This document shows, in pieces, positions 1 through 64,000 of a DNA stretch of 64,000 nucleotides; within the stretch, counting starts at the first letter, position 1; every line of letters begins with the position of its first letter. Under the pieces are notes generated by a model that was given only the letters and a program-made list of their open reading frames with translations, made no database searches and was not told the DNA's origin. Location of the stretch: assembly GCA_944322715.1 (NCBI GenBank), contig CALUPT010000002.1, positions 1 through 64,000 on the forward strand, written 5' to 3'. The DNA comes from an uncultured Bacteroidales bacterium. GTDB lineage: Bacteria > Bacteroidota > Bacteroidia > Bacteroidales > UBA932. The translations under genes and the position numbers were made by a program.

Positions 1-272
1 TGATTTGTTTCTTGTTTCAGAAACAAAATTCATAAACTACTCATTTACAAATGGTTAAATAGTTATATATTAAATTTCCCAGATTTCGAAGCAAGGATAA
101 AAGCGAAACACTTTCATCAATTATGTCTGTTACCTTTCGATAACGGCACAAAGATAGAAAATGTTTTTGACACTCGTGGAGTATTGCGCATCTAATTTCC
201 GCCAAAATTCGGTTATATTTCACTGAAAATCAAATCTGATTGGATTTTATTTGTCAGTATTTTGCAAATGTC

Positions 273-545
273 TTATTCTTGGCTGTTTAGATACTCTTTC
301 TCTGCCTTTATGTACTCTGATTCAACTTTAATTAGCCAGTATTCAGAACAGGTATTGAAGTATTTGATTCCAGTTGAAAGCATAGCATATTCCACATCCC
401 AGAATATGTCCCGTCTGCGTTTCTCCAGTTCTGACAGTTCTACTTTCAACTGTTCTCTCTGTCTGATACTTTCTCTGAATCTTCTGTCGTACTCTCTGAT
501 TTCTCTTGTAGGAACGAAGTTGTCCCAGTTCATTTCCTTGCTCAT
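273..545 (-). CDS. Hypothetical coiled-coil protein of the element
   Basis: A 90-residue protein rich in Glu, Arg and Lys with a predicted helical, coiled-coil-like middle (residues about 15-50, motif RQREQLKVELSELEKRRRD). No signal peptide or membrane segment is seen and I do not recognise the family. An in-frame ATG also exists at 572. I prefer 545 because the bases just upstream (546-566) match the AACCAATTAAA leader found before other genes of this element. It ends with TAA. It shares general character (charged helices, many aromatic residues near the end) with the next gene upstream at 606-935, and the two may be related cargo genes of one transcript. Confidence 0.55.
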   Translation of the reverse strand: MSKEMNWDNFVPTREIREYDRRFRESIRQREQLKVELSELEKRRRDIFWDVEYAMLSTGIKYFNTCSEYWLIKVESEYIKAEKEYLNSQE

Positions 546-605
546 AATCGTTTCATTTAATTGGTTATTCATTCGGATTTTCCTTTGATTTCCTTGATTT
601 GGATT

Positions 606-935
606 CTACATAGGCGATTCTGTCTTATTTTCTGTTTGTCTGTCCAGTTCAGCCATGAAGTCCAGCATAATGTCCGTCCATATCTTGAACTCCATTTCGT
701 ATGCACTATCTGCCAGATAATAGCAGTATTCTGCCCTTGCTTCATAGTATTCGATACCAGCCTTGAATATCCTTTGCTTCATCTGGTGCTTCAAGTTCTG
801 CTGCTGTTCCTTTGCAAGATTGTCAAGTCTCCTTTGCAACCTTTGTTTCCTTTGGGAATTGGCCTTTGCATCCCTGTAAAGTTCTTCCGCATAGTCTGAC
901 GGTGTAAATCCGTTGTAACCTGTCGTTTCTTCCAT
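606..935 (-). CDS. Hypothetical helical protein of the element
   Basis: A 109-residue charged, helical protein with a QKQRLQRRL-type coiled-coil stretch near residues 25-55 and a Tyr-rich segment (GIEYYEARAEYCYYL) after it. Not recognised. Two starts are plausible. The ATG at 935 is preceded by the conserved leader and an AAAGGA ribosome-binding sequence (936-959), which is why I chose it. The ATG at 1049 overlaps the stop of the upstream gene (TGATG) and would give 147 residues. If the longer form is real, the two genes are translationally coupled. The stop is TAG. Confidence 0.55.
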   Translation of the reverse strand: MEETTGYNGFTPSDYAEELYRDAKANSQRKQRLQRRLDNLAKEQQQNLKHQMKQRIFKAGIEYYEARAEYCYYLADSAYEMEFKIWTDIMLDFMAELDRQTENKTESPM

Positions 936-959
936 TGTTCCTTTGATTTTTAATTGGTT
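936..959 (-). promoter_or_regulatory. Conserved AT-rich leader with ribosome-binding site
   Basis: On the minus strand this reads AACCAATTAAAAATCAA followed by AGGAACA and the start codon at 935. Close copies stand directly before the starts at 545 (546-566), 4986 (4987-5008) and 6014 (6015-6035). It is a shared translation-initiation leader of the element's genes, so it also helps choose starts. Its binding partner is unknown. Confidence 0.5.
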
Positions 960-1048
960 ATAGATAAATGAAATATCCAACTCAATTTCCAGTTTATTTG
1001 GAAACCGAATCGGATATTCCTTTGCTTTTCCATCCCTTGATAGTTTCA

Positions 1049-1339
1049 TCAGTTCGACATATCCTCCGCTATCTTCTGAATCACCCAATCCATTGAGAGA
1101 CCTTGACCCGAAGTCTGTCTGCCCCACCAATAGCAGTCGTATGCAGCAAGTACCACTTCTCCGTTGTTTTTCAGCATATCCGCCATAAACGGTGTAACAA
1201 GCCACCATTCGAGGACATCAGTATCTTCATCGAAATTCTCCAGTTCTTCCCAGAGACATTCATCGTGTTTCATGAGTTCTTCTATGACAAGATTCTGGTT
1301 GTCGAGAATCAAGTCGTTTACAATCTGTTGTGCTGTCAT
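1049..1339 (-). CDS. Hypothetical acidic protein of the element
   Basis: A 96-residue acidic protein (MTAQQIVNDLILDNQNLV...). It contains paired tryptophans (LEWWLV, YWWG), Glu/Asp-rich segments and no membrane segment. I do not recognise it. Small acidic proteins of this kind are frequent in Bacteroidales mobile elements, but nothing here shows a function. The gene ends TGA TGA, and the second reading of that sequence gives an ATG at 1049 for a possible longer form of the next gene. A short hairpin followed by a T-run lies just upstream (1353-1378). Confidence 0.5.
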   Translation of the reverse strand: MTAQQIVNDLILDNQNLVIEELMKHDECLWEELENFDEDTDVLEWWLVTPFMADMLKNNGEVVLAAYDCYWWGRQTSGQGLSMDWVIQKIAEDMSN

Positions 1340-1352
1340 GTCATATAAACGA

Positions 1353-1378
1353 AAAATGCCGTCCCTTGTGAGAACGGC
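1353..1378 (-). terminator. Hairpin with T-run before the 1049-1339 gene
   Basis: On the minus strand GCCGT...ACGGC forms a stem of about 7 pairs, followed by ATTTTT. It stands between a gene-poor region and the start at 1339, so it is either a terminator of upstream leftward transcription or a leader attenuator for that gene. A T-run also follows weakly on the other side. Function is inferred from shape only. Confidence 0.35.
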
Positions 1379-1730
1379 TGGTTAAACATAAATGTAATTC
1401 AACGACATTGTTATCTGTCGTTTATCGAACGGTTTGCAAACTGCTGTTTCGTATGTGAGTAAGTCTTAATTTGATTCTATATAAAGTAGTACCTTTTGGA
1501 TGTACCCTACACAGGTCTTGCGTTGAAGTGGATTTTGATTTCCCTTGAAGTGTGTGCAGGGGTACTTTGGATAGATACTCTGTGCGTGTTCTTTACCTGT
1601 ACCTATGAGAGCAGGTATAGTTAAAGGTATGAATCCAACTTGATTTGGCTATTTATCTGGAAGCCAGTCTGGTATAGTTAAAGACATAGTTTCCAATTCA
1701 ATTCTGACTTTTTGGAGTCTTCTATATACA

Positions 1731-1760
1731 GAAAACCCTCTCACATTGCTGCAAGAGGGC
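1731..1760 (-). terminator. Rho-independent terminator after hepT
   Basis: On the minus strand CCCTCT and AGAGGG form a 6-bp stem with a 12-base loop, followed by TTTTCTG. It lies about 30 bases past the stop of the HEPN toxin gene and would end the mntA-hepT transcript. Confidence 0.6.
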
Positions 1761-1789
1761 TGATATGCCATTAATCCGTCTAAAGCAGT

Positions 1790-2128
1790 CTATTGTTCCA
1801 GTAATGTCTGCGCTTCCTCTTTCAGTTTCGGCAAATGGTTTATCACTATACTCCATAGAATATCGGCTGAAAGACTGTCATAGCCATGTATGATATAGTT
1901 CCTTGCATCGACTATCTTTCGGGAATTGGTAATGGCTATGTTTCTGTCCTCTTTCAGAATCCTGTTCATTGCCTCACCGATTATCTCAATATCCCTTTCT
2001 ACTGCCCGTCTTAAACACAGGTCATTGCAGAACTCGTTGAAATACTTGGGCTTGTCTCCAAAGAATGATTCTATCTCATTGATTGCATCCAGAATGTCGT
2101 GCAGATGCTTGTTTATATTCTCATCCAT
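1790..2128 (-). CDS. hepT: HEPN-family toxin HepT (DUF86 RNase)
   Basis: A 112-residue all-helical protein with the HEPN signature R76-x4-H81-x-Y83 (RNYIIHGY). This is the RX4HXY catalytic motif of the DUF86/HepT ribonuclease toxins. Known: in studied MntA-HepT pairs HepT cleaves RNA and is silenced when MntA adds AMP units to the motif tyrosine, here Y83. The gene overlaps the antitoxin gene by 8 bases (2121-2128), the usual order in this family being antitoxin first, and is followed by a terminator. No residue of the motif is missing, so the toxin looks intact. Its RNA target cannot be told from the sequence. Confidence 0.88.
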   Translation of the reverse strand: MDENINKHLHDILDAINEIESFFGDKPKYFNEFCNDLCLRRAVERDIEIIGEAMNRILKEDRNIAITNSRKIVDARNYIIHGYDSLSADILWSIVINHLPKLKEEAQTLLEQ

Positions 2129-2420
2129 ATATCAATTGCTTTGTAGAATCCACATTCTTTCGGAAATACGGATTTTTTATGGACTGTTCCTCTACCAAAT
2201 CAACCTTTCTGCCGAACAAATCCTGTAATGAATACTTGAAATCGAAGTAATTGTCGAAATAATCCTCCACCTCGTCTTTCTTGAAATCCACGACCAAATC
2301 TATGTCGCTTTCATCATTGAATCTGTCAGTCAATACAGACCCGAAAACGAAAAGCCTGTTTACCTTGTACCGTTTGCACAAGGAAACTATGTTCTTGATA
2401 TGATTGTCTATCAATTTCAT
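2121..2420 (-). CDS. mntA: MntA-type nucleotidyltransferase antitoxin
   Basis: A 99-residue minimal nucleotidyltransferase. The motif G27-S28-x10-D39-x-D41 (GSVLTDRFNDESDIDLVVDF) is the metal-binding GSx10DxD signature of the DNA polymerase beta superfamily. Known: proteins of this size paired with DUF86 toxins act as AMPylating antitoxins. The start is the ATG at 2420; an in-frame TTG nine bases upstream is less likely. It is the first gene of a two-gene unit with hepT and overlaps it. The pair probably stabilises the element or defends against phage; both roles are known for the family, neither is shown here. Confidence 0.88.
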   Translation of the reverse strand: MKLIDNHIKNIVSLCKRYKVNRLFVFGSVLTDRFNDESDIDLVVDFKKDEVEDYFDNYFDFKYSLQDLFGRKVDLVEEQSIKNPYFRKNVDSTKQLIYG

Positions 2421-2510
2421 CTTTTGCAAATATAGTCTTTTTATCTATACACAGATAATGAGACTGCCAAATCCATTCCAAATTTTTTTGGAAACCAAAC
2501 TCACAGATAC

Positions 2511-2539
2511 AGGAAAGGGAGAACTTATGCTGTCCTCCC
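2511..2539 (-). terminator. Hairpin terminator after the 55-residue ORF
   Basis: On the minus strand GGGAGGAC and GTTCTCCC pair over 8 positions (one G-U), followed by TTTCC. It lies about 45 bases past the TAA of the small gene at 2585-2752 and upstream of mntA, so it separates the two. Confidence 0.5.
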
Positions 2540-2584
2540 CGAATAATTTCAAACTAATTTAATATGGATTTATCTATAATGCAG

Positions 2585-2752
2585 TTAATCCCTTTTCTTC
2601 CAGCTGTCGCTATCCCTAAAGCAAGGCAGGCAAATGATTTCTCTGTCCCAGTCCTCGTCCTCATTATAGATATACACTGTCCTTGACTTCTGGATTTCAA
2701 GAATCATCGGTATATCTATCGTTGTCGTACATATCAATGGTATCGCTTTCAT
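2585..2752 (-). CDS. Small acidic hypothetical protein (55 aa)
   Basis: A short gene read from the sequence: ATG at 2752 and TAA at 2585, with a strong AAAGGAG ribosome-binding site 5 bases upstream (caaaggagaagcgATG). The product begins MKAIPLICTTTIDIPMI, has an acidic middle (YNEDEDWDRE) and a Cys-x-x-Cys (CLPC). The bases before the ribosome-binding site (AACCAGAAACAAAGGAG) resemble the element's shared leader. A hairpin terminator follows the stop. I do not recognise the protein. The start signals and terminator make it more likely real than chance. Confidence 0.5.
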   Translation of the reverse strand: MKAIPLICTTTIDIPMILEIQKSRTVYIYNEDEDWDREIICLPCFRDSDSWKKRD

Positions 2753-3123
2753 CGCTTCTCCTTTGTTTCTGGTTAATGGAATCTTCTATGTCTGAATCTC
2801 TTTAAATGGAATCCTGTATGTTCCCATATAATGTATCTCTTTATATGCCAATTCTATATGAAGTTATGTATTATTTCCGAGTTTTCCAAAGTGAATTTTT
2901 CTGGATTAACTGGCTTATATATAATGGAATAAGTGAGGTTTCCAACCGAATTTTCTGTTTGTCTGGATTTGTTTTGGAGAATGATTTCAGATAATATATC
3001 CGATGTAATATTTTTTATGGCATGAAATGCTATTCTTATAGACACCTCAATCTCGTGCCATGAAAAAAATAGCACTTTTTCCATTTGGAACTTGGAGGAT
3101 TTCTTTCTCCCTCCGTTGTACCT
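2753..3123. other. AT-rich intergenic stretch
   Basis: No well-supported gene. The stretch carries degenerate short repeats (for example TTAATGGAATC and TTAAATGGAATC near 2775-2810). One open frame of 76 codons on the minus strand (3084 down to 2854) starts 40 bases after the helicase-like gene. It lacks a clear ribosome-binding site and a recognisable product, so I do not call it. Confidence 0.4.
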
Positions 3124-4986
3124 TTAGAAATCACTCCTTACGAATCTGCTCCTTATGATTGTCATGCAGGAGACATTCTTCCCGTCTATCCGTTTCGGGG
3201 ATGTCACTGTGTCATACCATTGCCCCATATCGGTTGCCTTTGCCCGCCTGTTTACTCCCACCGTATCGTATATCTTCTGGAGTTCTTCCTTTATCTTCTT
3301 CACTGGTATCGGTGTCTGCTTCGGGAATCTCCTGTCAGCCATTTCTACTATCTTCAAGTCCGTGTCCACCCTTGACATCGCTGTCAGTGCATCCTGTATC
3401 GCCCCGACCCTGTATTTGAGTGCCTTGACCTTTTCATCACCCAGTTTCGTGTATGCGTCCCCTATGAACGGGTATATCGCTTCCGACAGTTCTATCTCCC
3501 AGTCTGTCGTGAACATTATCGGCTTCTCATGCCTTATCTCGCTGTATCTCCTGTATATGTCCTCAAAGTTTGTCCTTGTCTGTGTCATTGCCTGTATGTT
3601 TTTCGGTGCTGTATAGGAATCGTTGTTCGCTATGCCGATTCCGTTCTTCTTAATCTCGTTCTCTACCGTTATCTGTGAACTGTATACCCCGTTGACAATC
3701 CTGTAATTCACTATCTCGTATTTCGCCATGTTCCTGTCTACCGTGAGTTTTCCGTCCTCCTCACAAATGAACTTTCCGTTGATGTACGGCAGGTTGCGGA
3801 TTATGCTCGTCTTCATCTGGTCCGACAGGGCGTTGATGTGTTCCAAGTCATGTTCCGTCTTTTCCACAGCTTCCCATGTGGCTCTCTCGAACTCGTCTGG
3901 GCTTACCGTCCTCTGATTGCCTGTCGCTCCGTACAGGTGTATCACTTCCCCTCCGTATATGTTGTTTCTTACCCTCCCTGCTATCTGGATGAACGATGTG
4001 GATATGTCTGGCACCGTGTGGGTCTTGTACGGCTCGCTGACTATGAATGTCCGTCCTCTCTCATCGTATATGTCGCATCCCTCGAAGGCAGTGGATGTAT
4101 AAAAGTTGAACATCTTTGTCTGGTCTGCCGTCCTGCTTATCGGGAAGCCGTGGAGTTTGGCTGTGTTCTGCTTTCCGCTGGACTGTGAGCATACGACCCT
4201 TGTGTTGTCTGGTGTGAGACCTGCGTTGCGGATTATCCAGTATATGCCCTCCACACTGTTTAGGAAGATATGGTAGTTGCTGCCGATGTTTTCTCCCTTG
4301 AGCCTGTTTCTGCATATCCCAGTCATGTATGCAAGGGGATTGCCCTCTATCCTGTGGCTTCTGACCTTTACTGGCTCTATGTGCGGTCACTCTATCCTGT
4401 ATTCGGGCATGTCCATAAGTTCCTCCAGCCAGTATTCCCTCTCTATCGGTGTGGCGGACATGTAGGTTGCCCTGTCAAAGTCTTTTGCGATTGCAAGCAG
4501 GTTTCTTATCGCCATGTTTCGGAAACTGTAATGGTTGAACAGTGTATGCCATTCGTCCACGCACAGGTGCATATTCCCGTACGGGTCATAGCCCAATGAA
4601 TCCAGTATGCTACATACTTTCGGCACTGAATCGTAGGTGGTGGCTATCTTCGGCAGGTCTCCATGTCTGTCCATGTACTCCCGTATCTCCCCTGTCTTGT
4701 CTCCCTCACCGTATATAGGAAGCAGGACTGGTCTCCCGTCTCCGTTCTCTGGAAACTGCTGTGCCTTGTTGTCTATAAGTTCTACGAACGGCATCGCTAT
4801 CAGTGTAGGTATATTCTGCACCGTTGCCAGTGTGGTCGCTCCGCATCCTGTTGTCCCCTTGCTCAATATGCAGTTGGACGGTATCTCTTCCATTCAGTCC
4901 GTGAGGTATATTGCACCCTCTGGGGCTGTTATCTTCTGGTCTTGTGAATTGGTCGTTTTTTGATTGTCATTTTCGTGTTTACGCAT
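3124..4986 (-). pseudogene. DExH helicase-like gene interrupted by two in-frame TGA codons
   Basis: Read on the minus strand from ATG 4986 to TAA 3124 this is one frame of 620 sense positions, broken only by TGA at 4894-4896 (codon 31) and 4387-4389 (codon 200). The product has a P-loop-like motif (KGTTGCGATT, codons about 43-52, with Ala where Lys is usual), a DEWH box (CVDEWH), a SATP motif III and an AGRVRN helicase-like motif after the second TGA. The codons around both stops (YLTD-TGA-MEEIP and YRIE-TGA-PHIEP) keep their coding character. The leader before 4986 matches the element's other genes. Either two TGG codons mutated and the gene is dead, or the TGAs are read through. The pieces 4387-4893 and 3124-4326 could each be translated separately. 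Its role in the element is unknown, perhaps in replication. Confidence 0.7.
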
Positions 4987-5531
4987 AACGATTCTTAATT
5001 TGATTTGGAATTAAAATGGACTGACATTCAGCCTTATCTCTTTTATATGGAATCTCTTTCGGTCGATTCAGCCACTCAAAAAATATGGTAAGTCAGGGCA
5101 CAGTTAAGGGAGACGGCATTTTCAGCCCCTCCCTGTATCTGTGTATCGTTACGCATATATGACTGGCTTCTCCGTGACCATTGTCGGAATCAGCCTGTGC
5201 CCAGATTCGGCACTCTCCTTATCTGAATCTGTAATACGAAGTTATATAAATTTTGTGACATTTCCAAATCAAAATCCATTAAAAATCAATGGATTGCAAC
5301 TTGAACAGTGGTGGTATCTTCTCGGCTCTGGAGGACACATCTGGTGCGTTTCGGCATGTCTTAATAGGGTTGGAGGATACCTGTCTGGATGTTCTGTCGG
5401 TATTGTCCTTTAACTGCCCGTATGTTCAGCGGTTTTGTCCCCAGAAAATTCTGGAATTTGTTTTGGAATCTTCTTCGGATGTCCTTTATCGGGATGTCCA
5501 CTTGTCTCATATATGGATGTCTGCTTGACCG
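4987..5531. other. Stretch without a supported start; possible read-through tail
   Basis: The part 5347-5531 continues the frame of the gene at 5532-6014 after its TGA for about 61 sense codons to a TAA. Positions 5009-5346 hold nothing I can call. An inverted repeat at 5108-5133 (GGGAG...CTCCC with inner GGC...GCC) could end leftward transcription. Positions 4987-5008 carry the conserved leader of the helicase-like gene. Confidence 0.4.
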
Positions 5532-6014
5532 TCATTGTGGTCGGGTCGAAAATACATCCTTGATTTCCTGTGAATAGATGATACTGCCATACGGGAATGT
5601 CAGTTTCCTGTTCTGGAATGTCCTGCCGTTGCTTGTTCTGATAAAGTCTTTGAGACCTTGACAGTATTCCAAATGACGGTACAAGTGGGATTGCAGCCAG
5701 CTTATGCCCTTTGTCATTGTAGGGTCTGGAGTGAAGTTGCCGACATCAACAAGACCGTCCTTGCCTTTCAAGAGGAAACAGAGGATGAATGCTTCTATCT
5801 CCTTGTTTAGGCATAACTTGAAATCCAGTTCGGTACATCCTCCATATCTCAATCCAGTCCAGTAGTATGCCTGTCCAGACTGGTCTATACGAGGTGTGAG
5901 GATAAGTGAGGTATCATCATAGTTCTTTGCTGCCACTCTGATGATGCTGATGATTTTCTCTGTGCTCATGTTTTTCAGTTCGAGCCTTTGATAAGGGATA
6001 AATTGATTGTTCAT
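5532..6014 (-). CDS. Hypothetical protein of the element
   Basis: A 160-residue soluble protein (MNNQFIPYQRLELKN...) with an alpha/beta look, several aromatic residues and no membrane segment. I do not recognise it. The start at 6014 is supported by the conserved leader at 6015-6035 (AACCAATTAAAAATCAACATT before ATG). It is the first gene after the integrase in the direction of transcription. It ends with TGA, and the same frame then stays open for about 61 codons to a TAA at 5347, giving plausible protein sequence rich in Arg, Gln and Lys. The true product may therefore be longer if this TGA, like those in the neighbouring helicase-like gene, replaced a TGG. Confidence 0.6.
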   Translation of the reverse strand: MNNQFIPYQRLELKNMSTEKIISIIRVAAKNYDDTSLILTPRIDQSGQAYYWTGLRYGGCTELDFKLCLNKEIEAFILCFLLKGKDGLVDVGNFTPDPTMTKGISWLQSHLYRHLEYCQGLKDFIRTSNGRTFQNRKLTFPYGSIIYSQEIKDVFSTRPQ

Positions 6015-6049
6015 AATGTTGATTTTTAATTGGTTGTCAAGTATAGATA

Positions 6050-6079
6050 ACAGAAAAGGACAGGATATTGCACCTGCCC
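6050..6079 (-). terminator. Terminator after the integrase gene
   Basis: On the minus strand GGGCAGG and CCTGTCC form a 7-position stem with one mismatch and an 8-base loop, followed by TTTTCTG. It lies about 40 bases past the integrase stop and before the start of the gene at 6014. Confidence 0.5.
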
Positions 6080-6115
6080 TTATTGTCTGGAATATGTATG
6101 GATGCTGGATTGTGA

Positions 6116-7336
6116 CTAAAGCAGATTCTTCATTGCTTCGTCTATCTGGGAGTTCTCGAAACTGTCGAGATAAATCTGGGTGGTTTCAAGGTCGGAATGT
6201 CCGAGACTTTCGCTGATGATTGCTATGTTCACTCCAGACCTTTTCAAGACGGTTGCGAATGTATGTCGGGCAACATAGGTCGTGAGGTGCGTTTCCAGAC
6301 CTGCCATTCTGCCTATCTCTGCAAGACATGGATTCACTTTGCCTATCACTTTGTGGATTCTGTTTTTCCTCTGTATTTCAGTTCTGTGTATCCTCCTGTC
6401 AAGTATCGGGAATATGTAATCCTCACTGGTTGCATCCTGTCTGGAATATCGCTTGATTATCTCCTGTCCCGCATCGCTTAACGGGAAACTGATTTCCTTG
6501 CCTGTCTTCTTGCGGATATACCGAACTCTGCCGTCAGATATGTCACAGTACCGTAACAGGGCTATGTCGGAGAAGTTTATGCCTGCACCGAAGTAACTGA
6601 ACAGGAATATGTCCCTTGCAAGTTGCATATAGTGCCGTTCCCCAGACAAATCAAGCGACATTATCTTCTTAACATCCTCTTTTGTCACAGCCCTTTTCTT
6701 CGTCCGCACATCGAATTTGCTGACCTTGAAATCGTTGAACGGATAAATATCTTGTTTTATCAGTTTCATTGACAGTGCCCTGTTGAACACACTGCGGAGG
6801 GTACGGAACAGGATGCTTACAGTCGTGTCCTTGATATTCCTGCCTTTCAACCATTTCTCGTATCTTTCGAGCCACTGGCAATCTATGTCGCTGAACGGGA
6901 TGTCAAGAGTGCGGTTGAATTTGATTAGAGAACTTTTCGATTGCTTGTAAACACTCATTGTTCCAAGGTGGTCTGTCCTGTGGAACTCGTCTATCAGATA
7001 ATCGTACATTTCGGAGACAGTCTTGACGGCAATCTTGTTCTCCATTATCTGGACGAGAGAAGATATGGTAAACTCCTGCTGTTTGGCAGTCAGTTCCATT
7101 ATCATACTGTTGTAAGCAGATACCTTGTCGCTTATGAGTTTGACAATGGCTTCTCTGTCTGGGCAGGATTTCTTTGGCTGATTCTTCTTGAAGTCCCAGT
7201 CCTTTTCTTTTACCGATATGCCCAACGAAACATACTTTCTCTTTCCAGATTTAGTCAATCGGAGCATAATCGGATAAGTGTTGTCCCTTTTGGGACGATA
7301 ATTAAAGCAAATAGCTTCTACAGAAGTAGTTAACAT
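6116..7336 (-). CDS. Tyrosine recombinase / integrase
   Basis: A 406-residue site-specific recombinase. The N-terminal half holds an arm-binding-like region and a SAM-like core-binding domain; the C-terminal half is the catalytic fold with ARHTFAT (R357, H358), LGHSDLETT (H380) and the nucleophile Y389. The usual first catalytic Arg is replaced (GINFSD has Asn where many integrases have Arg) and Tyr354 stands at the first His of the HxxR motif. From memory both changes are common in Bacteroidetes integrases. The ATG at 7336 gives the standard N-terminus; a longer in-frame start at 7423 would add a hydrophobic extension that does not fit. It sits beside tRNA-Gly and would catalyse integration and excision of the element. 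Confidence 0.92.
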   Translation of the reverse strand: MLTTSVEAICFNYRPKRDNTYPIMLRLTKSGKRKYVSLGISVKEKDWDFKKNQPKKSCPDREAIVKLISDKVSAYNSMIMELTAKQQEFTISSLVQIMENKIAVKTVSEMYDYLIDEFHRTDHLGTMSVYKQSKSSLIKFNRTLDIPFSDIDCQWLERYEKWLKGRNIKDTTVSILFRTLRSVFNRALSMKLIKQDIYPFNDFKVSKFDVRTKKRAVTKEDVKKIMSLDLSGERHYMQLARDIFLFSYFGAGINFSDIALLRYCDISDGRVRYIRKKTGKEISFPLSDAGQEIIKRYSRQDATSEDYIFPILDRRIHRTEIQRKNRIHKVIGKVNPCLAEIGRMAGLETHLTTYVARHTFATVLKRSGVNIAIISESLGHSDLETTQIYLDSFENSQIDEAMKNLL

Positions 7337-7344
7337 GATAATTT

Positions 7345-7365
7345 TGCTAACATATCTGCTAACAT
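7345..7365. repeat. Direct repeat before the integrase start
   Basis: Two copies of TGCTAACAT spaced by 3 bases (period 12) lie 8-30 bases upstream of the integrase start. The position and phasing suit an operator or an arm-type recombinase binding site. No further copies were seen nearby. Confidence 0.45.
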
Positions 7366-7444
7366 GAATGCTGTCAGAAGCCCCCAGAACGGGTGTAAAC
7401 CAGAGCAACAAAAAAGCAGTCACATCTCTGTAACTGCTTGATAA

Positions 7445-7466
7445 TGAATGAGCGGAAAACGAGATT
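7445..7466. repeat. Probable attachment-site copy of the tRNA-Gly 3' end
   Basis: A 22-base sequence identical to 7629-7650, which overlaps the last 15 bases of the tRNA-Gly gene. The copy lies between the integrase and the tRNA, 184 bases from the tRNA copy. It is a candidate att core or the scar of an earlier insertion. Confidence 0.6.
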
Positions 7467-7514
7467 AGCTCGCTGCGCTTCCTTTTCTCTTTCCCTTCGC
7501 CAGGGAGGCGCTTT

Positions 7515-7634
7515 CATTCAGGTCGCCATTGAGCTTCGCTCATACTCCTTTCTGTTTATAATACCTTAATGAGCAAGCTCATAGCCATTATAAACAGAAA
7601 GTCGCCGCATCCTTTGGATGCAGCGACCTGAATG
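7515..7634. repeat. Nested inverted repeats beside the tRNA
   Basis: Outer arms 7515-7526 and 7623-7634 (CATTCAGGTCGC and its complement) and inner arms 7548-7562 and 7587-7601 (CTTTCTGTTTATAAT and its complement, 15 of 15) are perfect. Smaller palindromes (GAGCAAGCTC at 7571-7580) lie within. The structure overlaps the tRNA terminator and one copy of the direct repeat. Confidence 0.7.
7592..7627 (-). terminator. Terminator of tRNA-Gly
   Basis: On the minus strand GTCGC-T-GCATCC, loop AAA, GGATGC-G-GCGAC forms an 11-bp stem with an opposed T/G bulge, followed by TTTCTGTTT. It starts 8 bases past the tRNA 3' end and is a good factor-independent terminator for the tRNA. Confidence 0.65.
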
Positions 7635-7650
7635 AGCGGAAAACGAGATT
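7629..7650. repeat. Attachment-site core overlapping tRNA-Gly
   Basis: The second copy of the 22-base direct repeat. Positions 7635-7650 are the discriminator, acceptor strand and part of the T-arm of tRNA-Gly, so recombination here restores the tRNA. Confidence 0.6.
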
Positions 7651-7707
7651 CGAACTCGCGACCCTCAGCTTGGGAAGCTGATGCTCTACCAACTGAGCTA
7701 TTTCCGC
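7635..7707 (-). tRNA. tRNA-Gly (anticodon CCC)
   Basis: Minus-strand cloverleaf: acceptor stem GCGGAAA/TTTCCGC, D-arm GCTC...GAGC, anticodon stem TCAGC/GCTGA with loop TTCCCAA (anticodon CCC, decoding GGG), T-arm GCGAG/CTCGT with loop TTCGAAT, and discriminator T as usual for tRNA-Gly. CCA is not encoded. It is the integration target of the element to its left and is complete. Confidence 0.95.
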
Positions 7708-7931
7708 AAACTTTCAATCTGTCCTCGGAAGCCCGGGATTTCCCGAAAGGACTGCCTATTGTCAAAACAGGATTGCAAATATAGACATTTTCCGGAAATG
7801 TTGCAACAGCGGGAGCAGATTTCTTTTTCGGATTTCTTTCGGATTTCTTTTCCGGCATGCAGATGGCGATGCACAGATGCAACCATTCCCGTGCACTGCG
7901 CATCTTTATGACCGGATATAAACGAGAGGAC

Positions 7932-8750
7932 ATGACAAAGCATTTGACATTTGCCGCAGGAATCGCAGCCGTTGTCTGCACTGCGGGCTGCAGTGACATA
8001 AGCATCGACCTTGCAGGATATACCGAGAGCAAGACCATCCCGGTTTCAATGGACTTTACGGGAGTGGAGGTCGAAGATGCAATAGAGGTAATCTTCTCGG
8101 ATACCATGAACGAGGCATATATAGAAGCCGATGCGAACGTACTCCCGTACGTGGAAATATACGAAGACTACAGGGGAATACTGACAATCGGATATTCTGC
8201 CGGACTGAAAATGAACGGCAACGGATATTTCAGGACCATTGTGGAGATTCCGTACAAAAGCAATATATGCCATCTGTCCGCATCCGGGGCATCCGTCATA
8301 TCATCGGGAAGGCCATTCATTGCAGATGAATTCTATCTGAATGCATCCGGGGCATCAGCCATCTACGGAAAAGAGGTTACGGCAGACAATATCACCATGG
8401 AACTTTCCGGGGCAGGAAGGGTCGAGTTCGACCTGACAGAAACCGGTGTCCTCGACATCTGCGCTTCCGGAGCCTCCTCCCTCTCAACCGGAGGCTGCAT
8501 AGATACATGCAACATGCAGCTTGACGGCGGGTCCGCAATGGATGGCAGGGCAATCTACGGCATATCCGGACTGTACATTGACAAATGCTACGGCTCCCTG
8601 TCGGGAGGCAGCACCGCATGGTTCAGCACAGATAACGGAACCATCAGCTGCTCGCTTACGGGAGGCAGCCACATTTACTATTCAGGCAATGCCTACGACA
8701 GTTCGACAGTCAGCGGAGGCTCTTCCGTAGAACCGTATTTCGGACATTGA
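7932..8750 (+). CDS. DUF2807 (GIN domain) lipoprotein
   Basis: A 272-residue secreted lipoprotein. The signal peptide ends in the lipobox TAGC with lipidated C20. The rest is a repetitive beta-helix-like GIN/DUF2807 domain with recurring SGAS and GGS turns (LSASGASV, LNASGASA, ICASGASS, LTGGSH). Known: this family is common in Bacteroidetes and annotated as putative autotransporter adhesin or head GIN domain; the function is not established. The start at 7932 (MTKHLTF) gives a proper signal peptide; an upstream in-frame ATG adds 25 residues with no signal character. It stands alone between the tRNA and the convergent AraC gene. Confidence 0.85.
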   Translation: MTKHLTFAAGIAAVVCTAGCSDISIDLAGYTESKTIPVSMDFTGVEVEDAIEVIFSDTMNEAYIEADANVLPYVEIYEDYRGILTIGYSAGLKMNGNGYFRTIVEIPYKSNICHLSASGASVISSGRPFIADEFYLNASGASAIYGKEVTADNITMELSGAGRVEFDLTETGVLDICASGASSLSTGGCIDTCNMQLDGGSAMDGRAIYGISGLYIDKCYGSLSGGSTAWFSTDNGTISCSLTGGSHIYYSGNAYDSSTVSGGSSVEPYFGH

Positions 8751-8769
8751 CAGCTGAAAAGCATCCGCA

Positions 8770-9666
8770 TTACATAATGCTTCTGCGATATGCGGCAGGA
8801 GTAGTCGAGGAATGCTTGCGGAAGAATTTGCCGAACGATGAGCGGTCGCTGAAATGCAGGCGTTCCGCTATCTCCAGGATCGTATAGTCAGTATTACGGA
8901 GAAGCGCATACGCCTTGGACATCAGAGAGTCCGCAATCAGCTTGCCTGCCGAACATCCCGTAAACCTGTTGGATATCATTGTAAGGTAATGCGGAGTTAT
9001 ACCCAGTTTCGCAGCATAGAAACCGACCTCATGCTCCACGGCGACATTTTCATCCACAAGACAGAGAAACCGGTCCAGAATCCTGGCCGCATTGCCTGAG
9101 ACACCCTGTATGGACTCTACCCGCAGCATGGAAGACACTATGCGGATTATGTTCAGATGCAGAAGAAGCGCCGCATAACAGAATATGGCCTGATCCAGCC
9201 TCGAGCCATCCGCCCCGGAGCAGTTTTCATACACCACGCGGAAATGTTCCTCCACCCGCTGCATGTCAGCATCCGGGAGTGTCACGGCCGTACTTATCTT
9301 CATGGCAAGTATATCCCTCGCCCTTATGGGCTTCCTGCCTCTGAGGACACTCTCGATAAAAGGTCTCGACAGTGCCAGTATCCTGCCGGAGAACCCGTCC
9401 CCGGGCCGTATGGATGAGACCTTGTTCAATGGCTTGATATCGACAAGGTTGTTTTCCCTGGCAGAACAATGGTACTCCCTGTCATCCACCGTGATGTCCA
9501 GCTGTCCGGAAAGCACGGCTATATGAAAGACGATATCCGACAGTTCCGGGAAGCGGCCCCCGTCCTCCGCATAAAAATCTGCGGGGTGCAAATCCGCGAC
9601 CAGCACCCCGCAATCAACTGTCTTTTCCTTTATAAGGCTTGCAAGTATTTCAAAGTCGGACATCAT
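8770..9666 (-). CDS. AraC-family transcriptional regulator
   Basis: About 298 residues. The C-terminal 100 residues form the double helix-turn-helix DNA-binding domain of the AraC/XylS family (KLGITPHYLTMISNRF... ILEIAERLHFSDRSSFGKFFRKHSSTTPAAYR). The N-terminal part is a cupin-like sensing domain. GGAGG stands 6 bases before the ATG at 9666, which I chose over 9672 and 9663. The start lies inside the end of the outer-membrane factor gene, so the regulator is the last gene of the RND efflux operon and is translated from the same message. Inference: it controls this operon or responds to its substrates. Confidence 0.88.
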   Translation of the reverse strand: MMSDFEILASLIKEKTVDCGVLVADLHPADFYAEDGGRFPELSDIVFHIAVLSGQLDITVDDREYHCSARENNLVDIKPLNKVSSIRPGDGFSGRILALSRPFIESVLRGRKPIRARDILAMKISTAVTLPDADMQRVEEHFRVVYENCSGADGSRLDQAIFCYAALLLHLNIIRIVSSMLRVESIQGVSGNAARILDRFLCLVDENVAVEHEVGFYAAKLGITPHYLTMISNRFTGCSAGKLIADSLMSKAYALLRNTDYTILEIAERLHFSDRSSFGKFFRKHSSTTPAAYRRSIM

Positions 9667-11021
9667 TCGCATCCTCCGCCGAGAGCCTGATAGAGAGTTA
9701 TCGTTTCGGATATCTCCGAAAGCCTGTTGGCGATCTCCCCTACCTGTGCGGTCAGAAGAGACTGCTGCGCAGTCAGGACCTCCAGATAAGTGGCATTCTT
9801 GTCCTGCATCCTGTTCTGTGCCGCTTCAACGGCTTTCTCGAGGCTGCTTACCTGGGCGGCATAATTGGCTGTCTTGCCCTGAGCCGTCTTGAGAGCCGTC
9901 ACAGTGTTGTTGACTTCGATGCCTGCATCGATGATGGACTGACGGAAGGCGACCTCGGCCTCGGCCTGCTGTGCCTTTGCAATCTTGAGGTTGGCCCTGA
10001 GCTGTCCCTGCTGGAAAATCGGTTCTACAAGAGAGCCGACAGCATTCACTATCATCGAATAGAAGTCAAGGCTTCCGGTAATCGTAAGCGATGGATACAT
10101 TGCGGAGCGCGCTCCGTTGGTCGTATAGAAAGCCTGGGCGAACTGGTATTCCGCCTGTTTCACATCAGGCCTGTTGGAGAGGACCTCGACAGGAATACCG
10201 ACCTCTATCATCTCAGGAGAAGTCCAGTCTTCAAGGCTTCCTCTCTCTATAGGGGTTCCGGACACCTTGCCGAGGAGAGAGCACATCTGGTTCTCGGCCT
10301 GGCGCAGCTGCTGCCGGATGTCCAGCAGACTGTTGCATACGCTGTAATAGTTTGCCTGTGCCTGATATACCGCATCCGCAGTGTAGCGTCCGGCTTCAAG
10401 GAGCTGTTCGGTCACCCTCACGTTCTCCCTCCAGTTCTTCTCGGTCTCCTGGTATATCACGTACTGGGCATCAAGGGCCAGCAGAGAGTAATACTGGATT
10501 GCTACCGTAGCCACAAGCTGCGCCTGTACCGCACTTGCATATTCCTGAGACTGCATATATGCGGCAAGCTGTCTCCTCTTGGCATTCGTCAGTTTGCCGA
10601 AAATATCCACCTGCCAGCTTGCGTTGACAGGAAGCTGGAAACTCCACGCACCTCCTTTCGCGTTCATGTCATAGCCGTAAGCTGCATTTGGCGACACATC
10701 GAATCCAGGCACGTATGCCAGCCTTGCGGCCTTGAGGGAAGCCTGGGCCTCATCGATACGCAACTTTGCCGTAGCAATGTCCGCATTGTTGGCCAGCGCC
10801 GTATCGATAAGGGCCTTCAGGTTCTCGTCATCGAAGAATTCCCTCCAGAGAATGTCACCCATGGAGACAGAATCCTCCACGGCGACATCTCCGTATGCAT
10901 CGGCAGTCTCCTCATATTCAGGAGCCTTGAATTTTCCGTATATTCCGCATCCCGTCATTGTGAAAACAAGGGTTCCCGCAACGGCAAGATGGCAGAAAAC
11001 ATTGAGTGCTCTGTTCATCAT
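9663..11021 (-). CDS. RND efflux outer-membrane factor (NodT/TolC-like lipoprotein)
   Basis: A 452-residue outer-membrane channel. The signal peptide ends in MTGC with lipidated C25, followed by two repeats of the OEP domain with long coiled-coil helices (TAKLRIDEAQASLKAARLAY... and AQNRMQDKNATYLEVLTAQQSLL). Known: NodT-type proteins trimerise as the exit duct for RND pumps. Its ATG shares one base with the pump gene's stop (TAATG), so the two are translationally coupled. Order on the strand is fusion protein, pump, outer-membrane factor, regulator. Substrate cannot be told from the sequence. Confidence 0.93.
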   Translation of the reverse strand: MMNRALNVFCHLAVAGTLVFTMTGCGIYGKFKAPEYEETADAYGDVAVEDSVSMGDILWREFFDDENLKALIDTALANNADIATAKLRIDEAQASLKAARLAYVPGFDVSPNAAYGYDMNAKGGAWSFQLPVNASWQVDIFGKLTNAKRRQLAAYMQSQEYASAVQAQLVATVAIQYYSLLALDAQYVIYQETEKNWRENVRVTEQLLEAGRYTADAVYQAQANYYSVCNSLLDIRQQLRQAENQMCSLLGKVSGTPIERGSLEDWTSPEMIEVGIPVEVLSNRPDVKQAEYQFAQAFYTTNGARSAMYPSLTITGSLDFYSMIVNAVGSLVEPIFQQGQLRANLKIAKAQQAEAEVAFRQSIIDAGIEVNNTVTALKTAQGKTANYAAQVSSLEKAVEAAQNRMQDKNATYLEVLTAQQSLLTAQVGEIANRLSEISETITLYQALGGGCE

Positions 11022-14000
11022 TACTCTTTCGTCTTTTTAATTTTAAATCCGAATCTTTCCTCCATCTTCTGCATCACCACATACAGTGCCGGCACCACAA
11101 AGAGCAGGGCTACCGTACCGATGAGCATACCTCCGACGACTCCTGCACCGAGTGTACGGTTACCGTTGGCTCCGGCTCCCGATGCATACAGCAGAGGAAG
11201 CATACCGAAAATCATGGTAAGCACCGTCATCAGGATAGGACGCAGACGGACTCTCGCGGCATCGAATGCGGCTTCCTGTATGGTAAGGCCGTGCTCCCTT
11301 CTCTGGACGGCATACTCCGTGATAAGGATGGCCGTCTTGGAAAGCAGTCCGACAACCATGATCATACCTGTCTGCAGGTAGATGTTGTTCTCCACTCCGA
11401 ACACCTTGGCGGCGACAAAGCAGCCGAGGACTCCGAACGGCACGGAAAGCATTACCGCAAGCGGGATATAGAAACTTTCGTACAACGAGCAGAGGAGCAG
11501 ATAGATGAAGATGACGCTGATCGCAAGGATCCACACGGTGTTGTTGGACTCGCTCTCCTCGCGGGATGCTCCTCCGAACTCATATCCGTAACCTTCCGGA
11601 AGGACCTCATCCGCAACCTCACCGATGGCCCTGATCACATCTCCGGAACTGTATCCGTCGGCTATTGTGACATTCGCTCCGATACTGTTGAACATGTTGA
11701 AACGGCTCATGCTCTCAGGACCCGTAGTCTTGGTAAGGGTCGCGTACTGGCTGACAGGCGCCATCTCGGTACCGTTCCTGAAATAGATGTTGTTGAGGGA
11801 TTCAGGGTCGAGCCTGTACTGAGGGTCAGCCTGTATAATCACCCTGTACACCTTGGAGAATCGGATAATGTTGGATGCATAGATACCTCCGTAATATCCT
11901 GAAATGGTGCTGAGGACATCATTGGGAGAGACTCCGGCTCTCTTGCATTTCGCAGCATCCACATCGACGACATACTGCACATAGTCGACCTGGAACGAAG
12001 TGAATGCGGACATCACTTCCGGACGCTTGTTCAGCTCTGCAAGATAGTTCTGGGAAATGTTGAAGAATGTCTTGATATCACCTCCCGTACGGTCCTGCAG
12101 GTTCAGTTCGACCGCATTACCGGTTCCGTAACCGTCAATCATGCTCGGGGCGAATACGAACACCTGTGCATCGGTAATATGACGTACATCGTTGTTCAGC
12201 CTTGAGACAATGGCAGCGGAAGAATGGGCCTTGCCCTTACGCTCCTCCCAGTCTTTCAGCTGGAGGATGAGCATACCGCTGGAAGCTCCGGAACCTCCGG
12301 TCATACTGAAACCTACGACCCTTGAATATGCCTTGATTTCAGGGTAGGACTCGACTATATCGGCCACCTTGCTTAAGATGCCGTTGGTAAAGTAAGTATT
12401 GCTTCCCGGCGCCGTATTGACAGACACGAACAGGGTTCCGGTATCCTCCGCAGGGACAAGTCCCGTCTTGGTGCTGGACATCAGCCATGCCGCAAGACCG
12501 CAGGCGACCACTATCAGTATCGGCGCTACCCATCTGTGTCTGATGATATATTTAAGTCCGCCACGGTATTTGTTCTCCATTGCAGAATATGACACCTGAT
12601 ATGCCTTCCTGACAAGGGCGGTGAACTTGCTCTCCTTGTGTTTCTTCTTCAGCATCACCGCGCAGAGTGCAGGGCTGAGGGTCATTGCGTTGAGCAGGGA
12701 GATACCGACGGCGACCGCCATTGTCAGACCGAACTGACGGTAGAACACGCCGCTGGTGCCGCTCATGAAGGAGATAGGAATGAAGACCGCCATGAAGACG
12801 ATGGTGGAAGTGACGATAGCCGCAGTAATATCATGCATGGCGTTGTCAGTCGCCTTGATTATGTCCGTCTCTCCTTCATCTAACTTGGCCTGGACGGCCT
12901 CCACGACGACTATCGCATCATCGACCACCGTACCTATCACCAGGACAAGGGCGAAGAGGGTAAGGAGGTTGAGGCTGAATCCCAGCAGGTAGATCACCGC
13001 GAAGGCGCCGACAAGCGAAACCAGCAGAGATATGGTCGGGATAAGGGTCAGCTTGTAGTCCTGAAGGAAGAAGAATACCACCAGCACCACGAGAAGAATA
13101 GCCTCGAAGAGGGTCTTTATAACCTCCTTGATGGATGCGAAAAGGAAGTCGTTGGTATTCTGGAGATACATGTATTCCAGACCTTCAGGGAATTCCTTCC
13201 CGAGTTCCTTCATGAGTTCCTCGATCTCGATATTGATCTGCGTAGCATTGGTGCCGGCCATCTGGTTGATCATCATCGTCACACCGTTGTGGCCGCTGAG
13301 CCCGCCGACATAACTGTACGACTGCTTGCCGAGTTCGATTTCCGCCACATCCTTGAGCTTGAGCACCTCACCATCGGCAGTGGAGCGTATCACGAATTCG
13401 CCGAACTCCTCCGGAGTCTCGTAACGGCCCCTGTATTTCATCGTATATGTGAACACGTTGTCGGAATTCTCTCCGAAGGAACCTGTCGATGCCTCTATGT
13501 TCTGCTCCCCGAGGACTGCGGTTATATCAGACGGAACGAGACCGTAGGTGGCCATCTTTTCGGGATTGAGCCAGATACGCATACTGTAGTTCGCGCCCAT
13601 CACATTCACATCTCCCACGCCGTTCACACGCTGTATCTGAGGGACAACGTTGATGTTCAGATAGTTGGCGATAAATTTCTCATCGAACCTGTCATCCGGG
13701 CTGTACACGCCGATAATGGCCAGCTGGCTGGTCTGTCTCTTGCGGACAGTCACGCCCACCTGGGTGACCTCGCTCGGCAGAAGTCCGGTAGCCTCGGATA
13801 CCTTGTTCTGCACATTCACCGCAGCCATATCGGCATCGATACCCTGTTTGAAATATATGCTGACGTATGCCTGACCTGCAGTAGCGGTAGACTCCATATA
13901 GGTCATGTTCTCCACTCCGTTGATGGATTCCTCCAGCGGAATGATGACGGCCTTCTGTACGGTCTCCGCACTCGCTCCCATATAGGTGGCCGACACACGG

Positions 14001-14131
14001 ACGGTCGGAGGCGCGATGTTAGGGAACTTCTCTACGGAAAGGCCGTTGAGAGCGAGCAGTCCTATGAATACGACCACTACCGATATACAGATAGAAAGGA
14101 CCGGCCGCTCGATAAATCTGTTTCTTGCCAT
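11021..14131 (-). CDS. RND multidrug efflux pump, HAE1 (AcrB) family
   Basis: A 1036-residue inner-membrane transporter of normal length for the family. It begins MARNRFIERPVLSICISVVVVFIGLLAL (TM1) and has two periplasmic loops and twelve membrane segments. The proton-relay pair in TM4 is present (GTVVDDAIVVVEAV), as are the TM10-11 Lys and Thr region (GLLSKTAILITEYA). Known: AcrB-type pumps export hydrophobic drugs, bile acids and detergents using the proton gradient. It forms a tripartite system with the fusion protein 10 bases upstream and the outer-membrane factor overlapping its stop. Confidence 0.95.
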   Translation of the reverse strand: MARNRFIERPVLSICISVVVVFIGLLALNGLSVEKFPNIAPPTVRVSATYMGASAETVQKAVIIPLEESINGVENMTYMESTATAGQAYVSIYFKQGIDADMAAVNVQNKVSEATGLLPSEVTQVGVTVRKRQTSQLAIIGVYSPDDRFDEKFIANYLNINVVPQIQRVNGVGDVNVMGANYSMRIWLNPEKMATYGLVPSDITAVLGEQNIEASTGSFGENSDNVFTYTMKYRGRYETPEEFGEFVIRSTADGEVLKLKDVAEIELGKQSYSYVGGLSGHNGVTMMINQMAGTNATQINIEIEELMKELGKEFPEGLEYMYLQNTNDFLFASIKEVIKTLFEAILLVVLVVFFFLQDYKLTLIPTISLLVSLVGAFAVIYLLGFSLNLLTLFALVLVIGTVVDDAIVVVEAVQAKLDEGETDIIKATDNAMHDITAAIVTSTIVFMAVFIPISFMSGTSGVFYRQFGLTMAVAVGISLLNAMTLSPALCAVMLKKKHKESKFTALVRKAYQVSYSAMENKYRGGLKYIIRHRWVAPILIVVACGLAAWLMSSTKTGLVPAEDTGTLFVSVNTAPGSNTYFTNGILSKVADIVESYPEIKAYSRVVGFSMTGGSGASSGMLILQLKDWEERKGKAHSSAAIVSRLNNDVRHITDAQVFVFAPSMIDGYGTGNAVELNLQDRTGGDIKTFFNISQNYLAELNKRPEVMSAFTSFQVDYVQYVVDVDAAKCKRAGVSPNDVLSTISGYYGGIYASNIIRFSKVYRVIIQADPQYRLDPESLNNIYFRNGTEMAPVSQYATLTKTTGPESMSRFNMFNSIGANVTIADGYSSGDVIRAIGEVADEVLPEGYGYEFGGASREESESNNTVWILAISVIFIYLLLCSLYESFYIPLAVMLSVPFGVLGCFVAAKVFGVENNIYLQTGMIMVVGLLSKTAILITEYAVQRREHGLTIQEAAFDAARVRLRPILMTVLTMIFGMLPLLYASGAGANGNRTLGAGVVGGMLIGTVALLFVVPALYVVMQKMEERFGFKIKKTKE

Positions 14132-14141
14132 AATTCTTTCC

Positions 14142-15272
14142 TTATTCTGTTACCTCCGCGTCATCTGATGCGGATTTCTCTTTGATCGGCATTCCTTCCC
14201 TGAGCAGACCTGCTCCGGAAGCCACGATCTTGTCCCCGACTTCAAGGCCGGTAAGCACGATGTATTCGGTACCGTTGTTCTTAGGGACGACTGTAATCCT
14301 TGCAGACTGGGTCTTGCCATCCACGACCTTGTAGACAAAGATCTGATCCTGAAGCTGGAAAGTCGACTCCTGCGGAATCACTATCACATCCCTGTATTCA
14401 TCAGGGAAGACCACGCTTCCGTTGGAGCCGCTGAAAAGCAGTCTGTCAGGGTTGGAAAACTCGGCCCTCGCCTGCACCGCCCCGGTCGTCTCGCTGATTA
14501 TGGCGCTTATGCTTGCCACTTCGCCTTTGTGCGGATACTTCGAGCCGTTGTTGAGGATAAGGTCTATTGCCGGCATTTGCTCTATCGCCTTGTCCAGCGA
14601 ACCGTATTTCTCCACAAGGTCAAGAGCCTCGTTCTCGCTTAGGGAGAAATACACATACATGAGGGAGTTATCCGCCACTGTCGTAAGAGGCTGGGCAATC
14701 GATGCGCTCACAAGCGCACCCTCCCTGAACGGGATCTTGCCTACGACTCCGTTTGCCGGACTGGAAACCTCGGTATAGGAGAGGTTGTTCTCCGCATTCG
14801 TCATATTGGCCTCTGCCTGTGCAAGAGCCGCCTGTGCGGTATGAAGGGAATTGAGAGTGGTCTGGAGCTGGAATGCAGACACTACTTTCTTGTCATAAAG
14901 TTTCTTGTCGCTCTCATAATTGAGCCGGGCAGTCTCCACGGCAACCTTCGCAGACTGGAGATTTGCCTTTGCGACTTCGTATGCTGCCTTGTACGGCACC
15001 TGATCGATAACAAACAGCGACTGGCCCTTCTTCACATTCTGTCCCTCGGACACATTCACTGCGGTAATCCTCCCTGAAACCTGAGGATAGATTGCAATAC
15101 TCTGCCTGCCTTCGATTGTAGCAGGATAAGTAGTCTGCAATGTCCTGTCGGATTTTGCCACGGTAATCACCGGATACTCCACAGCCTCCTGCTGCCCGGC
15201 TCCTCCGCCGCAGGCAGTCACAGCCAGGGCGCACGCGAGCAATACAGGAAATTCTTTTCCAAATAGTCTCAT
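14142..15272 (-). CDS. RND efflux periplasmic adaptor (membrane fusion protein)
   Basis: A 376-residue lipoprotein adaptor: signal peptide with lipobox VTAC (C21), barrel-sandwich lipoyl-like domain (RITAVNVSEGQNVKKGQSLFVID), alpha hairpin at about residues 100-165, the second lipoyl half (VSSPANGVVGKIPFREGALV), then beta-barrel and membrane-proximal domains. Known: such proteins bridge AcrB pumps to TolC channels. It is the first gene of the operon. Its 250-base upstream region carries two inverted repeats (15352-15378 and 15448-15478) that could bind a regulator. Confidence 0.94.
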   Translation of the reverse strand: MRLFGKEFPVLLACALAVTACGGGAGQQEAVEYPVITVAKSDRTLQTTYPATIEGRQSIAIYPQVSGRITAVNVSEGQNVKKGQSLFVIDQVPYKAAYEVAKANLQSAKVAVETARLNYESDKKLYDKKVVSAFQLQTTLNSLHTAQAALAQAEANMTNAENNLSYTEVSSPANGVVGKIPFREGALVSASIAQPLTTVADNSLMYVYFSLSENEALDLVEKYGSLDKAIEQMPAIDLILNNGSKYPHKGEVASISAIISETTGAVQARAEFSNPDRLLFSGSNGSVVFPDEYRDVIVIPQESTFQLQDQIFVYKVVDGKTQSARITVVPKNNGTEYIVLTGLEVGDKIVASGAGLLREGMPIKEKSASDDAEVTE

Positions 15273-15351
15273 ACTTTTACCTAATAATTATATACTCTAT
15301 TGACATTTTCAGCAAATCCAGCAACTGCATCAGGCAGTTTTCCAAGATCAT

Positions 15352-15378
15352 GACGGTTTCGGTTGGTCAAAACCGTCA
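15352..15378. repeat. Inverted repeat between the efflux operon and fhs
   Basis: ATGACGGTTT and AAAACCGTCA form a dyad of about 9 bp with a 9-base centre, about 80 bases upstream of the adaptor start. A second dyad, CGCGACC...GGTCGCG, lies at about 15448-15478. Neither has a convincing T-run after it, so they may be operators or processed-RNA structures rather than terminators. Confidence 0.4.
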
Positions 15379-15523
15379 CGGCACAAGCAAATACCATGCC
15401 TTGATGTTCCGTATAGGAACATTCCGCCGCCATACACGACAAACGCGACCTGCCGGAGATTGCATGTGGTCGCGTAAATCGGGCGCAAATATAGCGAATT
15501 TAAGAATGAAAACAAATTACATG

Positions 15524-17191
15524 TCAGCTCAAGCCTTCGATTTCCCCGCCTGCAATGTCGATATGCAGGGCCTGCGGATTTTTCGGAAGTCCGGGCATCC
15601 TGATAATGTCGCCGGCTATAGCCACAAGCATTTCCGCCCCTGAATTTATCACTATGTCCTTGATGCTGAAATTGAAGCCTTCTGGAGCTCCGTATTTGGC
15701 ACTGTCCTGGGAGAAGGAATACTGGGTCTTGGCTATGCACACCGGGAAGCGGGAAAGCCCGAGTTCATTGATACGCTTGATCTTGTTGCGGGCATTCTTG
15801 CCGATGGACACCGAACCGGCGCCATAGATATTCTTGGCTATGCTCTCTATCTTGGACTCTATGCTCCGGTCATCCCTGTAGGTGAATTCTACAGGCCCCG
15901 ATGGATGCCTTTCTATGGTATCCACTACGAGTTGGGCGAGTTCCTCCGCCCCTCTCCCTCCTTCGCTGTAGGCATTGTTGACCGCAAAGCCGACCCCGAG
16001 TTCCGAGCAATGGCTGTGCACAAGTCCTATCTCTTCTTCCGTATCGGAAGCATATCTGTTGAAGCAGACCACCACAGTCTGCCCGAATGCCCTGATATTG
16101 CGGATATGCCTGTCCAGATTGGCGAACCCTCTTTTCAGTCCCTCGGGATCCGGTGCATCTATCTTGTCCTCTGGCACGAATCCGTGCATCTTGAGACCGC
16201 GCAGCGATGCGACCAGCACTGTCAGGTCAGGTCTGAGACCGCTTTTCCTGCACTTGATATTGAAGAACTTCTCCGCGCCGAGATCGGCTCCGAAGCCTGC
16301 CTCCGTCACCGTATAGTCAGCGAATGTCATAGCCATCTTCGTGGCTATGATCGAATTGCATCCGTGTGCGATGTTGGCGAACGGCCCTCCGTGGACAAAG
16401 GCAGGAGTACCCTCCGTCGTCTGGACCAGATTGGGATGGATGGCATCTTTCAGCAGGACCGTTATGGCGCCTGCAACCCCGAGATCCTTCACCGTGAACG
16501 GGCTGCCATCGAACCTGATTCCCAAAGTAATGTTCTCTATCCTCCGCCTCATGTCCTCTATATCGGCAGAAAGACAAAGAATGGCCATCAGTTCCGAAGC
16601 CGGGGTAATGTCGAAGCCGGACTGCCTGGTAATGCCGTTGGTACGCGGTCCCAGGCCCGTGACTATATCCCTGAGCGACCGGTCATTCACATCCAGTACC
16701 CTTTTCCACAGGATCTCCTTCAAGGCGAACCCTTCATCCTGATGCTGGTACAGATAGTTGTCCAGCAGGGCGGCAATCATGTTATGTGCGGAAGTCACGG
16801 CATGGAAATCTCCGGTGAAATGGAGATTTATCCTGTCCATCGGCATTATCTGGGCATATCCTCCGCCGGCAGCCCCTCCCTTGAGGCCGAAACAAGGTCC
16901 GAGGGATGGTTCCCTCAGAGCCACTATCGCCTTTTTCCCGATGCGGTTGAGCCCCAGGGCAAGCCCGACCGAGACCGTAGTCTTGCCGATACCTGCCTTG
17001 GTGGCGGTAATCGCCGTCACAAGGATGAGCCTGTGTTGTCTGATCCTCTCTTCATCCACCAGGGACTCGGGCACCTTTGCCATATAATGGCCGTACGGTT
17101 CAACCATATCCAGAGGTATCCCGGTCTCGGCCGCCACCTCGGAGATCTTCTTCATCCGTATGCTCCTGGCGATTTCGATATCCGATTTCAT
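15524..17191 (-). CDS. fhs: Formate-tetrahydrofolate ligase
   Basis: A 555-residue enzyme of full family length that joins formate and tetrahydrofolate with ATP to give 10-formyl-THF in one-carbon metabolism. The P-loop [10 protein letters not shown] is at residues 63-72 (K70), followed by the conserved [23 protein letters not shown]-type signature (residues about 97-120) and the [13 protein letters not shown] segment. It begins 11 bases after the phosphoglucomutase stop, so the two are probably co-transcribed. Nothing looks broken. Confidence 0.97.
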
Positions 17192-17201
17192 ACCTTTCCG
17201 G

Positions 17202-18863
17202 TTATTTTACGAACTGTGCACGGAGTTTCTCTATCTTGGCATCCGCATCCGGCCCTTTTGCCCCGAAGTAGAATTTTATCTTTGGTTCAGTTCCTGAAGG
17301 CCTTACGGATACGACATCCCCGGCCTCGTTGAAGAACTGGAGCACATTTGACTTTGGAAGAGCGGTCTCTTCCGGCCTGTCGTAGTCGATCACCCGGGTC
17401 ACAGGAAGTCCGGCAAGCTCCTTTGGAGGATTGTTCCTCATATCAGCCATTATGGCGGCAATCTCCTCAACACCTTCCTTGCCCTTGCGGACGAGGGATA
17501 CCAGAGCCTCTCGGTAATATCCGAACTCCGCATAGATATCCTGAAGGAGCTGATAGAGAGTCTTGCCCTGATCTGCAGCCCAGGCAGCGCACTCTGCGAC
17601 CATTGCACATGATATCGGAGCATCCTTGTCACGCACGAACTCGCCTATGTTGAAGCCGTAGCTTTCCTCTCCCCCGCAGATGAATTCGCCCTTGCCTTCA
17701 TTGCGGCGTACGATATCTGCGATATACTTGAATCCCGTGAGGACATTGTAGACCTTCACCCCGTATTTCTCCGCAATGGCGCGGATAAGTTCGGTAGTGA
17801 CAATGGTCTTCACGACATATTTGGTTCCATCCAGCTTCCCGAGTTCAGACCAGCGTCTCAATATATAATAGGTAAGCATAGATGCTGTCTGGTTGCCGTT
17901 GAACAGGACCATCTTCCCATCATTGTCCCGCACTGCAATCCCGAGACGGTCGGCATCCGGGTCAGTGGCAAGCACCAGGTCCGCCCCTTCCCTGTCAGCC
18001 ACTGCCACCGCCATTTCGAGGGCGGAGTGCTCCTCGGGATTCGGAGACATCACGGTAGGGAAATTGCCGTCGCTGACATCCTGCTCAGGGACGTGATATA
18101 TGTTCTCGAAACCGAGCCTCTTGAGGATGGCCGGGACGATGTGCACGCCGGATCCGTGAAGCGGAGTATAGACTATCTTCAGGTCCGCGTGTCTTGCCCT
18201 GGCTTCAGGAGAAAGCATAAGGGTGAGGACATCATCCATATAGGCATTGTTCATCTCATCTCCCATGGTTTCGATGCCTCCTTCCTTCCCATCCGCCCTG
18301 TATTTCACCAACGAAGGGTCCGATATGGCATTGACCTCGGCCACAATATCCTTGTCCACGGGGGCTATGATCTGCGCCCCGTCGCTCCAGTACACCTTGT
18401 ACCCGTTGTATTCCTTCGGATTATGGGAAGCCGTGACCATCACCCCGGCGGTAGCGTGCTTCTTCCTCACCGCATAGCTCAGGAGCGGGACCGGATGGAG
18501 ACAGTCGTAGATATAGACGTGTATTCCGTTGGCAGACAGCACCTCCGCAGTGATTTTCGCAAAAGCTGCGCTGTTGTTGCGGCTGTCGAAAGACACGCAT
18601 ACGCTGAGGCTGTCTGACTTCACGTTTTTAAGGATATAGTTTGCAAGTCCCTGTGTAGCCATGGCGACGACATACTTGTTCATCCTGTTCGTGCCGACCC
18701 CCATCACTCCCCTGAGACCTCCCGTGCCGAACTCGAGGTTACGGTAGAACGCATCTTCAAGGGCAGCGGGATCTTTCATCAGTTCCCGCACCTGCGCCTT
18801 TGTCTCTTCATCATAGTTGCCATCGAGCCAGCTCTGGGCCACCTGCCTGAAATCTCTTTCCAT
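17202..18863 (-). CDS. Phosphoglucomutase / phosphomannomutase
   Basis: A 553-residue alpha-D-phosphohexomutase of the long bacterial type. It shows the active phosphoserine loop [11 protein letters not shown] (S146), the metal loop DPDADRLGI, the sugar-binding loop GEESYG and the phosphate-binding loop [12 protein letters not shown]. It interconverts glucose-1-phosphate and glucose-6-phosphate, or the mannose or pentose equivalents. I start at the ATG at 18863; a TTG six codons upstream is unlikely. A TAAATTTG box on the minus strand at 18934-18941 fits the Bacteroidota -7 element, though without a clear -33. The gene is divergent from the methyltransferase at 19021. Confidence 0.94.
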
Positions 18864-19020
18864 ATAGTTATCAGTTAACAAATTATTGTATTCCGTGACA
18901 ATACGGCTGTTCCGCCGTTCTTTTCAAATCTTACAAATTTAGGGATTTTTTGAAAAATTTTTCTGATTTTTGGAGAAATAATATGATTCCTTAAACTGAT
19001 TCGTTTATTCACGGGCTGAA

Positions 19021-20511
19021 ATGAAAAACGGAGGGATAACCGTAGATTACGGAAAACTGGCGGAATTCATTGAAACGCATTTCAATGACGACACTGACAG
19101 GCTGCTGTTCCGGAAGGCGAAATGGCCGGACGTGAATGCAGAGATGGCTGTCAGCACGATTCTCGGACACAGGAAACTCAGGGATAAGGTCCCGTCATGG
19201 TACGGAAATGCCGGACTGGTCTTCCCGTCATCACTGAGCATCGAGCAATGTTCATCCGAATTCACCGCCGAATCCAGGGTCCGTACCATGCGGGAACTCC
19301 TGTCCGGGGCGGTCACGGGCAGTAAGGAAGCCCTCTCCAGCCCGAATGCCGCAGATCCAGACGGAGCGCAGACGGCTGACCTGGCGGAATTGAAAATCGC
19401 CGACCTCACCGGCGGACTCGGCGTGGACAGCTATGTCTTCTCCCGCCACTTCGGGAAGGTCCTGTATAACGAAATGAACCCGGTTCTTGCAGATGCCGCA
19501 TGTCATAACTTTTCCGTCCTCGGCTGCAGCAACATTACCGTATCGTGTTCAAGAATAGAATGTTCTGCAGACGGATCCGATATGGAAGACTCATACGGGA
19601 CTGCCTCCGTCACACTGGAGGGACTTCTTCGAAGATTCGCGCCCGACATCATATATCTCGATCCGGCCAGACGAGCCTCCGACGGGAAAAAAGTATTCAG
19701 GATAGAAGACTGCCAGCCGGATATCATGCAGCTCAAGGACAGCCTGCTGCAAATCGCCAGGCTCGTGGCGGTCAAGCTGTCTCCCATGGCAGACATAGAT
19801 ATTGTCGTCCGTTCCCTCGGGCCTCATTGCAGACGGATAGATGTGGTCTCATACTCCAATGAATGCAAGGAAGTCGTGGCATATCTCGACCGGGAATACG
19901 ACGGGGAATGCACCATCTGCGCGAAATGCTCGGGCAAGGGGGAATTCCTGTTCACAAGGGCGGAAGAAAACGCAGCGGACGCGATATTGCCCGGTCAGGG
20001 TCTGGACCGGATAATGTCGGAATCAGGGACATTCCTTCTCGAACCGGACAGGGCGCTGCTGAAGGCCGGAGCGTTCAGGTTGCCGTGCCGACGTTTCGCC
20101 CTGACGATGCTGGACCGCTCGACACACTTCTACATTACATCCTCATTGAACATTCCTCCCAGCGGCCAGGCACCGTGCTCCGCCGGATCGGACTGCATCT
20201 CCGGTTCTCCGATTGCCGACAATGTTTCTGCGGCCGGCAGCCCGAGGCTGCAGGACTTCTTCCGTATCTTCAGAATCATAAGGATACTGCCTCTTGACAA
20301 AAACGGCATACGGACCGCAGGAAAGGATTTTCCACAGGCGGATGTAACGGCACGGAATGTCCCTATGGGCAGTGATGAACTGCGCAGGAGGCTCAAGGTA
20401 CAGCCATCCGGCAGATACCATATCTTCGGGCTGAAAGTAACAGCCGCCCCGGCTGGGGAATGCTTCCCGGCCGCATCCGGCAATTACCTGTTCATCACCG
20501 AACGGCTCTGA
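19021..20511 (+). CDS. Class I SAM-dependent methyltransferase with THUMP-like C-terminus
   Basis: A 496-residue protein. The Rossmann core shows the SAM loop IADLTGGLGVDSYVFS (residues about 126-141) and the motif DIIYLDPARR (about 212-221), typical of a Bacteroidetes family annotated as RNA/DNA methyltransferase with a THUMP-like C-terminal domain. That domain follows, ending YHIFGLKV. A Ser/Gly/Ala-rich segment (about residues 380-403) looks like a low-complexity insertion before it. The substrate, probably an RNA base, is inferred from the family. The gene is transcribed away from the phosphoglucomutase gene and converges on the DPP-IV gene. Confidence 0.82.
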   Translation: MKNGGITVDYGKLAEFIETHFNDDTDRLLFRKAKWPDVNAEMAVSTILGHRKLRDKVPSWYGNAGLVFPSSLSIEQCSSEFTAESRVRTMRELLSGAVTGSKEALSSPNAADPDGAQTADLAELKIADLTGGLGVDSYVFSRHFGKVLYNEMNPVLADAACHNFSVLGCSNITVSCSRIECSADGSDMEDSYGTASVTLEGLLRRFAPDIIYLDPARRASDGKKVFRIEDCQPDIMQLKDSLLQIARLVAVKLSPMADIDIVVRSLGPHCRRIDVVSYSNECKEVVAYLDREYDGECTICAKCSGKGEFLFTRAEENAADAILPGQGLDRIMSESGTFLLEPDRALLKAGAFRLPCRRFALTMLDRSTHFYITSSLNIPPSGQAPCSAGSDCISGSPIADNVSAAGSPRLQDFFRIFRIIRILPLDKNGIRTAGKDFPQADVTARNVPMGSDELRRRLKVQPSGRYHIFGLKVTAAPAGECFPAASGNYLFITERL

Positions 20512-20534
20512 ATGTACAGGCTGGATTCCGCCAG

Positions 20535-22874
20535 TCAGTCACAGCCTTTGAGATACCTCAGCCAGAACGCGCGGTTCTCATCCCTGAAATGGGCCGCCTG
20601 ATACCCTCTGTAGCCGTGCATTCCGTCAGGATAGACCATAAAGTCGAACCGTTTCCCGTTTTTCTGCAGTTCATCCACAAGCTGGAGAGTATTCTGGAAA
20701 TGGACATTGTCATCCCCTGTCCCGTGGGTGATTTTCAGCATCACTTCTGCCGGCCTGCCGGCTGCCGGTGCATCCGGGGATCCGTCCCCGGCCGGAACAT
20801 GTCCTGCAGATACAGTGCTGACAGGATATGAGGAAACATAATTCAGCACCCTTGCGGAAGCATATCCGTCAGGGTTGGTCTGCGGGGTCTCCATGAAACG
20901 CTCGGTATAGTGCGAATCATACAGCGCCCAGTCATACACTCCGCCTCCGGCGACACCGCAATTATAGCTTTCAGGCGCCCGGAACAGGAGCATTGCAGTC
21001 ATGGTGCCTCCGAAGGAGAAGCCCTCGACCCCTATCCTGTCTCCATCGACGTACGGAAGGCCCTTGAGATAGTCCGCCCATGCGATGAAATCCCTGACAG
21101 GCCATTCCGTGAGATTGCGATATACCATGTCCGTACCTGCCCGGCCGCTGTTTCCCGCAGCCCTGCAGTCGGCGACCACCTGTATTATCCCGTTGTCCGA
21201 CCACCACTGGTTGTCCGCTGACGGAGCGACCCATCTGTCCCTGACCATAGGAGTGTCCGGTCCGCCATAGATATCGACATGGACAGGATACTTCCGGGAC
21301 GGATCGAAATCCGCCGGAAGAGTCACGGCCGCCGGGAGACGGAACCCATCCTCCGTTGTCATCCATACAAGTTCAGGCATGGCATAACCCGACAGGTCAA
21401 TGCCGTCCGGAGCCATATCCGCCACTACGGCAAAGTCCCTGCAGTATGCAATGCCATCCGCTTTCCGGACTGCACGCCTTGCCGCCCCTGAAGATGGAGA
21501 CGCATCCAGACACGACATGTCCGATGCGGCGGGTCCGGAAGTCCCGGCCACCACTACCCTGACAGGAACCGACATGTTGGAGAGGGCGGCCGCAAAATAT
21601 TTCCCATCCGGGGAGAACGATACTCCAGAGACATTATACGATGTATCCGTAAGAGCCGTTATCCTTCCTTTCCTGTCCACCCTGTACAAGGCTGACTTCA
21701 CCCGGGAATCCCTCTGGGCGGTAAAATAGACCTCCCCTCTTGCTTCATCCACCCGCTCGATGGAGACCGACCAGTTGGGGCCGTCTGTCAGACGCCTGAA
21801 CCGGCTGCCATCATAAGACAGGAAATAGATCTGCTGCCAGCCTGTCTCGAAAGCGCGTGCCATATAGAGGCCGCTTTCCGTAAAGACCATCCCGCCTATC
21901 CAGTCAATCCATGTATCGTATGTCTCATGGTAGACATGTTTCCTGGACCCATCTGCGACAGAGACCGCATAGAGGTCCAGGGTATTCTGGATGCGCGGCA
22001 TTCTGGATATGAAGAACTCCTTGCTGTCCGCACCCCAGAAAGGAGTGCCGAAATACTGGTCCTCGGACGGGTCGAAGTCAGCCCAGACTATCGGGACATG
22101 CCGTACGGCGGATACGGAGCCGTCTCCGGCAGAAGCATCACGGGCATTTCCGGCCGCCGTTTCATCCGGTTCGGGATGGCAGAGTGCAGCGATGTCCGCT
22201 ATGCCTATACGGACCTGGGGATTGGTCTCGCCTGCCTTAGGATAGCGTGTCCGGCGCAGCGAGCCATCCTGACCGAAAGGGGAATAGATAGGGAAAAGAG
22301 GGACTTCCGTATTGTCAAAGCGGTAGAACCCTATCTTCCTGCTGTCGGGAGACCACCAGAAGGCCCTGTACCGGGATGCCCGGCCGAATATCTCCTCATA
22401 ATAGACCCAGGATGCATATCCGTTCAGTATCAGATCCGTACCATCGAATGTCAGTCTGTGTTCCCTGCCGGAGGCGATCTCGACCACATACAGGTCATTG
22501 TCACGGGTAAAGGCCAGCATTGTGGAATCCGGTGAATACGTCAGGTTCACCGCACCCTCCGGCCGTACAGGGAAAGAGCCGTATTTCTCCGGGGCCATGA
22601 CTCCCGTTATCCTCTTCCTTGAAGATGCATTGAAGACAAAGGCGGACGAATCCGTATATGTTCCGTTGAATGTGAATATGACCTCATCATCCGAAATCCA
22701 TTTCCATGCCTCAGGCACAGGTTTCAGGTCCGGGGCGATGAAACCCTTGTCAGCATCTGATACAATCGCCCTGTCCGCACCGGCAACCGGTACAGATGCA
22801 GAAATGGCGGAAAAGATGACGGCAGCAGCAGCCGAGATTACCTTTATATCCATAGTCCTTGTATTTAACGTCAT
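20535..22874 (-). CDS. Dipeptidyl peptidase IV (S9B serine peptidase)
   Basis: A 779-residue exported peptidase with signal peptide, an eight-bladed beta-propeller (DPPIV_N) and a C-terminal alpha/beta hydrolase. The catalytic triad is visible: S620 in GFSFGG, D721 in GTGDDNVH and H753 in PDGMHGYRG, the last two spaced as in human DPP4. It removes X-Pro dipeptides from peptides in the periplasm. An ATG seven codons downstream (22853, preceded by AAGGA) is an alternative start. Three Ala/Gly/Ser/Asp-rich stretches (about residues 235-255, 447-472 and 685-708) look like inserted linkers. It begins 40 bases past the RecD-like helicase stop. Confidence 0.94.
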   Translation of the reverse strand: MTLNTRTMDIKVISAAAAVIFSAISASVPVAGADRAIVSDADKGFIAPDLKPVPEAWKWISDDEVIFTFNGTYTDSSAFVFNASSRKRITGVMAPEKYGSFPVRPEGAVNLTYSPDSTMLAFTRDNDLYVVEIASGREHRLTFDGTDLILNGYASWVYYEEIFGRASRYRAFWWSPDSRKIGFYRFDNTEVPLFPIYSPFGQDGSLRRTRYPKAGETNPQVRIGIADIAALCHPEPDETAAGNARDASAGDGSVSAVRHVPIVWADFDPSEDQYFGTPFWGADSKEFFISRMPRIQNTLDLYAVSVADGSRKHVYHETYDTWIDWIGGMVFTESGLYMARAFETGWQQIYFLSYDGSRFRRLTDGPNWSVSIERVDEARGEVYFTAQRDSRVKSALYRVDRKGRITALTDTSYNVSGVSFSPDGKYFAAALSNMSVPVRVVVAGTSGPAASDMSCLDASPSSGAARRAVRKADGIAYCRDFAVVADMAPDGIDLSGYAMPELVWMTTEDGFRLPAAVTLPADFDPSRKYPVHVDIYGGPDTPMVRDRWVAPSADNQWWSDNGIIQVVADCRAAGNSGRAGTDMVYRNLTEWPVRDFIAWADYLKGLPYVDGDRIGVEGFSFGGTMTAMLLFRAPESYNCGVAGGGVYDWALYDSHYTERFMETPQTNPDGYASARVLNYVSSYPVSTVSAGHVPAGDGSPDAPAAGRPAEVMLKITHGTGDDNVHFQNTLQLVDELQKNGKRFDFMVYPDGMHGYRGYQAAHFRDENRAFWLRYLKGCD

Positions 22875-22913
22875 CCGACGAACTTATCATTAATCCATAT
22901 TATATGGAACCGG

Positions 22914-24362
22914 TCAGAACCAGCGGTCATTGAAATTGACCAGATACACCTTTTCGATTCCTCTTGTGACAGCCGTGTACAGCCATTTCAGGTCATCCAC
23001 TGAAAGTTCCTCCTGCCAGAAAGGATTGTCGATGAATACGCACTTCCACTGTCCTCCCTGCGACTTGTGTCCGGTGACGGCATTGGCATATTTCAACTGG
23101 AGGGCATTGAAATAACGGTCCTCCCTCACAGCCTCATACCTCTTTTTCTTCGATGAAATATGCGAATAGTCCTCATTCACCCCTGCATAGAGCATATTCT
23201 GCTGTTCGTATGTAAGGGCGGCGCTTTCCGCTTCGAGCGTATCCAAAATCACCTTCGCCTCGATCTCCTGTTCATCATAGTCCGGAAACGAAAGCCTGGC
23301 GGTGGCGAAATGCAGGCCGTACCTGTCCTCGTATCCGGAAATCTTCTCCAGCCGCGCTATGTCCCCGTTGGCGATATAGTCCATTCCCTCCACATTCTCC
23401 ACAAACTGGTAACAGTTCCTGACTATCATCAGCTTGTCCCCCCTGACAAGCCGTTCCTCCTTGAACTGCACGGCCGAGCGGATCCCGGCATTGTACCTGT
23501 TCGCCCTGCGGTTGGACCGGCACAGGACAATGGTCTCATCCTCCCCGTACTTCGAATATGCATCCGAAATCTTTTCCAGCAGTTCCCCTCCTGACACACG
23601 CTCCACATCATCGAAGCCATCTGTCCTGAGTTTCAGGTCGCGGATGCCATCCCCCTGACCGCCCGCATACCCGGAATCCTCTTCCTCAATCATTTTCCTG
23701 AGCAGTGTAGCGTTGTACAGTATCCCGGATTCCCTCTGCTGGCGCACCACCGTAGTCAGGGTCGAATATTCCACCCCTCCGAGCATGGACATGTAGTCCC
23801 GCGACAATGCAGGGCTGCAGTCCAGGCCGACGGGAGGAAGCTGGGCGGAATCCCCTATCAGCACCAGTTTGCAGCCAGCCCCGTTACGGACGAAGCCGAC
23901 AAGGTCTTCGAGCAGGTTTCCAGAGCCGAACACGGCCGTCTGCTGCCCTGCGGCATCGATCCCGATAAGGGACACCTCATCCACTATGAAAAGCGTGTCT
24001 TTGGACTTGTTTATGTTGAGAGAGAACTGCCCGAACCCATCCCCGCTGACGGATTTCTGCCTGTATATATGCTTGTGTATCGTAAAGGCCTGTCCTCCGG
24101 CATATCCCGACAGCACCTTCGCCGCACGTCCTGTCGGCGCGAGCAGGACACAGCGCACTTTCAGTTCCCTGAGGGTATTGATGACCGCAGCAATCGCGGT
24201 AGTCTTCCCCGTGCCGGCATATCCGTTGACCACCAGTATGTCCGAATCATCCCCGCCGATAAAGGAGGAGACATCCTTCAGAAGCCTGTCCTGGCAGGGC
24301 GTAGGCGCGAAACGCAGATGCGAGAGGAATCTTCCGTACAGAAAACCGGTCTGTCCCATCAT
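22914..24362 (-). CDS. RecD-like ATP-dependent DNA helicase (SF1)
   Basis: A 482-residue superfamily-1 helicase: Walker A GYAGTGKT at residues 47-54, motif Ia (LAPTGRAAKVLSGYAG), Walker B LFIVDEVSLIG, motif III IGDSAQLPPVG, motif IV/V region TTVVRQQRESG and a C-terminal UvrD_C_2 motif (GHKSQGGQW...LYTAVTRG). The start at 24362 has AGGAGG six bases before it and overlaps the trkH stop by four bases (ATGA). Known: RecD-like helicases act in DNA repair. Being in an operon with a potassium transporter gene is odd and may only reflect compact packing. Confidence 0.9.
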   Translation of the reverse strand: MMGQTGFLYGRFLSHLRFAPTPCQDRLLKDVSSFIGGDDSDILVVNGYAGTGKTTAIAAVINTLRELKVRCVLLAPTGRAAKVLSGYAGGQAFTIHKHIYRQKSVSGDGFGQFSLNINKSKDTLFIVDEVSLIGIDAAGQQTAVFGSGNLLEDLVGFVRNGAGCKLVLIGDSAQLPPVGLDCSPALSRDYMSMLGGVEYSTLTTVVRQQRESGILYNATLLRKMIEEEDSGYAGGQGDGIRDLKLRTDGFDDVERVSGGELLEKISDAYSKYGEDETIVLCRSNRRANRYNAGIRSAVQFKEERLVRGDKLMIVRNCYQFVENVEGMDYIANGDIARLEKISGYEDRYGLHFATARLSFPDYDEQEIEAKVILDTLEAESAALTYEQQNMLYAGVNEDYSHISSKKKRYEAVREDRYFNALQLKYANAVTGHKSQGGQWKCVFIDNPFWQEELSVDDLKWLYTAVTRGIEKVYLVNFNDRWF

Positions 24363-25813
24363 ACATTCCTCCTGAACATCATATAGGCCACGGCAATCAC
24401 CGGATAAATTTCCAGACGGCCGAATATCATGCCGGCCGTATATATCAGTTTGGCGGATGCAGGCTGTGCCGCGTATGTCCCGAGGGCGCTTATGGACTCC
24501 AGGCCGGGACCGGCGTTGCCCATAGACGCGATGAATCCAGATACCGCCTCCGCAGGTTTGACCCCGCAGAGCAGGACAAAGAAGATTCCCACGACGAGGA
24601 TGGAACAATAGAGGACTATATATGTCATCACGGCCGAAGCCTCGGTGTCGGAGACGCTGTGCTTGCCCACCTTGATCTGAGAGACAGCCGTAGGATGCAG
24701 GCTGTACTTTATCTGTCTTGAAAGCGTCTTGAGGGCTATGTAGATCCTGTCCGCCTTGATGCCGCCGGCAGTGGAACCGGAACATCCTCCCAGCAGTATG
24801 CTTACGAGGAGCAGCATTCCGGCAAGCGCCGGCCATTGGGAATTGTCGCTCATTCCGAACCCGGTGGTGGTCATGTAGCACACCACCTGGAACAGGGCAT
24901 CCATAGCGGCCTTGCCCCAGTCCCTGTATCCGCCCTGTATCAGAAGATCGGCCATTATCAGAAGCGACAGCACGAGAATGGAACCGAGAAAGAATTTCAC
25001 CACCGGATTACGGTTCAAAGGCTGGAGGGAACGGGATGCGACGACCGTGAATATCAGGCCGAAATGCAGGGATGACAGCACCATGAACACCACGGCCACC
25101 ATGTTTATGCCCATCGAACCGAATTCCGCGATGGACATGTTCTTCGTGCTGAATCCTCCGGTAGCCACTATGCTGAATGCATGGTTGACGGCATCGAATG
25201 CGGGCATACCTGCAATCATCAGACAGATGGTCGTCAGTACAGTTATTCCGATATAGACAATGGTTATGATATATACGATCCTCAGCGAACGGTATCTGTA
25301 CCCGAGCCGGGACAGGGAGGAAAGTTCTATGTTTGCGAGCCGCAGCCTGAAAGGGCTTGTGTTCGGAAGGACCAGAAGGAGGAAGACCACGACTCCGAAT
25401 CCTCCGATGAAATGCGTGGATGACCGCCAGAACAGCAGGCTGCGGGGCAGAGCCTCGACATCAGTCAGAATGGTCGATCCTGTCGTAGTATAGCCCGATA
25501 CGCTCTCGAACCACGCGTTCACGAGGGAAAATTCCCCGCCCCACAGCACGTATGGCAGCATTCCGAATATAAAGGAAAGAAGCCACGACAGGACTATTAT
25601 CATATATCCATCCTGCTGGGAAATGGCGGATGACTGACGGACGAATATGAAAGGGAATGCCCCGAATATGAAAGTGATGATGAAACTTATGGCCAGAGGT
25701 CCGAAAGCCGAGTCCCTTCCATCACAGAGCGACACTATCATGGACAGGAACATGAACAGGGCGCTGACAAGCAGGGCCAGGCCGACATTTCTCGATATTA
25801 CCTTTATATTCAT
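24359..25813 (-). CDS. trkH: TrkH-family potassium uptake protein
   Basis: A 484-residue integral membrane protein with about ten membrane segments and four pore repeats carrying the selectivity Gly residues (SGYTTTGSTIL, ATGGFSTKN, TTTGFGM, SMGNAGPGL). Known: TrkH takes up K+ and normally works with the cytosolic regulator TrkA. No trkA is in this window; the gene before it encodes a two-TM protein instead. Its stop overlaps the helicase start, so the genes are coupled. Confidence 0.94.
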   Translation of the reverse strand: MNIKVISRNVGLALLVSALFMFLSMIVSLCDGRDSAFGPLAISFIITFIFGAFPFIFVRQSSAISQQDGYMIIVLSWLLSFIFGMLPYVLWGGEFSLVNAWFESVSGYTTTGSTILTDVEALPRSLLFWRSSTHFIGGFGVVVFLLLVLPNTSPFRLRLANIELSSLSRLGYRYRSLRIVYIITIVYIGITVLTTICLMIAGMPAFDAVNHAFSIVATGGFSTKNMSIAEFGSMGINMVAVVFMVLSSLHFGLIFTVVASRSLQPLNRNPVVKFFLGSILVLSLLIMADLLIQGGYRDWGKAAMDALFQVVCYMTTTGFGMSDNSQWPALAGMLLLVSILLGGCSGSTAGGIKADRIYIALKTLSRQIKYSLHPTAVSQIKVGKHSVSDTEASAVMTYIVLYCSILVVGIFFVLLCGVKPAEAVSGFIASMGNAGPGLESISALGTYAAQPASAKLIYTAGMIFGRLEIYPVIAVAYMMFRRNV

Positions 25814-25843
25814 CGCAATACTACCGTGTTCAAGCGTCTCCGC

Positions 25844-26716
25844 TCATTCCTGGACCGACTGTACGGCCTCGATCAGTTTCTCCCGCTCGTCCCTGAGGGA
25901 CTTGACCCTTCGTCTGAGTTCGATGTTCTCCTCCACGACCTCTGCGATCTGGCCGTTGAGCGCGGCGAGCTGGTCATTGCCGTCAAAGGTACACATATAC
26001 TTCTGGGCATTCTGCGTATAGTTCTCCAAGGCTGAAAGCATCCTGTATATCGGCTTTACATAGTATGAAAGGAGGAAGAACAGGAGCAGGAGGACAAGCA
26101 CAAGGCCGGCAGCCACTGACACCACGCCGGGAATGATGCTTCTGTAGAAACTGTCCTGGAATGTCATCGAATTGGTCTGAAGGTCCGCGTATGCCGCATC
26201 CGTAAGTTTCTCTATGTCGGACCTCAGGCGGTTGTACCTCGGCTGGAGCCTGTCGAAATACCAGTCTCTGGAATTGATGAAGTCGGATGCCATGACACCG
26301 GGCAGTTCGAGCGATGTGAGCATGTATGCCGAATATGCATAGATGACCGAATCCGCAAGAGGAAATGCCTCCTCGGAAGAGATGGAGGTTCTCAGCCCAT
26401 CGCACTGCTCCATGAACGCCTTGCGGTCGAAATACGGCACGGAAACCGATGTACTGTCCTCCTCTCCTATCGCGGCAAGCACCTTCAGGTTGTACTCATC
26501 GCTCATCGACACCAGTTTCTGGGCCACATTTATGTTCCTGATATTGTCCGCTACAAGATCCGTCACATAGTTGCTCATCCGCCTGTATTCCAGGACGGAT
26601 ATGATGCTCGAAAGGAGGAGCATGGCTGCAATGGAACCAAGCCCGAGAGCGAGCCTGGTTCTCATCGACATCCTGTATTCCCTCAACCTGCCGAGTATCT
26701 TCTGCAGACTACTCAT
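25844..26716 (-). CDS. Two-TM sensor-like membrane protein (four-helix-bundle periplasmic domain)
   Basis: A 290-residue protein with TM1 at about residues 22-42, a mostly helical periplasmic domain of about 155 residues, TM2 at about 200-225, and a cytosolic tail with a short HAMP-like stretch and a coiled coil (EENIELRRRVKSLRDEREKL). It resembles the input half of histidine kinases or chemoreceptors but has no kinase or signalling output domain. ATG 26716 overlaps the hexosaminidase stop by 8 bases; a start at 26734 is possible. It lies between hexosaminidase and trkH in one operon. Function is unknown; control of TrkH is a guess from position only. Confidence 0.7.
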   Translation of the reverse strand: MSSLQKILGRLREYRMSMRTRLALGLGSIAAMLLLSSIISVLEYRRMSNYVTDLVADNIRNINVAQKLVSMSDEYNLKVLAAIGEEDSTSVSVPYFDRKAFMEQCDGLRTSISSEEAFPLADSVIYAYSAYMLTSLELPGVMASDFINSRDWYFDRLQPRYNRLRSDIEKLTDAAYADLQTNSMTFQDSFYRSIIPGVVSVAAGLVLVLLLLFFLLSYYVKPIYRMLSALENYTQNAQKYMCTFDGNDQLAALNGQIAEVVEENIELRRRVKSLRDEREKLIEAVQSVQE

Positions 26717-28304
26717 AGAATCCGTATTTCGCATAATTCAGGCCGAGCCTGTCATACATAGGAAGCATGGCGGACTTCACCCTTTCACGGAAATCATCCA
26801 GGTCGGTCCTGTCTTCACACCACGCCACTTCTGAAAGGGCGCAGTAACGAGGCAGTATCATCTGCTGCGCATGGTCGAACGTGGCGATGTACTCTGTCCA
26901 GAGATTGGCCTGCACTCCCGTGATATATTGTTTCTCATCCTCGGAAAGCTGGTCGTACGGATCAAAGGACCATGACTTTGAAAGCGGCACATACCCTCCG
27001 ATGGCAAGCGGCTCGCCGTTCTTCTTCGGGTCGCTGGTCTGGTAATAGTCGAGATAGAAATATGTGTTGGGAACCATGACCACATGGTTTCCCTGCTTTG
27101 CGGCACGGATACCGCCCGATGGGCCTCTCCATGACATCACCGTAGCCGTAGGGGTCACTCCCGCATCCAGAATCTCATCCCAGCCGATGATATGTCTGCC
27201 CTTCGCGTTCAGATGATTCTCTATGCGTTTCAGCAGATAGCCCTGCAGGTATGCCACATCCGTGATCCCTTCCGCCTTCATCCTTGCCTGGCAGTCAGGA
27301 CATTCCTTCCACCTCACGTACGGCACCTCATCGCCTCCGATATGGATATATTCTCCCGGGAACAGGTCGCACACCTCATCCAGCACATCCTCCAGAAACT
27401 CGAAAGTGCTCTCCTTTCCGACACAGAAAATCTCTTCGTTGACGCCCCATGAAGGCCACACTTCATAGCCTTCACCCTTGCAGCCCAACCACTGATAGCT
27501 GGCAAGGGCGGCCTCTGCATGTCCGGGCATCTCTATCTCTGGAATGATGGTGATATATCTGTCGGAAGCATATTTCACGATTTCCCTGATCTGTTTCTGG
27601 GAATAGAAACAGCCTTCCCCATAAGGAGTACCATCATACACGTTGCTGCCATGACGTCCGACTACAGTCTCCTTGCGCACCGAGCCGATTTCGGTCAGGA
27701 GCGGATATTTCTTTATTTCGATTCTCCACCCCTGGTCATCCGTCAGGTGCCAGTGGAAGGTATTGAGTTTGTGCAGGGCAAGAATATCGATGAATTTCTT
27801 GACCTCATCGACAGTGAAGAAATGGCGGCAGCAGTCCAGCATGCCCGACCTGTAGCCGAAATGAGGCCTGTCCTGCACCGTAAGTCCCGGCACCGTAAAA
27901 GGCCGGCCATCACCTCCGTCTGACTGAAGGAGAATCTGGGCGAGGGACTGCATTCCCCACCAGACCCCGGCAGGAGAGCCGCCGCGGATTACGACTCCGT
28001 TCTCCACGGAAACCTCGAGACCGTACTCCTCGGCCTCCATTGCATCATCGATATACAGCTTCACATCGGCTTTCTTCTCATTTCCGGTACGTACACCGGC
28101 TATCATCCCGTAAGAATCCCCCCATACATCCGCAAGGTTCTTCAAGGCCCGGGTCTGGCCGTAGAATGTCAATGTCCGGGGAAGTCTCACTACGGAACGG
28201 TTTTCCCGGATGGATACCGGCTGCGGGACTATGCTCACTGCAAAGGATGGCAAGGCTGCCATGAATACGGCGGCCGAAAGGATTATTGTCATTAAAGGTC
28301 TCAT
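26709..28304 (-). CDS. Beta-N-acetylhexosaminidase (GH20)
   Basis: A 531-residue exported glycoside hydrolase: signal peptide (residues 1-22), GH20b N-terminal domain, and a GH20 TIM barrel with the catalytic pair D325-E326 in HIGGDEVP. It removes terminal N-acetylglucosamine or N-acetylgalactosamine by substrate-assisted catalysis, on host mucin glycans or on cell-wall fragments. It is the first gene of a leftward operon (sensor-like protein, trkH, helicase). A TACATTTG box at 28331-28338 lies upstream as the probable -7 element. Confidence 0.95.
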   Translation of the reverse strand: MRPLMTIILSAAVFMAALPSFAVSIVPQPVSIRENRSVVRLPRTLTFYGQTRALKNLADVWGDSYGMIAGVRTGNEKKADVKLYIDDAMEAEEYGLEVSVENGVVIRGGSPAGVWWGMQSLAQILLQSDGGDGRPFTVPGLTVQDRPHFGYRSGMLDCCRHFFTVDEVKKFIDILALHKLNTFHWHLTDDQGWRIEIKKYPLLTEIGSVRKETVVGRHGSNVYDGTPYGEGCFYSQKQIREIVKYASDRYITIIPEIEMPGHAEAALASYQWLGCKGEGYEVWPSWGVNEEIFCVGKESTFEFLEDVLDEVCDLFPGEYIHIGGDEVPYVRWKECPDCQARMKAEGITDVAYLQGYLLKRIENHLNAKGRHIIGWDEILDAGVTPTATVMSWRGPSGGIRAAKQGNHVVMVPNTYFYLDYYQTSDPKKNGEPLAIGGYVPLSKSWSFDPYDQLSEDEKQYITGVQANLWTEYIATFDHAQQMILPRYCALSEVAWCEDRTDLDDFRERVKSAMLPMYDRLGLNYAKYGFYE

Positions 28305-28330
28305 GTCTGAAAAATTTTTCGTACAACCTA

Positions 28331-28362
28331 CAAATGTAGCGAATAACTCTCAAACTGAGAAA
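28331..28362 (-). promoter_or_regulatory. Probable promoter of the hexosaminidase operon
   Basis: On the minus strand TTTC (28359-28362), 20 bases, then TACATTTG (28331-28338). The -7 element fits the Bacteroidota consensus TAnnTTTG; the -33 element differs by one base from TTTG. It lies 27 bases before the start codon. Confidence 0.45.
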
Positions 28363-28442
28363 TTCCATGCAGCAATCCGCATAAATTTTCAGCATTTTGA
28401 CTTGTTCTTGCTATATTTGCTGCTGATTTGGAAATTTTTATC

Positions 28443-29534
28443 ATGAGAGTGTCCGCAATATCACACATCATCATTTCCATCATACTGTCCGTCAGTCTGA
28501 TGCAGACTTTGTCCGCACAGGAGAAGTTCGGCGGGAGCGTGGAATTCGACCGTACGGTCTGGGATTTCGGGGATGTGCTCCTGAGCGATGGAGCGCTTGA
28601 ATGCCAGTTCAGAATGAAGAACATCGGCAACAAACCGGTGGTGATCTACAATGTGACCACGACCTGCGGATGCACGGACGTGACATGGAGCCGGGAACCG
28701 GTCCAGCCGGGAAAGACAGCCACCATCTCGGCCACATACACCAACGATGAGGGGCCGTATCCGTTCGACAAGGCCCTGACCGCCCATATCTCAGGTGTCA
28801 GCAGGCCGGTCATACTCAGGATACGGGGAGTCAGCCACCAGAAAGAAGAGCCCCTCGAAGTCAGGTTCCCGGTGCACTACGGAAAGTTGGGACTGAAAAG
28901 CACCGAACTCAAATGCGGGAATCTCGAAATGGGGGGACACAAGAGCGAGGAGGCGCAGATAGCCAACATCGGGTCATCCCCGATGTCCGTTTCCTTTACC
29001 GGAGTCTCGGAAGGGCTTTCCCTTGAAGCCGTACCCAATCCGGTACCTGCAGGAAGCACCGCCACACTTCATTTCAGGGTCGATGCCGTGGATGGCATCT
29101 GGGGCAAGAACCATTACTACGCCACGCCGGTCATCGATGGCAGGCCTGTCGCCGGCAAACTGTCTGTATTCGCATTCACAAAGGCCAATTTCGACAACCT
29201 GACAAAGGAGCAGAGGGACAACGGTCCGAAGCCGATATTCAAGAGCAGCACCTATTCTTTCGGGAAAATAATACAGGGTACAAAGGTGACAGCCAGCTGG
29301 GAATTCACCAATATGGGCAGATCGGCATTCAAGGCCTACAAGATCGATGTGGATGCGGAAAGATTCACCCATACCCCGGTCCCGGAGGTAACGGCGAACT
29401 CCAAAGGCAGTTTCAGCGTCACCCTCGACACCACGGGCATGCCGAAGGGAGAGACGCTTGTCATAGTGACGCTCACCACCAACTCGCCGGTAAGGCCTAT
29501 AGTGAACCTGTTCATAACCGGTTGGATCGAATAG
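28443..29534 (+). CDS. Exported DUF1573 protein
   Basis: A 363-residue protein with a signal peptide (cleavage after about residue 25, SLMQTLSA-QE) and at least two Ig-like DUF1573 modules. The first (FDRTVWDFGDVLL...NVTTTCGCTDVTW) holds the family's TTCGCT motif; the last begins STYSFGKIIQG. DUF1573 proteins are typical of Bacteroidetes and of unknown function. The ATG at 28443 is chosen over a TTG 15 bases upstream. A TATATTTG box lies at 28412-28419. The transporter gene starts one base after its stop, so the two are co-transcribed. Confidence 0.88.
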   Translation: MRVSAISHIIISIILSVSLMQTLSAQEKFGGSVEFDRTVWDFGDVLLSDGALECQFRMKNIGNKPVVIYNVTTTCGCTDVTWSREPVQPGKTATISATYTNDEGPYPFDKALTAHISGVSRPVILRIRGVSHQKEEPLEVRFPVHYGKLGLKSTELKCGNLEMGGHKSEEAQIANIGSSPMSVSFTGVSEGLSLEAVPNPVPAGSTATLHFRVDAVDGIWGKNHYYATPVIDGRPVAGKLSVFAFTKANFDNLTKEQRDNGPKPIFKSSTYSFGKIIQGTKVTASWEFTNMGRSAFKAYKIDVDAERFTHTPVPEVTANSKGSFSVTLDTTGMPKGETLVIVTLTTNSPVRPIVNLFITGWIE

Positions 29535-29535
29535 G

Positions 29536-30849
29536 ATGCTGCATCTGCTCACGGATACCCTGCGCAATTCAGTGCTTATCACGGGCATCGTCATTATCAT
29601 GATGATGATGATCGAATCGTTCAATATAGAGTCGCACGGCCGGCTTTTCAGCAAGGTGAAAGGAAGCAGCCTGAGACAGGTGATCCTCGCATCGGTCCTC
29701 GGATCGATCCCTGGATGCATCGGAGGATTCGCTACGGTATCCCTGTACTCCAGACGGCTGCTGAGTTTCGGTGCGCTGACAGCCATGATGATAGCTTCAT
29801 CCGGAGATGAAGCCTTCGTCATGCTTGCCATGATGCCGGACAGGGCGCTGTGGATATTCGCCATCCTGTTTGCCGTAGCGGTATTCTCCGGAGTGGCAAT
29901 CGACCGGATAACAAAGACATGTCATCCTGAACAATCCGCAAACTGTCATCCTGAACAATCCGTAAACTGTCATCCTGAACAATCCGTAAACTGTCATCCT
30001 GAGCGTAGCGAAGGATCTGCGGAAGATGCCAATCCAGATTCTTCGCTGCCGCTCAGAATGACATCACAGCCGCTCAGAATGACATCACCGCAAACCGGAA
30101 TGACGGCACAACCGCCCGGAATGACGGCACCGCAAACCGAAATGACAGCAAAAGGAAAGGAAGGTCCGATGGCAGAAAAGGACGGGACAAAACCGGAACC
30201 GGAAAGACAGACAGATCCGGCAGAGAAGCCTGCCGGGCAGGATACGGAACGGCGCAGCCTGACGTGGCGGAGAATCGTGCTGACAGCGGTCATCATCCTC
30301 TTTGCCGTCGCCCTCGCCGCAGGATGGATGGAGCACGATCACGCAGTCCCTGAGACCGGAAAGATCCGGCTCGATCTCCTGAGCGAATGGTGGATGAACC
30401 TGATTTTCGCCATACTGTGCATCATAATGCTGATAATCCTCTGTTTCAGGAGCGACAGGTTCATCAAGGAGACCCTGTGGCATCATGTCCTGCAGAAACA
30501 TCTGCCGAACATATTCGCATGGACATTCGGAGTGCTTCTGCTGATCGGGATACTGTCCGAATATATAGACCTCGACAGATGGGTCAGCGACAACACGGCC
30601 CTCATGATACTGCTTGCAGTGGCAATCGGAATCATACCCGAATCAGGACCGCACCTGATCTTCGTTACCATGTATGCAAGCGGAATAGTTCCGCTCCCTG
30701 TCCTTCTCGCCAGCAGTATCTCCCAGGACGGACACTCCTCCCTTCCGCTTCTGGCCGAAGACAAAAGGAGTTTCGTCTATGCGAAACTCCTCAACTGCAT
30801 CATCGCCCTCATTGTCGGATTCGGCACTATGCTTCTTTTTCAGTCATAG
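29536..30849 (+). CDS. Putative manganese/arsenic-type efflux membrane protein with in-frame repeat insertion
   Basis: A 437-residue membrane protein. The two halves, about residues 1-127 and 235-437, are hydrophobic with four or more membrane segments each, and match a Bacteroidetes family annotated as putative manganese transporter or arsenic efflux protein (IESFNIES, SGDEAFVML, IPESGPHLIF, SQDGHSSLPLL). Between them lies a hydrophilic loop. Residues about 129-206 of the loop are translated from an intergenic repeat family, with CHPEQSVN repeated, then CHPERSEGSAED and several RMT/GMTA units. The 24-base repeat period keeps the frame open. The ion carried is inferred from the family only. 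Its end overlaps the convergent PCMD gene by 10 bases. Confidence 0.8.
   Translation: MLHLLTDTLRNSVLITGIVIIMMMMIESFNIESHGRLFSKVKGSSLRQVILASVLGSIPGCIGGFATVSLYSRRLLSFGALTAMMIASSGDEAFVMLAMMPDRALWIFAILFAVAVFSGVAIDRITKTCHPEQSANCHPEQSVNCHPEQSVNCHPERSEGSAEDANPDSSLPLRMTSQPLRMTSPQTGMTAQPPGMTAPQTEMTAKGKEGPMAEKDGTKPEPERQTDPAEKPAGQDTERRSLTWRRIVLTAVIILFAVALAAGWMEHDHAVPETGKIRLDLLSEWWMNLIFAILCIIMLIILCFRSDRFIKETLWHHVLQKHLPNIFAWTFGVLLLIGILSEYIDLDRWVSDNTALMILLAVAIGIIPESGPHLIFVTMYASGIVPLPVLLASSISQDGHSSLPLLAEDKRSFVYAKLLNCIIALIVGFGTMLLFQS
29920..30152. repeat. Intergenic repeat element inserted inside a gene
   Basis: Three tandem 24-base units beginning TGTCATCCTGAACAATCCG at 29920, 29944 and 29968, then a fourth arm TGTCATCCTGAGCGTAGCG... 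at 29992 ending GGATCT, a short centre, and the opposite arm AGATTCTTCGCTG...CAGAATGACA (30036-30063). Further partial arms follow to about 30152. This is the same family as at 33375, 37141, 54837 and 62298. Here all of it is read as protein. Confidence 0.8.
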
Positions 30850-32504
30850 ATGAACTCGAACTCATCCACGTACATGACGGAACCGACACCTCCGGTGAAA
30901 TAATTGCCGAGATAGCTCGCACACGCGATGACTATCGCATATTTCGGAGTTGCATCCGGTCTCCAGTATTCCAGTTCCAGATTGAATTCCCTGTACTGCC
31001 CGCCGGTATCATCGGAGCTCTCGTACTTGGCGTATGCGATGATATCCTCGTTGGCCTGGGTCTGGTCAAAGAAAATGCCGTTTGCAGTATCCACGGTGAA
31101 CGGATTATCCATATCTGTCAATATGACCAGAATCTGGCATTTGTCCATCTGCCCCTTCAGGCTCTCATACGGAGGGTCTGCTTCTCCGATTTCTACCGGA
31201 GAATAGGAATAATAGCCTTTCAGAGCCCTTGGTCTGGCAGTAAACGGAGTTCCCCAGTTCAACAGCGCACCGAGACCGCCACCCGCGCTCACTTTGAGGA
31301 ACTCTCCCGTATAGAGATTGCCGGCCGCAAACTTCCCGACCTTCATGCTCTGCAATTTCGCTGCGGCAGTGTTGTCAGGATCCGAAGTCGCGAGGAAAGA
31401 ATATTCAGGCTGGGTAGGGTTGGTCCCGCCCAGAAAACCTGTCCCGCCGTTGGCTGTATCCCATATCTTCACTGAAGAACTTGCATTTGGATACCATGAC
31501 CCTGAATTATCCTCTTTGGAATTCCACCACTGGTCAAATCCCATATTCTCTATCTGGTCAGGAGTACCTGTCGTGAAAGCTACAGGGCTGCTCTGCGCAT
31601 CTTCCGTACAGACCCTGACCTCATAGGCTGTGCCTGCGGCAAGCCGCTCTGCAGTCTCATCGGCTGTATCCCCTCCGGGTATGGATGCGGTTATTACAAG
31701 ACCATCGACGGAAATATCATCGATCCTGGTCCACTGCTCCGCCCCCTGCTGTCTGTACTCGATATACGGAGTCCCTGTCCCGTCGTATGATGCCTCGACA
31801 TCAGCGTGATAGCACCAGGCATTTACGGACGAGACCGACAGGTCGACTTTCTTCTTTACCACCGACATTGTCCATACAATCTCCTCTCCTCTGTCAAGTA
31901 CCGTGAAACGTCTCTGGAGCAGACAGTTGAGTTGCATTGGAAACGAACATTCACGGGTCTTTTCCACCATCTCCCAATTCTCAAGTTCATAGCCTGTCGT
32001 CGATATCACCTCCGAACCTTCCGCCTCAAGCTTCATATCCGTGATGTTCACACTGGACAGGTCCTGCACATCCGACACATACACAGTAACATCCCTGTCC
32101 TTTACATTGAACGATGCCTCTCCCGCCTGGTTGTCGCAGCGGACATATCTCTCGATGCTCTGCGAGGCCGACACCGTCCATTCATAATCCTGGTATATGC
32201 TCAGCACAAACTTCTTGGGATAGGTCAGGTCAAGCACCGTGCCCGGCACAGGGAAATCCGGACAGGATGCGCCATCCGTCATTGCCGCCGACATCACTTT
32301 CACCGCAGAAATGTCCGCAACCTCATCAAGTTCGATGGTGACTGTCCTTGTATTCTCATCTATCGTCACCGACTTCTGGCCATCCACCTCGAATGCCGTG
32401 ATATTCGCCCTCGCCCTCGGATATGACATGTCATTGTCAATAAGACAGGACTGCATGGAAGCGAGGATGCAGAAAGAGAGAAATATATTCTTGAGATATC
32501 CCAT
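30840..32504 (-). CDS. PCMD-domain surface lipoprotein
   Basis: A 554-residue lipoprotein (lipobox SMQSC near residue 20). The N-terminal half has Ig/fibronectin-like beta modules, one with AEWTRI- and YEVRVCTEDAQ-like features. The C-terminal 240 residues are a PCMD (putative carbohydrate metabolism) domain, starting MGFDQWWNSK and ending SVMYVDEFEFIYD. PCMD is known from Bacteroidetes secreted proteins; the name reflects context, not shown activity. The ATG at 32504 begins one base past the barrel gene's stop, so it is the last gene of that unit. Confidence 0.82.
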   Translation of the reverse strand: MGYLKNIFLSFCILASMQSCLIDNDMSYPRARANITAFEVDGQKSVTIDENTRTVTIELDEVADISAVKVMSAAMTDGASCPDFPVPGTVLDLTYPKKFVLSIYQDYEWTVSASQSIERYVRCDNQAGEASFNVKDRDVTVYVSDVQDLSSVNITDMKLEAEGSEVISTTGYELENWEMVEKTRECSFPMQLNCLLQRRFTVLDRGEEIVWTMSVVKKKVDLSVSSVNAWCYHADVEASYDGTGTPYIEYRQQGAEQWTRIDDISVDGLVITASIPGGDTADETAERLAAGTAYEVRVCTEDAQSSPVAFTTGTPDQIENMGFDQWWNSKEDNSGSWYPNASSSVKIWDTANGGTGFLGGTNPTQPEYSFLATSDPDNTAAAKLQSMKVGKFAAGNLYTGEFLKVSAGGGLGALLNWGTPFTARPRALKGYYSYSPVEIGEADPPYESLKGQMDKCQILVILTDMDNPFTVDTANGIFFDQTQANEDIIAYAKYESSDDTGGQYREFNLELEYWRPDATPKYAIVIACASYLGNYFTGGVGSVMYVDEFEFIYD

Positions 32505-32505
32505 A

Positions 32506-33342
32506 CTATTCACTGATTTTCTTCATTCTGTGCGCCCCGGTAGGGATGTAGAATGAAAGTCCGAAATTGATTGCAAGCAGGTTGATCTTGAAATTGACGC
32601 CGTTTCTCTCCATCTCGCTCCGCTCCACCCGGTTGGTAACCTGCTCCACTTTCTGGTAGTTGAATCCGAGCAGGCCGACAGACACCTCGAGCGCCACTTC
32701 ATTAGTCACGAATGCCGAAATGCCGGGCACCACTCCCACCTCGAACTGGTAGATGTCCTGGTATGTACCTGTCTTGTAAGGCTCTTCCAACACCTCATCG
32801 AACCCTGCCTTATAGGACTCGGACTGGCCGTAGCCTCCGGTCAGACGAAGTTCCGTAAACATCGCGAACCTCTTGCTCTGACCGAACGGAATATAGTTCC
32901 TCAGGGTTACGGCCCCGGTATATGACTGTTTCAGATAGTTGAAATTCCCGACCGAAAGGGAAAGCGCATCCGAGAGAGACAGATCCAGATTCCCCAGTCC
33001 GAGAGAAGACCGATCATAGTCGAACCTGGCTCCCACGGCAAGGTTGTCGCGGATGAAATAGGACACCTGAGGGGCGATACCGAAAGACATCAGGTTTCCC
33101 TGGAAATTCTGGATCAGGGAAAAGAGCATCTGATAGCCGGTATCGTTCATGCCGTTTCCGAAACTGTAGTTGTTATAGGAGAATGACGCTCCCGCCCCGA
33201 CAGTCCCGGCAGGTATGAACACGCTGGAACTTTTGCCTATTCCCCTGTCGAACGGCTCCACGGGCTTCTTTTCCCTGCCTGCAGCCTGCAGGGTCAGGGT
33301 AACGGCACCGAGCAGCAATATGAATGACAATATTCTTTTCAT
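32506..33342 (-). CDS. Outer-membrane beta-barrel protein
   Basis: A 278-residue protein with a signal peptide (cleaved near residue 20, LQAAG-REKK) and alternating hydrophobic/polar strands ending in an aromatic-rich last strand (INFGLSFYIPTG). A Gly/Asn-rich loop sits near residues 50-65. It is the size of an 8- to 12-strand barrel and shares no motif I can name. It lies between DUF4493 and PCMD lipoprotein genes, one base from the latter, so it may anchor or export those lipoproteins; that is inference from position. Confidence 0.75.
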   Translation of the reverse strand: MKRILSFILLLGAVTLTLQAAGREKKPVEPFDRGIGKSSSVFIPAGTVGAGASFSYNNYSFGNGMNDTGYQMLFSLIQNFQGNLMSFGIAPQVSYFIRDNLAVGARFDYDRSSLGLGNLDLSLSDALSLSVGNFNYLKQSYTGAVTLRNYIPFGQSKRFAMFTELRLTGGYGQSESYKAGFDEVLEEPYKTGTYQDIYQFEVGVVPGISAFVTNEVALEVSVGLLGFNYQKVEQVTNRVERSEMERNGVNFKINLLAINFGLSFYIPTGAHRMKKISE

Positions 33343-33374
33343 TACACCAATGTTTTTTCTTTTTCTTTATCAGC

Positions 33375-33565
33375 AGATCCTTCACTCCGCCTGCGGCTAC
33401 GTTCAGGATGACATAACCCATCGTTCAGGATGACAAGCCCCGTCTTGCCGTCATTTGGACTTGCCCGTTCAGGATGACAGTAAAGGCATGACTTACTTGT
33501 CATTCTGAGCAGACCTTTGTCATTCTGAGCAGACCTTTGTCATTCTGAGCGTCAGCGAAGAATCT
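33375..33565. repeat. Inverted-arm repeat element (copy 2)
   Basis: The left arm begins AGATCCTTCACTCCGCC, and the right arm TGTCATTCTGAGCGTCAGCG ends AATCT at 33565. The outer right arm is tandemly repeated (TGTCATTCTGAGCAGACCT at period 21 near 33500-33540). It ends 3 bases before the stop codon of the gene at 33569-35785. Confidence 0.8.
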
Positions 33566-33568
33566 GCA

Positions 33569-35785
33569 TCAGTCCAGTTCCGCCGGGTCATACACAAAGG
33601 AGAACTCATCCAGATAGAGGGTGCTGCCCACTCCTCCGGTGAAATAGTCCCCGTACTTGCTGGCCGCCGCCACTATCACGATATATTTCGGAGTCCTCGT
33701 CCTGTCACGGTATTCCAGTTCCAAGGTAAACGGCTGATAACCGTCCGTCTTCCCGAGATCCAGGGAAGCATACGCGATGATATGCTCATCATTCTGCACA
33801 TCCACGAATGTCCCTGCAGAAGTGTCGATTCTAAACGGAGCATCCCAGTCTGTCAATATAAACTGTATCCGCCCTATATCTGTCTGCCCTTTCATATCAG
33901 TATACGGACCTTTCGCGACATCAATAGCGACAGGTCTGTAATCATAGAATCCTTTCAGAGCAAGAGGTCTTGAAGAGAACAGGACTCCCCATTCAAGAGC
34001 TGCTCCTGACGGGATAATGCCACCGACCGTTCCTTCAAATATGCCGGTATATATGTTACCGGCAGCAAGACCTACTACAGGAGCACTCAGCGTCGTCAAT
34101 TTGGCCGCGCTCTTGTTTTCTCCGGTTACAGCAAGATTGGAAGTCTCCTGCGTAGTCGGGACGATATTAAAACTTGCAGAACCAGGATTGGCTGAGTCCC
34201 ATATCTTATAATCAGCACTTGCATTCGGCATAGGAGCCTTCCCTTCCATATACCATTTGTCAAAGCTCATATTATGAAGTACCTGCTCAGTCTCTGTAGT
34301 GAACTGCACAGGCTGATTCTCTCTAAATGCAGCTGTCACAGCCCTGTACTCATACTGCGTACCTGCTGCAAGTCCGTGAAGCTCAGCCTCGAATGTCTTT
34401 GCTTCAGCATTCACGGTCACATCTGCATCCACATTCGTCCATTCTTCATCACCCGTCCTGTACTGGAACCCGAGCCCCTCCGGCTGTTCCTCCGTAAGCC
34501 AGCGGCCGGATAAATCCGCAAATCTCGCCCATGCGTTCGCTGCCAATGCCTCCACCACCGGCAGGACTTCGAACCGGATTTCAGCGGTCTGCTCTCCCCC
34601 TGCCTCGTTCTGCACGAAAATTTCAAAACTGTACGAACCTGCCGGAAGGGATGCGAAGAATTCCGTGAAATCTATTTCCGCATTCAAGGTCTCTGCAGTA
34701 ACCGCAGAAGCGGCAATCCCGAGACCGGACAGCATAGCCAACGTCTCCCCGTCCGCATTGACCAGTTCCGTTTCTTCAGGCAACCCGGCTTCACCAAGGC
34801 CAGTATCCTTGTTTATAAGCATTACAGAAGCTGCAGGTTTTTTCAGGTCGACATAAACGATTTTAGGTGAAGCGTCACCCGCATAGAAAGAACCTCCGTC
34901 CACGGCCGAGAAAGAGTCTGTGATTTCCGGTATATCCTGCACCGTGAAGTCCAGAAGGATGTCATGCTCCTTCTCTGTCATAGAATCATCTACAACAATG
35001 GTAATCGCCGCACCTCCTTCAGGCTGCTTCTCTGCCACACTGAACGAGAAAGCATAATGCTGTTTCGCCTTGACATCCGTATATGTCTGCGTCAGGGGGC
35101 TGAACACCCGGCCATCATTGCCCGTCAGGGAAAGAGAATATGTCAATGTCCCTGTCACTGCAAAATATCCGGTCTTCCCGGTCGCCGGTACCGTCTCCCC
35201 GTCTCCTGACGCGGAAGCAGCCCCGTCAGACCCATCGCCTGCAGCATCGGCAACAGCGTCCGACTTGCCGAACTCCAGGGATGACACCCCGTTGCTTACA
35301 GTCAGTACATAGCTGCTGAAATTGTCCTGGATATCCTGAGAAAACTCCGCAGTGACCATCACGGCTTCAAGGGTAAGGGTCATCTCCAAGGTCTCTACCG
35401 TGCCCCTCCTTACCGTAAACTCCTTCGCCGCTGAATAGAAAGGGGTGTCGAATGCAGCGGCCCCATCCGACAGGGACAGCCCGCTTGTGGCCACTGCCCT
35501 GTATTGTCCCGTAGACAGGGAGACAGGTTCCGTCACCTGAGAACAGTCATCGGTCTGGTATGCCACCTCACCGGCAGCATCATAGATGGTCAAGGCTATC
35601 GCATCCGATGTCCCTGCCTTTGTAGCGGCAGAAACAGCGGATGCCGTGATATCCACATCATCCACAGAAGAGTCCCTGGCCACGCTGATGTCGACATATC
35701 CATATCCCTCCGGCTCTGCCGTCTGTGTGCATGACAGCACGGCCAGGGCAAGGACAGCCGACATAATATTTCTGATTCTTGTCAT
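33569..35785 (-). CDS. DUF4493/PCMD surface lipoprotein
   Basis: A 738-residue lipoprotein (lipobox AVLSC near residue 19). Domains in order: DUF4493-type beta domain (about 25-250), further Ig-like or fibronectin-like modules (about 270-490, with NAEAKTFEAELHGLAAGTQ), and a C-terminal PCMD domain (about 500-738, beginning MSFDKWYMEGK and ending STLYLDEFSFVYD). Residues 180-205 are a Gly/Ser/Ala/Asp-rich linker. It resembles both neighbours at 30840 and 37285. Surface exposure and adhesion or glycan binding are inferred from the domain types. Confidence 0.85.
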   Translation of the reverse strand: MTRIRNIMSAVLALAVLSCTQTAEPEGYGYVDISVARDSSVDDVDITASAVSAATKAGTSDAIALTIYDAAGEVAYQTDDCSQVTEPVSLSTGQYRAVATSGLSLSDGAAAFDTPFYSAAKEFTVRRGTVETLEMTLTLEAVMVTAEFSQDIQDNFSSYVLTVSNGVSSLEFGKSDAVADAAGDGSDGAASASGDGETVPATGKTGYFAVTGTLTYSLSLTGNDGRVFSPLTQTYTDVKAKQHYAFSFSVAEKQPEGGAAITIVVDDSMTEKEHDILLDFTVQDIPEITDSFSAVDGGSFYAGDASPKIVYVDLKKPAASVMLINKDTGLGEAGLPEETELVNADGETLAMLSGLGIAASAVTAETLNAEIDFTEFFASLPAGSYSFEIFVQNEAGGEQTAEIRFEVLPVVEALAANAWARFADLSGRWLTEEQPEGLGFQYRTGDEEWTNVDADVTVNAEAKTFEAELHGLAAGTQYEYRAVTAAFRENQPVQFTTETEQVLHNMSFDKWYMEGKAPMPNASADYKIWDSANPGSASFNIVPTTQETSNLAVTGENKSAAKLTTLSAPVVGLAAGNIYTGIFEGTVGGIIPSGAALEWGVLFSSRPLALKGFYDYRPVAIDVAKGPYTDMKGQTDIGRIQFILTDWDAPFRIDTSAGTFVDVQNDEHIIAYASLDLGKTDGYQPFTLELEYRDRTRTPKYIVIVAAASKYGDYFTGGVGSTLYLDEFSFVYDPAELD

Positions 35786-35847
35786 ATCTGTCTGTATTTA
35801 ACTCTTTTCCGGAATCGAATCCATTGTCTTGTCCGCAATGGTGGCAA

Positions 35848-37098
35848 CTATTCCTCCGGCATGTAGAATACAAGAGACTGGTTGAGTTCCTGTCCTTTAG
35901 TGTCAGTCACTATCAGGGTAAAGGTATGCTCCGAGCCAGGTTCAGGATCGAGCTGATACAACAGAGGGAGAAGGGTGGACAGAGGGAACTCCACGGAAGT
36001 CTGCCCGAGAAGGTCATCTCCCACAGGCAGCCCGACCATAGGATTGGACATGAATTCCTTCACTGCCTCGTCGTTAATCATGTCCATCGGCATAGTGAAA
36101 GTCTCGAGCAAAGACTGCAAAGTCGCGGACTCTATATTCACCTTGAATCCTGCAATCTTCTCAGGTGCATTCACCACAAGATTGACATCCATCGTCGCAG
36201 CAAGAGGCCACCTTTCAAATGTCGGGTTGGCTTCCCAGACAAGTTCCGGGGCGTCCTCGGAAGGGACATCCGGATCTTCAGGCTCTTCATCAGGAATCGG
36301 AATCTCCTCGAATCCCGGGACAGTTATGTCCACCGGCTTCTCGTTCACAGTATAGTCAATGCTGATGGATGGCTGTGATGCTCCGGTAGTCTTTGCATCT
36401 ATGTTCAGTATATGGTGGTCGGCCGCAGCCACATCCTCGATCCTGTAGGTCTTGCGGGCCTCGGACCCGTCGAGCGCCCTTGTGCCCTGTATTTCCACAG
36501 AGAGAGGTGCTACCGCAAAATATCCTGCCCTGGATTCGGCATCTTCATCGGCAGAAGACCAGGTGAGGGAAGCCTCTCCATCTTCGTAATCTCCCGTGAT
36601 GATAATGCTGTATGCCGAGAGTTCGCTCTTGAAAGTCTCCGACAGTTTCACCGACACCATCATGTTGGTCAGACGGCATACAAGCTCGACAGGGGTCAGG
36701 ACCTCCTCCATGATTGTGAATTCCTTTGTAACCCCATACACGGGCTGGTCCCATGCAGCTTTCTCGGAACCCGGAGATGTCACGGTAACCGTGTAGTTTC
36801 CCGGAGACAGGGTCAGAATCCCATCCGCATACTGTTCATTGAACCGGGCCACTGTGCATTCCAGGGAATACGGAGCGCCTGTCGTCTTGTCTATGGAAAT
36901 GACGAATGTATCAATGAACGCCTGCTCATCCGCACCGGATTTCACCGGAACAAGGTCCGGGGTCTTGTCGTTGTACTCCCCTGCATATCCGACCTGCAAC
37001 TGTAACATACCCTTATGCGTCGCAGTCCTGACTTCCGTCTTGTTGCAGCCGGAAAGCACCATTGCCGCGGCTGCCATAGTCAAAAGAATCTTTTTCAT
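35848..37098 (-). CDS. DUF4493-domain surface lipoprotein
   Basis: A 416-residue lipoprotein: signal MKKILLTMAAAAMVLSGC (C18), a DUF4493 domain (about 25-260) and an Ig-like C-terminal part with a Pro/Glu/Asp-rich hinge (IPDEEPEDPDVPSEDAPEL). Unlike its neighbours it lacks a PCMD domain. The start at 37098 is chosen because the frame upstream is part of the repeat element at 37141-37282, not protein-coding sequence. It sits 62 bases before the next gene of the cluster. Confidence 0.83.
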   Translation of the reverse strand: MKKILLTMAAAAMVLSGCNKTEVRTATHKGMLQLQVGYAGEYNDKTPDLVPVKSGADEQAFIDTFVISIDKTTGAPYSLECTVARFNEQYADGILTLSPGNYTVTVTSPGSEKAAWDQPVYGVTKEFTIMEEVLTPVELVCRLTNMMVSVKLSETFKSELSAYSIIITGDYEDGEASLTWSSADEDAESRAGYFAVAPLSVEIQGTRALDGSEARKTYRIEDVAAADHHILNIDAKTTGASQPSISIDYTVNEKPVDITVPGFEEIPIPDEEPEDPDVPSEDAPELVWEANPTFERWPLAATMDVNLVVNAPEKIAGFKVNIESATLQSLLETFTMPMDMINDEAVKEFMSNPMVGLPVGDDLLGQTSVEFPLSTLLPLLYQLDPEPGSEHTFTLIVTDTKGQELNQSLVFYMPEE

Positions 37099-37140
37099 TG
37101 TATCTCTTTTCTCTTGTTTCGTTTTTATTCTGTTGTCCGC

Positions 37141-37282
37141 AGATCCTTCACTCCGTCTCCGGCTCCGTTCAGGATGACAGGCTCCGTTTGGTCGCCATTT
37201 GGTCACGTCAAGATGACAGGATGCACCAGTATGTTGTCATTCCGAGCGGCTCTTTGTCATTCTGAGCGTCAGCGAAGAATCT
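37141..37282. repeat. Inverted-arm repeat element (copy 3)
   Basis: AGATCCTTCACTCCG...TTCAGGATGACA at the left and TTCTGAGCGTCAGCGAAGAATCT at the right, in inverted relation, with two partial arms between (ATGTTGTCATTCCGAGCGG and others). Its right end is 2 bases from the stop codon of the lipoprotein gene at 37285. Confidence 0.8.
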
Positions 37283-37284
37283 GT

Positions 37285-39465
37285 CTACTCATATATCAAC
37301 TGAAGGTCATCAACCGTCAATATGCTGCCACCATGCACATTGGCTGATTTTCCTGCATACGTTATACCTACATTCAGCGTATAGGTAGGAGCGGAAGCAG
37401 TGGACTGCAGAAACTGGATATAGATATCTGTCGCCTTTTGCTCTACATTCTGATATTCGATTTCCATCTCCACATAAGTCCAGTCCGCTACATTTTGTGA
37501 GGCCGTATATTCAAATGTCCGTTCAGCTATGACATTGCCATTATTCATGATTGAAATATACGCCCTGAAAGTATCTGTACTGTGGCTGCCATCAAACCTC
37601 GGTGTATATCTGTACCAGAATCCGAATTTCGAAGGTCTGGAATTGAAAGCATGTTTCCGGTCTCCGTTGTATGTACCTATGAAAATTTCGCCTGGAGTGG
37701 CATTTGACAGAGAAGTACCAGAAGTATTTGCATTATTTACAGCAATCGCCATAATCTGCGCAGCTTTACCTCCATTATGCCCCTCTGTATATGTCACCAC
37801 AGGGAAACTCTTGAATGAAGCTCCGGTATTTGTTCTGTCAGATGGTGTAGTCACAGAATTATTGCTGTCCCACCATCTTTCTCCATTTTCCGAATAAGGC
37901 GCGTAATTGGTCTGGTATACATCATCTCCCCAGAACAGACCGGTTTTATTTACATAATAGTCCCATTCATGCCACTCCTCAAATCCGCTGTTGCCGACCT
38001 GGGCGGCGGCTTCGGTGGTCAGGGCCGTATAGATTGCCGTAGTCTCATTCCCGTTGTAGATGGCACGCAGCTGGTATTCAGTCTCCGGGGACAGCCCTGT
38101 TATATTATTGAAACTCAATATGGCGCCGCTATCGGATGAGAGTCCGGCATCCTTCCATTCATTTTCGGAAGAAGCCCTGTACTGGAGCTTCAGGACATCC
38201 GGATTCCCGACAGTATAGCCTATCTCCATCCCCCTTATGCTCCTTGCCCATGCATCCGTCGGCTGCACGGAGAACGAGAATTCCGGTCTGACTGCAGATA
38301 TTGTAAAGCCACGCTCTCCGGAAACCGTCCGTTTCCCGGCCATATCCTCGAGAGTGAATCTGACCGTTGCACTGAAAGGATTCTCATCGTCATACACCTC
38401 GGAAGCCAGCTTCTCCGCCACGCCGGTAAAGTCCATGAATGCCAGCCTCTGGCCGGAAGAAAGGCCCGCCCAACTGAAGCCGTTGGCTTTCAGTATCTCT
38501 GCGACTGACTCATCCGCAGACACGAGATCCACTTCAGGAGGCACCCCGAGAGCGGACAGATACTCCGAGTCTATCTCCAGGATGCAATGCGCAATCCCCG
38601 CTCCTGCCACCATGTCTACCTTCATGGCCTGCATCACCTCCTGTCCCTCTACAATCCCTACGGCATCGTCTCCGCCGAAACCGTTGAAAGTCAGCTTCGG
38701 TGCATCCTGAGGCAGCATACATGCAGGTATCGACACCTCTTCCTCTATCAGGTCCACAGAGTTGTCGATGGATATCTTCAACGAGACTTCACCCGTAGCA
38801 GGCTCGGTGTCCACATAAAAAGCGACATAGTCGTTGGGACTGTACTCCTGCGGCTCGGATGGGAAATATTTCCACGTACCATCCACATTGGCATACAGTT
38901 CCAAAGAGATCATCCCTGCCGGGACATATCCCTTCCTCGTCTCGTCTTTTACGAATTTCAGGGAGGCATCTTCCCCTGAGCGGACAATGGCGTGGAAATC
39001 AGGATAGTCCATCCGAAGAGTCTCCCCGAACTCCACCGTCACCATTACGTTGGACAGCTTCGCCACGGCATCCACTTCCTCTATAGTCTGAGGACTGACC
39101 GAAAACATCTTTTCCGCGGCATAGTACGGTGCATCGAACCCCGCAGCATCGGGATCTCCATAGTGGGCATAGAGCCTGTAGTCTCCGGTGTTGAGACCTA
39201 TGGTCTTCCCCTCTGTATTGGAATAGGTATCCCGGTACAGACGCACCTCGGACTGCCCATCGAGCTTGAACAGCTCGACCTTGAAATCGCCGAGCGGCAC
39301 TTCTTCCGCCACGGCTTTGCCGACAGGCTGCAACCTCGCCTCCGAAGAAAGGATTATCGTCACCTCCCCTTTCTCCTCCATGGAGGCTTCTCCTATGGTC
39401 TCCGTACATGACAACGGAACCAGAAGCATGGTCAAGCCGGCCAGAAAGAAATTTACATTTCTCAT
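37285..39465 (-). CDS. DUF4493 surface lipoprotein with PCMD-like C-terminus
   Basis: A 726-residue lipoprotein (lipobox VPLSC near residue 20). A DUF4493 domain fills about residues 30-250, followed by Ig-like modules with a PEFSFSVQPTDAWARS strand. The C-terminal domain (about 490-726) starts NSGFEEWHEWDYY and ends SILTVDDLQLIYE, the general plan of PCMD and of carbohydrate-binding jelly rolls. It is the first gene of the leftward surface cluster and follows a consensus promoter at 39497-39527. Confidence 0.84.
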   Translation of the reverse strand: MRNVNFFLAGLTMLLVPLSCTETIGEASMEEKGEVTIILSSEARLQPVGKAVAEEVPLGDFKVELFKLDGQSEVRLYRDTYSNTEGKTIGLNTGDYRLYAHYGDPDAAGFDAPYYAAEKMFSVSPQTIEEVDAVAKLSNVMVTVEFGETLRMDYPDFHAIVRSGEDASLKFVKDETRKGYVPAGMISLELYANVDGTWKYFPSEPQEYSPNDYVAFYVDTEPATGEVSLKISIDNSVDLIEEEVSIPACMLPQDAPKLTFNGFGGDDAVGIVEGQEVMQAMKVDMVAGAGIAHCILEIDSEYLSALGVPPEVDLVSADESVAEILKANGFSWAGLSSGQRLAFMDFTGVAEKLASEVYDDENPFSATVRFTLEDMAGKRTVSGERGFTISAVRPEFSFSVQPTDAWARSIRGMEIGYTVGNPDVLKLQYRASSENEWKDAGLSSDSGAILSFNNITGLSPETEYQLRAIYNGNETTAIYTALTTEAAAQVGNSGFEEWHEWDYYVNKTGLFWGDDVYQTNYAPYSENGERWWDSNNSVTTPSDRTNTGASFKSFPVVTYTEGHNGGKAAQIMAIAVNNANTSGTSLSNATPGEIFIGTYNGDRKHAFNSRPSKFGFWYRYTPRFDGSHSTDTFRAYISIMNNGNVIAERTFEYTASQNVADWTYVEMEIEYQNVEQKATDIYIQFLQSTASAPTYTLNVGITYAGKSANVHGGSILTVDDLQLIYE

Positions 39466-39496
39466 AAAAACTGGTTAAGAATACTCTAAATTCCGA

Positions 39497-39527
39497 CAAA
39501 TGTATACGATTTATTCTTTCCGGCAAA
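39497..39527 (-). promoter_or_regulatory. Bacteroidota promoter of the surface-lipoprotein cluster
   Basis: On the minus strand TTTG (39524-39527), 19 bases, then TACATTTG (39497-39504). Both elements match the Bacteroidota consensus with ideal spacing, 31 bases before the start codon at 39465. Confidence 0.75.
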
Positions 39528-39715
39528 ATTTTCACCTGTTTTTTGATGTTTTTTGATTCGGATTTTTCTGTTTTCCGATTATTTTTCGATTTTTTACGTC
39601 CGGAAAACTTTTCCTGATTCAGAAAAATTTTCCCATAAAACAGAAATTTCAGCACCCGTTCTAAAAATTCTTCATTGAAAAATTATTACCTTTGCCGTTT
39701 ATTGGACCCATATTT

Positions 39716-41617
39716 ATGGCAGAAGAGATAAAATATACGGAAGACAACATCCGGACGATAGAGGGTATCGACATCATCCGGCTGAGGCCCGGAATGTATA
39801 TCGGGAGGTTGGGAAACGGGAGCAACCCCGAGGATGGGATCTACGTCCTGCTGAAAGAGACCATCGACAATTCTGTCGATGAGTTCACCATGGGATACGG
39901 CAAGGTCATCGAGATCACCATTGAGGACAGGACGGTCACAGTCAGGGACTTCGGCCGCGGAATCCCGCTGGGGAAACTGGTGGATGCCACAAGCAAGCTG
40001 AACACGGGAGGGAAATACGACAACAAGGCTTTCCAGAAGTCCGTAGGTCTTAACGGTGTGGGAAGCAAGGCGGTCAACGCCCTCTCGGAGGACTACTATG
40101 TGGAGTCTTTCCGTGACGGACAGAGCGCATACGCCCGCTATTCCAAAGGCGTGCTGGTCGACTCGGGGCAGAGACCGACAAAGGAAAAAAACGGAACATA
40201 CGTAAGATATACCGCGGATCCGGAAATGTTCGAGGGATATTCCTACAAGATGGAATATGTCGAGCCGCTGATCCGCAACTACGCCTACCTGAAGAAAGGG
40301 CTGACGCTCAAGCTGAACGGGGTAACATACAAGTCGGAGCACGGTCTGCTGGATCTGATCACCGACTCGCTTTCGGAGACTCCGCTCTATCCGCCGATAC
40401 ATCTCGAAGGGGATGACATCGAAATCGTCCTGACACACGGGAACAGCTACGGAGAGAACATCCTCTCGTTCGTCAACGGACAGAACACAAGGGACGGAGG
40501 GACGCATTTGGCGGCATTCAGGGAAGCCATCGCCAAGACCCTCAAGGAATTCTTCAAGAAAGACTATGCGCCGGAGGATATCCGGCAGGGGATCATAGGA
40601 GCCGTCAGCATACAGATTCAGGAGCCGCGTTTCGAGTCCCAGACCAAGATCAAGTTGGGCTCCACCTACATGTGGGAGACTTCCGTCAAGAACGAGGATG
40701 GTTCGACTACAGTCGACAGGGGACCTACCATCCGCAGCTTCATCAACGATTTCGTAAAGACCAACCTGGACAACTACCTCTACATACACAAGGAGATTGC
40801 ACCCGTAATCCAGGAGAAGATAATCTCATCCGAGAAGGAAAGGAAAGAAATATCCGGCATCCAGAAGAAGACCAGGGAAAGGAACAAGAGGTCGAGCATC
40901 TACAACAAGAAACTCAAGGACTGCCGTATCCACTACACCGACAAGCTGCCGAAGAACAGACAGGAGGAGACGGAGCTGACCAGCATCTTCATCACGGAGG
41001 GGGATTCCGCAAGCGGCACCATCAGCAAGGTGCGCAACGCGGACTTCCAGGCGGTATTCAGCCTGAAGGGAAAACCGATGAACTGCTACAAGGACAGCCG
41101 CAAGAAAATGGTGGAGAACGAGGAACTGAACCTGCTCATCTCGGCCCTCGGCATCGAGGAGGACATGGCGGACCTCAGATACAACAATATAATAGTGGCT
41201 ACCGATGCGGATGACGATGGGATGCACATCAGGCTGCTTGTGCTGACTTTCTTCCTCAAATACTATCCCGACCTGATCAGGCGCGGGCATGTGCACATTC
41301 TCCAGACCCCGCTCTTCAGGGTGCGTAACAAGAAGAATGTCCGATACTGCTACTCTCCCGAAGAGAAGGAGAAGGCAATACATGCCCTGAACAAGGGAGT
41401 GGAAGTGACACGGTTCAAGGGACTCGGGGAAATATCCCCGGATGAGTTCGTGAATTTCATCGGAGATGACATGAGGCTGGATACCGTGAAGATCAGCGAT
41501 GAGGAGAGCATCTCGGAACTGCTCGAATTCTACATGGGGAAGAACACCATCGACAGACAGCGGTTCATAAGACAGAATCTCAGGAGCGAAAAGGAACTGG
41601 AAGACGTTAACATCTGA
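39716..41617 (+). CDS. parE: DNA topoisomerase IV subunit B
   Basis: A 633-residue type IIA topoisomerase ATPase subunit: GHKL ATPase with LLKETIDNSVDE and GLNGVGSKAVNAL, transducer domain, TOPRIM domain with ITEGDSASG and DADDDGMHI, and C-terminal GLGEISPDEF. The GKLNTGGKYD-like stretch and the lack of a GyrB-type insert favour ParE over GyrB. ATP binding drives decatenation of daughter chromosomes together with ParC, whose gene is not in the window. The start is ATG 39716; a TTG eight codons upstream is in frame. TACCTTTG at 39687-39694 fits a -7 element. Confidence 0.93.
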   Translation: MAEEIKYTEDNIRTIEGIDIIRLRPGMYIGRLGNGSNPEDGIYVLLKETIDNSVDEFTMGYGKVIEITIEDRTVTVRDFGRGIPLGKLVDATSKLNTGGKYDNKAFQKSVGLNGVGSKAVNALSEDYYVESFRDGQSAYARYSKGVLVDSGQRPTKEKNGTYVRYTADPEMFEGYSYKMEYVEPLIRNYAYLKKGLTLKLNGVTYKSEHGLLDLITDSLSETPLYPPIHLEGDDIEIVLTHGNSYGENILSFVNGQNTRDGGTHLAAFREAIAKTLKEFFKKDYAPEDIRQGIIGAVSIQIQEPRFESQTKIKLGSTYMWETSVKNEDGSTTVDRGPTIRSFINDFVKTNLDNYLYIHKEIAPVIQEKIISSEKERKEISGIQKKTRERNKRSSIYNKKLKDCRIHYTDKLPKNRQEETELTSIFITEGDSASGTISKVRNADFQAVFSLKGKPMNCYKDSRKKMVENEELNLLISALGIEEDMADLRYNNIIVATDADDDGMHIRLLVLTFFLKYYPDLIRRGHVHILQTPLFRVRNKKNVRYCYSPEEKEKAIHALNKGVEVTRFKGLGEISPDEFVNFIGDDMRLDTVKISDEESISELLEFYMGKNTIDRQRFIRQNLRSEKELEDVNI

Positions 41618-41623
41618 TATATC

Positions 41624-42178
41624 ATGTGGAGAAAATTCTGCGGATTCCTGCTTAAGATATGGGGGTGGACTCCTGTGGGAGGCACGGCCCCGGACGACAA
41701 ATGCATCCTTCTCGGTGCGCCTCACACTTCCATCTGGGATTTTGTAGTGGCCTATCTGTTCTACAAATCCGTCGGAGGGGATGCACTGTGCATGGTAAAG
41801 GAGGAGTTCTTCAAATGGCCGGTGCTCGGATGGATCATCCGCAAAATGGGAGGAATCCCGGTAAACAGGAAAAATCCGTCAGCCATCGTGCTGAGTGTCA
41901 TACGGGAAATGGAGAAACGGGAGAAATTCCATCTCGCCATCGCCCCGGAGGGCACGAGGAAGCCTGTCAGGAGATGGAAGGCCGGATTCCATATCATAGC
42001 CAAGGAGACCGGCGTTCCGGTATACATATCATATTTCGACTGGGGGACAAAACGGGTCGGAATCCACAGCAGGTTCGAGATAACGGACGATGCCAAGGCC
42101 GACATGGCCCGTATCCAGGAGATATACGAAAGCATGCATCTTGTAGGGAAATATCCGAAGGACTACATCACCCACTGA
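41624..42178 (+). CDS. PlsC-like 1-acylglycerol-3-phosphate acyltransferase
   Basis: A 184-residue acyltransferase of the PlsC/LPLAT family: catalytic HTSIWD (H34 and D39, HX4D) and EGTR (E109-R112). It transfers an acyl chain to a lysophospholipid or similar acceptor at the inner membrane. It is short for the family and lacks an obvious N-terminal membrane helix. It begins 6 bases after parE and precedes an AMP-dependent acyl ligase gene, which could supply the activated acyl chain; that pairing is inference. Confidence 0.86.
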   Translation: MWRKFCGFLLKIWGWTPVGGTAPDDKCILLGAPHTSIWDFVVAYLFYKSVGGDALCMVKEEFFKWPVLGWIIRKMGGIPVNRKNPSAIVLSVIREMEKREKFHLAIAPEGTRKPVRRWKAGFHIIAKETGVPVYISYFDWGTKRVGIHSRFEITDDAKADMARIQEIYESMHLVGKYPKDYITH

Positions 42179-42217
42179 CAGCGGCGGCCGGACGCGACAG
42201 GAGCCATCTCCGGCCGG

Positions 42218-43960
42218 ATGACGAAACTTAAACGGAAGAAAATGAACATCGTATCAAGACAGATCCTCAAATGGAGGGAAAAATATGTCGATACCTTAGC
42301 GAAACTGTACGAATATTCGACTACACTATACGAAAACAACAGGATGTCCGGAATGCTCGGTTCGGACATGGGATATACCTACGGAAGTTTCAGGAAAAAA
42401 TGCGATGAGATATCGGCAAGACTCAGCCGGTACGGGATAGGAGCCGGAGACAGGGTGGCCATCCTCTCCCAGAACATGCCCAACTGGACGGTGGCAATGT
42501 TCTCGCTTGTCCCTTTCGGACGCATCGGCGTGCCGATATTGCCGGACTCCTCCCCTACCGAAATAACGAACATACTGACCCACTCCGGCTGCAAGGCGAT
42601 CTTCGTGTCGCAGAGGCTTCTGCCGAAAGTCAGTCAGGAATGCCGGGACAGGATGGTGCTTGTCATCGACATAGAGAAGTTCGAAATCATAAAGAGGGAT
42701 GACTCTGCCTACACCTGCAACGGCCGCGTCGTAAGTCCGCTTCCGGATGACCTCGCCACGATAATCTACACTTCGGGGACGACAGGCAGCGCGAAAGGGG
42801 TCATGCTCAGCCACCGGAATCTCGTCACCAATGTCAAGATATCCTACCATGCCCACAGATGCACGGAAAAGGACAGATGGCTCTCCATACTCCCCATGCC
42901 ACATACATACGAACTGAGCATAGGGGTGCTGTACCCGATGTTCGTCGGCGCGTGCGTCTACTATATCCAGAAACCGCCGACACCGTCCGTGCTTCTCCCG
43001 GCCATCAAGAAAGTGAAGCCTACCGTCATGCTCTCGGTACCCCTCGTCATAGAGAAGATATACAAGAACAGCGTGGTCCCGACCATTGCCCGCAGCCGGG
43101 TGCTCGGATGGATGCAGCAGAAAATGCCGAAGGTGCTCTACTGGTTCATAGGCATGAAACTGAAGGCCACTTTCGGCGGCAAGCTGAAATTCTTCGGCAT
43201 CGGAGGAGCCAAGTTGGATGAGACGGTCGAGTCATTCCTTAAAATGGCCAAATTCCCGTACGCCATAGGCTACGGAATGACGGAATGCGCCCCGCTGATA
43301 TGTACGGCAAACCCGAAACAGACCAAGGTGGGCTCCACGGGAGGGGCGGCATGGAATGTCACCGTAAGGCTCAGCGATGTCAACGGCAAGGGCGAAGGCG
43401 AGATACAGGTCAAGGGCGACAACGTAATGCTCGGGTACTACAAGGATCCGGAGCGCACCAGATCGATGTTCACCGATGACGGCTGGCTTCGGACAAACGA
43501 CCTCGCCACACGGGATGAAAAGGGACGGTATTACATCAAGGGCCGCCTCAACAACATGATAATCGGTCCTTCCGGAGAGAACATATATCCTGAAGAGATA
43601 GAGAAGGTCATCAATGACATGGATGAGGTGAACGAATCCATCGTAATGGAGCGGGACGGACGTCTTGTCGCCCTCGTCCAGTTCAACGACAACATTATCG
43701 ACTGGGACCAGGAAGGAGAAGACAAGTTCTTCGAAAGGCTTGAGGCAAGAAAACAGGCGGTCCTCAACTATGTCAACAAGCATGTGAGCAAGTCCTCCAA
43801 GGTCAATTCCGTCGAAGTGGTCAAGGAGCCGTTCGAGAAGACCGCCACCATGAAGATCCGCCGCTTCAAATACAGGAAAGGCGACAAGGCCAAAGACACT
43901 GAGAAAGATGGCATGGAAACAGGTCCGGAAAGTGCAGAGTCCGGCACAAACAACGAATGA
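42218..43960 (+). CDS. AMP-dependent fatty-acid ligase (acyl-CoA/acyl-ACP synthetase)
   Basis: A 580-residue adenylate-forming enzyme with the AMP-binding P-loop TIIYTSGTTGSAKGVMLSH (about residues 180-198), YGMTECAPLI and the C-terminal hinge LRTNDLATRDEKGRYYIKGR. It activates a fatty acid as an acyl-adenylate, then as a thioester. The last 25 residues are charged and probably unstructured. An ATG at 42242, eight codons in, is an alternative start. The aminotransferase gene overlaps its stop (ATGA). Confidence 0.88.
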   Translation: MTKLKRKKMNIVSRQILKWREKYVDTLAKLYEYSTTLYENNRMSGMLGSDMGYTYGSFRKKCDEISARLSRYGIGAGDRVAILSQNMPNWTVAMFSLVPFGRIGVPILPDSSPTEITNILTHSGCKAIFVSQRLLPKVSQECRDRMVLVIDIEKFEIIKRDDSAYTCNGRVVSPLPDDLATIIYTSGTTGSAKGVMLSHRNLVTNVKISYHAHRCTEKDRWLSILPMPHTYELSIGVLYPMFVGACVYYIQKPPTPSVLLPAIKKVKPTVMLSVPLVIEKIYKNSVVPTIARSRVLGWMQQKMPKVLYWFIGMKLKATFGGKLKFFGIGGAKLDETVESFLKMAKFPYAIGYGMTECAPLICTANPKQTKVGSTGGAAWNVTVRLSDVNGKGEGEIQVKGDNVMLGYYKDPERTRSMFTDDGWLRTNDLATRDEKGRYYIKGRLNNMIIGPSGENIYPEEIEKVINDMDEVNESIVMERDGRLVALVQFNDNIIDWDQEGEDKFFERLEARKQAVLNYVNKHVSKSSKVNSVEVVKEPFEKTATMKIRRFKYRKGDKAKDTEKDGMETGPESAESGTNNE

Positions 43961-45183
43961 CAGCCATGAGAGACATATCAGAAAGGATACGGCAGATACC
44001 GCTGTCGCCGATACGCAAGCTGACTCCCCTTGCCGATGAAGCGAAATCGAGGGGAACACGGGTATATCACCTGAACATAGGCCAGCCAGACATCCACACA
44101 CCGGAAGAGGGTCTGGATGCAGTAAGGAAAATAGGCCGCAAGGTATTGGAATACAGTCCGTCGCAGGGATTCCTGTCTTTAAGGGAGAAGATTTCGGAAT
44201 ACTATGCGGATTTCGGGATGGACTACTCTCCGGAAGACATAATAGTCACCACGGGAGCATCCGAAGCGGTCCTGTTCTCGTTCATAACCTGCATGGATCC
44301 CGGAGATGAGCTTATCACCACGGAACCGACATACGCCAACTACCTGTCATTTGCGGCTGCGGCCGGAGTCAGGGTCGTGCCTATAACCACCCGCATAGAA
44401 GACGGTTTTGCCCTCCCACCGGCAGAGAGATTCGAGGAACTGATCACGGAAAAGACAAGGGGCATCCTCATCTGCAACCCGAACAACCCATCCGGCAGCC
44501 TGTATTCCCGGGAGGAAATGGAGATGCTCGGGGACATCGTCAGACGGCACGGCATCTTCCTTTTCTCGGATGAAGTCTACAGGGAATTCGTCTATGACGG
44601 GATGGAGTTCTTCTCCGCCGGCCATCTGAAAGGGGTAGATGAAAATGTCGTAATCTTCGATTCCATGTCCAAGCGGTTCTCGGAGTGCGGCATCAGGATA
44701 GGGGCTGTCATATCGAAAAACAGGCCTGTGGCGGAAGGATTCCTGAAACTCGCCCAGGCAAGGCTCAGCCCGCCCCTCCTCGGACAGATAGTCGCGGAAG
44801 CATCATTCAGTGCAGGCCACGCATACCTCGATCCCGTTGCGGAAGAATACCAGCACCGCAGGGATGTGCTCATTGAAGGGCTGCAGAAGATTCCTGGAGT
44901 CAGGGTCGTCAAGCCGCAGGGGGCCTTCTACGTCATAGCCTCCCTGCCGGTAGAGAACGCAGAAGACTTCTGCTCATGGTGTCTCACTGATTTCAGCGAC
45001 AACGGAGAGACTGTCATGATGGCACCTGCCTCAGGCTTCTACATTACCCCGGGACTCGGCCCGTCCGAAGTCCGCATAGCATACGTACTGAAATCCGATG
45101 ACCTGCGCCGCGCCACGGAACTGCTTGCAAAAGCCCTCCGGCAGTACAGCCGCCATGTCCCTGGAGAGCGGACTTCGGCATGA
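43957..45183 (+). CDS. PLP-dependent aminotransferase (class I/II)
   Basis: A 408-residue fold-type I aminotransferase. Visible residues are NPNNPSG (N177 region), the cofactor Asp in FSDEVYRE (D205), the Schiff-base Lys in SMSKRFS (K239) and an Arg near the end (GPSEVRIAYVL). Known: such enzymes move an amino group between amino and keto acids. The substrate cannot be assigned; an aspartate-like or aromatic substrate is possible. It overlaps the ligase gene by four bases and ends a four-gene run from parE. Confidence 0.9.
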   Translation: MTAMRDISERIRQIPLSPIRKLTPLADEAKSRGTRVYHLNIGQPDIHTPEEGLDAVRKIGRKVLEYSPSQGFLSLREKISEYYADFGMDYSPEDIIVTTGASEAVLFSFITCMDPGDELITTEPTYANYLSFAAAAGVRVVPITTRIEDGFALPPAERFEELITEKTRGILICNPNNPSGSLYSREEMEMLGDIVRRHGIFLFSDEVYREFVYDGMEFFSAGHLKGVDENVVIFDSMSKRFSECGIRIGAVISKNRPVAEGFLKLAQARLSPPLLGQIVAEASFSAGHAYLDPVAEEYQHRRDVLIEGLQKIPGVRVVKPQGAFYVIASLPVENAEDFCSWCLTDFSDNGETVMMAPASGFYITPGLGPSEVRIAYVLKSDDLRRATELLAKALRQYSRHVPGERTSA

Positions 45184-45270
45184 CGTGCTGCCGATTCAGC
45201 ATCCTTCCTGCTGTTTTTCATGGAATTTCTGGCATACTACCATACGAAGTTTTCTGGATGAATGACAATT

Positions 45271-45301
45271 TTTGTTATTATTGTTTCAATTATTATATTT
45301 G
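45271..45301 (+). promoter_or_regulatory. Bacteroidota promoter of the ATPase gene
   Basis: TTTG (45271-45274), 19 bases, then TATATTTG (45294-45301): both elements and the spacing match the consensus. The -7 box lies in the centre of a palindrome. The start codon follows at 45334. Confidence 0.75.
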
Positions 45302-45313
45302 CAATAATTGAAA
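45284..45313. promoter_or_regulatory. Palindromic operator over the ATPase promoter
   Basis: The arms TTTCAATTATT (45284-45294) and AATAATTGAAA (45303-45313) are perfect inverted copies around ATATTTGC, which includes the -7 element. A repressor bound here would block RNA polymerase. Which protein binds is unknown; no regulator gene is adjacent. Confidence 0.6.
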
Positions 45314-45333
45314 TTGTTATAATATAATCTTGT

Positions 45334-46473
45334 ATGAAAAACCATGTATTCCAGAATCCATTTGTGGTAGGGAAGTATATTTCGGATGAGTATTTCTGCG
45401 ACAGGGAAAAGGAGACGGACTTCCTGATCCGGCAGATACGGAACGGACGGAACACAGTATTGATATCCCCCCGCCGTATGGGAAAAACCGGACTTATTCA
45501 CCATACATTTTCCATACCCGATATCCGTAGGGACTTCCATACATTTTTTGTCGATATCTATTCCACCGGTTCATTGGCGGAATTCGTCTATTTGCTCGGC
45601 AAAGCTGTTTATGACGAACTGAAACCGCGAAGGGAGGTATTGCAGGAGAAATTTTTTCAGATAATAAAGTCTTTGCGCGCCGGTTTCGGTCTTGATCCTG
45701 TCACCGGAGAACCGAAATTTGAAATAGGGCTTGGCGAGATAGCCTCTCCACAGACTACGCTGTCAGAGATTTTCAAATATCTGGAAGCAGCTGACATGCC
45801 TTGCATAGTGGCGATAGATGAATTCCAACAGATAGGAACATACGAGGAAACGAATATCGAGGCACTGCTGAGAACCGAGATTCAGAAATGCAGGAATACT
45901 TTGTTTGTATTTTCCGGGAGCAAGAAACATCTGATGAACAATATGTTCAATTCTTCTTCAAGGCCGTTTTACCAAAGTGCCATATCTATGAGCCTTGAAC
46001 CAATACCTTTGGATATTTATGCGTATTTTGCTTCAAGGATGTTTGAAAGGTACGGACGGCATATCGATAATGGAGTTACGGAACATGTTTACAGAAACTA
46101 TAATGGCTGTACATGGTTTGTGCAGATGATGATGAATGAACTGTTTGCCCTGACGGAACAAGGGGAAAACTGTACTGAAGACAAGATCCCAATGGCGGAA
46201 CATAATGTAATTTCAATCCAGGAAAACAGTTTCAAGGACTTGTTATCGAGACTGGCCCCGAAGCAGAAGATGCTGCTTCAGGCTGTGGCCAGGGAAGGGG
46301 ATGCAAAAGGTATCACATCCGCAGAGTTCGTCAATAAGTACCGACTCTCGTCGGCGAGTTCGGTACAGGCGGCAGCCAAAGCTCTATTGAAGAATGATAT
46401 GCTGACTTATACCGATGATTCATACAGGGTATATGACTATTTCTTTGCAGAATGGCTCAGGGAAAATTTCTGA
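45334..46473 (+). CDS. AAA/STAND-like ATPase (ATPase_2 family)
   Basis: A 379-residue P-loop ATPase with Walker A SPRRMGKT (residues 45-52), Walker B IVAIDEFQQIG (about 163-173), sensor-1-like LFVFSGSKKHLM and a C-terminal winged-helix region (ITSAEFVNKYRLSSASSVQAAAKALL, about 328-353) that could bind DNA. This arrangement is that of the PF01637 archaeal-type ATPase group, common near mobile and defence genes. The N-terminus resembles KNPFVVGKYI proteins found widely in Bacteroidetes. It is single-gene, under a palindromic promoter. Function is unknown. Confidence 0.82.
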   Translation: MKNHVFQNPFVVGKYISDEYFCDREKETDFLIRQIRNGRNTVLISPRRMGKTGLIHHTFSIPDIRRDFHTFFVDIYSTGSLAEFVYLLGKAVYDELKPRREVLQEKFFQIIKSLRAGFGLDPVTGEPKFEIGLGEIASPQTTLSEIFKYLEAADMPCIVAIDEFQQIGTYEETNIEALLRTEIQKCRNTLFVFSGSKKHLMNNMFNSSSRPFYQSAISMSLEPIPLDIYAYFASRMFERYGRHIDNGVTEHVYRNYNGCTWFVQMMMNELFALTEQGENCTEDKIPMAEHNVISIQENSFKDLLSRLAPKQKMLLQAVAREGDAKGITSAEFVNKYRLSSASSVQAAAKALLKNDMLTYTDDSYRVYDYFFAEWLRENF

Positions 46474-46593
46474 ACTTATGGGGCTAAGGCTGATATTTCC
46501 GCTTTGTTTCAGATATTGGAGAAAAATCATTAAGTTTGTATCTGGTAGTGCGGAAAGAGGGATGCCGTGCCCTGCAAAATAAATACAACTGCT

Positions 46594-47751
46594 ATGCTTT
46601 ACCCTATAGGTATCCAGAATTTCGAGAAACTCCGTGAAGGGGGATTCGTGTATATAGACAAGACTGACAAGATCTACAGTCTTGTCTCAAACGGCGGTTA
46701 TTATTTCCTGAGCCGCCCGAGACGGTTCGGGAAAAGCCTGCTCGTGTCCACCATGGAAGCCTATTTCCAGGGGAAAAGGGAGCTGTTCAAGGGGTTGGCT
46801 ATGGAAAGTCTGGAAAAGGAATGGGGTTACTATCCTGTACTGCACCTTGACCTGAGCGGAAAGGCATACTGTTCACAGGAAGACCTGGACATAACACTGG
46901 ACCAGCATGTGAGCAAATGGGAAGCGGAATACGGAATACAGCCAAAATATTCCAAAGCGGATGCCCGGTTCAAGGATATAATCGATACGGCATATGGAAC
47001 TACAGGCCGGCAGGTGGCAATCCTGATTGACGAATACGACAAGCCTATCGTCGACAATCTCGACAACCCCGAACTGCAGGAATACTACCGAAAGACTCTC
47101 CAGGGATTCTACGGAGTCATGAAGGCCATGGACCGCTGTATCAGGTTCGGGTTCCTCACCGGAGTCACCAAGATCGGGAAACTCAGCGTGTTCAGCGGAC
47201 TCAACAACCTGAGGGACATATCGATGCTGCCTCAGTATGCAGACATCTGCGGAATATCGGAGGCAGACCTCCACAGGTATTTTGGAGAAAGCATCGGGGA
47301 GCTGGCCGCGGCTGGCGGAATGAATGAAGAGCAGTGCTATGCAAGACTCGCCGAAATGTACGACGGATACCATTTCTGCGAGGATTCTGACGGGATGTAC
47401 AATCCGTTCAGCCTCCTCAACACTTTTGCTTCCGACAAGTTCAGAGAATACTGGTTCGAGACCGGGACTCCGACTTTCCTCGTCAAACTGCTGAAACAGA
47501 CGGAGTACGACATAACAAGACTCGCCGAGAATGATGTTGAAATCGATTCTGACATGATTTCCGGAGTCAATGACTACATCAACGATCCCATACCCGTCCT
47601 CTACCAGAGCGGTTATCTCACCATCAAGGGGTTCGACAGGATGTTCGGCATCTATAGCCTCGGGTTCCCGAACATGGAGGTCAAGAAGGCATTCATGAAG
47701 ATGCTCCTCAGCCAACCGCCGTATCGAGGAATGGGAAATAAGATAACATGA
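46594..47751 (+). pseudogene. AAA-ATPase-like protein lacking its C-terminal nuclease domain
   Basis: A 385-residue protein of the AAA-ATPase_like/PD-(D/E)XK family. Walker A SRPRRFGKS is at residues 40-48, Walker B VAILIDEYDKP at about 145-155, and the middle domain is complete through YQSGYLTIKGFD. Family members usually run to about 520 residues and end in a nuclease domain (DUF1703). Here the frame stops at NKIT, shortly after GFPNMEVKKAFMKMLL, and no continuation is seen before the LysR gene. The gene looks 3'-truncated, though the ATPase part may still be made. A GTG upstream at 46567 is an alternative start. Confidence 0.75.
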
Positions 47752-47808
47752 ATCCGACAATGGCGTGAGCGGGAAATAAATTCTGGATTATAGGGATCGG
47801 CAGTGAGC

Positions 47809-48711
47809 CTATAGCGAAGCGGTGCGGAATTCGGAGACTGCGGAGGAGGAGTTGAGCATCTGGATGAATTCGTGGGCAGACCGTTTGCGGTAGGTGTTCT
47901 TCAGGACGTGGACGCAGCCTTCCATCTCGCTTCCGGGAGCATCGATCGGGATTGCCTTCAGGAACGGTTCGTTATGGATTGTCGCTTCCGAAAGGACGGA
48001 GACAAGATTGCTCTTGCGTACAAGCTGGAGAAGGACATTCACTTCATTAAGTTCGGCCCGGATGCTGAATTCGTAGTCATTCCTCGATGGAATGGCATCG
48101 AAGGCATTCCTGGACTGCAGCCCCCTCGCAGGCATAATCAGACTGTACGAAGCCAGATCCTTGAGAGAGATGGAATGTCTGTCAGCGGCAGGATGCCCGG
48201 AACGCACAATAGCGGACAACTTGTTGTAGAACAAGGTATAGGAATTGATGTCGGGATAGCGCCGCGTCGGCTTGAAGGCCAGGACAAAATCCACCTCCCG
48301 CTTCTCGAGCAGCTGCATCAGTTCCTCCATCGGCTTGCAGCAGATATCTATCTTGACGGAGGGATACCGCTTCATGAATTCATCCACAGTTTCTGTCAGG
48401 ATAGGAATGAAAGTGTACGTTACACCTATCTTCAACGTACCCGTAAGCATCTGCTTGAGGTCATTGATCCTGTCGACACAGCTTGCAGCACTGTGGATAG
48501 CCTCAATGGCGTATGGGAGCATCTCCCGGCCGGCCTCGGTGAGAATGACGTTATGGCTGGAACGCTCGAACAGCTGTATCCCGATCTCGTCCTCCAGCTG
48601 GCGGACCTGCTGGGACAATGTGCTCTGGGTCACATACAAGGCCTTGGCCGCCTCGGAGAAATTCAATGTCTCCGCCGCCTTCACGAAATATTTCAGCTGT
48701 CTCAGTTCCAT
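47809..48711 (-). CDS. LysR-family transcriptional regulator
   Basis: A 300-residue regulator with an N-terminal winged helix-turn-helix (MELRQLKYFVKAAETLNFSEAA...VTQSTLSQQVRQLE) and a C-terminal periplasmic-binding-like effector domain. ATG 48711 is the standard LysR start; a longer in-frame start has no family support. It begins 5 bases past the stop of the small ThrE subunit gene, so it is the end of that operon and may control amino-acid export. OxyR-like redox control is not indicated by the cysteines. Confidence 0.9.
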   Translation of the reverse strand: MELRQLKYFVKAAETLNFSEAAKALYVTQSTLSQQVRQLEDEIGIQLFERSSHNVILTEAGREMLPYAIEAIHSAASCVDRINDLKQMLTGTLKIGVTYTFIPILTETVDEFMKRYPSVKIDICCKPMEELMQLLEKREVDFVLAFKPTRRYPDINSYTLFYNKLSAIVRSGHPAADRHSISLKDLASYSLIMPARGLQSRNAFDAIPSRNDYEFSIRAELNEVNVLLQLVRKSNLVSVLSEATIHNEPFLKAIPIDAPGSEMEGCVHVLKNTYRKRSAHEFIQMLNSSSAVSEFRTASL

Positions 48712-48715
48712 ACAG

Positions 48716-49201
48716 TCAGATCTGCCGGGTCGCCCTGAAGGAAATACGCTTGAAAATGAATATCGGGATAGTGACACCGATAGCCATCACCAGCAGCACG
48801 GCCAGACAGGTAAGCCCGTTCGATCCGCAAAGATAGAAATAATGATGGAACTCTTCCTCACTTCCCCTGAGACAAAGTATCAGATTCTGAAAAGTCCTGT
48901 AGGCATACATCCCGGGAATCATCGGCAGGAGAGCCGGAAAGGAGACAGCCTCGGCAGGAGCCTTGGTTCGCGGGGCCAGGAAAACGGCAAGAAGGCCGAT
49001 AACCGTAGCCGCACACAGGCTTGCAATAACAAGATGCATGTCAACGGCATTCATCAGGACATATCTGAGAGAATGCCCGACTGCAGCGATTCCTGCACAG
49101 ACAGGATATATCCTGTGCGGAGGATTGCTGATGCTGGCAAAACCAACAGATGCTATGGCTGCAAAAAACGCATCCTGTAAAGTTCCTAATATAATATCCA
49201 T
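48716..49201 (-). CDS. Threonine/serine exporter, small subunit (DUF3815-like)
   Basis: A 161-residue membrane protein with about five membrane segments matching the C-terminal half of ThrE (ASISNPPHRIYPVCAGIAAVGH, LPMIPGMYAYRTF). In single-chain ThrE this domain follows the DUF1212 half; here it is a separate gene, 75 bases after the large subunit. Together they would form one threonine/serine exporter in the inner membrane. Confidence 0.85.
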   Translation of the reverse strand: MDIILGTLQDAFFAAIASVGFASISNPPHRIYPVCAGIAAVGHSLRYVLMNAVDMHLVIASLCAATVIGLLAVFLAPRTKAPAEAVSFPALLPMIPGMYAYRTFQNLILCLRGSEEEFHHYFYLCGSNGLTCLAVLLVMAIGVTIPIFIFKRISFRATRQI

Positions 49202-49275
49202 AATACCGGAAATCCTTAGTTACAATTCATTCAACCATTGAATCCCATTTCCCCGGCTTATCAGAAGCCATTGCT

Positions 49276-50097
49276 TCAGAACCATCTGAGATTCATAATG
49301 AGAAAACCTCCGCAGAGGCCTGCAGACAGGCACACGGTCAGCACCGTGGCATCCAGGAAACGGCTCAGGAAACTTATATAGTGTCCATCCAGAAGGTCGC
49401 TCATCGAATTGAGATACGGCACACCTGGTACGAGATACAGGACACTTGTCCCGAGAGCGATATCCGGAGTGGAACCAAGCCCGAAAACGTATCCGGCCGA
49501 TGCAATTACAGAGGAGACAAACGAGGCGCAGACAAAAGCAAGCCTTATGTCGATCTTGTCCTCGAGCATCATCTGTCTGATCCGGAACCCGACAAGGGTA
49601 GCAATGAATACTATCCCCATCGAAATGAAATCCCCTCCGAAGAGCCTGCAGAAAGAAGCATTCGCAACGGATGCAAGGACAAGCACGAGCCACCTGTTCT
49701 CAGGACGCGTCTGAAGTATTCTCTCCATTCTGCCGGCAGCCTCGCCGAAGCCCACCCTGCCATCATGGAGATCCCAGCTCAGACGGCTCAGCTGCGTATT
49801 GATATTGAAGCTCGTCCCGGATTTGCGGATCTTCTGTATATTGCTGTAGGAATGCTGTCTGTCCTTGTCCCAGACTGTTATCTGCACAGTGGCAGGCATT
49901 ATCGTCATCGAGTAGTCGACTCCTATAGTCTCTGCCATCCTCTGTACATTCTTCTCTATACGGATACAGGTCGCACCGCAGCCCAGCAGGGCGGAAGCAT
50001 ATTGCGAAAGGAAGACACATGCATCCTTCACCGTCAGATGGGCCGCTTCCGCATCTCTGGAAGACCCCGGCTGCAGTATGGCACTATTCTCCATCAT
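49276..50097 (-). CDS. Threonine/serine exporter, large subunit (DUF1212)
   Basis: A 273-residue protein: a cytosolic N-terminal domain (about 1-130, with GCGATCIRIEKNVQRMAE and MPATVQIT) and about five C-terminal membrane segments (GSTPDIALGTSVLYLVPGVPYLNS). It matches the N-terminal half of ThrE. The start overlaps the end of the 58-residue gene. It pairs with the small subunit downstream to export threonine or serine. Confidence 0.87.
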   Translation of the reverse strand: MMENSAILQPGSSRDAEAAHLTVKDACVFLSQYASALLGCGATCIRIEKNVQRMAETIGVDYSMTIMPATVQITVWDKDRQHSYSNIQKIRKSGTSFNINTQLSRLSWDLHDGRVGFGEAAGRMERILQTRPENRWLVLVLASVANASFCRLFGGDFISMGIVFIATLVGFRIRQMMLEDKIDIRLAFVCASFVSSVIASAGYVFGLGSTPDIALGTSVLYLVPGVPYLNSMSDLLDGHYISFLSRFLDATVLTVCLSAGLCGGFLIMNLRWF

Positions 50098-50260
50098 CCT
50101 CTGTAGTGTATTTCCAGTTGTTCACTCTCTGCCCTGTCTCCTCATCAAAGATATGGTCATTACCGACAACTGTCTCCCTTGGCTTGCTGAAAGTCCTGGC
50201 AATCATCACCACTGCTACCACAGCAAGAATCGCTGCCCAAATCATCATTTGCATATCCAT
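50084..50260 (-). CDS. Small single-TM protein before the ThrE genes
   Basis: A 58-residue protein: one membrane helix (MIWAAILAVVAVVMIARTF) and a hydrophilic tail (DHIFDEETGQRVNNWKYTTEDDGE). The start at 50260 follows AAAAGTGATGG. Its last codons overlap the first codons of the ThrE large subunit (14 bases shared), which suggests coupled translation. I do not recognise it; an accessory or stability role for the exporter is inferred from position. Confidence 0.65.
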   Translation of the reverse strand: MDMQMMIWAAILAVVAVVMIARTFSKPRETVVGNDHIFDEETGQRVNNWKYTTEDDGE

Positions 50261-50345
50261 AATACCATCACTTTTAAAACGGACGCAAAAATAGCCGCTC
50301 CTCCGGTAACGGCAAAGCGGCTGCAAAGGAAATTTCCGATAGGTG

Positions 50346-50364
50346 CTATCGGCAAAACCGATAG
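50346..50364 (-). terminator. Hairpin at the TonB-receptor stop
   Basis: CTATCGG, loop CAAAA, CCGATAG forms a perfect 7-bp stem directly past the TAG of the receptor gene. No long T-run follows, so it may protect the 3' end rather than terminate. Confidence 0.4.
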
Positions 50365-52350
50365 CTAAAACGAAATATCGAAGCCGCCGACAAAGGTCGC
50401 TCCAGGCATCGGGAAACCTGCATTGATCTCATACTGCCGGGCAAGAAGGTTGTCACCCTTGACAAAGAAACTGAGCCAGTCTGTCAGACGGACGCTTGCA
50501 CGGAGGTTCCACAGCAGGAAATTCTCTTTCCGTACAGGATCAGGCGAGACAGCCGTATAGAGGCCGTTGATGTACTGCAGCCCCGTGGATATTCTCCATC
50601 GCCCTTCCGTAAATGACGCGCTCGCGTATGCCTTGTGTTCAGGCGCTCCCGCGACCGGGTACTTCATATTCAGATAACTGTAATTGGCATCGACAGACCA
50701 GTTCCCGGAAATCCTGTACGCCGCCTCCAGTTCCACTCCGGCATTGTCCAGCTTACCCGAATTGACATTGCGGGGACGGCCGTCAACCCTTGTCGTCATA
50801 ATGATATTGTCCGCATCGATATAGAAGACATTCACCCCGTAACGCAGAGCGCCATTGAGCAGGGTCTGGGAAAACGCCAGTTCGTAGTTCCACATCCTTT
50901 CCGGCTGCAGCCCGTCATTCTGAGGAGGAAACATATACATTTCGCGTACGGTCGGATATCTGAACCCTTTCGCCGCGGAAAGTTTCAGTTCAATGGAATG
51001 CGGCAGATGGAACGAAAGACCTGCCTGAGGCACCCACTCGGTCCCGACTCGGGAATGATGGTCCATCCGCACTCCTGCATCCAGTGTCAGCCAGCGTCCG
51101 AAATTCTGACGGAAATCCAGATAAGCCGCTATCTCATGCTGCACGACATCAGCTATAGACTCTATTTCCCCATTCGGCTCGCCTGATGCCGTATCGACCA
51201 TATCGTTCCATGCCCGTCCGCCTATACGGTACCAGTCCACTCCCGCAGTGAGCCTGTTCCCCTTGAACATCTGCACACTCTGATAAAGCGATATTCCCAT
51301 CATATCGTCAAGTGAACGGTAGCGGTAATCGAGAGGCGTCTCCCCCTTGGACGGCTCGTATCCGTCATTGATGTAATGATTCCCCCAGTTATAGAAGAAG
51401 CTCAGAGCACCGGATGTCTTTTCATAACTATTTGACAGACGTGCAGATGTCATCCCTCTTGTAATCCGCTGGCCGGCATCTATAACGGGACTTGCGGCCG
51501 TACCGGGATTGGAGGCATTGAAATGCGTCACGTTCACATCGGCCGAGACATCCCAGCTGTCGGAAAATTCATAACCGAGCCGTGCATATCCGCCATACTG
51601 TTCGAACCCCGTATCGTCCCTGTGGCCATCCGAACGGTTGTACGAGGCGCTCACCACACTGGAAAAGCCTTTCTTGTGCACCATATTGGTCACTTCGGTC
51701 TCCAAGGTGTTGTACGAACCATAGCCGACATGAGCGTTTGTCCTGACCCCGTCTGAATCCATTTTTCTTGTGACTATATTGATCACTCCACCCATTGCAT
51801 TGGAGCCATAAAGCATCGATGCCGGCCCCCTGAGCACCTCAACCCTCTCAGCCAGAAACGACTGGTATGCATCCGATATCGGATGCCCCATAAGCCCCAT
51901 ATACTGGGGATGACCGTCTATAAGGACCATCATCCGTCCCGACCCTCCGCTGAGTCCGCGCATCGAGATACCTCCGGCAGCCCCTTCCGAGACTCCGTAC
52001 CCCATCATGGCCCTCTGCGTGACAAACAGCCCGGGGACCTGCTCCGACAATATCGGCAGCAAGGACACCTCATGCGACTGCTCTATCTGCGACCTGCCTA
52101 TCACCGACACGGTAAACGGAAGATGCCTTATGTCAGTCTCGTTCCTCGTCCCCGTCACCACCGCCTCTTCAATCGGCTTCTTCTCATCTATGACGACTGT
52201 CCTTTCCCCTGACTCCTCCATATCATTCCGCCCTGCTCCTGCCATCCCGCACGCATACGCCGGACCTGCCGCGACATTTTCCGCATCCGCTCCAAAGCAG
52301 AACGAAGCCATTGCCATGCATGCCAATATTTTCTTAAACGATATATCCAT
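50365..52350 (-). CDS. TonB-dependent outer-membrane receptor
   Basis: A 661-residue receptor: signal peptide (about 1-24), TonB box (EEAVVTGTRNE), plug domain (about 65-175, with VDGHP-like LIDGHPQYMGLMG and EVLRGPASMLYGSNAMGGVINIVTRK) and a 22-strand barrel ending in FVGGFDISF. It imports a scarce ligand using TonB energy. It is of the short BtuB/FepA-like type without the carboxypeptidase-like extension of SusC. No cobalamin riboswitch is visible upstream and no transport genes lie beside it, so the ligand is unknown. Met-rich loops in the plug could suit a metal. Confidence 0.92.
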   Translation of the reverse strand: MDISFKKILACMAMASFCFGADAENVAAGPAYACGMAGAGRNDMEESGERTVVIDEKKPIEEAVVTGTRNETDIRHLPFTVSVIGRSQIEQSHEVSLLPILSEQVPGLFVTQRAMMGYGVSEGAAGGISMRGLSGGSGRMMVLIDGHPQYMGLMGHPISDAYQSFLAERVEVLRGPASMLYGSNAMGGVINIVTRKMDSDGVRTNAHVGYGSYNTLETEVTNMVHKKGFSSVVSASYNRSDGHRDDTGFEQYGGYARLGYEFSDSWDVSADVNVTHFNASNPGTAASPVIDAGQRITRGMTSARLSNSYEKTSGALSFFYNWGNHYINDGYEPSKGETPLDYRYRSLDDMMGISLYQSVQMFKGNRLTAGVDWYRIGGRAWNDMVDTASGEPNGEIESIADVVQHEIAAYLDFRQNFGRWLTLDAGVRMDHHSRVGTEWVPQAGLSFHLPHSIELKLSAAKGFRYPTVREMYMFPPQNDGLQPERMWNYELAFSQTLLNGALRYGVNVFYIDADNIIMTTRVDGRPRNVNSGKLDNAGVELEAAYRISGNWSVDANYSYLNMKYPVAGAPEHKAYASASFTEGRWRISTGLQYINGLYTAVSPDPVRKENFLLWNLRASVRLTDWLSFFVKGDNLLARQYEINAGFPMPGATFVGGFDISF

Positions 52351-52449
52351 CTGTCTCTATTTGGGAACACAAAAATATAAAATGCAGGGAAACCGCAACC
52401 GGCAATCCAGGCATAAACAGTAAATCAGATAATTTTACCCGTAAAAATG

Positions 52450-53865
52450 TCATTTTATAGGACCGGAACCGCACAGTTCATCCCCGTCATACCATACGGC
52501 AAACTGTCCCGGGGTGACGCCGCGCTGCGGTTCGTCAAAAAGGATGAACATCCCTGAAGCGCGCCTTATCAGAGTTGCATCCTGCAACGGCTGCCTGTAA
52601 CGGATTCTCACGCGGTAGCGCCTCATTTCACCTTCCGACATCTCCAGATCACCGTGTATCCAGTGGATGTCCCCGGGCATTATTCTGAGACAACTGCGGT
52701 GCAGCCCCTTGTGTGACTCGCCTTCCCCGACATAGATTATGTTCTTCTCCACATCAGTGTCTATCACAAAGACCGGTTCCTTGTGGCCGCCTATATTCAG
52801 TCCCTTGCGCTGCCCGACAGTGTAGAACTGCGCCCCGTCGTGCCTGCCGATGATTTTACCGTAAGGATTATCCTTGTATCTTGTCTTCTTGATGTGCTTC
52901 CTGCCGCTGCGGTAGGTCTCCGTCTCGAATTCAATGTCATACCTCACTGGCTCGGAGAGGCGTATCAGCACATCGTCAGCCAGTGCAGCAACTTTAGACG
53001 GGTCAAATACCGCATTATCGGCGAAGTCCTGGCATGACAGCACATTTCCCGAAGCGACATTTTGACCCCTTGCCACCCTCAATCCTGCAATGGCATTCTG
53101 ACAGAACAGATAATGCTCATTATCCGCATAATATGCATCATAGACCTCCACTACATCCCCTTCATTAGGCTGAAGGACCTGCTGCAGGAATGTCGGGAGA
53201 TCGACCTTTCCGATAAAGCATATCCCCTGCGAATCCTTCTTGTCAGCAGACGGGAGATCCGCCTCGCGGGCAAGCCTCCTGACCTCCGGTTTCACTATAT
53301 CCCCTATAGGGAACATAGCCATAGACAGCTGTTCCTGGTTCAGCTGGCAGAGGAAATAGCTCTGGTCCTTGTTGGGATCGGAACCGGCCAGAAGCCTGTA
53401 GACAGGATGTCCGTCAGCATCCGTCAGCGGACAGCCATCAGGCCCGACTGCCTGTTCCTTTCTGCAATAATGGCCGGTAGCGACCATATCCGCCCCGAGC
53501 TTCCGGGCGCATTTGAGGAATGCATCGAACTTTATCTCCCTGTTGCACAGCACATCCGGATTGGGAGTACGGCCCCGGGAATATTCCTCGAACATATAGT
53601 CGACAACCCTCCTGCGGTATTCCTTGCTCAGATCTACAAAATAGAAAGGTATGCCTATCTTCCTTGCCACCATCTCCGCGACAAACCTGTCCTCCTCCCA
53701 CTCGCAGTCTCCGTGCAGGGTGGTCGAGGCATCGTTCCAGTTCTGCATGAACAGGGCGAACACATCATATCCCTGCCGCTTGAGAAGCAAGGCAGCGACG
53801 CTTGAATCCACTCCTCCGCTCAGTCCGACACACACCTTTATGTCCTTGTTTTCCATACCTGTCAT
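52450..53865 (-). CDS. mnmA: tRNA-specific 2-thiouridylase MnmA
   Basis: About 471 residues. The PP-loop GLSGGVDSSVAA, the nucleophile region NPDVLCNREIKF and the catalytic Cys in DSQGICFIG are all present, with the C-terminal beta-barrel (PQRGVTPGQFAVWYDG). It puts sulfur on U34 of tRNA-Lys, -Glu and -Gln. It is longer than E. coli MnmA (about 368 residues) because of segments in the middle; from memory Bacteroidetes MnmA often is. Start ATG 53865 is chosen; 53856 is possible. Confidence 0.94.
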   Translation of the reverse strand: MTGMENKDIKVCVGLSGGVDSSVAALLLKRQGYDVFALFMQNWNDASTTLHGDCEWEEDRFVAEMVARKIGIPFYFVDLSKEYRRRVVDYMFEEYSRGRTPNPDVLCNREIKFDAFLKCARKLGADMVATGHYCRKEQAVGPDGCPLTDADGHPVYRLLAGSDPNKDQSYFLCQLNQEQLSMAMFPIGDIVKPEVRRLAREADLPSADKKDSQGICFIGKVDLPTFLQQVLQPNEGDVVEVYDAYYADNEHYLFCQNAIAGLRVARGQNVASGNVLSCQDFADNAVFDPSKVAALADDVLIRLSEPVRYDIEFETETYRSGRKHIKKTRYKDNPYGKIIGRHDGAQFYTVGQRKGLNIGGHKEPVFVIDTDVEKNIIYVGEGESHKGLHRSCLRIMPGDIHWIHGDLEMSEGEMRRYRVRIRYRQPLQDATLIRRASGMFILFDEPQRGVTPGQFAVWYDGDELCGSGPIK

Positions 53866-54109
53866 ATCGTTATCATCCGTTCCGGTGCTCCGTATCCTGC
53901 ATTCCGATGTTTCCGTCCATTCCGCCAGCCCCGGGTTATGCAAGGATTCAATTTATTTTATTATATTTGGCTGTGCCATATAAACGTTGTGCATCCCCCC
54001 TGCATGATTGCAGCTGCAAATATAGTCAAGTTCCGCAACCATAGCAAAGAATCCGGTGCCGATGGGCCGGATGCGGAAGGGAATATACAGTAACACTGAA
54101 TATCAAACT

Positions 54110-54589
54110 ATGGACAGGAGAGAGATAAACATTGTCTACACGGAATTCGGCAGTCTGAATGAACTGTCCGATGATGACCGTGAACTGGCTCTCAAGGCCA
54201 TGGAAGCCACAAGGAATTCGTATGCCCCGTATTCCCGGTTCAATGTCGGCGCCGCAGTAAGGCTTGATGACGGGACCCTCGTCACAGGCGCCAACCAGGA
54301 AAACATCGCCTACCCGTCCGGACTGTGCGCTGAACGGACCGCAATGTTCTACGCAGCGGCGGAATACCCTGACATCCCGATGAAAACGATTGCGATAGCC
54401 GCATCTTCGGGAGGGAAGCTATGTCCCGTTCCGGCGACCCCATGCGGTGCCTGCCGTCAGGTGATGGCCGAATATCAGTCACGTGGCGGACATCCCATCT
54501 CCATAATTCTTGTCGGGGCGGAAAAGATATGGAAATTCTCCAGCGTAGATGACATTCTTCCGCTCATCTTCGACAGTCTGGAGAAATGA
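54110..54589 (+). CDS. cdd: Cytidine deaminase
   Basis: A 159-residue zinc deaminase of the short tetrameric type. The zinc site and catalytic Glu are in LCAERTAM (CAE) and PCGACRQV (two Cys). It converts cytidine and deoxycytidine to uridine forms in pyrimidine salvage. I start at ATG 54110 (MDRREIN); in-frame upstream starts would add 18 residues with no family match. It stands alone before the SRP RNA. Confidence 0.93.
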   Translation: MDRREINIVYTEFGSLNELSDDDRELALKAMEATRNSYAPYSRFNVGAAVRLDDGTLVTGANQENIAYPSGLCAERTAMFYAAAEYPDIPMKTIAIAASSGGKLCPVPATPCGACRQVMAEYQSRGGHPISIILVGAEKIWKFSSVDDILPLIFDSLEK

Positions 54590-54646
54590 ATTGCATTTCC
54601 GACCCGTCAGGCATAAGCGAACGGGACAAGGAAAAGGCAGATATAT

Positions 54647-54677
54647 TTTGCCGGAAAGAAAATTTGATATACCTTTG
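54647..54677 (+). promoter_or_regulatory. Promoter of the SRP RNA
   Basis: TTTG (54647-54650), 19 bases, then TACCTTTG (54670-54677), an exact Bacteroidota promoter. Transcription would begin near 54683, where the RNA's closing stem starts. Confidence 0.82.
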
Positions 54678-54682
54678 CAACG

Positions 54683-54783
54683 GGTAAGTCATACACGACC
54701 AGCTCCTGCTGAATCCCCCAGGACCGGAAGGTAGCAAGGGTAGGCGGTTGTAGCGGTGCGATGTATTCAGCTTACCCTTTTTT
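54683..54783 (+). ncRNA. ffs: Signal recognition particle RNA (small bacterial type)
   Basis: About 100 bases forming one long hairpin: GGTAAG at the 5' end pairs with CTTACC at the 3' end, and the conserved apical region CAGGACCGGAAGGTAGCAAG contains the GGAA tetraloop and Ffh-binding bases. A T-run follows (54778-54783) as part of the terminator. It guides nascent membrane proteins to the membrane with Ffh and FtsY. Confidence 0.95.
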
Positions 54784-54836
54784 CATCTCCCCCTTTCCAA
54801 TATCCCTTATGTCACCATAGACGCAGCCGCTTTCTA

Positions 54837-55167
54837 TCATCCTGAACGGAGTCACCTTCTGTCATCCTGAACGGAGTTGCCTTCTGTCATCCTGAACGGA
54901 GCCGCAGGCGAAGTGAAGGATCTGGAGTACCACATTGGTCCTCCACATTGGCAGCCATCGGTGATTCCAAAGGAGATATGCACCCCGAAGATGCCACTGA
55001 AGGCGTATATCGATGGTTGACCGCGCATATCTCGACATTTGCATAGAGATATGCACCCCGATGATGCCACTGGGAGCGTATATTGAGGGTTGCCGGTGCA
55101 TATCTCACGAGGCACAGATTCTTCGCTTCGCTCAGAATGACAATGAACGGCCGCTCAGAAGGACAAT
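54837..55167. repeat. Composite repeat element after the SRP RNA
   Basis: Outer arms of the genome's repeat family: TCATCCTGAACGGAG repeated three times at period 25 (54837, 54862, 54887), running into GCGAAGTGAAGGATCT, and the inverted right arm AGATTCTTCGCTTCGCTCAGAATGACA-like sequence at about 55116-55142. The centre (54928-55110) differs from other copies and carries two 61-base dyads. With flanks it fills the 445 bases between the SRP RNA and the next gene; no gene is supported. Confidence 0.78.
54973..55106. repeat. Two 61-base palindromic-ended units
   Basis: Units 54973-55033 and 55046-55106 are about 80 percent alike, each opening with GAGATATGCACC. The right unit closes with its exact complement GGTGCATATCTC and the left one with a near match (GCGCATATCTC). 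They are 12 bases apart. The paired ends could fold the RNA or bind a protein. Confidence 0.7.
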
Positions 55168-55228
55168 GTACGGGGTTCAGAAGGATGTGTACCTGAACAG
55201 AAGGACCGGGCAGGGAAAGGATCAGGAG

Positions 55229-56572
55229 TCATTTTCGAAGAGACTGCACGGCAGTGATGATGGCATCCGCTGCGCCATCTATGCCGAGACGTCCTGTATT
55301 GAGCACTATGTCGTAGCCGCTGATATCCAGCCATTGTTTTCCTGTGTACTGCCAGCAATGGTTGGCACGGCCGGTGTTCACCCTGTCTATCTTTGCCGCC
55401 GCCTCTTCGGCACTGATATGGAACTTGTCCATCACCTGCCTTACGGCGAATTCCTTGTCCGATCCGACAAAGACCTTCAGTACGTGAGGATTGTCCCTGA
55501 GGATCCAGTTGCCAAGACGGCCGAGGATCACACAAGGACCCTGATGTGCCAGCTCCCGGACAGTCCGGCTTTCGCTTACATAGATCGCATCATCCTTTGA
55601 AGGGTTCATCGACATCGGGATACTGCTGTCAGCAAGGATCATCTCCCAGAGTCTTGCAGTCGAGATATTCTGTTCGTTCTCTGCCACGAATTCCGGCGAA
55701 TACCCCATCTGCTCCGCTGCCATATCTATGATCTGCCTGTTGTAGAAAGGACAGCCGAGCCTGCGCGCGACCTCCTCTCCGACAGCATTGCCTCCGCTGC
55801 CGTACATCCTGGCCACCGTAACCACACAGTAGTCACCCCAGCTGTCTGTATCTGCAGCAGTCCCGGAACCGTGACGTTCGCATGCAGGGATGAATATCCG
55901 GTCGAGCCAGCCTATATGGGGAGAGAACACCCTGACCATATATCCGACATAGAACATAGACACTATGGTACCGACACCGACCATCTTCCAGTCCCACCTG
56001 CCGAAAAAGACAAACATAAATACAACGCCTACAGATACCAGGAAAGTATCCGTACATATCTTCACCCTGCTGAAATCCTTCCCGAGGGACTTCGATATGG
56101 CCAGAGGTAAACCTTCCCCGGCAAGCATCAGAGAATCACATCTCACCTCACAGGCTATACCGAAGGCGAGAATGGCTCCTCCTACCAGAAGTTCAAGGAA
56201 CCTCAGAGGATATCCGGCCAGAGGACTTATTGTATAAGGGATCTGCAGGAAGCCGGTCAGCCACATCGTGAAATCAGTATAGAACCCGAAAAGGAAAGAC
56301 ACGACAATCTGGAGGAACTGCCGCTTCTCGAAGTCCTTCCTCAACAGCAATATCTGGACTGTGATGAAAAAGACGTGCATACATATCGTCAGCTGACCCA
56401 TTGTCAGCCCGATTCCAGGTATGAGGGACAGGATATATGGAGGTGCGGATATCGGGGATGAACCGAGATTGGCCCTGATAGAGAGAGAAGTCCCCAATGC
56501 GATGACAAACAGTATTACGACAAAACTCAGATAACGGCGGCCCCATTCCGCCTTGCTTCTTTCAACGGTCAT
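55229..56572 (-). CDS. YczE/YitT-like membrane protein fused to cytidylate-kinase-like domain
   Basis: A 447-residue fusion. Residues about 15-225 have five or six membrane segments of the YitT/YczE type (RANLGSSPISAPPYILSL). Residues about 245-447 are a cytidylate-kinase-2-like P-loop domain (VARMYGSGGNAVGEEVARRLGCPFYN, ILGRLGNWIL, GSDKEFAVRQVMDKFH). The P-loop has GSGG rather than a standard GxxGxGK, as in this kinase-like family. The fusion is, from memory, recurrent in gut Bacteroidetes. Catalysis and substrate are not known. No partner gene lies within the operon distance. Confidence 0.83.
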   Translation of the reverse strand: MTVERSKAEWGRRYLSFVVILFVIALGTSLSIRANLGSSPISAPPYILSLIPGIGLTMGQLTICMHVFFITVQILLLRKDFEKRQFLQIVVSFLFGFYTDFTMWLTGFLQIPYTISPLAGYPLRFLELLVGGAILAFGIACEVRCDSLMLAGEGLPLAISKSLGKDFSRVKICTDTFLVSVGVVFMFVFFGRWDWKMVGVGTIVSMFYVGYMVRVFSPHIGWLDRIFIPACERHGSGTAADTDSWGDYCVVTVARMYGSGGNAVGEEVARRLGCPFYNRQIIDMAAEQMGYSPEFVAENEQNISTARLWEMILADSSIPMSMNPSKDDAIYVSESRTVRELAHQGPCVILGRLGNWILRDNPHVLKVFVGSDKEFAVRQVMDKFHISAEEAAAKIDRVNTGRANHCWQYTGKQWLDISGYDIVLNTGRLGIDGAADAIITAVQSLRK

Positions 56573-56629
56573 TTATGATTTCTGCTTAACAGGGCGCAAA
56601 TTTACTCAATTCAGGACATAATTGTACCA

Positions 56630-57673
56630 TTAATTCCCGAGAAGCCCGGACAGCCTGGGGAAAAGAGCTTCTCCATAGAGGTTCTTTCCGACTATGATTC
56701 CTGTAGAGCAGTCGATGAGATAGTTCCACGGCAGCCCGTTCACACCGTAGGCGGCGACTTCAGGAACATCGCGGAAGCCTGACGCGGGTATGTCAATTAT
56801 GACATTTGTCCAGCCGAGTCCGTTCTTATGGACAAAATCCGACCACTGTTCCCTGTCGCCATCAAAAGACACGGCATAGACATCGAATCCTTTTCCCTTA
56901 TATTCGGAATATGCAGATTTCAGATCAGGCAGCGACTCTCTGCAGGCACCGCACCATGTCGCCCAGAAATCGAGCAGGACATACATAGCCCCGTCACGGT
57001 CTACGACCGATGCCAGATCTATGACTGTACCGTCAACGGACTCCCCTTCAATATCCATATATTTTCCATCCACATCCGTCTTTGCACGCGACACGAGCTG
57101 CTCAAGAAAGAGCATTGATGGAGTCTGCCTCAATTCTTCCGGGAATCCTTCCATAAGCCTCGCCGCAGTGATGGAACTTCCTCCGGACAATATGTAATAA
57201 TCACACAGAAGACTGACTCCCAAGATATCATGATGCCGTGAAATCTCGCCCGCGAGAAAATCCAGCTTAGCTCTGTCATCCGCTATCGAGCGGAACTCTG
57301 CAAATATATCTGCAAGTCTGTCATTGGACGGGGTCCCGGTGAAGCCGTACCAGCCCTCGCTCTTCTCGACCGCCCTGACATCTCCCTCTTCCAATATGAA
57401 AGGATTGCCGATATTGGTCGCGGAAGACATATCCTTCCCGAGATATGCATAGACTATCTCCGCAGAGTCACATTCGCCTTCGATATGAAAAGAGGAATTC
57501 CCCACCATAGCCGAGTCAATCACCCTCCATTCATGATTCGTCACCAGATATACATAATCCCCTTCATATCTGCTGAAGAACGGGCCGCTCCCGGAGACCG
57601 TATATCTGAATCCTTCAGAACAGGACGCGACTATGACGGCGGCAGCCACAAGTGCGGGCACAAAATGTCTCAT
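56630..57673 (-). CDS. TlpA/ResA-like thioredoxin-fold lipoprotein (DUF4369)
   Basis: A 347-residue periplasmic lipoprotein: lipobox IVASC near residue 18, DUF4369-like N-terminal domain (about 25-200), and a thioredoxin fold with the redox motif WATWCGACRESLP (CxxC). It is a thiol-disulfide oxidoreductase, probably a reductant of periplasmic Cys. The start at 57673 gives the signal peptide; longer in-frame starts do not. It is followed, 57 bases later on the same strand, by the fusion gene. Confidence 0.88.
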   Translation of the reverse strand: MRHFVPALVAAAVIVASCSEGFRYTVSGSGPFFSRYEGDYVYLVTNHEWRVIDSAMVGNSSFHIEGECDSAEIVYAYLGKDMSSATNIGNPFILEEGDVRAVEKSEGWYGFTGTPSNDRLADIFAEFRSIADDRAKLDFLAGEISRHHDILGVSLLCDYYILSGGSSITAARLMEGFPEELRQTPSMLFLEQLVSRAKTDVDGKYMDIEGESVDGTVIDLASVVDRDGAMYVLLDFWATWCGACRESLPDLKSAYSEYKGKGFDVYAVSFDGDREQWSDFVHKNGLGWTNVIIDIPASGFRDVPEVAAYGVNGLPWNYLIDCSTGIIVGKNLYGEALFPRLSGLLGN

Positions 57674-57714
57674 TATATTCGGATATTTTCCGTAAAGATA
57701 CGAATTATATCGGA

Positions 57715-58653
57715 TCAGGCGTTGTCTTCGGCATTCCGGGCCTTGCTCTTGTTGACCAGGAACACTCCGGCGAAGATAAGTATGACGGCCAGGATCTTCA
57801 GTATATTGAAGCTGTCCATTCCCCAGATGATCGCGACAACGGTGGCCACCACAGGCTGCACATAATTGTACATTGCCACAAGGGTCGGGCGGAGATACTT
57901 CTGCCCTACAGGCACTATCAGATAGCACAGGAAAGTGCCGAAAACGAGAACGTATGCCAGTTCGGCATATTCAGTCAATGTAATGGAGTCCCAGCCGGTC
58001 AGGGCGAGACTTCTGGCTGAAACAGGCAGCAGCACTATGGATGCAAAGGTGAACATCCACTTCATCAGTGTCACCGGAGAATATTTCCTTATAAGATCCC
58101 TGAATATCACAAGATAGATCGCATACGAGCACTGCGCGAAGAAACAGAGGAAGTCTCCGGTCAGATTCGATGAACGGGCCGCATTGCCGATATGATCCGA
58201 GGCACCGGGAAGAATGCGGTTGCCGAAAACCAGCAGCAGGGCACCGCAGGCCCCGAGCAGCACTCCTCCGGCTTTCAGTCCGGTTATCGGCTCCTTGATG
58301 AATATTGCTGCGAAGATCATTGTCACTATCGGAAGGGTGGTCGTTATGATTGACGCATCGACCGGGGATGTCATGGAGACACCTGTCACGAAGACGCACT
58401 GGTTGAGAAGAATCGCGAAAAGTCCGGCGAAGAACAGTTTCACATAGTCTCCCCTGTCCTCTATCTTCTCCCCGGGCGAAAAAATGGAAATGACCCAGAA
58501 AAGCACAGCGGCCCCGAAGATACGCACATCGGCCACAAGCATAGAAGATACAGCATCGGAATTCATCGCAGCCTTCGAGACCGGGGACATAAGCCCCCAC
58601 ATAATGCTTGCCGCAAGCATCGAAATATGCCCTGCCTTCTGCTCCTTAGTCAT
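57715..58653 (-). CDS. EamA-family (DMT) transporter
   Basis: A 312-residue inner-membrane protein with ten membrane segments in two EamA repeats (first starts HISMLAASIMWGLMSPVSKAAM; second around GDFLCFFAQCSYAIYLVIF). Known: DMT proteins export metabolites, amino acids or drugs; no substrate can be told. The ATG at 58653 gives a normal N-terminus. A TATTTTTG box in the 80-base gap to mgsA fits a -7 element for leftward transcription. Confidence 0.9.
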   Translation of the reverse strand: MTKEQKAGHISMLAASIMWGLMSPVSKAAMNSDAVSSMLVADVRIFGAAVLFWVISIFSPGEKIEDRGDYVKLFFAGLFAILLNQCVFVTGVSMTSPVDASIITTTLPIVTMIFAAIFIKEPITGLKAGGVLLGACGALLLVFGNRILPGASDHIGNAARSSNLTGDFLCFFAQCSYAIYLVIFRDLIRKYSPVTLMKWMFTFASIVLLPVSARSLALTGWDSITLTEYAELAYVLVFGTFLCYLIVPVGQKYLRPTLVAMYNYVQPVVATVVAIIWGMDSFNILKILAVILIFAGVFLVNKSKARNAEDNA

Positions 58654-58733
58654 AATTTCCGGTTTTGAGGGCGCAAAAATACATAAAAACCCGATATTTT
58701 TCGTATAATTGTTCCCGTTTTGGATTGAACTGT

Positions 58734-59189
58734 ATGATACGTAACATTGCACTTGTAGCCCACGATGCCAGGAAAGCGGAACTGGTCAGCTGGGTCCGTT
58801 TCAATGCAGGATCGCTCAAATCCTGCAGGCTGTTCTGTACCGGCACGACAGGACGGCTCATCGAAGATGCCCTCAAGGAAGAACTTGGGGACCAGTGCCC
58901 TGAAATAACGAAACTGCTCAGCGGCCCGCTCGGAGGGGATGCCCAGATCAGTGCCATGATTGCCGAATACAAGGTCGACATGCTGGTATTCTTCTGCGAC
59001 AACCTCATAATGCAGGGGCATCAGAACGATGTGATGGGCCTGGTGAGGCTGGCGTCCCTCTACAACGTGCCATTCGCGACCAACAGGAGCACGGCGGACT
59101 TCATCATCTCATCCCCTCTCTTCCACGATCCGTCCTACGAAAGGATAATACCCGCCTGCATCGAATCCTACAAGAACCGCAAGCTGTAA
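58734..59189 (+). CDS. mgsA: Methylglyoxal synthase
   Basis: A 151-residue enzyme that turns dihydroxyacetone phosphate into methylglyoxal and phosphate, a bypass of lower glycolysis. It matches E. coli MgsA in ALVAHDARK, TGTTGRLI, the phosphate and catalytic loop SGPLGGDAQI and LVFFCDNL (the two catalytic Asp). The start at 58734 is the family start. It is divergent from the EamA gene and convergent with the M64 peptidase gene. Confidence 0.95.
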   Translation: MIRNIALVAHDARKAELVSWVRFNAGSLKSCRLFCTGTTGRLIEDALKEELGDQCPEITKLLSGPLGGDAQISAMIAEYKVDMLVFFCDNLIMQGHQNDVMGLVRLASLYNVPFATNRSTADFIISSPLFHDPSYERIIPACIESYKNRKL

Positions 59190-59196
59190 GACATGG

Positions 59197-60609
59197 CTAA
59201 TCCGCCGCCGGACCGTAATCATCCTGCTCTAAATGGAACAGGATCATCCGTTCTATGGCCTGGCGGCATACCGGACAGAACGATTCCGATCTGTTGTCGA
59301 GCATACGGCAGGTCTGATAGCCGCGGTACACCCCTTTGGACTGGTAGCCGGCGCCTTCATAGACACCGACCCTGTCCCGATTCTCCTGAACAGCCGGAGT
59401 CGGCACCGGAGTATCCTCCCCGAGAAGGTTCTCCCATTTGCCGGAGAAATCATGGAGAGTGGTGATATTCTGCTCCCAGGGTTCCACATCCGGATAATAG
59501 TATTCCACATACATGTCATCGTAATAGTACTCATCCGCCAGGGCACCGAAACTGTGGCCGAACTCGTGGACCACGACAGGCCTGAACTGGCTGTGATGGG
59601 CAGTCGTCAACGTATAGGAATTGTATATCCCTCCGCCGCCATAGACTCCGGTATTGGCGAGAATGATGACATGTTCGTATGGAATGCCGGCAAGGGCATC
59701 ATGCAGATCCTTCAGATTGAGCGTCGTGAGATACCTGTCCATATAGAATGTACTGAAATGGGAATGCAGGGGAGTATCCTTCCATTCACCCTCAAGAGGG
59801 ACGCTCACCCCGCTGTCAGCCGAAGGCAAAGCCACCGCAACCATATTGAACCTGTCCCTGTATCTGCAGAACGGGTCATACGAAAGTATCTCATCCGCAG
59901 CCGCCTGCGCATCGGCATAGAAAATCTCCGCCTCCCCTGCCGTGTACCCCTCGGCAACGATGGCCACATCAATGCACTCTTTCGGAGAACCGCCTCTGTG
60001 GATATACCGGTGAGGGGCGACACGGGACTCAGGCGCCACTGCTGCAACAGATACAGCGGCATCGGATGATGCGTCATCAGATGAAACGGCATCAGGGCAG
60101 GACATCGAAGTTGAGGAACAGCGGATGAGGATATCGGAAGGATCAATGCCATGAGTCAGGAATGCCGTCCTCCTGCCCTTCACATCAAACAACTCCACCG
60201 TTATTTCTGCCGGACGGGATGGCATTGGCAACAGGTACACATTCTCAAAGGCACGGCAAACCCTTGTAGCCTCTTCCGTAGTCTGCCATTCCTGGAAAAG
60301 CGTCGAAAATGAATTGCGGTACAGGACCTTGCCGGTCCCGGCATCCTTCATTGTAATCTGCCCGTTGCCACGCACCGGCAGCCTGTCCAAATTCACCCTG
60401 CGGCCATACCAGCCCGGAGAACAGGACAGCCCATCCATTGCAATCACAGCAGAGCTGTCTGTCCCGGAAAATATATAGTCTATCCTTAAAGTACTGTCCT
60501 GCAGCATACAGTCAGCCGGCCAGCTGCTATCAAGACCCTTGCCGGGGCACAGGACGGATACGAGAGACAAGACACAGGAAAACGATATTGTAAAAATGTT
60601 CCTTACCAT
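59197..60609 (-). CDS. M64-family metallopeptidase (IgA peptidase M64)
   Basis: A 470-residue exported zinc peptidase: signal peptide (about 1-20), an N-terminal beta domain (peptidase M64 N-type, about 35-165) and a catalytic domain with VVHEFGHSFGALADEY (HExxH plus a downstream Asp). A Ser/Asp/Ala/Val-rich linker (about 166-200) joins them. Known: the family is named after a Clostridium IgA peptidase, and Bacteroidetes carry many members of untested specificity. Cleavage of IgA is not shown here. Confidence 0.9.
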   Translation of the reverse strand: MVRNIFTISFSCVLSLVSVLCPGKGLDSSWPADCMLQDSTLRIDYIFSGTDSSAVIAMDGLSCSPGWYGRRVNLDRLPVRGNGQITMKDAGTGKVLYRNSFSTLFQEWQTTEEATRVCRAFENVYLLPMPSRPAEITVELFDVKGRRTAFLTHGIDPSDILIRCSSTSMSCPDAVSSDDASSDAAVSVAAVAPESRVAPHRYIHRGGSPKECIDVAIVAEGYTAGEAEIFYADAQAAADEILSYDPFCRYRDRFNMVAVALPSADSGVSVPLEGEWKDTPLHSHFSTFYMDRYLTTLNLKDLHDALAGIPYEHVIILANTGVYGGGGIYNSYTLTTAHHSQFRPVVVHEFGHSFGALADEYYYDDMYVEYYYPDVEPWEQNITTLHDFSGKWENLLGEDTPVPTPAVQENRDRVGVYEGAGYQSKGVYRGYQTCRMLDNRSESFCPVCRQAIERMILFHLEQDDYGPAAD

Positions 60610-60683
60610 ATTGAATGAGTTCTATCAAGTGAATTCAAGGATGTTTTACCGGAAGGCAGCAGGAAGGGGCGGCCGCTGCTGCA

Positions 60684-62270
60684 TCATACGGAAATGGATG
60701 CCGCCAGACGTGAAGCGCAGTTGATGCCGTCAAGCGCAGAGGACACAATGCCGCCGGCATAACCGGCACCCTCTCCGCACGGATAGAGTCCAGGCATGGC
60801 GACATATTCGAGGGTTTCGGGGTCGCGGGGGATGCGCACCGGGGAAGATGTACGCGACTCCACCCCGAGCAGAAGGGCATCATTGGTGTAATATCCCTTC
60901 ATTTTCCTGTTCCCTATTTCCGGGAAAGCCAGCTTCAGCCTCCACGAGACATGTTCCGGCAGAAGCGAGTGCAGAGGGGCAGGCACAACGCCCGGACGGC
61001 AGGATGTGGCAGGAAGGTCCTTCGACTCCACCCTGCGGCAGAAATCCATCATTCTCTGGGCCGGAGCCTTCATCGAACCGGAAAACCCGAACATCGACCG
61101 CTCCACATCCCTCTGGAAATACATGAGAGACAATGCCCCGTATCCGGCATACTGCGGCATGTCCCCCGGTTCAACGCTCACCACCACTCCGGCATTGGCC
61201 CATTTGGAATTACGTGCCGAATTGGACATCCCGTTAAGCACGACCTCTCCCGCAGAAGTGGCCGACGGAACGAGGATGCCTCCCGGGCACATGCAGAAGG
61301 AAAAGACTCCCCTGCCCTCGACCTGGGTCACGAACGAATATTCGGCCGCTGGCATATAAGGCTGATACTTTCCGTGGTACTGTATCCTGTTGATGAGGGA
61401 CTGCGGATGCTCCACCCTGACCCCGAGGGCAAAGCCTTTCGCCTCAAGAGGCCATCCCTTCCTGTCGAAAAGCCCGTAAATGTCCCTTGCGGAATGTCCT
61501 GTGGCAAGTATCACCTTCCTTGCCCGGAAAATATCCTCCGGGGCATCGGCCGGGCTGGCATTCTCCCCCCTGCATGTCCGTACCGCATGGACGGAAATGC
61601 TGCCATCCCCGTTCTTTACGAGATCCGTCACCCTGGTCCCGAAACGGTATTCTCCCCCGTGCTCCGTTATGCACTTGCGGATGTTCTCAACTATTGACGG
61701 GAGCCTGTCGCTGCCGATATGGGGATGGGCATCCGTGAGTATGGAAGGGTCCGCTCCGAACAGCACCAACTGATGCAGCACCTCCCTGATATCCCCGCGC
61801 TTGGAAGAGCGGGTGAACAGCTTGCCGTCAGAGAAAGCGCCTGCGCCTCCCTCTCCGAAACAATAGTTGGAATCCGGATTGACCGTACCTGAAACCGACA
61901 GGGCGGCCATGTCCGCCTTGCGGGCGTGGACATCCCTGCCTCTCTCCAGAATCACAGGCTTCAGCCCGCACATCAGAAGTTTCAGGGCCGCAAACATTCC
62001 TGCAGGACCCGCACCAATGATTATCACCGGTTCGGAAGAAGACACATCCCTGTATTCCTCCAGCCTGTATTGCAGGCATTGTTCCCCCGCAGCGTATGCC
62101 TCGATACGGTACCGGTACACGACATCGTTACGGGCATCGATGGAACGCCGCACCACCCTGCAGGAAGCCACGTTCTTCGGCGCGACCCCGAGCGCCCTGG
62201 CTGCGGCTGACAGCATTTCCTCATTGGAAAGGTCCTTTCCTATCGGTTTCGAGATTTCGATTTCTTTCAT
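60684..62270 (-). CDS. FAD-dependent dehydrogenase-like oxidoreductase (COG2509)
   Basis: A 528-residue flavoprotein. The dinucleotide-binding motif VIIIGAGPAGMFAALKL follows an N-terminal domain of about 85 residues, with an internal GEGGAGAFSDGKL and the C-terminal FAD motif GLYPCGEGAGYAGGIVSSALDG. Known: widespread uncharacterised family; substrate unknown. The ATG at 62270 is chosen over a TTG six codons upstream. It lies downstream of tsaD on the same strand with the repeat copy at 62298-62324 between them. Confidence 0.87.
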   Translation of the reverse strand: MKEIEISKPIGKDLSNEEMLSAAARALGVAPKNVASCRVVRRSIDARNDVVYRYRIEAYAAGEQCLQYRLEEYRDVSSSEPVIIIGAGPAGMFAALKLLMCGLKPVILERGRDVHARKADMAALSVSGTVNPDSNYCFGEGGAGAFSDGKLFTRSSKRGDIREVLHQLVLFGADPSILTDAHPHIGSDRLPSIVENIRKCITEHGGEYRFGTRVTDLVKNGDGSISVHAVRTCRGENASPADAPEDIFRARKVILATGHSARDIYGLFDRKGWPLEAKGFALGVRVEHPQSLINRIQYHGKYQPYMPAAEYSFVTQVEGRGVFSFCMCPGGILVPSATSAGEVVLNGMSNSARNSKWANAGVVVSVEPGDMPQYAGYGALSLMYFQRDVERSMFGFSGSMKAPAQRMMDFCRRVESKDLPATSCRPGVVPAPLHSLLPEHVSWRLKLAFPEIGNRKMKGYYTNDALLLGVESRTSSPVRIPRDPETLEYVAMPGLYPCGEGAGYAGGIVSSALDGINCASRLAASISV

Positions 62271-62297
62271 TGCTTCGTTCTGGTTCAATGATATGAC

Positions 62298-62324
62298 AGA
62301 TTCTTCGCTATGCCCAGAATGACA
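62298..62324. repeat. Single arm of the genome's repeat family
   Basis: AGATTCTTCGCTATGCCCAG followed by AATGACA, one half-element of the family seen at 29920, 33375, 37141 and 54837, in the gap between tsaD and the oxidoreductase gene. Partial arms such as GGGCGGTTCAGG follow. Confidence 0.7.
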
Positions 62325-62352
62325 GAGGGCGGTTCAGGCAGGCAGAGCGTCA

Positions 62353-63375
62353 TCACAGTTCGGCGGCACGGGATACCGGAGCTACGGAAAGAGGTGTCCT
62401 TTCCCCGTGCAGATAATGGAAATATCCCGCTATGGCTATCATCGCCGCATTGTCCGTGGTAAACTTGAATTCAGGCAGATACACTTTCCATCCCCGCTTC
62501 TTTCCCTCCTCCGTGAGGGCATTGCGCAGGCCGCTGTTGGCAGATACGCCTCCGCCCATAGTCACCTCTTTGATACCCGTGCGTTTCGCTGCCTTCACCA
62601 GTTTGTCCATCAGTATCTCTATCAGAGTCCTCTGGAAGCCGGCACAGATGTCCTCCTTGTTCTTCTCCATGAAATCCGGATCTTCCGCAATCCTGTCCCT
62701 GACAAAATACAGCAGTGAGGTCTTGACTCCGCTGAAACTGTAGTCCAGACCAGGCACATGCGGTTTGGCGAAACGGAACCTGTCCGGGTCTCCCTGTTTC
62801 GCAAGCCTGTCCACTACCGGTCCGCCCGGATAGCCAAGGCCCATCATCTTGGAGCACTTGTCGAATGCCTCCCCTACCGCATCATCGATTGTCTGCCCGA
62901 GTATCTCGAACTCCAGCGGGCTGTCCACCCTAACTATCTGGGAGTTCCCTCCTGACACCAGCAGGCAGAGATACGGGAAGGCAGGATGCCTGTTCCCGCT
63001 GTCATACTGCTTTATGAAATTGGCGAGGATATGGCCCTGAAGGTGGTTTACCTCAATCAGAGGCCTGTCAAGGGCAACCGCCAGTCCCTTTGCGAAAGAA
63101 GTCCCTACAAGCAGGGACCCGAGCAGCCCCGGCCCTCTCGTAAAGGCTATGGCCGTTATGTCGGATGGACTGATGCCGGCCCTGTCTATGGCCTGGCTTA
63201 CGACAGGTACGATGTTCAGTTGGTGCGCCCTGGATGCCAGTTCGGGGATCACGCCTCCGTATGCCTTGTGGACATCCTGGCTTGCAAGCACGTTCGACAA
63301 CAGATACCCGTCCCGGATGACGGCTGCCGAAGTGTCATCGCACGATGATTCTATTCCGAGTATTATATCTTCCAT
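62353..63375 (-). CDS. tsaD: tRNA N6-adenosine threonylcarbamoyltransferase
   Basis: A 340-residue enzyme of the Kae1/Qri7/YgjD family. It uses threonylcarbamoyl-AMP to modify A37 of ANN-decoding tRNAs, together with TsaB and TsaE. The metal ligands are in NHLQGH; GGxPxG-like GYPGGPVVD, GGGVSANSGLR and the C-terminal TDNAAMIA are present. It is the first gene of a leftward run, divergent from the TamB-like gene. Confidence 0.96.
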   Translation of the reverse strand: MEDIILGIESSCDDTSAAVIRDGYLLSNVLASQDVHKAYGGVIPELASRAHQLNIVPVVSQAIDRAGISPSDITAIAFTRGPGLLGSLLVGTSFAKGLAVALDRPLIEVNHLQGHILANFIKQYDSGNRHPAFPYLCLLVSGGNSQIVRVDSPLEFEILGQTIDDAVGEAFDKCSKMMGLGYPGGPVVDRLAKQGDPDRFRFAKPHVPGLDYSFSGVKTSLLYFVRDRIAEDPDFMEKNKEDICAGFQRTLIEILMDKLVKAAKRTGIKEVTMGGGVSANSGLRNALTEEGKKRGWKVYLPEFKFTTDNAAMIAIAGYFHYLHGERTPLSVAPVSRAAEL

Positions 63376-63489
63376 GGCCGCAAAAATACGACATTTTACC
63401 GGATATTTTTACTATTTTTGCAGTTTGCGCCGATTGCCGGCAATAAAAACCGAAAAGACATCAGAAAGTTATTGAAAATACTCTGGTTC

Positions 63490-64000
63490 ATGTTCCTGGC
63501 CGTCATTATCCTGACAGCCGGGTGCCTGCTGCTGCTCCAGACTACATTCGTCCAGACTTTCATTGCGGGCAAGGTTGCGGATGCCCTTACCGAAACGGAG
63601 ATAGATGCCGACATATCATTCGGGAAAATCCATTTCAAGCCCTTCAACACCCTTATAGTCAGGGATCTTGCCGTCACTGACCCGAATCCGTGCGAAATTT
63701 CCGGAGAAACCGCTCCGGACACGCTTTTCGTGGCGGAATACATCTCTGCAAGATTCACCCTGAAAGGACTTACAGGACAGAGCATCAGCATTGGCAGCGC
63801 CTTCGTCCGGAATGCGCGGATGAACCTTGTCCTCGAAGACGGGGATTTCAAGACGAACCTGGCCAGGATGTTCAGGATACCTGCCGTGCGGGAGAAAAAG
63901 GAAGCCCAGAACAGGGAAATCTTCCACATAAAGGATGTGGAAGTGGAAAACATCCGTTTCTGCATGAGGAACGCCACAGCCAGGAGTTTCGCGGCTTCGC
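63490..64000 (+). CDS. TamB/AsmA-like envelope protein (5' part, cut by window)
   Basis: The frame is open from about 63,430 to the window end. The start is ATG 63490 (MFLAVIILTAGCLLLL, one membrane anchor) or TTG 63472, which adds LKILWF. After the anchor comes QTTFVQTFIAGKVADAL, ITEID-like ADISFGKIHFKPFNTLIVRDLAV, the N-terminal plan of TamB/AsmA-type proteins that span the periplasm and take part in lipid transport or outer-membrane assembly. A TATTTTTG box (63413-63420) could be its -7 element. Only the first 170 residues are visible; the protein continues beyond 64,000. Confidence 0.75.
   Translation, partial: MFLAVIILTAGCLLLLQTTFVQTFIAGKVADALTETEIDADISFGKIHFKPFNTLIVRDLAVTDPNPCEISGETAPDTLFVAEYISARFTLKGLTGQSISIGSAFVRNARMNLVLEDGDFKTNLARMFRIPAVREKKEAQNREIFHIKDVEVENIRFCMRNATARSFAAS

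Follow-up and report, generated by a model that had tools for sequence, protein, structure and literature searches.

Integrative element and its helicase gene

We analysed a window of 64,000 nucleotides from the genome of an uncultured Bacteroidales bacterium (G000), and identified in it an integrative element that runs from a tRNA-Gly(CCC) gene through an integrase, a 160-aa protein, a helicase, an MntA/HepT-like pair and small proteins to the start of the contig (Table 1). In many loci, elements of 7.8-15 kb lie between direct repeats (45-176 bp) located at a tRNA gene. In the case of the window element, a second tRNA-Gly remnant (C7:618-688) may be the other junction. A complete second element of 14 kb was found in the same genome (G000:C5:129000-148900; L030:1323-15340), where an 82-bp direct repeat lies around tRNA-Gly(GCC) and the genes include those of a DUF2971 protein and a BACON-type surface protein and a helicase gene with three TGAs. 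The 96-aa protein of the window is a homologue of L030:7450-7740 in this second element, which matches phrog_26364.

Table 1. Features of the element, with positions as numbered in the window.
Feature	Position	Strand	Remarks
SF2-type helicase gene	3124..4986	(-)	620 codons read with TGA=Trp; terminator TAA
In-frame TGA, codon 31	4894..4896	(-)	conserved Trp column; clade TGA 23, TGG 1
In-frame TGA, codon 200	4387..4389	(-)	conserved Trp column; clade TGA 22, TGG 11
Intergenic region upstream of helicase	4987..5531		separates helicase from 160-aa protein gene
tRNA-Gly(CCC), element integration site	7634..7707	(-)	tRNA direct repeat bounds homologous element in G140
Tyrosine recombinase (integrase)	6116..7423	(-)	standard code
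Conserved 160-aa element protein, f161 family (13 loci)	5532..6014	(-)	standard code, ends in TGA
MntA-like antitoxin (cargo)	2121..2429	(-)	ends in TGA
HepT-like toxin (cargo)	1790..2128	(-)	standard code; family match below curated cut-off
Conserved 96-aa element protein, f96 family (22 loci)	1049..1339	(-)	Trp all TGG; ends in TGA
Small element protein frame	606..1208	(-)	C-terminal part like L030:6983-7285; standard code
Small element protein	273..572	(-)	homologue L030:6650-6928; standard code

The element is satellite-like: it is small and integrated, and it has an integrase and att repeats. Family searches covering part of the proteins found no complete virion gene set in L030, L032, L085, L092, L094 or L096, and no packaging gene was recognised among the element proteins. 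The region 4987..5531 contains no direct or inverted repeats of at least 14 nt and no iterons.

Translation of the helicase frame from ATG 4986 to TAA 3124 confirmed what the initial annotation had described, namely a 620-codon frame in which the only stops are TGA at codons 31 and 200, the latter close to where the first RecA-like domain ends. Also as described there, the rest of the gene uses TGG (six codons besides the two TGAs), and TGA was verified as the true stop of both mntA and the gene at 1049. The protein carries a P-loop (GTTGCGAT, 44-51) and the motifs DEWH (144-147), SAT (177-179) and QIAGR (334-338). A fold search with the predicted structure returned SF2 ATPases as the best matches (model pLDDT 74, with low overall TM-scores), and a PDB sequence search with the helicase gave no useful match. 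Judged by its motifs and predicted tandem RecA fold, the gene product is an SF2 helicase.

TGA codons across the helicase family

A search of 400 genomes of the window's genus, together with a profile scan of genome contigs, identified about 30 further homologues of 33-94% identity, each with one to six in-frame TGA codons. These TGA-bearing homologues are found in Cryptobacteroides, Alistipes (isolates), Coprenecus, Dysgonomonas and other Bacteroidales, and the cultured strains Alistipes muris DSM 112343 and Alistipes sp. Marseille-P5061 contain such elements. In addition, a second copy with three in-frame TGAs is present in the same genome as the window (G000:C5:137760-139589). The original observation is right, and its extent is much larger than was then stated. 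The suggestion of conditional read-through in this gene only is supported in a wider form. Within the element the helicase is the sole gene in TGA=Trp grammar, and the integrase, f96, f174, f161, f305 and BACON genes have no comparable conserved interior TGA; beyond it, TGAs occur in the second copy and in a whole gene family on related mobile elements, with relatives in TGA=Trp recoded phages. One homologue (L092:9986-11833) has a single TGA at a non-Trp column, which resembles an ordinary nonsense mutation.

Relatives below about 30% identity are mostly without in-frame TGA. In a quick maximum-likelihood tree, in which several inner branches are weak, the TGA-bearing genes group together, and their neighbours are TGA-free homologues of Seramator, Tannerella and Parabacteroides. 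A plasmid search with the window helicase gave no near match. The viral contigs scanned for close relatives of the window protein contained none; an alignment-based scan did find relatives among them.

The proposal that Trp would fit at codons 31 and 200 was borne out by the alignment. The homologues do not lack Trp at the two positions, and members of the clade carry TGA or TGG at W31 (23/1), W146 (4/23), W186 (3/14), W200 (22/11) and W590 (19/11), the remaining members having another residue at W31. Many distant relatives also have Trp at codon 200. On the tree, TGA and TGG interchange through three changes at W146, five at W200, six at W590 and one at W31, and the excess of TGA at W31 over the other Trp columns gave a Fisher value of 1.8e-6. 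An N-terminal TGA lies ahead of the P-loop in 30 of the 33 members, and neither TAA nor TAG occurs inside the gene in any of the 33 aligned clade members, where rows starting left of the scanned alignment columns were covered separately. Among five close genes, dN/dS was 0.15-0.31 between the two TGAs and 0.14-0.29 downstream of both. Of 31 helicase genes, 30 terminate with TAA or TAG and one with TGA, whereas TGA terminates 20 of 36 other genes from these elements (Fisher 2.5e-6).

Two recent nonsense mutations had been offered as one reading of the locus, and TGG to TGA is indeed a single change. Because the Trp-column TGAs and the N-terminal TGA are conserved, the gene is under purifying selection and its terminators are TAA or TAG, this reading is refuted. 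TGA stands at these codons also in independent genomes and isolates and in homologues of as little as about 40% identity, and no other disabling change has accumulated. With about 30 homologues in independent genomes, an assembly error is ruled out as well, and virtually no weight attaches to nonsense mutations or sequencing errors peculiar to the window copy.

It is improbable that the TGAs are real stops that divide the gene into separate fragments, these being a leader, a first RecA domain restarted at an ATG behind TGA 31, and a C-terminal piece. An ATG does follow TGA 31 directly in many members, and the position of codon 200 close to a domain end would suit such a division. However, several members (L070, L079, L096) have no ATG behind the N-terminal TGA, a TGA at W146 or W590 would cut within domains, five Trp columns show exchange between TGA and TGG, and the same gene avoids TGA as its terminator. 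A dead relic, acquired from a recoded phage and carried along, is a very improbable explanation. Relatives of the helicase are present in recoded phages and a few copies are decayed (L086, L093, L098), but the decayed copies look different, with several TAA or TAG codons in the matched stretch, whereas dN/dS of 0.14-0.29 and a frame that in 33 deeply diverged genes is interrupted by TGA alone speak against a relic.

We therefore consider it well supported that selection maintains, in a single gene of an integrated element, a protein whose synthesis requires UGA to be read as Trp. The helicase gene has code 4 grammar inside elements and hosts that use code 11, and the alignment predicts that its TGA codons are Trp codons, with Trp inserted at UGA. 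Because TGA is kept at Trp positions, the whole helicase would be producible only if the cell reads UGA as Trp.

Search for a decoder of UGA and opal-recoded phages

Neither ARAGORN, run on the loci, nor Infernal, run on three elements, detected a tRNA(UCA) in the elements, and the tRNAs that these programs detected in the elements were attachment-site tRNAs and remnants only. A search of the host for a suppressor tRNA-Trp(UCA), which the initial annotation had recommended, was run and found none among the 43 typed tRNA hits of G000; the one tRNA-Trp of this genome has the anticodon CCA. When eight genomes were searched for a UCA pattern, the hits were about as numerous as those of the reversed-pattern control or somewhat more so; we inspected 20 of the loci, and none held a tRNA. 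The base after the TGAs follows no read-through consensus, which speaks for a trans-acting decoder. UGA is also able to encode selenocysteine, but the partner residue in homologues is Trp and not Cys, and no matching RNA family or tRNA was found in the three elements searched, so that selenocysteine or another special residue has next to no probability here.

Published opal-recoded phages carry tRNA-Sup-TCA and have Parabacteroides as their predicted host (PMC12386605), and it has been proposed that recoding restrains lytic genes (Borges et al. 2022, as cited in PMC10746230). We found TGA-bearing relatives of the helicase on IMG/VR contigs and in a Gaoshiqia sediminis prophage; the phages concerned have TGA=Trp in their terminase, portal and capsid genes. 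Directly behind the helicase of one recoded IMG/VR phage lies a degenerate tRNA of 71 nt with UCA in the anticodon loop (L055:11856-11926), which scored 45.9 bits with Infernal and was missed by ARAGORN. In the Gaoshiqia sediminis A06 prophage (L103, L204), most lytic genes have TGA=Trp, the terminase has 8 TGA and 0 TGG, and the recombinase gene is without TGA; no tRNA was detected on its 25.9 kb contig.

Opal-recoded prophages were also identified in two genomes of the window host's family (L233, L234 and L235 in G924:C16; L232 in G894:C7), and a detailed comparison of one of them showed it to be related to the IMG/VR phage. A distant relative of the element protein f305 adjoins the prophage in G924:C16. 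The recoded prophage loci L103/L204, L232 and L233-235 have no detectable tRNA(UCA). Within the window's genus, 19 genomes matched in the search for a recoded terminase and none of these was clearly recoded. No recoded phage was linked to an element-bearing host, and a recoded prophage and an element were not seen together in one genome. Two human faecal phage scaffolds, L045 (MT838459.1) and L212 (MT839350.1), carry a related integrase and a helicase-like gene without TGA, and their ends lie inside a tRNA 3' half, the bearing of which on helper packaging is suggestive only.

A proposed code lock and its relation to known systems

We lean, by a little more than even chance, towards a code lock, in which the satellite-like element could make its helicase only under UGA suppression provided by a recoded phage. 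The conserved TGA=Trp codons, the selection on the gene, the restriction to a single gene, the element boundaries, the lack of a detectable tRNA(UCA) and the recoded relatives were counted in its favour, as were the opal-recoded prophages in the host's family, the published opal-recoded phages and the lack of a consensus base after the TGAs. The absence of a link between a recoded phage and an element-bearing host, of a detectable tRNA(UCA) in the recoded prophage loci and of a recognised packaging gene was counted against it. The helicase would be written in the code of opal-recoded phages, whereas the integrase, the cargo and the host use the standard code. Without infection, UGA would terminate translation in the host, first within about 35 codons; therefore no helicase would be made and the element would stay dormant. 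We infer that the trigger is a recoded phage, entering or induced, by which, through a suppressor tRNA-Trp(UCA) or in some other way, UGA would come to be read as Trp. Production of the helicase would follow, and the protein may start replication of the element or interfere with the phage. With two or more TGAs, one of which lies close to the start in almost every member, basal read-through would be negligible.

The main rival of the code lock is read-through of UGA at a very low or conditional level without any phage, either by the host tRNA-Trp(CCA) or under a host condition such as stress or low release factor 2, and we regard this as rather unlikely. Read-through of UGA by tRNA-Trp(CCA) is documented, and it is stronger when the 27:43 pair is lost (PMC13092985). 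The host's only tRNA-Trp(CCA) (L123:2019-2090) has G-U at 27:43, whereas the tRNA-Trp of Dysgonomonas, Gaoshiqia and Proteiniphilum has a Watson-Crick C-G pair there and a longer variable region than the host's. The failure to find a tRNA-UCA in elements or host also fits such read-through. On the other hand, neighbouring genes use TGA as an ordinary stop, the TGAs are without read-through context, and up to 5-6 TGAs in one helicase gene (L067, L068) multiply the loss.

A wider form of the code lock, which we hold with slightly more doubt than confidence, is that phage satellites of gut Bacteroidales use the genetic code as an induction signal, with a lock of one to six stops that would tell a recoded helper from other phages. 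If this is true, another mobile element is able to sense and exploit the reassignment of codons by phages, and the question of why phages recode stop codons becomes testable in cultured bacteria. The helicase genes also form a conserved family, which gene finders using the standard code would split into pieces. In the open-access papers that we searched, we found no prior description of such a code-locked system and none of induction of phage satellites by the genetic code of a helper.

Opal-recoded (code 4) phages (Borges et al. 2022, as cited in PMC10746230 and PMC10879173; zeta crAss-like phage Lera, PMC12386605) share with the window element, as far as these sources describe them, TGA=Trp in selected genes within standard-code hosts and integration genes in the standard code. 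They are full phages in which many late genes are recoded, often with a suppressor tRNA of their own, whereas the window element is small, has one recoded gene and no structural genes, and has no detectable suppressor tRNA. The SF2 DEAD-like helicases of phages D'Alembert, Phab24 and vB_EtaM_ET-ABTNL-9 are homologous to the window helicase (24-25% identity over 91-94% of the length), and are annotated in full-size phage genomes, in D'Alembert as a DEAD-like helicase. NBU-type integrative mobilizable elements of Bacteroides are of comparable size and also have a tyrosine integrase and a tRNA site; no relaxase or mobilization gene was recognised among the element proteins scanned, which were a part of the total. 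Phage satellites (P4-like, PICI, PLE) resemble the element in size, in the tyrosine integrase and tRNA attachment site, in the helicase-type gene and in the defence-like cargo, and their dormancy until helped is a property that the window element would probably share.

Follow-up and report, generated by a model that had tools for sequence, protein, structure and literature searches.

An old insertion of a REP-like dimer was very probably tolerated in the linker of an ArsP_2 transporter and followed by in-frame multiplication of its half-arms, and many other genes of the genus appear to have been shaped alike. The loop between the two membrane halves of this transporter is made of a repeat that also occurs between genes, and it is found in one clade of homologues. 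Strong selection on the halves contrasts with weak selection on the loop, arrays in 30 genes vary by whole codons only, and the NadE proteins of two sister species differ by exactly two repeat units.

The transporter and its repeat-coded loop

All coordinates refer to the window, i.e. the whole 64,000-nucleotide stretch of DNA that was analysed. The open reading frame (ORF) at 29536-30849 encodes 437 amino acids and has no internal stop codon. The ArsP_2 profile (PF11449) matches it in two stretches flanking the loop (4.7e-40, 138.3 bits against a cut-off of 32.5), and the NCBI model NF037962 ('arsenic efflux protein') matches residues 14-428, again flanking the loop (4e-42, 144.6 bits against a cut-off of 100). 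With the family profile above its curated cut-off over both membrane halves, the protein is a member of ArsP_2, and metal or metalloid export is its putative function on the basis of this assignment. No related solved structure was retrieved by sequence search, nor any fold match at E ≤ 0.001. The following features were distinguished.

29536-30849, + strand: ArsP_2 or arsenic-efflux-type 10TM transporter with a repeat-coded loop (ORF, profile matches, AF2 model)
29905-30264 (residues 124-243), + strand: entire loop between the halves, predicted to be disordered in the AlphaFold model
29920-29991, + strand: left-arm array of three 24-bp units TGTCATCCTGAACAATCCGYAAAC, reading CHPEQS(A/V)N
29992-30018, + strand: left full REP-like monomer TGTCATCCTGAGCGTAGCGAAGGATCT with the hairpin ATCCT-GA-GC-GTA-GC-GA-AGGAT, reading CHPERSEGS
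30037-30063, − strand: right full REP-like monomer TGTCATTCTGAGCGGCAGCGAAGAATC, its tag pointing outward relative to the left one, reading DSSLPLRMT on the + strand
30064-30153, + strand: right-arm array of 21-bp units, decaying with distance from the dimer

AlphaFold pLDDT values are mostly near 90 in both halves and mostly below 50 in residues 144-236 of the loop. Basic residues mark the cytoplasmic side of membrane proteins (the positive-inside rule) and, since they border the loop at both ends, a cytoplasmic location is suggested.

The repeat-coded stretch covers 29920-30153, or residues 129-206, so that the frame is kept across 78 residues, in agreement with the original prediction. Amplification of the arm in 24-base units, also foreseen, is borne out by a tandem array at 29920-30002 (period 24, 98% matches) that reads CHPEQSAN-CHPEQSVN-CHPEQSVN-CHPERSEGSAED. 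The right arm, too, has multiplied, a point absent from the original prediction; its units measure 21 bp (TRF rows 30048-30088 and 30056-30150). Reading rightwards, three half-arm units are followed by a full arm; 18 bases separate it from a second full arm, which lies on the opposite strand, and the 21-bp half-arm units come last. The two full arms face each other as a dimer (29992-30063) with their tags outward.

The repeat family and its hairpin

The original prediction also held that the loop is translated from an intergenic repeat, and the counts agree. The core TGTCATYCTGA occurs 208 times in the 2.52-Mb genome (25 contigs), compared with 2 occurrences of the reversed control, and longer arms 34 times against none. 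The arm occurs twice in the window at three or fewer mismatches, where none is expected. On these figures a chance repeat was rejected. Copies outside the transporter gene include the following.

33356-33569, no strand assigned: intergenic cluster of the TGTC-tagged repeat with arrays of 20- and 22-bp units, which are not multiples of three
37122-37283, no strand assigned: further copies of the TGTC-tagged repeat outside long ORFs
54830-55185, no strand assigned: another cluster of the TGTC-tagged repeat, with 25- and 23-bp units

A full arm consists of the TGTC tag and the hairpin ATYCT-GA-RC-GNA-GY-GA-AGRAT, in which the variable positions pair. The fold prediction leaves the tag unpaired ahead of the stem, which starts with AT and has 5+2 pairs around a GA/GA mismatch. 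Pairing was examined in 192 arms that differ in their 48-base context, many of them from related genomes and hence not independent events. In these, the outer variable pair is T-A in 111, C-G in 73, G-C in 5, T-G in 2 and mismatched in 1, and the inner one is G-C in 150, A-T in 39, G-T in 2 and mismatched in 1, amounting at each of the two positions to 189 Watson-Crick pairs, 2 wobbles and 1 mismatch, as compensatory change would give. The hairpin loop measures 3 nt in 151 of these arms, 4 nt in 40 and 2 nt in 1, and is mostly GNA (GAA 93, GCA 26, GGA 13, GTA 13). The motif d(GC-GNA-GC) forms a DNA mini-hairpin of unusual stability. The dimer as a whole is predicted to fold at −22.4 kcal/mol (z −6.4), and for single arms the predicted fold is weak (z −0.2 to −0.8).

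Profiles for Y1_Tnp and REP_Tyr_transpos (RAYT) found no match in the window's genome, and the loci of 8 Y1_Tnp genes from relatives contain no repeat arm. Mobilisation by a RAYT in the window's genome was therefore rejected.

Two other repeats were noted. At 54973-55106, amid the repeat clusters, two 61-nt direct repeats that are 85% alike start 73 bases apart. Elsewhere in the window's genome (G000), tandem arrays of a second class, with units of 34-36 bp (GTCATTCTGAGCGNAGCCCAAG...), are found at C4:134122-134203, C5:92359-92475 and C11:114954-115035.

Distribution and selection among homologues

Homologues were sought in a sample with one genome per species, nearly all of them assemblies of uncultured bacteria. 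At a threshold of 1e-60, below which weaker homologues fall, 120 of the 400 genus genomes gave a match; 73 distinct ORFs were examined and one locus (L087) yielded no usable ORF. The window's transporter forms a single clade with L061, L062, L063, L064 and L072 (support 100/100), in which L062 is its sister (98/91) and L061 comes next (82/80). Of the homologues examined, those outside this clade carry no repeat at the site, which upholds the view that the sequence was inserted between the membrane halves.

Loop length changes between species: the window and L061 both have 120 amino acids, L062 has 58, L064 44 and L072 42, and the median is 39.5 in the 68 other homologues (all but L031, L061, L062, L064 and L072). 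The window, L061, L062 and L064 show the repeat clearly and L072 weakly, and it is absent from L063: codon shuffles reached the observed similarity to the window repeat in 0 of 500 cases for L061, L062 and L064, in 3 of 500 for L072 and in 398 of 500 for L063. The L061 loop contains a row of 24-bp units with changes of its own (HCHPDQSA), and L062 has an L061-like layout blurred by point mutations. L064 retains only the right arm with one in-frame copy (24-bp units), and L072 a remnant. Given the unit row of L061 and the blurred layout of L062, the dimer and at least one left unit were present before the window, L062 and L061 split. One or several insertions may have taken place in the transporter, as L063 lies inside the clade without a repeat.

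Between the window and L061, dN/dS is 0.074 and 0.073 in the two halves and 0.578 in the loop. Both membrane halves are therefore under strong purifying selection, whereas the loop is relaxed. In the comparison with L062, dS of the transporter is 0.96 in half 1 but 0.56 in half 2, a difference of the kind expected from recombination.

A loop of this kind in a genome lacking the repeat had been named as the observation that would speak against an origin from the repeat. L061 comes near to it: in its genome, G222, no more than 17 arm words are spread over 2.2 Mb, and the transporter gene itself accounts for 5 of them. These low numbers imply that the in-gene copy is independent of a large intergenic population. 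Since its arms can still be recognised as members of the family, we read the L061 loop as a copy residing in a gene of a genome with a small repeat family, rather than as a loop from a repeat-lacking genome.

Outside the clade, the ArsP_2 homologue L040 (1342-1464) carries another REP-type arm in a different loop that is rich in His; five 21-bp units accompany the arm, and each of them contributes one His. L040 was the one further homologue to score in the comparison, owing to this repeat in another loop.

In-gene arrays vary by whole codons

Arm pairs, searched for at distances of 16-28 bp, are present in 35 of 121 genus genomes, that of the window included, and in 5 of 197 other genomes sampled across the phylum. 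One of the latter, G425 (same class, other family; L302, L307), has 37 pairs.

Among the matches listed, 160 distinct arrays were collected, of which 39 have at least 60 codons of an ORF on each side. Multiples of three only are used by 37 of these 39 arrays (52 of 54 spacings). Requiring Pfam support in addition leaves, among the matches listed, 32 arrays in 30 ORFs from 17 Cryptobacteroides-group genomes; L156, which has no Pfam hit of its own, was retained because it is homologous to the YfhO protein L221, which does have such support. All 32 arrays and all 47 spacings are multiples of three, against 44 of 121 arrays and 60 of 156 spacings elsewhere. Seven further arrays were excluded from the 32 because their ORFs lack Pfam support; five of them are multiples of three. 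The difference between in-gene arrays and those elsewhere is significant (Fisher P = 3e-12, or P = 5e-9 against an expectation of 0.55 that takes third-frame stop codons into account), with both values treating arrays as independent and the ORF criterion, which favours intact frames, corrected for stop codons alone. Counted by family, with six families represented twice, all 24 obey the rule (0.55^24, about 6e-7).

Two arrays in long ORFs, both without a Pfam hit, depart from the rule, with spacings of 25 bp (L156:2060) and 22 bp (L206:1233); the former lies beyond the stop codon of a YfhO-like gene. Within that locus (L156:1540-1650; G000:C5), a second gene of the window's genome carries an in-frame array, of 18-bp units in a YfhO-like protein. 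Long ORFs flank 24 of the rows classed as non-coding on both sides, and the arrays at L146:1479, L164:3992 and L209:1227 (22-, 20- and 16-bp spacing, between long ORFs) may mark genes broken by arrays.

In either orientation an arm has two open frames. The more hydrophilic one is used in 27 of the 30 ORFs (about 4e-6 on an even chance). The frames read are CHxE in 17, QND/QDD in 10, VIL in 2 and RMT in 1; the window's right arm, which is absent from the 30-ORF set, uses the rarer RMT frame. From the whole-codon rule and this hydrophilic preference it follows that the protein, and not the DNA alone, is under selection in the array-bearing genes.

Host genes

Host identities were taken from Pfam labels, and gene names beyond these labels are our reading. 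The hosts are an NRPS linker, NAD synthase (NadE, two), TruB, the anticodon-binding domain of a class I tRNA synthetase, a ferredoxin-type protein, MurE (two), YfhO (two), lipoate ligase, RecO, DnaX, an ArgD-type aminotransferase (two), an MFS transporter (two), a THUMP-like protein, MurB, an RNA-methyltransferase-like protein, an NtrC-type regulator (between the receiver and AAA domains), a beta-galactosidase, a TolC-type OEP, a cytidylyltransferase-like protein, an Fe/Mn SOD, an S9-type hydrolase, an ArgC-type semialdehyde dehydrogenase, an HI0933-like flavoprotein and ArsP_2 (two).

In alignments, the same loop is invaded in both members of five host pairs. The two NadE proteins, from sister species and identical at 456 of 477 aligned residues, have 2 and 4 units of 24 bp, a difference of exactly 16 residues. 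Arrays in the ArgD and YfhO pairs run in opposite orientations in the two species, which may reflect reinvasion or the loss of different halves from one ancestral dimer.

Origin of the loop

The following sequence of events would account for these data. A TGTC-tagged REP-like dimer entered the hydrophilic linker of an ArsP_2 transporter long ago, in an ancestor of all or part of the six-member Cryptobacteroides clade. Because no mobiliser was found, we can only infer that it arrived by transposition through some such agent. Each arm being stop-free in two of three frames, the dimer could be read through as protein. Its outer half-arms (TGTCATYCTGARC plus spacer) would then have multiplied in tandem in place, presumably by slippage or by unequal recombination between short direct repeats. 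Selection would have removed length variants that break the frame, and the elimination of changes other than multiples of three would explain why left units of 24 bp and right units of 21 bp (24 bp in L064) remain. The outcome would be a long disordered loop that serves as a flexible linker, probably tolerated rather than beneficial. The same process would act on many genes of the genus, at sites where the protein has a surface loop or linker able to accommodate it.

A pseudogene or an assembly artefact is highly improbable as an explanation. The sources are mostly metagenome assemblies and short repeats are prone to mis-assembly, but the separately deposited assembly of L061 carries a related yet different array. 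The six orthologues are free of stop codons, and the dN/dS of their halves (0.05-0.13) speaks against a pseudogene. We also consider it unlikely that the in-gene dimer works as a nucleic acid, that is as an mRNA or DNA hairpin tuning translation, decay or transcription with the protein loop as a by-product. The strong predicted fold of the dimer would suit such a role, and for other bacteria an action of REPs on mRNA is assumed (PMC3733652). Single arms lack this folding strength, though, and L062 has lost the palindrome through point changes while its gene is still conserved.

Slightly less likely still is exaptation, in which units are kept for their metal-binding residues, CHPE supplying one Cys-His pair per eight residues in a metal exporter. 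The relatives of the transporter often have Cys/His-rich loops (0-27 Cys plus His, median 6, in 37 other genus homologues), there are 6 Cys and 9 His in the loop of L061, whose units carry an additional His, and the L040 units add His outside the clade. Against this, Cys and His are few in the loops of other clade members (none in L064, one His in L072, one Cys and two His in L062), the CHxE frame is usual in unrelated hosts as well, and the loop dN/dS is 0.58. A broader proposal, to which we give as little credence as to the nucleic-acid role, is that REP half-arms are a standing source in the genus of new linkers for permissive loops, changing by whole codons, with some peptides recruited, for instance for metal binding by Cys and His in ArsP_2. 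The same loop has been entered in different species in ArgD, MurE, YfhO and MFS, and L040 would be the best lead for metal-binding recruitment. The tolerated insertion with frame-filtered growth is the preferred reading.

Comparison with known repeat systems

CGTC-tagged REPs are described as having TGTC as a common tag variant (CCTC is another), an 8-9 bp stem beginning with AT, a loop of 4-5 nt and a CCA tail; they form dimers of often non-identical units, occur in Bacteroidetes and have no dedicated transposase (Di Nocera et al. 2013; PMC3733652). The same paper reports intragenic units, which encode 43-82 amino acids where clustered, hosts that include TruB and tRNA synthetase genes, and two Xanthomonas species in which recB was invaded at closely similar positions. 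Measured against that account, the window's repeat shares the TGTC tag, the AT stem start, the facing dimers and the lack of a detected transposase, and TruB and tRNA synthetase genes are also hosts of the genus arrays. It differs in its inner GA/GA mismatch, a loop of mostly 3 bases and a CTG instead of a CCA tail, and, at the level of the genus, in the tandem multiplication of half-arms, in-gene units that are always multiples of three and many hosts within this one genus. Because of the differing loop length and tail, the family is called REP-like and is not placed in CGTC-1 to -4.

Rickettsia palindromic elements (RPEs) are about 150 bp long, encode a conserved peptide and lie in frame within unrelated protein genes (review PMC10969869, which cites Ogata 2000 and 2002). 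The genus repeats are likewise palindromic and in frame within unrelated genes, but differ from that description in their 25-27-nt arms, tandem units of gene-specific lengths and a peptide that varies with frame and orientation. REPs in genes, clusters coding for up to 82 residues and RPEs are thus already known from these sources. The GTAG REP/RAYT system is characterised by a GTAG tag and a repeat-flanked RAYT gene, neither of which the window's family has. In intragenic tandem repeats and in-frame minisatellites, the unit is a multiple of three and copy number varies. Unlike these, each unit in the genus corresponds to one half of a palindromic element with dispersed copies, and its intergenic siblings, which come in all lengths, provide an internal control.

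In the open-licence literature, searches found no publication with CHPERSEG or the arm sequence, none on tandem growth of REPs in coding sequence by multiples of three and, judging by titles, none on palindromic repeats in Cryptobacteroides; for REPs within coding sequence in Bacteroidetes, only PMC3733652 was found. In Bacteroidota, these searches brought up no account of REP half-arms growing in tandem under a frame filter at such a scale, with intergenic siblings to serve as a control.

Biological meaning

Peptides of the CHPERSEGS type in predicted proteins can be REP-coded, which calls for caution in their interpretation. The repeats amount to a natural experiment on dispersed DNA repeats turning into protein, in which intergenic arrays take any length and their in-gene siblings whole codons only. 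Some 24 protein families, several of them usually indispensable, have loops that tolerate arrays, which makes linker tolerance, loop evolution and recruitment testable.
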